From positions 1 to 22,767 of IMG/VR virus record IMGVR_UViG_3300046315_000103: a stretch of 22,767 nt of DNA; one strand, 5' to 3'. Below the pieces are notes generated by a model, which saw nothing but the letters and a program-made list of their open reading frames with translations, was not told where the DNA came from and searched no databases. Shown one piece after another: positions 1 through 22,767 of the stretch (its first letter is position 1; every line of letters begins with the position of its first letter). This stretch comes from a virus. The position numbers were made by a program, and so were the translations under genes.

Positions 1-230
1 AACAGTGATACTGTATTTGATGTTCTAGTGATTAAATTATCCGATTCGCATTCTGCTGTCATTTTGGACAAAATCTGCGGATTCAATAATTTTTTAACGT
101 GGATCATTTCCATATTATACTCGATACAATAATTGAGAATTGTTTCTAGATAATTATCAAATTTATGTCGATTAAATTCGATAATATTATTAAATTTGTC
201 CGCAATAAGTAGTGTATCTGTTAGTAACAT
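1..230 (-). CDS. Late transcription coactivator, gp33-like (3' end outside window)
   Basis: Open frame of 76 codons from ATG at 230 to the left edge without a stop, so the C-terminus is missing. An AAGGA ribosome site lies 6-10 bases before the ATG. The protein has the pattern F-x-N-Y-L-E-T-I-L-N-Y-C-x(3)-N-M-E followed by V-K-K-L-L-N-P-Q-I, then an acidic helix. From memory this matches the small gp33-like late-promoter accessory proteins of T4-type cyanophages, which bridge the sliding clamp and RNA polymerase at late promoters. Late-type TATAAATA boxes elsewhere in the window fit that role. The assignment rests on a short segment and would need a profile search; an unrelated small helical protein is possible. 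Confidence 0.6.
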   Translation of the reverse strand, partial: MLLTDTLLIADKFNNIIEFNRHKFDNYLETILNYCIEYNMEMIHVKKLLNPQILSKMTAECESDNLITRTSNTVSL

Positions 231-243
231 ATCTATTCCTTTT

Positions 244-906
244 TTATTTAGCATGATTATTTTTATAATGATAATAATATTTTTTGGTTAACTCTATAAG
301 TTCGCGATCAATTTGTTTTACAACAATTGGTGTGGTAAGATCACTACATGCGAACAATAATACAATTTGTGAAATCCATATTTCATACATCTCATAAATG
401 CACATAGCATAGATACAAGTTTGTACAAAATAATTTTCAATCCATTCAATTGGTTTTTCTTTTTTGCTTGTCTTGAAGTCAATCACAGACAATACACCAT
501 TGTAATAGCCAACACAATCAACAGTTCCCGCCAATTTAAGTTTATGCGAATATAAAGTATGTTCAAGCAAATGTACTTTAGAGATCTTATTGATAGACTC
601 TTTAAATTTACCAAATACCATCTTTTGTAATCCAGTAGAATCTTTATGATCTATTGGATTACCCAATAGATATTGTTCTGCTAAGTGATGAATATAAGTA
701 CCGTTGGCAGAAGCGACATCACATATTCGTTGCGCTTCTACTTCTCCTACTCGTTTCCTCCATTTGTTTAATTTATCCTTACCAAATTCCCCAACTATAC
801 TAGTAACTGATGGGTAATATTGACCAGATATGTCATAATGCCGCACCCCATCAATATCTATTCTTTCGTAATGCTGGTTATTCCAAAAATCCAATTCTAT
901 GGTCAT
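244..906 (-). CDS. PD-(D/E)XK (RecB/Cas4-like) exonuclease
   Basis: 220 aa. The nuclease core is visible: E115, then GTVD with D130, then I-D-F-K-T-S-K with D143 and K145, and Q162 after it. An upstream G-T-Y-I-H-H-L-A-E-Q-Y-L helix (69-80) is the motif usually placed before the core in phage RecB-like nucleases. Such enzymes degrade DNA or process recombination and replication ends; the precise substrate cannot be read from sequence. The ATG at 906 is preceded by a 16-bp palindrome (909-924) and no strong ribosome site. It follows the FmdB-like gene by 25 bases and precedes the gp33-like gene, probably in one operon. Family call is firm, role less so. Confidence 0.8.
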   Translation of the reverse strand: MTIELDFWNNQHYERIDIDGVRHYDISGQYYPSVTSIVGEFGKDKLNKWRKRVGEVEAQRICDVASANGTYIHHLAEQYLLGNPIDHKDSTGLQKMVFGKFKESINKISKVHLLEHTLYSHKLKLAGTVDCVGYYNGVLSVIDFKTSKKEKPIEWIENYFVQTCIYAMCIYEMYEIWISQIVLLFACSDLTTPIVVKQIDRELIELTKKYYYHYKNNHAK

Positions 907-908
907 AA

Positions 909-924
909 TTATTAAATTTAATAA
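909..924. repeat. 16-bp palindrome TTATTAAATTTAATAA, copy 1
   Basis: Exact palindrome 2 bases upstream of the ATG at 906. Would cover the ribosome-binding region of that gene. Confidence 0.5.
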
Positions 925-931
925 ATCTCGC

Positions 932-1159
932 CTAAAAGCTATTCATAGAGTTGCCCGGAGTATTTCTCTTGATGTTATTCATTAGATCCTTAAATCCGTC
1001 ATCCATCTTTATCCCACCAATTTGCCCGACGGCATTCAGGATCACTGGAGTTTGTATTAAATGTGGATTGTCCTCTTTGTATTGATCTAATTCTGCAATT
1101 CGTAAGAACTTTTCCGTTCTTTCATGAGTATTAGTATCTCGGAAGCAGTAGGTTGGCAT
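932..1159 (-). CDS. Small FmdB-like conserved phage protein without zinc cysteines
   Basis: 75 aa starting M-P-T-Y-C-F-R-D, with a conserved-looking middle (ENPHLIQ) and a G-G-I-K-M-D-D-G-F-K segment near the C-terminus. Cyanophages carry small proteins starting MPTY that resemble the FmdB zinc ribbon. Here only one cysteine (C5) remains, so a zinc ribbon cannot form. Function unknown. Its start codon is the final ATG of regulatory cassette A (1157-1239), which should place it under that element. It sits 25 bases upstream of the RecB-like nuclease gene. Family resemblance is from memory. Confidence 0.6.
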   Translation of the reverse strand: MPTYCFRDTNTHERTEKFLRIAELDQYKEDNPHLIQTPVILNAVGQIGGIKMDDGFKDLMNNIKRNTPGNSMNSF

Positions 1160-1239
1160 TAGTTTTATGATTTAGTACTAGTAGTCATTATTTAAGTTGT
1201 CATGCGTTGTAGGGCATTCTAACCCCCTATCAACGTATG
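1157..1239 (-). repeat. Regulatory cassette A (copy of a four-member family)
   Basis: Minus-strand element ending exactly at the start codon of the gene at 932-1159. From the core ATGCCCTACAACGCAT (1217-1202) it aligns without gaps over 61 positions to copy B (about 48 identities, counted by eye). The part before the core aligns without gaps to copy C. In this copy the promoter box is degraded to TTAAATAA. The core forms a hairpin with the preceding bases: CGTTG and TAGGG pair with CAACG and CCCTA. An internal ATG opens a seven-codon frame (MTTSTKS) with the same stop as in copy B. Confidence 0.75.
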
Positions 1240-1259
1240 TCTGATATGTTTATCAGAAT

Positions 1260-1319
1260 AAAAAAGACGATTAAAGATATAGTGATAAATTACTTTATCA
1301 CTAAGTATATCTTCAATCG
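1260..1319 (-). terminator. Long stem-loop followed by U6
   Basis: Arms at 1268-1289 and 1294-1319 pair over about 22 bases with a four-base bulge and one mismatch. On the minus strand the stem is followed by UCUUUUUUA. It lies downstream of the gene at 1355-1759 and directly downstream of an early-type promoter at 1341-1369, so it could terminate transcription or form the stem-loop part of a promoter/stem-loop cassette. Confidence 0.65.
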
Positions 1320-1340
1320 CCGTCGCCACAATCCTTTTTT

Positions 1341-1369
1341 ATTATAACACAACTTTACCAAATTTGCAA
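1341..1369 (-). promoter_or_regulatory. Sigma70-type (early) promoter with extended -10
   Basis: Minus strand: TTGCAA at 1369-1364, a 17-base spacer, then TGTTATAAT with the -10 at 1346-1341. It overlaps the last codons of the gene at 1355-1759 and faces the stem-loop at 1260-1319 and the FmdB-like gene. The same TGTGTTATAAT or a close variant recurs at 6325, 16006 and 16543, and TGCTATAAT at 4801. Confidence 0.5.
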
Positions 1370-1759
1370 AGTATTTTGGTAATATTCTTTAATTCTTTTA
1401 GTTAATTTTCCATAAATTACTTTATTAGGTAATCCTGAACTGATAATGTCATCCTTATGATCTGAATCAATATCATCTAATACTGCGTCAATTAAACATT
1501 TGATATATTTAATGTCATCCATAGGCGTTCCCAATTCTTTCAATATCCGAAGTTGTTGTGCAACTCGGTTTTCTGATGAAGTATCTAGTAACCAAGTAAC
1601 CATCGCATTAATATCTTCAATTCCTTCAATTTGTACTTTACCAATAGTAGAAACGTTATTTCCAGCATAGAAAGTTCCTTTCCCCGCTAGAGGATTATTA
1701 TTCAATTCTACATTTTCTAGAATAAATTCTTTATTACTTTGTTTAATTAATAATCTCAT
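1355..1759 (-). CDS. Probable C-terminal piece of a split RNA ligase
   Basis: 134 aa with a strong AGGAG ribosome site before the ATG at 1759. Residues about 35-134 run V-S-T-I-G-K-V-Q-I-E-G-I-E-D-I, then S-S-E-N-R-V-A-Q-Q-L-R-I-L-K-E-L-G, then a helical end with an I-Y-G-K-L-T-K-R-I-K-E-Y-Y pattern. From memory this follows the C-terminal domain of Rnl2-type phage RNA ligases (TENRLEQGIEYL..., ending in KARKWY). The N-terminal catalytic part is the gene at 2566-3405, whose C-terminus is cut short, with an HNH endonuclease between them. If right, the two proteins may act together or the ligase is dead. Otherwise this is an unknown phage protein. Confidence 0.5.
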   Translation of the reverse strand: MRLLIKQSNKEFILENVELNNNPLAGKGTFYAGNNVSTIGKVQIEGIEDINAMVTWLLDTSSENRVAQQLRILKELGTPMDDIKYIKCLIDAVLDDIDSDHKDDIISSGLPNKVIYGKLTKRIKEYYQNTLQIW

Positions 1760-1779
1760 ATATTCTCCTACTAATTTAC

Positions 1780-1787
1780 TATAAATA
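1780..1787 (+). promoter_or_regulatory. Late-type promoter box TATAAATA
   Basis: Perfect match to the T4 late promoter box, on the plus strand 37 bases before the GTG of the HNH endonuclease gene. T4 homing endonuclease genes are often driven by their own late promoters, which fits this position. Confidence 0.55.
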
Positions 1788-1823
1788 TAATTAATACTTT
1801 ATAACCAAAGGGGAAATGCCACG

Positions 1824-2609
1824 GTGGATTATTTAATGTTATTCAATTCATTTGAGGTAAACTATCACTATTTAAACCGATACTTAAAATTCATTATAAA
1901 TTGTAAATCAGATCTGAATGATTACTCAGAAAATCATCATATTTTGCCAATAAGCATATTTTCTGAATTTAGATTAGAACCTAAAAATTTAGTAAAACTT
2001 ACCGCCAGACAACATTTTATTGCACATTGGATTCTATCTAAAGTATTTACCAAGAACAGACAAAGATTTTTAATGTTAAAAGCATTTGGTAGCATGAGTA
2101 GAGTTGGTGAATGTAATTCCGGTAGATTAAATGTATCTTCTAAGTTATTTGAGCAAGCTAGAATTGCCAACTCAGCAGCAATGAGATTAACAAATCCAAT
2201 GCACGATCCCAGTACCGTTGCTAAAATGAAAGAATCTTTTAAAATTTATAGACAATCTCCTAAAGGTGTTGAATTAAGAAAAAAACAAAGTGAATCTAGA
2301 AAAGGGGTTAATAATATTTCCCCAGAAGGAATCAAAAGACTCAGTGATTTATATTCAGGTGTTCCTCGTCCACAAACTAAAGAACACACTCAACTAATTA
2401 GACAAATTACTTCTCTTGGAGAATTTATTACACCTTTTGGTATATTTGATTCCCCAAACCAAGCATCGATGTCAGAATTAAACAAAGATAAATTATCCCG
2501 TTATCAGATTAATAAAAGATGTAAAGATGGTAGCAATGGATTTTCATTTAAAAGTAACGGAAGAGTTAACAAACGTGGTCTTCATAAAAGGAAAAATCAA
2601 AATCTTTAA
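1824..2609 (+). CDS. HNH homing endonuclease with NUMOD-like domains
   Basis: 261 aa. The HNH region is E-N-H-H-I-L-P (H38/H39), P-K-N-L (N55), and A-R-Q-H-F-I-A-H-W (H64, H68). Residues 124-160 (NPMHDPSTVAKMKES and following basic stretch) resemble NUMOD3 DNA-binding repeats. Residues about 195-245 (ITPFGIFDSPNQASM...) resemble a NUMOD1/IENR-type helix-turn-helix. It is the only gene on this strand for several kilobases and is flanked by the two putative RNA ligase pieces, typical of a free-standing homing gene inserted in a host gene. Its 3' end overlaps the 3' end of 2566-3405 by 44 bases, tail to tail. The GTG at 1824 follows AAAGGGG; an in-frame ATG at 1836 is the alternative. Confidence 0.85.
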   Translation: MDYLMLFNSFEVNYHYLNRYLKFIINCKSDLNDYSENHHILPISIFSEFRLEPKNLVKLTARQHFIAHWILSKVFTKNRQRFLMLKAFGSMSRVGECNSGRLNVSSKLFEQARIANSAAMRLTNPMHDPSTVAKMKESFKIYRQSPKGVELRKKQSESRKGVNNISPEGIKRLSDLYSGVPRPQTKEHTQLIRQITSLGEFITPFGIFDSPNQASMSELNKDKLSRYQINKRCKDGSNGFSFKSNGRVNKRGLHKRKNQNL

Positions 2610-3405
2610 TATTATTTTGAAGACAGAGATTGATTAATTTTTGTTCATCTGCTGCCGTCAATTTAATCCCAGATAAATAATTAGTAATACCCAGACCAGA
2701 AAATTTTTCCCCTACGGACTTAAATACATAATCAAAATCAGTAAGGTGAGAATAAGCATATTTTGGTGAAAATACTAATCCTTCACCAATACCATCGACT
2801 CCAAAATATGCACCGACTGGGCAATGGGTTTCTACTTCTTTAGTATATTGTACCAATAAATCTTGTGCTGCTTGTGGATTTTTAAAATCAACATCTATCT
2901 CGTAAGTTGGAAAGTTGTCTATATGGTACAATCCTATCTCACGGTTTGGTTCAAATTCAATAAAGTTATTATAAAAATGTTCTAACTCATTGGGGTATAT
3001 CACCTTGATAGAAAATACTATGAATGTTTTATGAATTTTTGATACTGCTACCCCAGACTGGACACCATTACCTATCCATTCTCCATATAGAACTACACTT
3101 TCTACATCAGCAAATGTATTAATAATATCATTTTTTACTACCTCTTGTATTTCTACAATATTAGCAAACACCCATTTGGCAAATTCATAATTATCATTAT
3201 CTGGATGAATAATTTTTTTTCGAGATTGTGCATAAAAACTACCATCTTTATTGATCACAATGCTTGAGTTGGAACCGTTAGTTTTAATTCTTCCAATATA
3301 AGGTACTACGGTTGGCATGAATGTATCAAAGTTTTTTTGTGCCAACTTTACTACATTTCTAAATTGTGCGATCTTGGGAAATGGATAATGTACTGCTTCT
3401 GTCAT
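2566..3405 (-). CDS. Rnl2-type RNA ligase, catalytic part, C-terminus apparently lost
   Basis: 279 aa nucleotidyltransferase. Motif I K41-T-N-G carries the AMP-accepting lysine; then Y-A-Q-S-R-K (58-63), motif IIIa L-Y-G-E-W-I-G (E109), motif IV E-G-L-V-F (E208), and motif V F-K-S-V-G-E-K-F (K229, K234). These enzymes seal RNA ends, in T4 repairing tRNA cut by host defence. After motif V the expected helical C-terminal domain is absent; the last about 40 residues look unrelated, and the end overlaps the convergent HNH gene. The missing domain seems to be the next minus-strand gene (1355-1759). GAGGA precedes the ATG at 3405, which lies 2 bases after the stop of the gene at 3410-3697. Confidence 0.85.
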   Translation of the reverse strand: MTEAVHYPFPKIAQFRNVVKLAQKNFDTFMPTVVPYIGRIKTNGSNSSIVINKDGSFYAQSRKKIIHPDNDNYEFAKWVFANIVEIQEVVKNDIINTFADVESVVLYGEWIGNGVQSGVAVSKIHKTFIVFSIKVIYPNELEHFYNNFIEFEPNREIGLYHIDNFPTYEIDVDFKNPQAAQDLLVQYTKEVETHCPVGAYFGVDGIGEGLVFSPKYAYSHLTDFDYVFKSVGEKFSGLGITNYLSGIKLTAADEQKLINLCLQNNIKDFDFSFYEDHVC

Positions 3406-3409
3406 GATT

Positions 3410-3697
3410 TTATCCTCTTAAAAATAGTTCTTCCCAACTAGGCACTGGGAATATATCTTCCTCGATATTGGTGATGTGGTATACCTTATCAAAACCAGCG
3501 GCATCCTCTAATTTAGCGACAAAGTATACCCCTTCAATCCAGTCTACTAATCCCTTAGAGACTTTATTCTTAAATTCCTCACTCAATGTGTGTAGTAGTA
3601 TACGGATCAGTTCATTTTCATCCATAGAAGGACGACTAACGACCAAATATTCATGTTCAAAGCATATTACTTGAAAAATAGTTCTTCTTTTAGTCAT
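3410..3697 (-). CDS. Hypothetical protein
   Basis: 95 aa from ATG at 3697; a TTG two codons upstream is a less likely start. The sequence is a mixed alpha/beta small domain with no motif I recognise: an N-terminal strand (R-T-I-F-Q-V-I-C-F), a helix around L-I-R-I-L-L-H-T-L, then V-D-W-I-E-G-V-Y-F-V-A-K. It overlaps the stop of nblA by 8 bases and is followed at once by the RNA ligase gene, so it is co-transcribed and probably translationally coupled. Confidence 0.65.
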   Translation of the reverse strand: MTKRRTIFQVICFEHEYLVVSRPSMDENELIRILLHTLSEEFKNKVSKGLVDWIEGVYFVAKLEDAAGFDKVYHITNIEEDIFPVPSWEELFLRG

Positions 3698-3893
3698 GGA
3701 CAAAATCTTTGAACCAAGATTGCTTTAACATAGCCTGATAACTGTTTTCTTTGATAGTATTCATTTTGTGCATATATATCAAAAATTGCTGTGCTTGTTT
3801 GTGACTCATTTGATTCACTTGTTTTTCAAATGTTATTTGAGCAAACTTTTGTTCTATTGTTCGATTATCATACGTTGTATCTTTATTTTCCAT
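3690..3893 (-). CDS. nblA: NblA-like phycobilisome degradation protein
   Basis: 67 aa. The core R-T-I-E-Q-K-F-A-Q-I-T-F-E-K-Q-V-N-Q-M-S-H-K-Q-A-Q-Q-F-L (given here by positions 11-38) follows the NblA signature (LEQQF...FE.QV..MSHEQA..FL) almost position by position. The tail Y-Q-A-M-L-K-Q-S-W matches the family ending Y...LLKHEW, with the leucine and lysine kept that the literature on cyanobacterial NblA links to phycobiliprotein binding. NblA is a small helical adaptor that targets phycobilisomes for Clp-dependent breakdown. Phage copies are known in freshwater cyanophages such as Ma-LMM01. This gene implies a phycobilisome-bearing host. It sits 4 bases after thyX and overlaps the next gene. 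Confidence 0.9.
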   Translation of the reverse strand: MENKDTTYDNRTIEQKFAQITFEKQVNQMSHKQAQQFLIYMHKMNTIKENSYQAMLKQSWFKDFVHD

Positions 3894-3897
3894 TTTT

Positions 3898-4737
3898 TTA
3901 ATATAAAATTAATTGTCTATGTTCACGCCAACCTTTATATATACCCCCAACTCTACCACTATCGACATATGCAGCATGATCGAAAACGCTATAGTGCTTA
4001 GACCCAATCAACTTATCAACTAATTTTTTAGCAGCATCTATAGAACATTGCTTATTGTGATTGGAATAACTCAGCCATGCACTACGAGCGGCACACATAG
4101 TCAACTTGTCCCCCAAGTTCATCGACTCTTCTTCTGGTTTTATCCAAGGGAGATGCCAATCAGTCAATTTTGGGGAAGAATTGTTAAATAATTCTTCCAT
4201 AATTAAAGCAATCCTTCTAAATTCTGGCTTTACTCCATCTGCACAACGTAACCTGAAGAAATATGGGAAATTAGTAGAGGTTACAATAATAGGGATTCTG
4301 GCATAACCATCTAATTGCGAATTAGTGTCTTGTTTGTGTATACCACTATAATTATTTTTTATATATTCAATATCACTATACATCTTAGTGAGGTAAGAAG
4401 AATTTAAGTCATCTATTTGCTTCCGATCTACTATTATATCACCAACCATACCAGGACGATCTGATGTCCAGATGGGAATATAACAATCCGCAACAATATT
4501 ATCAATAAATTTCTGTTTATTTACCGCACGAGAAGAAAAGCTATTATTAGCAACAGTTCTTGATTTATTCAATTCCGCTTGACAATGCCCTTTCGCAAAT
4601 CTATGCAGTAAAAATGATGTAATTCTATCCCCATGTTCACTAATACTATCTGCTAATATACTAACATCAACAATACCGTTATCTTTATTGTACTGAGTAA
4701 TTCTCAGCAATTCATCCAACATTAAGTCTGGGGTCAT
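3898..4737 (-). CDS. thyX: Flavin-dependent thymidylate synthase ThyX, with altered RHR motif
   Basis: 279 aa. It makes dTMP from dUMP with methylenetetrahydrofolate, FAD and NADPH, supplying dTTP for AT-rich DNA. Visible family features: I-S-E-H-G-D-R-I-T-S-F (32-42), S-S-R-A (68-71), Y-I-P-I-W...R-P-G-M (86-97), F-F-R-L-R-C-A (160-166), W-H-L-P (194-197), C-A-A-R-S-A-W-L-S-Y (215-224), and the C-terminal Y-S-V-F-D-H...G-W-R-E-H-R. The ThyX signature RHRx7S reads K58-S59-R60-x7-S68: the arginine and serine are kept but the histidine is serine. Length fits the long cyanophage form. A 30-base hairpin and an early-type -10 precede it. Confidence 0.8.
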   Translation of the reverse strand: MTPDLMLDELLRITQYNKDNGIVDVSILADSISEHGDRITSFLLHRFAKGHCQAELNKSRTVANNSFSSRAVNKQKFIDNIVADCYIPIWTSDRPGMVGDIIVDRKQIDDLNSSYLTKMYSDIEYIKNNYSGIHKQDTNSQLDGYARIPIIVTSTNFPYFFRLRCADGVKPEFRRIALIMEELFNNSSPKLTDWHLPWIKPEEESMNLGDKLTMCAARSAWLSYSNHNKQCSIDAAKKLVDKLIGSKHYSVFDHAAYVDSGRVGGIYKGWREHRQLILY

Positions 4738-4767
4738 TTGTTTTATTAGAATTAATAATTTTGGGGG

Positions 4768-4799
4768 AAAGAAGAAAGATATCTATATCTTTCTTCTTT
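4768..4799 (-). terminator. Perfect 15-bp stem-loop
   Basis: Arms 4768-4782 and 4785-4799 are exact complements around a two-base centre. It lies between the stop of the DUF6433-like gene and thyX and directly follows a TGCTATAAT -10 (4801-4809), so on the nascent minus-strand RNA it would be at the very 5' end. It could also terminate readthrough from upstream; no U-run follows on this strand (CCCCC follows). Confidence 0.6.
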
Positions 4800-4800
4800 T

Positions 4801-4809
4801 ATTATAGCA
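4801..4809 (-). promoter_or_regulatory. Extended -10 promoter element upstream of thyX
   Basis: Minus strand TGCTATAAT, a perfect extended -10, with no convincing -35 (TGTATG at 17 bases). It would drive thyX, nblA, the 95-aa gene and the RNA ligase, with a hairpin at the transcript start. Confidence 0.45.
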
Positions 4810-4822
4810 CAAATTTAGGAAA

Positions 4823-5374
4823 TCATACAGATTCTGGTGAGTAATCTCGAATAATTTCTGCGTCAATTAATCGCTCTTTAAGTGGAGGTTCTTTCCATTG
4901 GATCTCAGGAAATGCTAATTTAATAGCATCAAATGGAATGACATACTTGCGAGTACCTTTCCAGATAGTATCAAATGACCGATTGAAAATTCGGATCAGC
5001 AGATCTGATTCTGATTCATGTAGAGATTCTAATAATTCGATATACAGCATTTCAATTTTATTTTGAGATAGTTGAGGGGCACCACCAACTATAAATCGAT
5101 ATAAATTTCGGTGTTCTACCAATAACCGAGAATGATCGGTGCCAATAGGGACTACATTAGGAGTATAGGGTGGTTCTCCTTCTGGTAAACGAAATTTCAA
5201 TTCATGATTATAGATCAATAATACTAACGTTTTTAAGGCATCTCCATGAACAGAATTGCGAAATTCTGTAATTAGGTCTGCTTTTTTTTTATTCCCTACT
5301 ACTTTAGAAATTTTAGCAAATATTTCTGGGAATAGCAGATCATTAGATGCTGGATTTATGTTTTTGGAAGTCAT
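4823..5374 (-). CDS. Conserved T4-type cyanophage protein (DUF6433-like)
   Basis: 183 aa. The pattern L-K-F-R-L-P-E-G-E-P-P-Y-T-P-N (59-73) followed by P-I-G-T-D-H-S-R-L, then R-F-I-V-G-G-A, then L-L-E-S-L-H-E-S-E-S-D-L-L, and near the end A-F-P-E-I-Q-W, matches from memory a protein family universal in T4-type marine phages, listed I believe as DUF6433. The role is unknown; it is usually found among replication genes, as here beside RNase H. The ATG at 5374 lies inside the 3' end of the preceding gene (32-base overlap). Confidence 0.7.
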   Translation of the reverse strand: MTSKNINPASNDLLFPEIFAKISKVVGNKKKADLITEFRNSVHGDALKTLVLLIYNHELKFRLPEGEPPYTPNVVPIGTDHSRLLVEHRNLYRFIVGGAPQLSQNKIEMLYIELLESLHESESDLLIRIFNRSFDTIWKGTRKYVIPFDAIKLAFPEIQWKEPPLKERLIDAEIIRDYSPESV

Positions 5375-5702
5375 ATGTTTTTGATTTTAGTAATTTTGGC
5401 TTTTTAGTCTTTTTGTATTCCTCTAAGATAGTCTGTTCTATCTCGTCTGGAATCATAGAGAAATCTATTAATAATTTATTTCTCCGATAATTATCTATTA
5501 TATCACAATCCTGACAATATTGCTCAGGGTCTATATGAAATTTACTTAGAATTTTTTTGGTTACAGGAACCTGTCTTATTTTATCAACAAATGTATTGTC
5601 ATCTGAATGAATATTAGGTATACCATCACTGCGATCACCTTTAGCTATATGTAATGATAGTAGTTCACTCAATTGTTCTTGATCATAAAAATTGGTTTTC
5701 AC
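5343..5702 (-). CDS. RNase H/FEN-type exonuclease, C-terminal part (separate frame)
   Basis: 119 aa beginning at a GTG within the end of the upstream frame. L-L-S-L-H-I-A-K-G-D-R-S-D-G-I-P-N-I (14-31) is the helix-3-turn-helix DNA-binding segment of FEN-like 5'-3' exonucleases, which normally directly follows the nuclease core in one chain. The remainder is helical and basic as in T4 RNase H. The two frames overlap by 20 bases and differ by +1; removing one T from the T5 run (5687-5691) would fuse them into a single chain of about 285 aa, close to T4 RNase H (305). It is therefore the second half of one gene, by mutation, reading error or recoding. Confidence 0.75.
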   Translation of the reverse strand: MKTNFYDQEQLSELLSLHIAKGDRSDGIPNIHSDDNTFVDKIRQVPVTKKILSKFHIDPEQYCQDCDIIDNYRRNKLLIDFSMIPDEIEQTILEEYKKTKKPKLLKSKTYDFQKHKSSI

Positions 5703-6192
5703 AAATTTTTCCCTTTAATAAAATATTTTTCTGACTATTATAAATACTAACTGTTGGATACTTTAATAACTGGACAAAATCTTTATCACCAGAGATAATC
5801 ATAGTGCTAGTATTATTAATATATTCGTGTTTTGAGATAACTGCAATAATATCGTCGGCTTCGGCACCATCTACTTCCATTACGGAATATGAAGTATTTT
5901 TTAATGCCTGTTTAATCATATTGATGTCATTAAATATTTTTGACCAGTCGATTGTCGATTTTTTCCGATCTTCCTTTCTACTATACTTATAATAAGGAAA
6001 CACGTCCTTCCGCCAGTAATTATTATTATCAAAACATAAAATTACTGACCCATAATTATAGAAATGTGCAGAATAATTCTGCAATCGATTAATATATTGA
6101 TTTCTTACATAATCTACATCTATTGTGTCATATTGTTGTTGATTAATCAGGATTCCTATCAAAAATTGATTACTATCGCATAAAATACTCAT
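5683..6192 (-). CDS. RNase H/FEN-type 5'-3' exonuclease, N-terminal part
   Basis: 169 aa with the metal-binding acidic set of this family: D6 (C-D-S-N-Q-F), D55 (C-F-D-N-N-N-Y-W-R), E111, D113 and D114 (D-G-A-E-A-D-D-I-I), D136 and D138 (S-G-D-K-D-F-V-Q-L). The R-K-D-V-F-P-Y-Y-K-Y-S-R-K region matches the basic bridge helix. In T4 this enzyme removes RNA primers and flaps from lagging strands. The frame stops at TGA at 5683 just before the helix-turn-helix, which continues in the next frame. On its own this half would lack normal DNA-binding. A short ORF with an early-type promoter lies upstream (6235-6300). Confidence 0.8.
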   Translation of the reverse strand: MSILCDSNQFLIGILINQQQYDTIDVDYVRNQYINRLQNYSAHFYNYGSVILCFDNNNYWRKDVFPYYKYSRKEDRKKSTIDWSKIFNDINMIKQALKNTSYSVMEVDGAEADDIIAVISKHEYINNTSTMIISGDKDFVQLLKYPTVSIYNSQKNILLKGKICENQFL

Positions 6193-6234
6193 AATTTTAA
6201 TCAGCTTGTATCAAATATTTAGGCTAGTATTAAA

Positions 6235-6300
6235 TTAAAATTTAATTGGTGCTTCCCATGTTACCTGATATAAATTTACTATAGGATCGTAATGAATCAT
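6235..6300 (-). CDS. Putative 21-aa leader ORF upstream of RNase H
   Basis: ATG at 6300 to TAA at 6235, starting M-I-H-Y-D. The 22 bases across its start match those across another short ORF (15535-15579) upstream of nrdA at 20 of 22 positions, and both peptides start M-I-H-(Y/F)-D. It lies 18-25 bases below the -10 at 6325-6330. No ribosome site is obvious. It may be a leader peptide, the remnant of a displaced gene start, or only a shared regulatory sequence. Confidence 0.3.
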   Translation of the reverse strand: MIHYDPIVNLYQVTWEAPIKF

Positions 6301-6324
6301 TTTATTAATATAAACTATATAATC

Positions 6325-6353
6325 ATTATAACACAGTTATTAATGTATTGCCA
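6325..6353 (-). promoter_or_regulatory. Early-type promoter inside the 6.2-6.5 kb gap
   Basis: Minus strand TGGCAA at 6353-6348, a 17-base spacer, then TGTTATAAT with the -10 at 6330-6325. Points toward the short ORF at 6235-6300 and RNase H. It overlaps the outer part of cassette B, which faces the other way. Confidence 0.45.
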
Positions 6354-6426
6354 GACATCGCTAAAATGCTCTACAACGCACAAAAACTATAAATATGAGT
6401 ACTAGTGTCAAATCATAAAAATAATG
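6344..6426 (+). repeat. Regulatory cassette B (inverted, with intact late-type promoter)
   Basis: Plus-strand copy of the cassette family. The core ATGCTCTACAACGCAC starts at 6366; TATAAATA is at 6388-6395; the terminal ATG at 6424-6426 corresponds to the start codon of the gene after cassette A, but here it opens only a three-codon frame (MTF, then TAA) inside a stem-loop. The internal ATG opens a seven-codon frame (MSTSVKS). It is the only copy in this orientation and has no gene behind it. Confidence 0.75.
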
Positions 6427-6457
6427 ACCTTCTAAAATCAATTAGAAGGTCATTATT
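6420..6457. terminator. Perfect 16-bp bidirectional stem-loop
   Basis: Arms 6420-6435 and 6442-6457 are exact complements with loop AATCAA. It begins only 25 bases after the TATAAATA of cassette B, so a transcript from that box would be very short. A-rich on one side and T-rich on the other, so it can work in both directions. Confidence 0.7.
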
Positions 6458-6468
6458 AAATTTAATAA
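6453..6468. repeat. 16-bp palindrome TTATTAAATTTAATAA, copy 2
   Basis: Exact palindrome, identical to copies at 909-924, 11028-11043 and 15757-15772. Two copies lie directly before start codons (RecB-like nuclease, nrdB). Could be a protein-binding site; AT-rich sequence makes chance copies less improbable than usual. Confidence 0.5.
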
Positions 6469-6520
6469 ATTCGTTAAACATCCTCCGCAAAGGATGTGTG
6501 ATAGCTAGAGCATGATATTA

Positions 6521-6531
6521 CCCCCCCCCCC
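6521..6531. repeat. C11 homopolymer
   Basis: Eleven consecutive C on the plus strand in a region otherwise dominated by A and T, 20 bases downstream of the stop of the 6552-6803 gene. Not in a coding frame. Length may vary between molecules or be misread. Confidence 0.7.
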
Positions 6532-6551
6532 ATTGTAATTAATTATCATCA

Positions 6552-6803
6552 CTACAATGTTGGATATTTAATGACATAAGGATTGGGTGGTACTGCGACT
6601 GGTTCTACCACTTCTACTGGAACCTCAACTACTTCTTTGTTATATTTATCAATAACTGCTTGGATTTCGTCAGACTCTTTCACCAATTCGGCAACGCGCT
6701 TACGCAATTCAACAACTTCTTCTACATCTGTCGCTGGAAATGTTTCTGATTTGATTTTATAATATTCGATAATAGTAACAATCTTTTCTGCTTTGCTTGA
6801 CAT
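6552..6803 (-). CDS. Hypothetical small coiled-coil protein
   Basis: 83 aa. Residues about 25-58 are charged and heptad-like (V-E-E-V-V-E-L-R-K-R-V-A-E-L), predicting a coiled coil; the C-terminal third is rich in V, P and E (V-E-V-P-V-E-V-V-E-P-V-A-V-P-P), a likely extended linker. No family recognised. A GATAAATA box (6830-6837) lies 27 bases before the ATG, suggesting late expression. Confidence 0.6.
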   Translation of the reverse strand: MSSKAEKIVTIIEYYKIKSETFPATDVEEVVELRKRVAELVKESDEIQAVIDKYNKEVVEVPVEVVEPVAVPPNPYVIKYPTL

Positions 6804-6829
6804 AATGATTTATTGAGTGGTTATATCTT

Positions 6830-6837
6830 TATTTATC
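6830..6837 (-). promoter_or_regulatory. Late-type box GATAAATA
   Basis: One-base variant of TATAAATA, 27 bases upstream of the ATG at 6803. The same GATAAATA variant lies 27-34 bases before the starts at 7345, 11277 and 17983, which supports it as a real promoter form in this phage. Confidence 0.4.
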
Positions 6838-7192
6838 TGTTTTTTAGTTCGTAATTTTCTTTAACTAATTCCATAAAATGATCTAAGGTTATTACCACCA
6901 ATGCTTTCTGTCTAGACTGTCTAAAGATCAATACCGGATTAGTATTTTCTTTGATATTGGTGATAGTCTGTCTCCACCACGCAGGTATTGATAATTTTTC
7001 GTGCCGCTTCGCTTCGATGCTATAGGGAAAAAGTCTTCTGGCTTGGGGGGAGAGTTGTATATCTTCGCCCTGTTGTCCCATACCTGTAGATTTCACATCG
7101 TCGGGTTCTAGTGTGGGAAATGCTTCTAATATTACATCCCTAATATCTTGCTGAAATCCACGCCCCTTGGCCTTACCAGAACTGGTCTTCAT
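6833..7192 (-). CDS. Holliday-junction-resolvase-like PD-(D/E)XK nuclease
   Basis: 119 aa. Basic N-terminus (K-G-R-G-F-Q-Q-D-I-R), then D-D-V-K-S-T-G-M-G-Q-Q-G-E-D-I-Q-L-S (31-48) with D44, then Y-S-I-E-A-K (57-62) with E60 and K62: the D...E-x-K core of small phage resolvase-like nucleases. A helix with W72, W73 follows. Members are usually called putative Holliday junction resolvases and resemble VRR-NUC/Hjc folds; the actual substrate is not shown by sequence. It would serve recombination or DNA packaging. Its start is divergent from the plus-strand peptidase gene at 7345. Confidence 0.7.
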   Translation of the reverse strand: MKTSSGKAKGRGFQQDIRDVILEAFPTLEPDDVKSTGMGQQGEDIQLSPQARRLFPYSIEAKRHEKLSIPAWWRQTITNIKENTNPVLIFRQSRQKALVVITLDHFMELVKENYELKNR

Positions 7193-7306
7193 ATTTTTAA
7201 TTAATTTATAATATTTATTTTAAATGTGTGTCCAAATTTTTCTTGTGATTATTGAAGAAATATTAGGTCTAGTAATTTTGTGAAGATAAAAGTATTTTTT
7301 AGTTGA

Positions 7307-7314
7307 GATAAATA
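7307..7314 (+). promoter_or_regulatory. Late-type box GATAAATA before the peptidase gene
   Basis: Plus-strand GATAAATA, 31 bases before the ATG at 7345, lying in the loop of an 11-bp inverted repeat (TATTTTTTAGT at 7290-7300 and its complement near 7321-7331). Confidence 0.4.
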
Positions 7315-7344
7315 ATATCGTACTAAAAAATAATATTTATATTC

Positions 7345-7770
7345 ATGAAAACAATTAAAGTACCAGGATTATCTAAAATTGTAGCATTAGATGCTCCAAT
7401 ATCTCTAGAAAGTCCACATTTTACTTGGGCGGAAGCCACCAAAGGTGGTACTAGAATCCCTGAAAATGAAACTATTACTCGCAACATTATACGCATTGCT
7501 ACTGCATTGGAAGATGTTCGTTCGGACTTTGAAGATCGTTCTATTACAATTACCAGTTGGTATAGACCACCTGCCATTAATCGTGCCGTTAATGGTGCTA
7601 GATTTAGTAAACATATTGAAGGACATGCTGTAGATATTATTATTTCTGGGGTAAATCCTCGTGACGTAACCGAAAAATTATCTAAAACATGGATTGGTGG
7701 CGTAGGTGATAGTAGTGTTTTCACTCATCTAGATTTAGGGGATAATCGTCGTTGGGTTTATGGGGGGTGA
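7345..7770 (+). CDS. M15_3-type zinc peptidase, probable cell-wall hydrolase
   Basis: 141 aa. I-T-S-W-Y-R-P-P-A-I-N-R-A-V (69-82), then S-K-H-I-E-G-H-A-V-D-I (88-98) with H90 and D97, then F-T-H-L-D-L-G (126-132) with H128, then R-R-W-V-Y-G-G. This is the zinc site H-x6-D...H of the peptidase M15 family 3, which cleaves peptide cross-links of peptidoglycan. In phages it occurs as an endolysin or as a tail-associated lysin. It has no signal peptide. It stands alone on the plus strand between its own late-type box and a terminator, which suits a late lysis gene. Confidence 0.8.
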   Translation: MKTIKVPGLSKIVALDAPISLESPHFTWAEATKGGTRIPENETITRNIIRIATALEDVRSDFEDRSITITSWYRPPAINRAVNGARFSKHIEGHAVDIIISGVNPRDVTEKLSKTWIGGVGDSSVFTHLDLGDNRRWVYGG

Positions 7771-7797
7771 TGTGCGTCCAATTGCACTTAAATTATT

Positions 7798-7825
7798 AAA
7801 TGGCACTCATTTGGTGCCATTTTTT
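7798..7825. terminator. Bidirectional terminator between convergent genes
   Basis: AAATGGCAC (7798-7806) pairs with GTGCCATTT (7814-7822), loop TCATTTG, followed by T's to 7825. It ends the plus-strand peptidase gene and covers the stop of the minus-strand gene at 7807. Confidence 0.8.
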
Positions 7826-8370
7826 GCACGTTCTTCGTAATATTTTTTTCGAGACAATTCTATTTCTTCGTGTTCTAACGGATGTAGATAATGTTGTCCT
7901 CGTTTAGTTTCGTCATCGTGGTCATGAGGATGTTGTTTAATTATTCCATACTGAGAAGTTCTATTTCCTAATTTACCAAAACCAACTTTTTGATATAGTT
8001 TTCCGCGTTTATTACCACCTTCGCCATCATCATCTTCATCTGGTATACTTCGTAGCACATCGCCAGGTTTTGCTACATTTTTTACAAAATGTTTTTGTAA
8101 GTGTATGGCATCTTGTACAATTCCTATTTTTTGGTTTTTATCCATTTTTTCAGTGTCATGATCTGTATTCCAAGATACACCATGAAATGTCCCTGAATAA
8201 TCTGGAGAAAAATGATTTGGGTGGTTATACTTAGATGAATATGCGTATTTTGTTAATTTTGTTTTCAAATGTTTATTCTTTTCGTCGTGTTCTATCTCAC
8301 TGGATGGTGGTCTATCTCCACTTTCTGTTAGTAGATAAAATACTTTAACTGATTCTACTAATTCTCTCAT
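7807..8370 (-). CDS. Hypothetical protein, His-rich C-terminus
   Basis: 187 aa, hydrophilic. Middle region has G-I-V-Q-D-A-I-H and a G-D-V-L-R-S-I-P segment, followed by G-G-N-K-R-G-K-L-Y-Q-K-V-G-F-G-K-L-G-N-R with positions 131-150, which resembles the last conserved part of a short GNAT-like or toxin-like domain seen in phage virion proteins, then a H/D/E-rich stretch (Q-H-P-H-D-H-D-D-E). I do not recognise a family with confidence. Its ATG overlaps the stop of the gene at 8367-8828 by 4 bases, so the two are co-translated. Confidence 0.6.
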   Translation of the reverse strand: MRELVESVKVFYLLTESGDRPPSSEIEHDEKNKHLKTKLTKYAYSSKYNHPNHFSPDYSGTFHGVSWNTDHDTEKMDKNQKIGIVQDAIHLQKHFVKNVAKPGDVLRSIPDEDDDGEGGNKRGKLYQKVGFGKLGNRTSQYGIIKQHPHDHDDETKRGQHYLHPLEHEEIELSRKKYYEERAKNGTK

Positions 8371-8828
8371 ATATGCGAATCCTTAATTAATTTTAAATGA
8401 GATAATACATATTTGGAGGTATGTCTGTCACCAATAATTATTTTCTCAATAACGGGGAATAAATCAACGATTGGTTGATACTCCGCACAAATCCCAGCCT
8501 CTACCAAATCCAATGCAGCATACTGTAATGACCCCTTCTCGCTGCTAATAAAATTTAAACAAATACTAGTGATAATTCTATTTTTTTCTTTATCTTGTTC
8601 CTTATATACCCCATAAACTGGTTCGAGCATTCTTAATAAAGATACTAATTTCATCACTGCATAATGAGTACCAGTGATCCAGTAATCTAAATTATTAGAC
8701 ATCCTCAAAAAATAAATCAGTTCTGTTATTGTCAATAATTCTGGAGTATTGAATAGTTTGTCTCTAACCCCTTCACAATCGCATTCAAATTCTGTTAGAT
8801 CTTTGATCTTCATCAATTCTTTGATCAT
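8367..8828 (-). CDS. Hypothetical helical protein
   Basis: 153 aa, mostly helical, cysteine pair C17/C19 near the N-terminus (E-F-E-C-D-C-E-G). No motif recognised. Preceded by regulatory cassette C with an intact TATAAATA box 26 bases before the ATG, so probably late-expressed and co-transcribed with 7807-8370. Overlaps that gene by an ATGA. Confidence 0.6.
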   Translation of the reverse strand: MIKELMKIKDLTEFECDCEGVRDKLFNTPELLTITELIYFLRMSNNLDYWITGTHYAVMKLVSLLRMLEPVYGVYKEQDKEKNRIITSICLNFISSEKGSLQYAALDLVEAGICAEYQPIVDLFPVIEKIIIGDRHTSKYVLSHLKLIKDSHI

Positions 8829-8907
8829 TTTTATATTTTGATAATAATAATCTTATTTATAATTTCTGTGCGTTACACAGCATTCTACACCCCTCTCAGA
8901 GCATGTT
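8823..8907 (-). repeat. Regulatory cassette C with intact late-type promoter
   Basis: Minus-strand copy. The core ATGCTGTGTAACGCAC begins at 8883; TATAAATA is at 8861-8854; the aligned block ends at the start of the gene at 8828. It aligns to copy B over 61 positions without gaps (about 47 identities, counted by eye); its outer 26 bases align to copy A with about 21 identities. It follows a stem-loop (8912-8933) and the end of nrdB. Confidence 0.75.
8854..8861 (-). promoter_or_regulatory. Late-type promoter box TATAAATA
   Basis: Perfect T4-type late box on the minus strand, 26 bases before the ATG at 8828, part of cassette C. Confidence 0.6.
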
Positions 8908-8911
8908 AATC

Positions 8912-8937
8912 AGAGCAACTCCATAATTGCTCTTTTC
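8912..8937. terminator. Stem-loop after nrdB
   Basis: AGAGCAA (8912-8918) pairs with TTGCTCT (8927-8933), followed by TTT on the plus strand. It lies 27 bases beyond the nrdB stop and directly before cassette C, so it separates nrdB from the next transcription unit, although the T-run suits the plus strand better. Confidence 0.5.
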
Positions 8938-8959
8938 TATAGTGATTTATGAACAATAA

Positions 8960-11023
8960 TTACAATTCAAAATTACTGAATTGCCCTTCACTTATATTTT
9001 TGTCAATATTACCAATTTGGTATGATAAGACCTCCGTTTCTTGTGGCGCGACACTTATATTAGAAGACTTCAGATAATTATCGATCCAGGGCAAAGGATT
9101 CTTGACAGAAACATCGTCATACAGTGGCTTCATATTGATCGCTTTAAGTCTACGATTCGCCACAAATTTAATATATTGTGATAATAGTTCTACATTCAAC
9201 CCCAATATACTACCATTTTTGAAAAGATATTCTGCCCACTCTATTTCCGCCGCTACTGCTAGATCAAACATAGTATATACCAATTGTTCTTCTTCTTTAA
9301 TAATATTAAGAATATCTTTATCCTCACCAGCTTGCCAATTCTTAATAATAGTTTCAGTAAGTCGAGTATGACAATTGCCCCCAACTGAAACCTTTTCATT
9401 ATATCTAACAAAAAATGCACCAGAAGGAACAGATAAACAATAAACCTTGCCACTATAATTTTGTTTAACCTTCTCTGTTTTTGAAGTAATATGAGAATTT
9501 CTAGTAGTCAATACGTTAATATTATACCCAACATATTTTTTTGACGGGTGAGTATGATATATTTTCCAATTACTAATAGCAAACACTTGTTGTAACTTTT
9601 TCAAACTCTTAGTATGATTGATAGTAAATTTAAACTTACCAGGAACGGAAGACATACAAGATTTGTTACCATTCAACGCCCTACATAAATTTATTAAATT
9701 TTGTGCCCATAATGTAGACTTACCCTGGATATTCACCCAACTAAAATATTTTTGTAAAGAAGCTGTTGGTATCTCGCAAGTTATGGTATATACTCCAGTT
9801 TTATATGTAATATAGTAATCGTAACTAATTCCTAATGCAACTAAAGATCTACCCAATTTACTCCAATTAGTCTCATTTTTTACATTAAACTCCACCTTTA
9901 ATTTATGTTCTAATACTTCTAAAACAGTACCACAATATTCAGTGTATATATTTAAAATTTCTATAGGACTTAATTCTACTGCTCCTGCTAAAACTATACC
10001 ACTAACCACAATTGCCTTACTTGATGTAAAATTAGTGGTAGCTGCTACCGATTCTTTCATTCTGCCTGTAAATAACTCACGCCACACCATTCGATGATCG
10101 GCAGTAACAATTTGTTCAATTCTGCCGGAATCGTCTATAAATTGATATACATCACCAATATATTGTTTATTAATAATAGCAGTGGGGTGAACAAATTCTA
10201 CTGCATTATTGTTGGTGTATTGTGCCACTTTATCTTCTTTTGTAATATCTTCAATTAGTTTCCATCCAGTATCCGTCAAAGCTTCATGTCCAGTGGTATA
10301 ACATGCTTCGTCTCTGGCAATTAAACTAATAATATCAGAAGAACCAATCATTTTAGCATTTTCTGCAAAGGCAAATGAGCAAGCGAATGATGTATAAAAT
10401 CTAATACCTTCTAAGATATTCACATTCACTATAGCTAGATATAATGAACGTTTTAATTCTAATAATGTTTGATTAGCGGTAACATTACCGTCTACTAATA
10501 ATGTCTTTATACTAGAGGTATTCCAACTACTAGAAAAATCAATAAACTCATCATAATATTTAGTGACTTGTTTGGTTCGCTCTACTATTTCTGGAATATT
10601 CAGAATATTATCAAAAATTTCAGATGGCTTATTATATACATTCTCAATGATATGAGTATATGATTCCGAATGAATAGTCTCAAAAAATCCCCAAATAATT
10701 ATATTTTTTTCTAATTCTGGTAGAGATACAAATGGCAAAAATGCTAACAATGTACTTCTAGATTGCACACTATCTAACAAAATTTGATATTTTAAATTGG
10801 ATGTGTAAATAAATTTTTCTTGTTCGGTCAAGTTTGAATAGTCTATTTTGTCTTTCTGTAATGTTATCTCCGTCGGACTCCAAAAGTATGATTTTTGAGT
10901 CTTGTATAGTTGATGTAACAGAGGATATCTATACTTATCGTATCGTTGTAAATTTAATTGTTGATCGAAAAATTGAGTTTGCTTCGTGAAGTCGATTGAG
11001 TTGTCTAAATTTATTACTGACAT
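8960..11023 (-). CDS. nrdB: Class Ia ribonucleotide reductase beta subunit with one intein
   Basis: 687 aa from the ATG at 11023; a GTG at 11059 is in frame but lies inside a palindrome and adds an odd 12-residue lead. Makes the diiron-tyrosyl radical cofactor for NrdA. Without the intein the protein is 377 aa, against 376 in E. coli, and residues keep E. coli numbering: D84 (Y-Q-I-L-L-D), E115 and H118 (E-T-I-H), radical Y122 (S-Y-T-H), then E205 and E239. The intein (residues 241-550) sits directly before the C-H pair whose His equals E. coli ligand H241. The C-terminus S-N-F-E-L matches the tail (SNFQL) that docks into NrdA. Precursor cannot bind metal correctly until spliced. Confidence 0.93.
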   Translation of the reverse strand: MSVINLDNSIDFTKQTQFFDQQLNLQRYDKYRYPLLHQLYKTQKSYFWSPTEITLQKDKIDYSNLTEQEKFIYTSNLKYQILLDSVQSRSTLLAFLPFVSLPELEKNIIIWGFFETIHSESYTHIIENVYNKPSEIFDNILNIPEIVERTKQVTKYYDEFIDFSSSWNTSSIKTLLVDGNVTANQTLLELKRSLYLAIVNVNILEGIRFYTSFACSFAFAENAKMIGSSDIISLIARDEACYTTGHEALTDTGWKLIEDITKEDKVAQYTNNNAVEFVHPTAIINKQYIGDVYQFIDDSGRIEQIVTADHRMVWRELFTGRMKESVAATTNFTSSKAIVVSGIVLAGAVELSPIEILNIYTEYCGTVLEVLEHKLKVEFNVKNETNWSKLGRSLVALGISYDYYITYKTGVYTITCEIPTASLQKYFSWVNIQGKSTLWAQNLINLCRALNGNKSCMSSVPGKFKFTINHTKSLKKLQQVFAISNWKIYHTHPSKKYVGYNINVLTTRNSHITSKTEKVKQNYSGKVYCLSVPSGAFFVRYNEKVSVGGNCHTRLTETIIKNWQAGEDKDILNIIKEEEQLVYTMFDLAVAAEIEWAEYLFKNGSILGLNVELLSQYIKFVANRRLKAINMKPLYDDVSVKNPLPWIDNYLKSSNISVAPQETEVLSYQIGNIDKNISEGQFSNFEL
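9374..10303 (-). other. NrdB intein (310 aa), endonuclease domain degenerate
   Basis: Begins at Cys after R-D-E-A and ends at Asn before extein C-H-T-R-L. Block A: C-Y-T-T-G-H-E-A-L-T-D-T-G; block B: I-V-T-A-D-H-R-M-V with the T-x-x-H; block F: G-K-V-Y-C-L-S-V-P; block G: S-V-G-G-N then Cys. The penultimate residue is Gly, not the usual His. The 150-residue middle has the size and helical rhythm of a LAGLIDADG endonuclease but no clear acidic motif pair, so the homing activity is probably lost. Confidence 0.85.
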
Positions 11024-11027
11024 GTTA

Positions 11028-11043
11028 TTATTAAATTTAATAA
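11028..11043. repeat. 16-bp palindrome TTATTAAATTTAATAA, copy 3
   Basis: Exact copy, 4 bases upstream of the nrdB ATG, the same position relative to the start as copy 1 before the RecB-like nuclease (909-924). Confidence 0.5.
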
Positions 11044-11050
11044 TTTTAAT

Positions 11051-11076
11051 AAATCCCACTAAATTTAGTGGGATTT
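11051..11076. terminator. 26-bp perfect palindrome plus direct repeat upstream of nrdB
   Basis: Positions 11051-11076 form a 13-bp perfect inverted repeat built on CCCACTAAA, and the unit AGTGGGATTTA is repeated once more directly after (11077-11087). It lies between the NrdA tail ORF and nrdB. It may terminate, or insulate nrdB, or bind a regulator; a TATAAATC late-like box (11082-11089, minus) overlaps its edge. Confidence 0.55.
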
Positions 11077-11103
11077 AGTGGGATTTATATTACCTAATAC
11101 CTT

Positions 11104-11277
11104 TTAAACGTTACAACTTTCGCAACTTTCTGTGTCATCATTAATGATCATTGGTGTGCAATACTTACGTTTATGTGGAGAAGTGGACAGTACTTCTGTC
11201 AGCAATTCTGGCTGAGGAATTGGTAATGGGTGTGATGGCAATATTTCGGTTAGCAATTCTGGATGTTGTTCTGGCAT
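11104..11277 (-). CDS. 57-aa ORF carrying a NrdA-type C-terminal redox tail
   Basis: ATG at 11277, TAA at 11104. The end reads D-D-T-E-S-C-E-S-C-N-V with C52 and C55, the kind of C-terminal cysteine pair that in class Ia NrdA (E. coli ...CESGACKI) re-reduces the active-site disulfide. The NrdA gene just upstream stops at N-D-G-R-D-D-Y-E, exactly where E. coli NrdA continues into its tail. The N-terminal half holds two copies of P-E-L-L-T-E-(I/V)-L joined by a Pro-rich stretch. The 63-base gap holds late-like boxes at 11311-11318 and 11285-11292. It is likely a detached tail acting in trans; alternatively an unrelated small CxxC protein. The gap has no room for an intron. Confidence 0.65.
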   Translation of the reverse strand: MPEQHPELLTEILPSHPLPIPQPELLTEVLSTSPHKRKYCTPMIINDDTESCESCNV

Positions 11278-11284
11278 GGTTCTT

Positions 11285-11318
11285 GATTTATATATTGGTG
11301 GGTAATTAATTATTTATC
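11285..11318 (-). promoter_or_regulatory. Late-type boxes before the NrdA tail ORF
   Basis: GATAAATA at 11318-11311 lies 34 bases before the ATG at 11277; a second box TATAAATC lies at 11292-11285. Together they suggest that the tail ORF has its own promoter. Confidence 0.35.
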
Positions 11319-11340
11319 TATTTTAACACATTTAACTGGA

Positions 11341-12312
11341 TTATTCATAATCATCTCGACCGTCATTTGAATTAGCATAATACAATGTTTTTAATCCCAT
11401 CTTGTACGCATATAAGACATCACCAATCATCGTACCCATTGGTATAGTTTGGTCTGAAAACCATTTAGGATCGTAATACAAGTTGGCTGAGATAGATTGG
11501 TCGAAGAATTTTTGAATTACGGCACAAATATTGATATATCCTGTATTTGTACTTTTTTCCCAACAATACTCATAATTATCTTCTAATTTTTTAAAATCTT
11601 TTACTATTTGTCGAATTAATCGATTCTTTGACTTTATGATTTGTAATGGTGCGCGAGGTAGTTCGATTCCATTAGTACTGTTACTAATTACAGAAGATGA
11701 TTGTACAGGCATCACCGCAGAAAATGCACTGTTTCTGAGTCCATTCATCAAAATTGATTCTCTCAACCCTTCCCAATCCATATTAAGATTATTAGGAACT
11801 ACATCATCTACACTTTTCCTGTAGTGATCGATAGGTAGAATTCCTTGTGAATATTTAGTTTTATAAAACCATTTACATTCACCTACTTCTTTGGCTAAGT
11901 TATTAGATGCAGATAATAGACAAAACATCTGCATTTCTGCAAGATCGTGAGTGATTTGCCACAATTCTTTATGATTATATGATAAACCTAATCGTGCAGC
12001 AAATGTTGCATAACCATTAATCCCTACCCCCAAATATCTTGCGGATTTAGTGGCTATCTCTGTACTAGGGATATTGTATTCCTGTATGTCGATGATCTGA
12101 TTTAATGATCTGATCTCTAAATCACACCATCGTTTCATTTTGATAAAGTTATCTGACATGTTGTCAGATAACTTATCCCAACTGATTGCGCCTAATACAC
12201 AAGATGTGATGCCTGGTGGCAGTCTGTCAATTATCTTTACATCATCTACTAATGTTTCGGTATTAGGATCGAATTGGCGGTCTGTTGCTATGCGGAAGAT
12301 GTCAGTAGTCAT
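11341..12312 (-). CDS. nrdA: Ribonucleotide reductase alpha subunit, C-terminal piece
   Basis: 323 aa. It picks up NrdA at G-I-T-S-C-V-L-G-A-I-S-W, where C38 equals E. coli C462, half of the redox pair with C225. Then A-R-Y-L-G-V-G-I-N-G-Y-A, F-Y-K-T-K-Y-S-Q-G-I-L-P-I-D, P-V-Q-S-S-S-V-I-S-N-S-T-N-G-I-E (equals PSETSSQISNATNGIE), F-F-D-Q-S-I-S-A-N, and L-K-T-L-Y-Y with Y311 and Y312 matching the radical-path tyrosines Y730/Y731. The first 37 residues have no counterpart in E. coli. The protein ends before the usual C-terminal cysteine tail. The start codon and next two codons lie inside regulatory cassette D. It must associate with the N-terminal piece for activity. Confidence 0.9.
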   Translation of the reverse strand: MTTDIFRIATDRQFDPNTETLVDDVKIIDRLPPGITSCVLGAISWDKLSDNMSDNFIKMKRWCDLEIRSLNQIIDIQEYNIPSTEIATKSARYLGVGINGYATFAARLGLSYNHKELWQITHDLAEMQMFCLLSASNNLAKEVGECKWFYKTKYSQGILPIDHYRKSVDDVVPNNLNMDWEGLRESILMNGLRNSAFSAVMPVQSSSVISNSTNGIELPRAPLQIIKSKNRLIRQIVKDFKKLEDNYEYCWEKSTNTGYINICAVIQKFFDQSISANLYYDPKWFSDQTIPMGTMIGDVLYAYKMGLKTLYYANSNDGRDDYE

Positions 12313-12363
12313 ATTTTTAATTATCGTACGTTGTAGGGCATCCTAGAGGGGTCTGAGAGGATA
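12302..12363 (-). repeat. Regulatory cassette D, between the two NrdA pieces
   Basis: Minus-strand copy filling the gap between the stop of the NrdA N-terminal piece (12364-12366) and the next start. The core ATGCCCTACAACG (12341-12329) equals that of cassette A, and the alignment runs without gaps through A-ATG-ACTACT, so the ATG at 12312 corresponds to the internal ATG of cassettes A and B. Outer bases include CCTCTCAGA and an ATCCT/AGGAT hairpin. No intact TATAAATA box: the corresponding positions read TTAAAAAT. Confidence 0.7.
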
Positions 12364-15300
12364 TTAGATAGGAAATTCAAGAAACTCATTGTCTTGAGAT
12401 AGCTTAATAAATTCGTCTAATTTATTATTCTTAACTGCTACAGTATGTTCGTGAATTCCAGTATCATTGATATCGGATATTGGGTGACTTGGCTGGATGA
12501 TTTCGACACATTGCCCAGAGAGAATCCCATTTATTACCATTCTATTTCTTTTTGGTTCGGTAAGACAATAAGTATCAGATAATCTTTCGATATTATGTGT
12601 GCTATATACCCACCAATCTCTATGATATTGATGTAAAGTTATATCAGAATCAATTAGAAATTCTGGAGGATTCCAATTCTGAATATATTGCCCAACAATC
12701 AAATCGTTTGCACGAACTTCAATTACATCATTACGGGATTGTATAAAAAACTTATGATATTCTGTACATTCTATGTTATGAATATTACCTTTATCATCTT
12801 GGAATTTAATATTGATTAGTTTCTGATCAATTCCAGTTTTTCTTACTACCGTATCAGACCACTCCCATCCATTCCATATCGTTACTGATTGATCTTCTAG
12901 CGTACCAATTGGCAAATATCCTTTATTGGTGAGTAATAATGTTTCTGGGGCAACACACAAGTTGCTCATATATACTCCGTCTAAGTACGGAGAATGTGTA
13001 TTAGCATGATCGACATTCATTATGTAAATCCGCGCCGTTTCAGATCGTTGTTCCATTAGATCTACAAACAGTTTTTGCATAGATACAACTTTCTTTCTCA
13101 CCCCATCCTTTTTCTCGTAATATTCATATAATTTATCAAATGCTGGGGTGCCAAAAGCATCATACAATCCTGGTGTATCACTATTACAGAATAGTGTGAT
13201 ATTTTGGTTATTTATAAATCTCTTATAAAACAATTCTGAAATACAAATACAGTAATCAAGATGCTTCACCGAAGATACTTCATTTGCACGATTGTTCTTG
13301 AGTTGAATGACTGTTTCGATCTCGTATCCGAAAATATGGTAATAGCAGGTTAGTTTTCCACCTCTCGCCGCCTGACTAAATGCCTTACCTGTCGATTCAA
13401 AGATTTTCAAAAATGGGACGATACCAGGATGAATAACTGTACCATTTCTGATACTACTACCAATAGACCTCATTCGTCCCACATTTAAACCAATACCACT
13501 AGATGCGGCAGTGAGCATAGCGGTAGCTTGATTATTAGCAGATATAGATAAAGTAGAATCGTCACAATCAAGTAAAGCGCAATTGTGTACAGATAATCCA
13601 GAAACTACAAAACTTTCATCTCCAGCAATTTGTAAATCATACACTATATTATCGTCAATACTATTAATAATTTTAACGCTTTTTATTTTAGTAAAATAAT
13701 TGTCATCTTTCCATATCCCATAAGCGTATGTTTTACTAGTATAATTTACTTTATGTACATCTTTACCAACTTCCATAATAAAATCATAATTTGCACTTCT
13801 AGGAAAATATATAGTATACACGTCTTGGCGTATACCATCATTATATTTTTGCACATTTATAGTTGGTGACAATTTTAATCGCAAAGATATATCAAATAAT
13901 TGATAAATTAGTTGTTTATTAGACAACCCTACCTGCAATCCCTGCGAATACGCACAACCATCTCCCCGAATTACTCCAATCAGTAATTGCTTTTGTAATT
14001 CTATAGAAGCATTCATTAATTCATAACAAATAAACTTTTTATCAAATTTATTGCTACACAGCCGGATAAACAAGTTAGTAATAATTTTAGAGCATATACT
14101 AACTTTAGTACTATTGTCGTAAGGATTATTAGAGGGAATTACTGTATACCCAAATACGTTTTGAATAATATTTACACAATCATCAATAATATATTTATCT
14201 TTGTTGCCGAAGGTAAATCCCATACTGCCACCATCAGTAGCATGTCCTTCCGCCAAATAATACCCAATTAATCTGAATAACTCTTCATTCAAATAAATTT
14301 TATTAGGTACATACCATATATCAGATCTATAACTTTTGTAATGTATCAATCCTTCTTCATTGATATCGTATCGACTACCAATATCAATTATATCTGATAT
14401 AATTAAATACTCAGTATTTACTACAGATTTATTGTATGCCACATGTACCCAATAATTATCATCTAATTCTTTTGCTGGTGTCCATTTTGGTTCAAATAAA
14501 TCATTTTTGTATAAATTAATACAATCTTCAGAATATTGTCTGGGATATTTCTCACAATATTTATAAATACCCTGACTGCATATACAAGAACGATGTTCAG
14601 AACCACGAATACATCCGACATCCTTAGCCGCAAATATTAAATGATCATCAGTTGAAACAAATTGATCATTCAAAGTAGAATAAGTATCAATAGCTACATA
14701 TTTTTGTTCAAAATATTTAGCATTCGTAGCTAATACTGACATCATTCTTCCAGCATGAGTCAACACCATATTTCCAACGGAAATAGTTTCAATTGGCTTT
14801 AATCCAGTACTTGTATGCACTAATTGTCCAGCAGGAAAACAGCTAGAAAAATTGCGTTGTTTAGTTCTCACGCCACTCATAATAGGCGTAGGGAGATTAA
14901 TTTCATGATCGGAGATTGCATGGTAGTAATCTATAACCGTAGCTAATCTAGTTTCTACTGGATAATCATGAAATACTGTGGCGGCAATCAGCATATACGC
15001 ATACTGCGGAATCTCATATACAAATCCAGTAGATCTGTCTTGAATTAGATACTTATCAATTAATTGTTGTAACGACGCATATGTAAATTTATAATCTTTA
15101 CTATGGTCAATTGCTTCATTTAGTACGTCCCAATCTTCTTTAGAGTAACTGTCAAATAAGATAGAATCATACTTGTTTTTGAATCTAGTGATATGGTGAT
15201 ATATATGTACTAACCCAAATGTTTTCCACTGTGGATATAAAGATTTATATAGTCCAAATAGTAGTAGTCGTGCTGCCACGTACTGATAGTTTGGTTCTTC

Positions 15301-15504
15301 GATAGTAATTAAATTATTAGCAGATGTCACTAATAGATTTTGAATATATTCTGTAGCAATCCCATCTGTTAATTGAATTTTACTATTCATTACTACTAAT
15401 GAAGGGGACACATCGTCAACCCCTTCACATGCACGAAATACCATTGTATGAATCTTTTCTAGATCTAATGGTTCTATGCTGCCATCTCTTTTAAATACTT
15501 GCAT
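12364..15504 (-). CDS. nrdA: Ribonucleotide reductase alpha subunit, N-terminal piece with two inteins
   Basis: 1046 aa precursor; extein about 477 aa. Residues 1-90 are the ATP-cone (F-K-R-D-G-S-I-E-P-L), the allosteric site. Intein 1 (222-641) ends before C642, equal to E. coli C225; the extein then runs C-A-L-L-D-C-D-D-S through N-V-G-R-M-R-S-I-G-S. Intein 2 (850-998) follows S-N-L and ends before C999, equal to the catalytic thiyl C439; N848 and E1001 match N437 and E441. After E-I-I-Q-P-S-H-P-I the chain leaves the family pattern, ends L-E-F-P-I at a TAA, and NrdA resumes in the next gene. Reduces ribonucleotides to deoxyribonucleotides. A short ORF (15535-15579) lies upstream. Confidence 0.92.
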   Translation of the reverse strand: MQVFKRDGSIEPLDLEKIHTMVFRACEGVDDVSPSLVVMNSKIQLTDGIATEYIQNLLVTSANNLITIEEPNYQYVAARLLLFGLYKSLYPQWKTFGLVHIYHHITRFKNKYDSILFDSYSKEDWDVLNEAIDHSKDYKFTYASLQQLIDKYLIQDRSTGFVYEIPQYAYMLIAATVFHDYPVETRLATVIDYYHAISDHEINLPTPIMSGVRTKQRNFSSCFPAGQLVHTSTGLKPIETISVGNMVLTHAGRMMSVLATNAKYFEQKYVAIDTYSTLNDQFVSTDDHLIFAAKDVGCIRGSEHRSCICSQGIYKYCEKYPRQYSEDCINLYKNDLFEPKWTPAKELDDNYWVHVAYNKSVVNTEYLIISDIIDIGSRYDINEEGLIHYKSYRSDIWYVPNKIYLNEELFRLIGYYLAEGHATDGGSMGFTFGNKDKYIIDDCVNIIQNVFGYTVIPSNNPYDNSTKVSICSKIITNLFIRLCSNKFDKKFICYELMNASIELQKQLLIGVIRGDGCAYSQGLQVGLSNKQLIYQLFDISLRLKLSPTINVQKYNDGIRQDVYTIYFPRSANYDFIMEVGKDVHKVNYTSKTYAYGIWKDDNYFTKIKSVKIINSIDDNIVYDLQIAGDESFVVSGLSVHNCALLDCDDSTLSISANNQATAMLTAASSGIGLNVGRMRSIGSSIRNGTVIHPGIVPFLKIFESTGKAFSQAARGGKLTCYYHIFGYEIETVIQLKNNRANEVSSVKHLDYCICISELFYKRFINNQNITLFCNSDTPGLYDAFGTPAFDKLYEYYEKKDGVRKKVVSMQKLFVDLMEQRSETARIYIMNVDHANTHSPYLDGVYMSNLCVAPETLLLTNKGYLPIGTLEDQSVTIWNGWEWSDTVVRKTGIDQKLINIKFQDDKGNIHNIECTEYHKFFIQSRNDVIEVRANDLIVGQYIQNWNPPEFLIDSDITLHQYHRDWWVYSTHNIERLSDTYCLTEPKRNRMVINGILSGQCVEIIQPSHPISDINDTGIHEHTVAVKNNKLDEFIKLSQDNEFLEFPI
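12511..12957 (-). other. NrdA intein 2, 149-aa mini-intein ending in Gln
   Basis: Cys start C-V-A-P-E-T-L-L-L-T-N-K-G; block B N-I-E-C-T-E-Y-H with T914 and H917; end D-T-Y-C-L-T-E-P-K-R-N then V-I-N-G-I-L-S-G-Q, next residue Cys. No endonuclease domain. The C-terminal residue is Gln rather than Asn and there is no penultimate His, a type known in some RNR inteins. Inserted exactly at the catalytic cysteine equal to E. coli C439. Confidence 0.88.
13582..14841 (-). other. NrdA intein 1, 420 aa with LAGLIDADG endonuclease
   Basis: Cys start C-F-P-A-G-Q-L-V-H-T; block B S-T-D-D-H-L-I-F with T285 and H288; endonuclease motifs L-I-G-Y-Y-L-A-E-G-H (412-421) and L-L-I-G-V-I-R-G-D-G-C (507-517), both with their acidic residue (E419, D515); block F V-Y-D-L-Q-I-A; end S-V-H-N followed by Cys. 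A complete intein whose homing endonuclease could be active. Also has four cysteines in 298-328 (V-G-C-I-R, H-R-S-C-I-C, K-Y-C-E, E-D-C) that could bind metal. Confidence 0.92.
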
Positions 15505-15534
15505 TATTTTTTACTGTTGTGGGTTAATATTTAA

Positions 15535-15579
15535 TCAAAAATTTAGTCTTCTGATGATTGTATAATCAAAGTGAATCAT
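15535..15579 (-). CDS. Putative 14-aa leader ORF upstream of nrdA
   Basis: ATG at 15579 to TGA at 15535, starting M-I-H-F-D. Its start region repeats that of the 21-aa ORF at 6235-6300 (20 of 22 bases). Lies 31 bases before the nrdA ATG. No ribosome site seen. Either a leader peptide or a shared non-coding regulatory sequence. Confidence 0.25.
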   Translation of the reverse strand: MIHFDYTIIRRLNF

Positions 15580-15608
15580 CTTAATAATATAAAGTATTTA
15601 ATTAAAAA

Positions 15609-15977
15609 TTAATCTTCGTATACTTCTAAATATTTTTTAAAAGTGTTGTCAGTTAATAAATCTTTAGATACTAATACCATCATATTAATTTTTTGCAAAT
15701 ATTTGTATAGTCGTACTGCATCTTCCATTGAGATATTAATAGTTTCTTTGTGACAATTATTAAATTTAATAAAATATAGTCTGGCTAGTACTCGATACGG
15801 TTCGCCCATGTTACAATAAGCTAAACTACTCAATCCGATTTCTACTAATTCTTCATAGTTGGCATAGTAGAATTTAATATGGTTATTTCTATCAGGGCAA
15901 CAATATAACGTGCTGCGTGGGTCGCCTTTTAATGACGGATGATCGGAAAAGCTGAAAATTGGATCTAACGATTTCAT
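15609..15977 (-). CDS. Hypothetical protein
   Basis: 122 aa, soluble, with C26/C27 (Y-C-C-P-D-R) and a helical C-terminal half (E-D-A-V-R-L-Y-K-Y-L-Q-K-I). No family recognised. Preceded by a good early-type promoter (16006-16035) whose transcript would start about 20 bases before the ATG and continue into nrdA. Its coding sequence contains one exact copy of the 16-bp palindrome (15757-15772). Likely the first gene of the RNR operon. Confidence 0.65.
   Translation of the reverse strand: MKSLDPIFSFSDHPSLKGDPRSTLYCCPDRNNHIKFYYANYEELVEIGLSSLAYCNMGEPYRVLARLYFIKFNNCHKETINISMEDAVRLYKYLQKINMMVLVSKDLLTDNTFKKYLEVYED
15757..15772. repeat. 16-bp palindrome TTATTAAATTTAATAA, copy 4
   Basis: Exact copy, but within the coding sequence of the 15609-15977 gene (spanning F-I-K-F-N-N), unlike the others. 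Confidence 0.45.
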
Positions 15978-16005
15978 TTTGTGTCGTAATGCTTTGTTCC
16001 TTTTT

Positions 16006-16035
16006 ATTATAACAGACTTAGTGAGATTATGCCAA
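16006..16035 (-). promoter_or_regulatory. Early-type promoter of the RNR operon
   Basis: Minus strand TTGGCA at 16035-16030, an 18-base spacer, then TGTTATAAT with the -10 at 16011-16006. Best -35 of the set. It overlaps the end of the HNH gene and would drive 15609-15977 and nrdA. AAAAAGGAAC follows the -10. Confidence 0.55.
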
Positions 16036-16554
16036 CCTAATCGGCTTATCCCAAGTAAGTTGATTCTCTATGTGTGCTTCAATTAGTAGTTCTAGTTTGA
16101 TCTGATGTTCTGGTTTGAATTGGATAGTTAGATCTGGCAACCAATTAGGTACTTCTTGTAAGTATCGTTCAGAAGACACTAATCCTGACTTTACTCCAAA
16201 TTGGAAATGTAAGTTTTGTAGATAATCAATAGATTGTGAACCAAAAGTTATTCTCTTACCATTTACTCTTGGCATAGCAATTTTTGTTTGATAACTGCCA
16301 ACACGATTATCACGATTATAGTTTATACCAATATCTAGTCCAGATGACTTCTTCTGTATTGATGAGTTGAACCAATTAGTGACTAATTCTAGATTACATA
16401 GCTTATTATTATTAGGATTGTCATCTAAATGATTGAGTACATAGTTTTGATTAGTCTTTTCTCCATATACTAGTTCATAGATTTTTACATTTTGCCCATT
16501 TGTCCTTATATCAAATCTACTAGTGATATTAATTACAACATCATTATAACACAA
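16027..16554 (-). CDS. HNH endonuclease with AP2-like domain, no normal start codon
   Basis: 175 codons open from a TTG directly after the primase stop. HNH_3-type motif Y-V-L-N-H-L-D-D-N-P-N-N-N (38-50) with H42 and N50, N-L-E-L-V-T (54-59), and N63. Residues 72-112 (G-S-Y-Q-T-K-I...V-N-G-K-R-I-T-F-G-S) resemble an AP2 DNA-binding domain, a common pairing in phage homing endonucleases. No ATG or GTG occurs in frame before the HNH motif; TTG at 16554 overlaps a promoter-like TGTGTTATAAT. It is in the same frame as the primase, separated by one TAA. It may be N-terminally truncated, start at TTG, or arise by readthrough. Confidence 0.75.
   Translation of the reverse strand: MCYNDVVINITSRFDIRTNGQNVKIYELVYGEKTNQNYVLNHLDDNPNNNKLCNLELVTNWFNSSIQKKSSGLDIGINYNRDNRVGSYQTKIAMPRVNGKRITFGSQSIDYLQNLHFQFGVKSGLVSSERYLQEVPNWLPDLTIQFKPEHQIKLELLIEAHIENQLTWDKPIRLA
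16543..16551 (-). promoter_or_regulatory. Extended -10 at the primase/HNH junction
   Basis: TGTTATAAT on the minus strand, identical to those at 1341, 6325 and 16006, starting 3 bases after the primase stop. No good -35. A transcript from here would begin inside the HNH frame. Confidence 0.35.
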
Positions 16555-17523
16555 TTATTTAATAAAATTACTAATTTCTAATTTCGCTCTCGTGCCAGAA
16601 TAATCATTATTTATAACAGGATTAATGTCAGTACCATTAATGAGGCAATCATTAATGTCTTTTTCTTTGTAGGATTTGTCCCAAATGCAAACTGAATGCC
16701 CCAAATCCACTACTTTCTTCATTTGATTAACAATCTGTGTATTATATGGTTCATTGTCATACAGAAATACAAATTTAGTGTTGGATTTGGAATTCAGAAA
16801 ATCTAAATCTATGCTAGAACCTAGCATTGCGATACAATTTGGGACAAAAAGTGAATCGTACACGCCCTCCACAACATATACTGGCTTATTCCAATCAATT
16901 AGATCATGACCGTATATCTTAGGAGCGTCCGCCAGCATGATTGTGATGTACCTAATTCCCACGGATACTCCCAACAGTCTCGCTTGAAACCCTACTGCCT
17001 GATCATTTATGATCAACGGTATAACAATCCTTGATTCCTCCTTATCTATATTATTATAAGTGTGCTTATACTGATTTGCGAATTTTTTCCAATTCTCTGT
17101 GTAATAAGCATTTCTGAGAAATGCTTCTGGTACTTTGCGATGTTGCAAATATAACTTGGCAGCGTGATTCTTATGAAGTTCTGATATAGTGGGTAATTCT
17201 TCAAAGATGATGGGTCGATATATTCTATTAGGAGACTTAAAGGTAACTATCCTTTTAGTTTCAGGTTGAGATGTATAATTGCTGTACAGATATTTGTGAT
17301 ATAAATCAGGAAATGAGTCTTTCAAAAAATTATTTAAAGACTTACACACTCCGCAGTTGTGGCACTTGTAGATATAAGTCCGCTCTTTAGACAGAAATAG
17401 GTAGCCTCTAGTGATGTACTTATTTTTGTTGCTATCTCCACAAATAGGACACCTAAATGTATAAGATTCTCCAGTTTTTTTGAATTTATCCAATACTAAA
17501 GACAAATCGCTTATTATATCCAT
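16555..17523 (-). CDS. DNA primase, T4 gp61-type
   Basis: 322 aa. Zinc finger C25-P-I-C28 ... C54-H-N-C57 for template recognition, then a Toprim catalytic core: V-Y-V-V-E-G-V-Y-D (E219, D223), M-L-G-S-S (233-237), F-L-Y-D-N-E-P (D256) and K-D-I-N-D (288-292). It makes RNA primers for lagging-strand synthesis with the gp41-type helicase. Length is close to T4 gp61 (342). The G-Y-L-F-L segment (40-44) and the R-I-V-I-P-L segment (165-170) before Toprim fit the family. The start lies 1 base after the stop of the membrane-protein gene (TGAGATG). Confidence 0.88.
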   Translation of the reverse strand: MDIISDLSLVLDKFKKTGESYTFRCPICGDSNKNKYITRGYLFLSKERTYIYKCHNCGVCKSLNNFLKDSFPDLYHKYLYSNYTSQPETKRIVTFKSPNRIYRPIIFEELPTISELHKNHAAKLYLQHRKVPEAFLRNAYYTENWKKFANQYKHTYNNIDKEESRIVIPLIINDQAVGFQARLLGVSVGIRYITIMLADAPKIYGHDLIDWNKPVYVVEGVYDSLFVPNCIAMLGSSIDLDFLNSKSNTKFVFLYDNEPYNTQIVNQMKKVVDLGHSVCIWDKSYKEKDINDCLINGTDINPVINNDYSGTRAKLEISNFIK

Positions 17524-17524
17524 C

Positions 17525-17983
17525 TCAATTTACTTTTGTTTGTTCTTGTATTTGTGGTTTGGGAGTAGATAGTTTTTCTGGGGATAGCCATCCAGCAGAT
17601 GCAGCTATCCCTAAAAAAAACACTAATGCGGTGACAGACCAAGTGACAATTGTACGAAAATTGTACAACTCAACCAATTTATTATTCATATCGGTCATAT
17701 TAATATGAATCATAGATATATTATTATCTTGTTTCAAATTCTGAGCATCAATTTTTTGAGAAATATCTTTTAGATCTGATGCAATAGTTTGAGCATTAAT
17801 GTCTAAGGTATTAATTCTGAGATCTTGTTTTGTTACGAGAGTAGCAACTTGTGCGTTGTTCTCTACTAATTTTTCAATAACTTTTTTAAATTCTACGGAC
17901 ATTTCCTTTGACAACCCCTCAAAAAATGCCAGCTTTTGTTCTATAAAGTCTACTCTATTATCTCTATTATTATTATTAAACAT
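17525..17983 (-). CDS. Coiled-coil membrane protein
   Basis: 152 aa. Residues about 10-108 form a long helical, heptad-like region with many N, Q, D, K. Residues 112-133 (I-V-T-W-S-V-T-A-L-V-F-F-L-G-I-A-A-S-A-G-W-L, by position) are one membrane span, followed by a short Pro/Gln-rich tail. This layout resembles XhlA-like phage proteins and some inner-membrane lysis accessories, but no sequence match is clear. A GATAAATA box (18010-18017) lies 27 bases before the ATG. Overlaps the stop of the upstream gene by 8 bases. Confidence 0.6.
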   Translation of the reverse strand: MFNNNNRDNRVDFIEQKLAFFEGLSKEMSVEFKKVIEKLVENNAQVATLVTKQDLRINTLDINAQTIASDLKDISQKIDAQNLKQDNNISMIHINMTDMNNKLVELYNFRTIVTWSVTALVFFLGIAASAGWLSPEKLSTPKPQIQEQTKVN

Positions 17984-18251
17984 TTCTGATATATGTTGAT
18001 ATTAATATATATTTATCCCCCAATATATATTTTAATATAATTATTATTGCATCATATTCAAATAAATTAAATAAGATCATCATTCTATTATACACTAACT
18101 CTGGACGATTTTCAATATTTTTATCAAGATACTTAGAAAATGTTCTTATTAAGCCGAAGTCTGCTAAAAAAATTGTTCGATTAGCAGACTCTTTTAATAG
18201 ATAGTTCTCTAACGCATATATAATCAGATTATTTTCATTTAATGGGGACAC
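17976..18251 (-). CDS. Conserved small T4-type phage protein
   Basis: 91 aa from GTG at 18251, which shares its last base with the upstream stop TAG. Pattern L-N-E-N-N-L-I-I-Y-A-L-E-N-Y (4-17), then L-I-R-T-F-S-K-Y-L (34-42), then R-M-M-I-L-F-N-L-F-E-Y-D-A (56-68) resembles, from memory, a small family found next to replication genes in T4-type cyanophages (L.E.N...YA..HY ... N..I.L.NVFG). Function unknown. Confidence 0.6.
   Translation of the reverse strand: MSPLNENNLIIYALENYLLKESANRTIFLADFGLIRTFSKYLDKNIENRPELVYNRMMILFNLFEYDAIIIILKYILGDKYILISTYIRNV
18010..18017 (-). promoter_or_regulatory. Late-type box GATAAATA
   Basis: Minus strand, 27 bases before the ATG at 17983, inside the end of the 17976-18251 gene. 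Confidence 0.35.
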
Positions 18252-18778
18252 TATTTTTTGGTAGATACGTTGACATCAGATTTAGTAGATTTAACAGGTT
18301 TAATAGGTTCCATAACCGGAACTATTTCAATAGGTTTAATAGGTTCCATAACCGGAACTATTTCATCATTAAGATTGACTGCTACTAACAATTCATTCCG
18401 ATATCGTGTAATACCTTTCGACACATATTTATTTATATACCACCACCCAGGAGTTTTAATTCCCATTCCTTTAGTGGCATCTAGTGTCATATCTTCTAAT
18501 GTAAACAATACCAATTCACCATATTGTTTTACCTGATTTTTTATATATCCAGGTAAAATCTTTATCGTTAATTGGTCTGATACTAGTTCTCCAATCGCTA
18601 CATATGGTTTATACAAAATTAATTTGTCGTCACCATCAATTTTTTCAATTTGATAATCTACTCCCATAATACTCAATATATCTCCTGCACTAATATTCGC
18701 ATCACTACTAAAATCTTCAACAATTTTAGAATTGTCTGTCAATTTTATAGAACTTATCTTGTGTAATGGTAATCCCAT
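18251..18778 (-). CDS. Probable virion structural protein with duplicated tail
   Basis: 175 aa, beta-rich. Opens M-G-L-P-L-H-K-I; D-I-L-S-I-M-G-V-D-Y-Q-I-E-K-I (33-47); and K-T-P-G-W-W-Y-I-N-K-Y-V-S-K-G-I-T-R-Y with E-L-L-V-A-V (about 108-132). The GWW...R...E-L-L-V-A pattern is shared, from memory, by a structural protein of many marine tailed phages. The C-terminus contains E-I-V-P-V-M-E-P-I-K-P twice in tandem, coded by a 36-base repeat. An AAGGAT site precedes the ATG, inside the 3' end of the small membrane-protein gene region. Confidence 0.6.
   Translation of the reverse strand: MGLPLHKISSIKLTDNSKIVEDFSSDANISAGDILSIMGVDYQIEKIDGDDKLILYKPYVAIGELVSDQLTIKILPGYIKNQVKQYGELVLFTLEDMTLDATKGMGIKTPGWWYINKYVSKGITRYRNELLVAVNLNDEIVPVMEPIKPIEIVPVMEPIKPVKSTKSDVNVSTKK
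18297..18368 (-). repeat. 36-bp tandem duplication inside the 18251-18778 gene
   Basis: The unit at about 18297-18332 is repeated exactly at 18333-18368 apart from edge bases, giving two copies of E-I-V-P-V-M-E-P-I-K-P. Near-identity at DNA level suggests a recent duplication. Confidence 0.75.
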
Positions 18779-18779
18779 G

Positions 18780-18956
18780 TTATCCTTTTCTTGATACTAA
18801 CATTATAAACTTTAATAAAAATTCCAACATGGAATTCTCCTTCACTTTTGGCACCATTGCTAATATCTCACTAACGGCAAATAAAATAGCCATTACATAT
18901 ACGCCATTGGCTGCCCAAAATACTTCAACTAATAAAAGGATTGCAGTAATAGTCAT
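18780..18956 (-). CDS. Small hydrophobic membrane protein, 58 aa
   Basis: ATG at 18956, 4 bases after the stop of the upstream gene, TAA at 18780. Sequence begins M-T-I-T-A-I-L-L-L-V-E-V-F-W-A-A and continues hydrophobic to about residue 34, then P-K-V-K-E-N-S, then a second amphipathic or membrane helix (M-L-E-F-L-L-K-F-I-M-L-V) and a basic end S-R-K-G. One or two membrane spans. The P-K-V-K-x-N-S segment reminds me of small T4-type cyanophage membrane proteins. Size and topology would suit a holin or antiholin, without proof. Fills an otherwise empty 180-base gap on the coding strand. Confidence 0.6.
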   Translation of the reverse strand: MTITAILLLVEVFWAANGVYVMAILFAVSEILAMVPKVKENSMLEFLLKFIMLVSRKG

Positions 18957-18960
18957 AGTT

Positions 18961-20442
18961 TTAACGTCTAAAAGCGTCGGCTATAGTGTTTAATGCTGGT
19001 TTAATGTCTTTACGCCAATAATTGCGACTCATTGCTTTTCTGGCAATATTAGAAGCAGTTCGTGTAATCGCTGGTTTCAAAGTGTTTTGATAATATTCAC
19101 TACGTTGCGCCATTCGTGCTGCTTTTGCTTTATCCTGTTCTTTTTTTAGATTAGATTGATTAGTTTGTCTTTGTAGATTATCTCCGTTTAATAAATTACT
19201 ATTATTCCATGTTTGATTATATGAATTTGGTGCATACGCGGTATTTATTCGTGCATTTACTTTATCTTGATTATAGTAATAGGGGTCATTTCCACTCCGC
19301 CAATCTGTTTTTTTATTAGTATATTCTCTTCCTGCAATTATATTGCCTGTACCCACTGTTGCTTTATTGGGAATAATATTTCTAGTTGGACTAACAGCAT
19401 TCCTCACCGCATTAACTCCACCACTAACAGCATTAACCCCACCACTAACAGCATTTTTTGCTCTAAATAGTGGATTATTAATTTTTGCATTTCTGTTTCT
19501 CAAATCTGCTCTAACTTTATTGGGGTCTGGGGAGTTAATCGTCTCCATCACAAACTCTTTCAATGATTTTTTAGATTTAACTTTATATAATGATGGGAAA
19601 AGAGTTTTCCCAGGGGTGCCATCTTTTTTTATTGTTGTAAAATTAGCACCAAGCAAAGGTTTTGGTTTTCCTGGTATAAATTTTCTTTGTTCAGCATAAT
19701 CTGCGTAAGATTGCATATTTTTTTGAATTTTACCATTCATAACAGATTGTTCATGATTATTTATATTTGCTTTAGTTTCTTTATTAATTTTTTGTCTAAT
19801 TTCATTATATGTTTGTCTTCCTTTTGTTCGCTGTTTTAGATCATAATTATCAGCATCTTTTTTGGTATAAGTATTATTCCATTCATCCGGAAGAACAATC
19901 TTTTTTATTTCGCCTCTAGGTTTCCAATCCGATGTGGTAAATCTAGGGATTTCTGATTTTGATGGGGGGGGTGATTTAATAGTAGATAATACACTTTTTA
20001 CTCGTCTAGTATTAACATTATTTTTTATAGCTACTGCTCTCTCTATAGGAGTTTCCCAAGGATCTTCGTTTGAGACTTTTTTTTGAAATCTTAATTCAGG
20101 AGTATTTATTTCTTTGCCCCAATGATCTTTTGCTTCTATATCTTCATCTGGTGACACAGGAGGGGTGCCATATGGTTTAATATTCAATTTAGTAGAAATT
20201 GCCTGAACCAATGTCTTAGCCACAGGACGTGTAGTATTATCAACACCACTTGTCATATAATTTTCCCGCTTCATACGGCGATCCCCAGGTTGTGCTGGTT
20301 CTGTAGTCAAATCAACCAATGATGGTTTCTTGGAATTTCGAGAAGTCCGTTGGTTTGCTTCATTTATATATCCCATATATTGTTCAGATATTTTAGTTTG
20401 TGATTTGATTTTTTTGCGAATTGGTAACAAATTATTATTCAT
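18961..20442 (-). CDS. Hypothetical basic, low-complexity virion-type protein
   Basis: 493 aa from ATG at 20442, which overlaps the stop of the upstream gene as ATGA; an in-frame TTG at 20481 would add 13 Pro-rich residues. Hydrophilic, rich in N, K, R and P, with few predicted globular segments. Residues about 340-360 hold a short repeat (N-A-V-S-G-G-V-N-A-V-S-G-G-V-N-A-V), and the C-terminus is basic (R-K-A-M-S-R-N-Y-W-R-K-D). No domain recognised. Placement after a similar large low-complexity gene suggests virion or scaffold roles. Confidence 0.6.
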   Translation of the reverse strand: MNNNLLPIRKKIKSQTKISEQYMGYINEANQRTSRNSKKPSLVDLTTEPAQPGDRRMKRENYMTSGVDNTTRPVAKTLVQAISTKLNIKPYGTPPVSPDEDIEAKDHWGKEINTPELRFQKKVSNEDPWETPIERAVAIKNNVNTRRVKSVLSTIKSPPPSKSEIPRFTTSDWKPRGEIKKIVLPDEWNNTYTKKDADNYDLKQRTKGRQTYNEIRQKINKETKANINNHEQSVMNGKIQKNMQSYADYAEQRKFIPGKPKPLLGANFTTIKKDGTPGKTLFPSLYKVKSKKSLKEFVMETINSPDPNKVRADLRNRNAKINNPLFRAKNAVSGGVNAVSGGVNAVRNAVSPTRNIIPNKATVGTGNIIAGREYTNKKTDWRSGNDPYYYNQDKVNARINTAYAPNSYNQTWNNSNLLNGDNLQRQTNQSNLKKEQDKAKAARMAQRSEYYQNTLKPAITRTASNIARKAMSRNYWRKDIKPALNTIADAFRR

Positions 20443-20630
20443 AGTAGGTTCAGGAGCATCCGGTGGTGTAGTTTCCCCCAATCGTCATCTGAACCTAAAT
20501 CGTTATCAGATAATTCCAACTTCTTATTTATTAAATCTATCAATTTTGGAGCAATAGGTTTATTTGGGGAGATATGAGTCATATACACTTCACCAGATTT
20601 CATTACATTAGCTTCCTTCAGATATCTCAT
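20439..20630 (-). CDS. Hypothetical 63-aa protein
   Basis: Starts at ATG 20630 after a near-perfect GGAGG site and overlaps the upstream stop as ATGA. Sequence has a helical middle (P-K-L-I-D-L-I-N-K-K-L-E-L) and an acidic D-N-D-L-G-S-D-D-D-W stretch. The stop overlaps the next ATG as ATGA, so it is a coupled gene as read. However, a -1 shift at the G5 run just before the end would join the acidic stretch to the P-rich lead of the next frame (G-E-T-T-P-P-D-A-P-E-P), so it could be the true N-terminus of that protein. Confidence 0.55.
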   Translation of the reverse strand: MRYLKEANVMKSGEVYMTHISPNKPIAPKLIDLINKKLELSDNDLGSDDDWGKLHHRMLLNLL

Positions 20631-22767
20631 TTATCCTCCTTCATTTTATCATAAACTTTACTTTTCCAAGAACTCTTGGAACAAGATTTACAACCAAATT
20701 TGCCACAACTACAATCTGCTAATTTCATTGGCATTGGTGATTCATTCACATCACTAGCTACCATTGTTGATGCTTCTTCAATCAAAATATCGATATCTTC
20801 GCCAATCAAACTTTCCAATACCAAATATGTTTGTTCTGATGTTTCTTCATCACATAAGCACTCTATGATAAGTTTAATTGCATCATTTTCAATATTTTCG
20901 TGAATTATGTCTAATAGTTCCCAATCTAATTTCTCTAATAAGAAGTATTCTAATTCTTGATCGTCTTCAAAAATATCATATTCAACTAGATACTCAGTAA
21001 TCTCTAAAAACTCTTCTTCTGTAATAAAGTTTTTAATATCTGATTCTGCCAACTCTTCTCCATATAGTTTGCGCTTAATGCCCCCAATAACATTTTTTGC
21101 TATAGATTTAGATTTTTTGCCAATTGTGGATATTAGTGAGGACGGTTTAACTTTAGCTTTACCTAAACTATTCTTTAAAGAATCGGCAAATCCTTGTCCA
21201 TCATCATTATATGTAGTGATACCAGTTCTGGTATTAGTCAATTGTCCCGCAATATGAGGGGTTTTGTGTGTATATTTATCTTTAAATCTACCATCGTTAT
21301 TAGGATCAGAAATCATTTTTGTAGAAGTAAGTGCGCCACGATACGCAGCATCTCTACTGAGTTCAGATGATCTTAAAGAAGCAGTGTCTTTAAACATTGC
21401 CCCCTTGTCAGAATATGTAGTATTTCTATTTCTATCAGTTACTTGACCCCGCACATGAGGAATAATTGGTGTATATGTTTTGGAAGAATTAGAAGATGCC
21501 GAAGTTCTAGGTGTAGGTATAAGAGAATGTTGATTCCCAGGTATTGCTCTACCTAATGGTTTAGCTAATGGTTTATCGTCAATTTGTGGTACAGAACTTT
21601 TACCTCCCATTCGATCTTGAGTGGGAGTATTTGTACCACCATTAGTACTACGTGAACGATATGGTTCTACTATACTTTCCGATTTTCTTATTTTTTTTGT
21701 TCTTGTAGAAGATGGTGATGTCTCAGATGCAGTAGCTAATATTCCACCATTTTGTCTAAAAGCACTATTATTTTTTTTGATATCTAATGGTTTTGGTGGA
21801 GTAACACTACCATATATATCTCCCCCATAATAAGGATTATTGTCTCTATTAATTTTAGATAATTTATCTATACCACTATCTATACCAGCATCCAGTCTTT
21901 GGGCAATAGTCATAAATCTATTACTTTTGCCCCCAGTATTACCAATATAATTATTTGGATATCGTGTACCAAATTTTACAGCAGTATCCAACGCAGTATT
22001 AGTGTCCGTAATATTGCGTCTTTCTTTTGGTGACATCTTGGCACCAGTCTTTTTAAGTTTGGAACTTCTGGCTTCTTTGGTAAGAGATTTAAGTTCCTCT
22101 TCATGATCGCCATCTTCATCAGATATTTCACTAATAATAGTAGCATATTCTTCACTAGTCATATCTTCCAAAATATAATTGTCAATATCTTCCAAATTAT
22201 CAAAGATCTCATTTTCGTATAACCAATCTTTAATGAATTCTAATTGAGTATCAAAGTCCTCTTTCATCACTTCATCGTATTTTTTTTCTAATGCTGCTTC
22301 TCTTTCTGCGGCACTTATTTTTTTAGGTTTATATCTAGCAACTATTTTGTTTTCAGCTTTCTCTGCATCTCCGTCAGTTTTTAACTTATCTAATATATCA
22401 TTCGCAATTCTACCTCTTTCTGGAACATTACTTCTAGGTTTAGTTGTTGTTTCTGTTGGAGCAACAACAGACTTTTTACTAGGGCGAGGAGATAGAATCA
22501 TTCGATCTAAAATGCCACCAACATTAGATCCCTTTTGTTTAAGTGCGTCTTTATTCTCTTTACTCATTGGCGGAGGAGATAATACTTTATCCACTGCACC
22601 ATATACTCTAGACACCTTTTCCTTAGCCGCCGCAGTATCCTTTCTGCTTCTTGGAGCAGGGGATAAAATTTTATCTACTTTGCTATAAATTCGTCCAGCT
22701 TTATCCTTGGCATCACTAATTTTTTGCCCAGCAGCCTTTGTAGCTGCACTATGGCGACCATAGGAAT
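20627..22767 (-). CDS. Large virion-type protein with repeats (5' end outside window)
   Basis: Open to the right edge; at least 713 codons. The GTG at 22615 is internal: the frame stays open upstream and the repeat pattern continues. Near the N-terminal side three related units occur: G-R-I-Y-S-K-V-D-K-I-L-S-P-A-P, S-R-V-Y-G-A-V-D-K-V-L-S-P-P-P, and G-G-I-L-D-R-M-I-L-S-P-R-P. Two acidic helical segments of similar layout follow (W-L-Y-E-N-E-I-F-D-N-L-E-D-I-D and Y-L-V-E-Y-D-I-F-E-D-D-Q-E-L), like the short acidic repeats in large T4-type cyanophage proteins. Near the C-terminus is C-S-C-G-K-F-G-C-K-S-C, a possible metal site. Function unknown. Confidence 0.65.
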   Translation of the reverse strand, partial: SYGRHSAATKAAGQKISDAKDKAGRIYSKVDKILSPAPRSRKDTAAAKEKVSRVYGAVDKVLSPPPMSKENKDALKQKGSNVGGILDRMILSPRPSKKSVVAPTETTTKPRSNVPERGRIANDILDKLKTDGDAEKAENKIVARYKPKKISAAEREAALEKKYDEVMKEDFDTQLEFIKDWLYENEIFDNLEDIDNYILEDMTSEEYATIISEISDEDGDHEEELKSLTKEARSSKLKKTGAKMSPKERRNITDTNTALDTAVKFGTRYPNNYIGNTGGKSNRFMTIAQRLDAGIDSGIDKLSKINRDNNPYYGGDIYGSVTPPKPLDIKKNNSAFRQNGGILATASETSPSSTRTKKIRKSESIVEPYRSRSTNGGTNTPTQDRMGGKSSVPQIDDKPLAKPLGRAIPGNQHSLIPTPRTSASSNSSKTYTPIIPHVRGQVTDRNRNTTYSDKGAMFKDTASLRSSELSRDAAYRGALTSTKMISDPNNDGRFKDKYTHKTPHIAGQLTNTRTGITTYNDDGQGFADSLKNSLGKAKVKPSSLISTIGKKSKSIAKNVIGGIKRKLYGEELAESDIKNFITEEEFLEITEYLVEYDIFEDDQELEYFLLEKLDWELLDIIHENIENDAIKLIIECLCDEETSEQTYLVLESLIGEDIDILIEEASTMVASDVNESPMPMKLADCSCGKFGCKSCSKSSWKSKVYDKMKEDK

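Follow-up and report, generated by a model that had tools for sequence, protein, structure and literature searches.

The window examined here is a stretch of 22,767 nucleotides, positions 1 to 22,767 of the virus record IMGVR_UViG_3300046315_000103; all coordinates are those of the window, and all features described lie on its minus strand. It codes for a class Ia ribonucleotide reductase (RNR) in which the gene for the α subunit, NrdA, is cut into three separate ORFs, a state shared by two related uncultured phages, the window phage and its relative L013. The order along the strand is piece A (15504-12364), piece B (12312-11341), ORF C (11277-11104), then nrdB for the class Ia β subunit (8960-11023). 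Piece A contains the ATP cone, the all-α domain and the first half-barrel (matching PF03477, PF00317 and positions 2-213 of PF02867), with the equivalents of C225 (13579-13581) and C439 (12508-12510). Piece B contains the second half-barrel (PF02867 positions 224-522), the C462-equivalent (12199-12201) and the tyrosine pair YY (11377-11382), and stops just before the flexible tail. Over A and B the features of a class Ia NrdA are present, from the ATP cone, all-α domain and barrel to C225, C439, C462 and YY, and the partner NrdB is also encoded (PF00268, matched in two stretches of 8960-11023); nrdB further holds an intein at 9374-10303, with boundaries set by eye and by computation. The redox cysteine pair is absent from the catalytic chain: B ends in ...NSNDGRDDYE, and the pair (CESC, with its cysteines at 11122-11124 and 11113-11115) is found on ORF C, whose 57-aa product has two LLTE[IV]L motifs and is probably the separated C-terminal redox tail.

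Piece A, encoded as 1046 aa, holds two inteins, so the mature protein would be much shorter. Intein 1 (13582-14841), of 420 aa, is a LAGLIDADG version matching PF14890/PF14528 that lies immediately ahead of the C225-equivalent; this cysteine would be the +1 residue of the intein. Intein 2 (12511-12957) is a 149-aa mini-intein situated directly before the C439-equivalent, and it is also present in L013, where it is 144 aa long. The boundaries of both were placed by alignment to intact NrdA. Both had been missed in the earlier reading of this locus, and each directly precedes an active-site cysteine. The genome also has several HNH endonuclease genes.

The three ORFs had been described in a first-pass annotation made from the sequence alone, and they are present where it placed them. 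The ORFs and their alignment bear out its assignment of the active-site residues to separate chains, with C225 and C439 on A and C462 and YY on B, as well as its figure of about 85 residues at the split, for which we count 84 (47 after C439 in A and 37 before C462 in B). Sequencing or assembly error is ruled out by base-identical contigs and by the same layout in the diverged relative. Two of three other IMG/VR contigs are base-identical to the window over 11040-15504, the third, which ends within piece A, is identical over 11040-14500, and a single indel, at about 6531, outside nrdA, separates two of the three from the window; none of them joins the frames over the parts that it holds. In the relative L013, three ORFs occur instead of an intact nrdA, and the same order of A, B, C and nrdB likewise speaks against a sequencing error. 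An alternative genetic code was also rejected, with TAA, TGA and TAG all ending predicted ORFs of at least 80 aa (65, 24 and 19 of 108 ORF stops in G001, and 39, 11 and 9 of 59 in G004).

The two phages are 65% identical in the N-terminal part of A and 74% in B; ORF C, 57 aa long in both, is 54% identical in a gapped alignment and 44% by tblastn. Between them, the bodies of A and B have a pN of 0.15-0.21 against a pS of 0.71-0.82, values that clearly point to selection at the protein level. Piece C is the least constrained (pN 0.40 versus pS 0.66; 23/21/25 differences by codon position over 50 codons), and protein-level selection on it is less clearly indicated. Scans of viral contigs recovered split sets only in the contigs of the window phage and in L013, the three-piece arrangement being seen in these two phages only, while L019, from the same scanning, has an intact nrdA. 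Neither a nucleotide search against named phages nor a search of genome contigs gave a useful match.

The A/B split falls between C439 and C462, after the finger loop, the element that joins the two five-stranded half-barrels of RNR (PMC9669993). The first-pass annotation had likened it to the two-piece NrdA of Aeromonas phage Aeh1, and the comparison holds, in that the break is at the same profile position as that between nrdA-a and nrdA-b: the PF02867 match ends and resumes at 213/224 in the window, 213/223 in L013 and 221/222 in Aeh1. The nrdA-a/mobE/nrdA-b locus of Aeh1 resembles the window in having a class Ia α that is divided between C439 and C462 and extended on either piece at the break, and its two-part α is reported to make an active (α-a + α-b)2β2 enzyme (PMC2988022, PMC3267527). 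It differs in that the Aeh1 gap is occupied by the endonuclease gene mobE, in that nrdA-b keeps its C-terminal cysteines (SCDVCKV), whereas the tail of the window phage is a third ORF, and in that A of the window phage, unlike Aeh1, holds two inteins. No homing endonuclease gene lies in the A/B gap of the window (51 nt) or of L013 (1 nt between stop and start).

Extensions at the split, which had also been reported earlier for both pieces, amount to 29 aa at the C-terminus of A (12367-12453) and 35 aa at the N-terminus of B (12208-12312), and are kept in L013, with a pN of 0.36 against a pS of 1.03 over the 29 codons of the former and 0.40 against 0.85 over the 35 of the latter. Their likeness to the extensions of Aeh1 is borderline (shuffle P of 0.04, 0.18, 0.30 and 0.30; hhalign probability 0.4%, with a score that 4 of 200 shuffles also attained). 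The joined extension region of L013 matched 51 named records, all of them only over its first 19-20 residues. The A/B gap of the window carries a copy of a dispersed repeat resembling a promoter cassette (12298-12367), which takes in the start codon of B and its first residues. Other copies were found by blastn and an ungapped scan, the best being 40 nt at 95% identity (E 4e-13, blastn). In the sibling contig, a profile of the repeat gives 23 matches at E<1e-5, of which 17 are its own seeds, and the gap copy, itself a seed, scores E 8e-17 in the window. Of the regulatory cassette that the first-pass annotation saw in the split, the promoter-like repeat in the window gap stands, but the L013 gap is without it. 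Since L013 is split with a single base and no cassette, the repeat is probably not the cause of the A/B split.

The C-terminal tail of class I RNRs is held to act as a tethered swinging arm. This disordered tail is described as reducing the active site (PMC9669993). The cysteine pair is fused in all 19 other phage NrdA C-termini examined (18 plus Aeh1 nrdA-b). Here, B stops just before the linker to the pair, and C, in both phages, directly follows the position of the missing tail and ends in cysteines. The motif [EDNQ][LIV][LIV][NST][QE][LIVM][LE], composed after viewing both sets of tails and with Q added to admit L013, is present in six of nine tails of cyanophages and their relatives and twice in each C, and is absent from the predicted ORFs of 80 aa or more in the two phages (49,752 residues). 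A profile of the nine tails placed C of the window phage first of 2945 segments at an E of 0.29, below the inclusion threshold, with a match that spans only the CESC end (profile positions 26-38) and not the motif; C of L013 is absent from the matches of this profile at E<=20. When the last ten residues of C are removed, 9 of 10 comparisons with cyanophage-type tails are at chance. No match was obtained for the window's C in Pfam, for that of either phage in PHROGs or for that of L013 in named phages. Structure predictions were uninformative: that of C, made from a 2-row alignment, had a mean pLDDT of 61 and came with no reported secondary structure, and that of B, from a 3-row alignment, had a mean pLDDT of 32. 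We regard C as probably the separated tail of NrdA. The earlier claim of tail separation gains from the presence of the same ORF in L013 and from the motif common with fused cyanophage-type tails, the case being weaker than that for the split itself.

The three cistrons are conserved in both phages, A and B are recognizable members of the NrdA family, and C is tail-like in sequence; from this we infer, with a probability of about two in three, a class Ia α subunit of three polypeptides, in which A and B would be docked by their extensions and C would serve as the redox tail in trans. The two inteins would splice out of A, leaving C225 and the radical cysteine C439 on a protein that also has the ATP cone and the first half-barrel; the second half-barrel would come from B, together with C462 and the tyrosine pair that belongs to the radical path. 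The conserved extensions would dock A to B; those of Aeh1 are said to dock its two NrdA pieces. The two LLTE[IV]L motifs of piece C might dock it in turn, and its CxxC would hand electrons from thioredoxin or glutaredoxin (no match to either was found in the two contigs) to the C225-C462 disulfide. That the three α chains are held non-covalently, with a detached 57-aa peptide of two docking motifs and a CxxC acting as a separate redox cofactor, is a proposition that we judge to be evenly balanced.

Several other readings have to be set against the three-polypeptide α. One that we consider unlikely would have only A and B form α, as in Aeh1, with C as an unrelated small gene and a host redoxin reducing the A/B disulfide directly. 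The shortness of C and its want of a Pfam or PHROGs match would fit this, as would the weak selection on it, the mostly chance-level likeness to cyanophage-type tails outside the motif and CxxC, and the reach of the tail profile to its CESC end only (E 0.29); DTT is also reported to give the tail-less class II NrdJa low activity (PMC4520616). Against an unrelated gene stand the facts that C, in both phages, ends in cysteines and comes next after the position of the missing tail, and that it twice carries a motif found in six of nine fused tails and in no predicted ORF of 80 aa or more.

Joining of the pieces by an intron, protein trans-splicing, programmed frameshift, ribosome hopping or stop readthrough appears very improbable. 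While all three pieces are in one frame in the window, and a terminase in the sibling contig seems to be divided by intein halves, there are six in-frame stops between the pieces in the window (their own included), and each of the three stop codons terminates predicted ORFs in both contigs. The frame of B relative to A, and that of C relative to B, is not the same in L013 as in the window, and readthrough, frameshift and hopping were rejected on this ground. At E<=1, no intron family was matched in the window, where ctRNA gave one sub-threshold match, or at 9000-11300 of L013, where there were two sub-threshold matches. Inspection by eye found no split-intein halves at the A/B or B/C breaks, the A extension being without a cysteine and the B extension without an HN end; moreover, only 37 residues of B precede C462, and the extensions are conserved as protein. 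The two inteins, the gap repeat and the HNH endonuclease genes could be taken as signs of an nrdA broken by mobile elements and no longer working, but such decay is scarcely probable given the low pN relative to pS in the bodies of A and B, the retention of the catalytic residues checked and the same layout in the diverged L013. Least probable of all is that the pieces are relics and an intact nrdA elsewhere in the genome does the work: the contigs are fragments, which would leave room for this, but in them, a 109-kb sibling contig and a 59-kb relative, a single PF02867 gene set was found in each, with no second set or full-length nrdA of the kind that the first-pass annotation had raised, and the split set adjoins nrdB and is under selection.

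The three-polypeptide α that we favor has partial precedents, with two-piece NrdA, a three-ORF phage nrdD and a class II tail in trans already in print. Coliphages vB_EcoM_PTE-Eco15 and UoN_LDJ77_1 have nrdA in two ORFs that flank another gene, annotated as a homing endonuclease in the former and a hypothetical protein in the latter; PTE-Eco15, when aligned, is split at the same site as the window phage, but its second piece keeps the tail attached (EDCSSCKL). In Pseudomonas aeruginosa NrdJa/NrdJb, a separate chain is described as supplying the C-terminal redox cysteines for disulfide exchange in trans (PMC4520616). The parallel lies in redox cysteines on a separate small chain, as predicted here from the cysteine-ended sequence of C; however, that system is class II and AdoCbl-dependent with an unsplit NrdJa barrel, whereas the present set is class I with NrdB. 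Phage RNR genes divided into two to four coding regions are also on record, such as nrdD of Aeromonas phage phiAS4, nrdE of Brochothrix phage A9, nrdA of Listeria phage A511/P100 and nrdJ of Thermus phage phiYS40 (PMC3653736). Among these, phiAS4 nrdD has three coding regions, by a process given as unknown, and is class III as against class Ia in the window; introns and an intein-encoded endonuclease break up nrdE of A9, nrdA of A511/P100 has traces of an intein, and the accessible text of that paper describes none of the four with a separate redox tail (PMC3653736). Extra residues between C439 and C462 occur in the intact NrdA of Vibrio phage vB_VmeM-32 and Acinetobacter phage AB1I1T, and a shorter insertion is found at the same site in the T5-like BUCT632, but in all three NrdA is one continuous chain with a fused tail, in contrast to the three pieces of the window. 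We recognized no example of a three-part class I α, or of a class I tail in trans, in the literature searched, which consisted mostly of papers outside subscription.

Together with Aeh1 and PTE-Eco15, these phages mark the gap between the half-barrels as a repeatedly broken site whose products have been kept, and to this break the window phage adds a second. A naturally untethered tail, if such it is, would allow a direct test of the need for tethering and of what docks the tail. The motif common to C and the cyanophage-type NrdA tails suggests a possible docking element in ordinary phage RNRs.

Piece C is preceded at 41 nt by a late-promoter-like site, GATAAATA (11311-11318), with a counterpart, AATAAATA, 31 nt upstream of C in L013; of the 76 ORFs of the sibling contig, 22 have NATAAATA no more than 45 nt upstream, against 5.6 in shuffles. 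Between C and nrdB is a terminator-like hairpin formed by an inverted repeat (11049-11088; z -3.6), and L013 also has a C-nrdB hairpin (z -7.3). Since C has a promoter-like site and a terminator-like hairpin of its own, its dose could be adjusted late in infection against that of the catalytic chains.

The nrdA gene of this 22,767-base virus record, whose siblings are IMG/VR contigs, is split up into three ORFs on the minus strand, namely piece A (15504-12364; 1046 aa), piece B (12312-11341; 323 aa) and piece C (11277-11104; 57 aa), followed in that order by nrdB. Pfam matches assign to A the ATP cone, the all-α domain and barrel positions 2-213, and to B barrel positions 224-522. Alignment to seven intact phage NrdAs places the equivalents of C225 and C439 (E. 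coli numbering) in A and those of C462 and YY in B, with 84 residues between C439 and C462 when A and B are set end to end. B terminates in ...YYANSNDGRDDYE; in intact NrdAs the chain runs on from this point to a tail that bears a cysteine pair. The three cistrons are conserved in two phages, both known from genome fragments. The region 11040-15504 is base-identical in two of the three other IMG/VR contigs, while the third stops inside A and is identical across 11040-14500. The second phage is a diverged relative (locus L013, contig 3300037882_001894) with the same gene order; its A has 619 aa, its B 323 aa and its C 57 aa, and nrdB comes next. Identity to the window is 65% over the N-part of A and 74% over B, and a gapped alignment gives 54% for C. 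The frame relation among the pieces is not alike in the two phages; in-frame stops lie between the pieces in the window, and TAA, TAG and TGA all serve as stops in both contigs. Between the window and L013, the pN/pS values of the bodies are 0.21/0.71 and 0.21/0.82 in the two parts of A and 0.15/0.78 in B; they are 0.36/1.03 and 0.40/0.85 for the extensions that A and B respectively bear at the split, and 0.40/0.66 for C, the weakest of the set, in which the codon positions differ 23/21/25 times across 50 codons.

Fragmented RNR genes have been described in phages before. Of 128 RNR-bearing phage genomes surveyed in one review, 16 have split genes; examples are the nrdD of phage phiAS4, in three regions, and that of Brochothrix phage A9, an nrdE of four ORFs that also has introns (PMC3653736). 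In Aeromonas phage Aeh1, nrdA breaks at profile position 221/222, which coincides with the A/B split of the window, and mobE sits between its two pieces. In the coliphages PTE-Eco15 and UoN_LDJ77_1, nrdA consists of two ORFs with one gene in between; that of PTE-Eco15 is annotated as a homing endonuclease, and its split aligns to the same site as that of the window. The finger loop connects the two barrel halves of RNR (PMC9669993), and the A/B split comes after it. The intact NrdAs of Vibrio phage vB_VmeM-32 (L046 1211-3589) and Acinetobacter phage AB1I1T (L047 1202-3616) have a long insertion at this place, where those of Aeh1, PTE-Eco15 and the window phage are split; hence, the extensions of A and B may derive from a tolerated insertion. 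Compared with those of Aeh1, the extensions give shuffle P values of 0.04, 0.18, 0.30 and 0.30, and a profile comparison against four phages gives a probability of 0.4%, with 4 of 200 shuffles reaching its score. A and B would assemble via these extensions; the Aeh1 NrdA tails are reportedly essential interaction domains, a finding ascribed to Crona 2011.

The window's gap between A and B resembles other intergenic sites of the 109-kb sibling contig (best match 40 nt at 95%, E 4e-13). A repeat profile built from 17 copies, the A/B-gap copy among them, matches this contig 23 times and the relative's contig twice (E<1e-5); of the 23, one is contained in a predicted ORF. Four copies of ~90 nt lie in the window (1150-1240, minus; 6341-6434, plus; 8822-8909, minus; 12298-12367, minus); a late-promoter box resembling TATAAATA is present in many copies, and one copy encloses the start codon of B. 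In the sibling contig the repeat is found 3' of 4/8 HNH endonuclease genes versus 8/100 other ORFs (Fisher P 0.005), or 5/8 versus 8/100 at a laxer cut-off (P 0.0005). The corresponding figures for the relative's contig are 1/6 and 1/53 (P 0.19), the one non-HNH ORF with the repeat carrying a NUMOD3 motif. We loosely infer that the A/B split was at one time the site of an endonuclease cassette. As the L013 junction consists of a stop, one base and a start, the repeat copy in the gap either arrived after the split or was lost in L013. An HNH endonuclease gene also occurs near nrdA in the window (16027-16554, minus); together with its relatives it accounts for eight ORFs in the sibling contig and six in the relative's contig.

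Piece C is probably the separated redox tail. The cysteine pair is fused in 19/19 other phage NrdAs (18 C-termini and Aeh1 nrdA-b), a small choice out of the 4787 records matching B, and no class I α subunit with its redox tail as a separate gene was found in the literature searched. NrdA tails of cyanophages and relatives often have, ahead of the pair, a motif of the kind DLLNQIL or ELINQLL, and 6/9 of these tails match a pattern that was defined after their inspection. This pattern occurs twice in each C (ELLTEIL and ELLTEVL in the window; ELLTEIL and QLLTEVL in L013) and is absent from the two phages' predicted ORFs of 80 aa or more (49,752 residues). A profile of the nine tails ranks the window-phage C top of 2945 stop-to-stop segments (E 0.29), with a match limited to the CESC end and thus of no bearing on the motif; the L013 C is not among its listed matches. 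Over the whole length, 8/10 comparisons of C with five cyanophage-type tails score above shuffles (P<0.05); minus the last ten residues of C, 1/10 does (window C versus L019, a phage locus with intact nrdA; P 0.007). A NATAAATA-type site lies 41 nt upstream of C in the window and 31 nt in L013, and a terminator-like hairpin occurs downstream in both; NATAAATA sites precede 22/76 ORFs of the sibling contig versus 5.6 in shuffles. L013 also has a strong hairpin between B and C (10834-10890; z -4.8) whose loop contains a AATAAATA resembling a late promoter, recalling the late-promoter and RNA-hairpin arrangements described at T4-type endonuclease genes (PMC2988022). We propose that C would dock by its repeated motif and reduce C225-C462. 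In the class II RNR of P. aeruginosa, disulfide exchange is carried out by the separate NrdJb, which is required in vivo and binds near the C-terminus of NrdJa (PMC4520616). No thioredoxin or glutaredoxin Pfam family matches in the sibling or the relative's contig; hence, electrons would come from a host protein, from a donor of a different family or from one encoded outside these contigs.

Both inteins of A directly precede an active-site cysteine, intein 1 (13582-14841, minus; 420 aa, LAGLIDADG) the C225-equivalent and intein 2, a 149-aa mini-intein (12511-12957, minus), the C439-equivalent, so these cysteines would be the intein +1 residues. A third intein of the RNR set lies in NrdB (9374-10303, minus), where Pfam reported no intein match. 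L013 possesses the mini-intein and an NrdB insertion at the matching place and lacks intein 1; the last residue of intein 2 is Gln in the window and Asn in L013. The large terminase subunit of the sibling contig (G001) looks fractured. One piece (857-3268, minus, in L028, contig 100001-109315) carries what look like intein parts at each end, plus a LAGLIDADG intein inside. The C-terminal nuclease piece (L028 4544-5767, plus), on the opposite strand, starts with an apparent C-intein that matches PDB CatC (E 1.7e-10), and a short segment, RQSGK plus an apparent N-intein (L026, contig 75581-75700, minus), lies 25 kb from these pieces. The presence of intein parts, assigned by eye, on separate segments suggests that the terminase is joined by trans-splicing through two split inteins.
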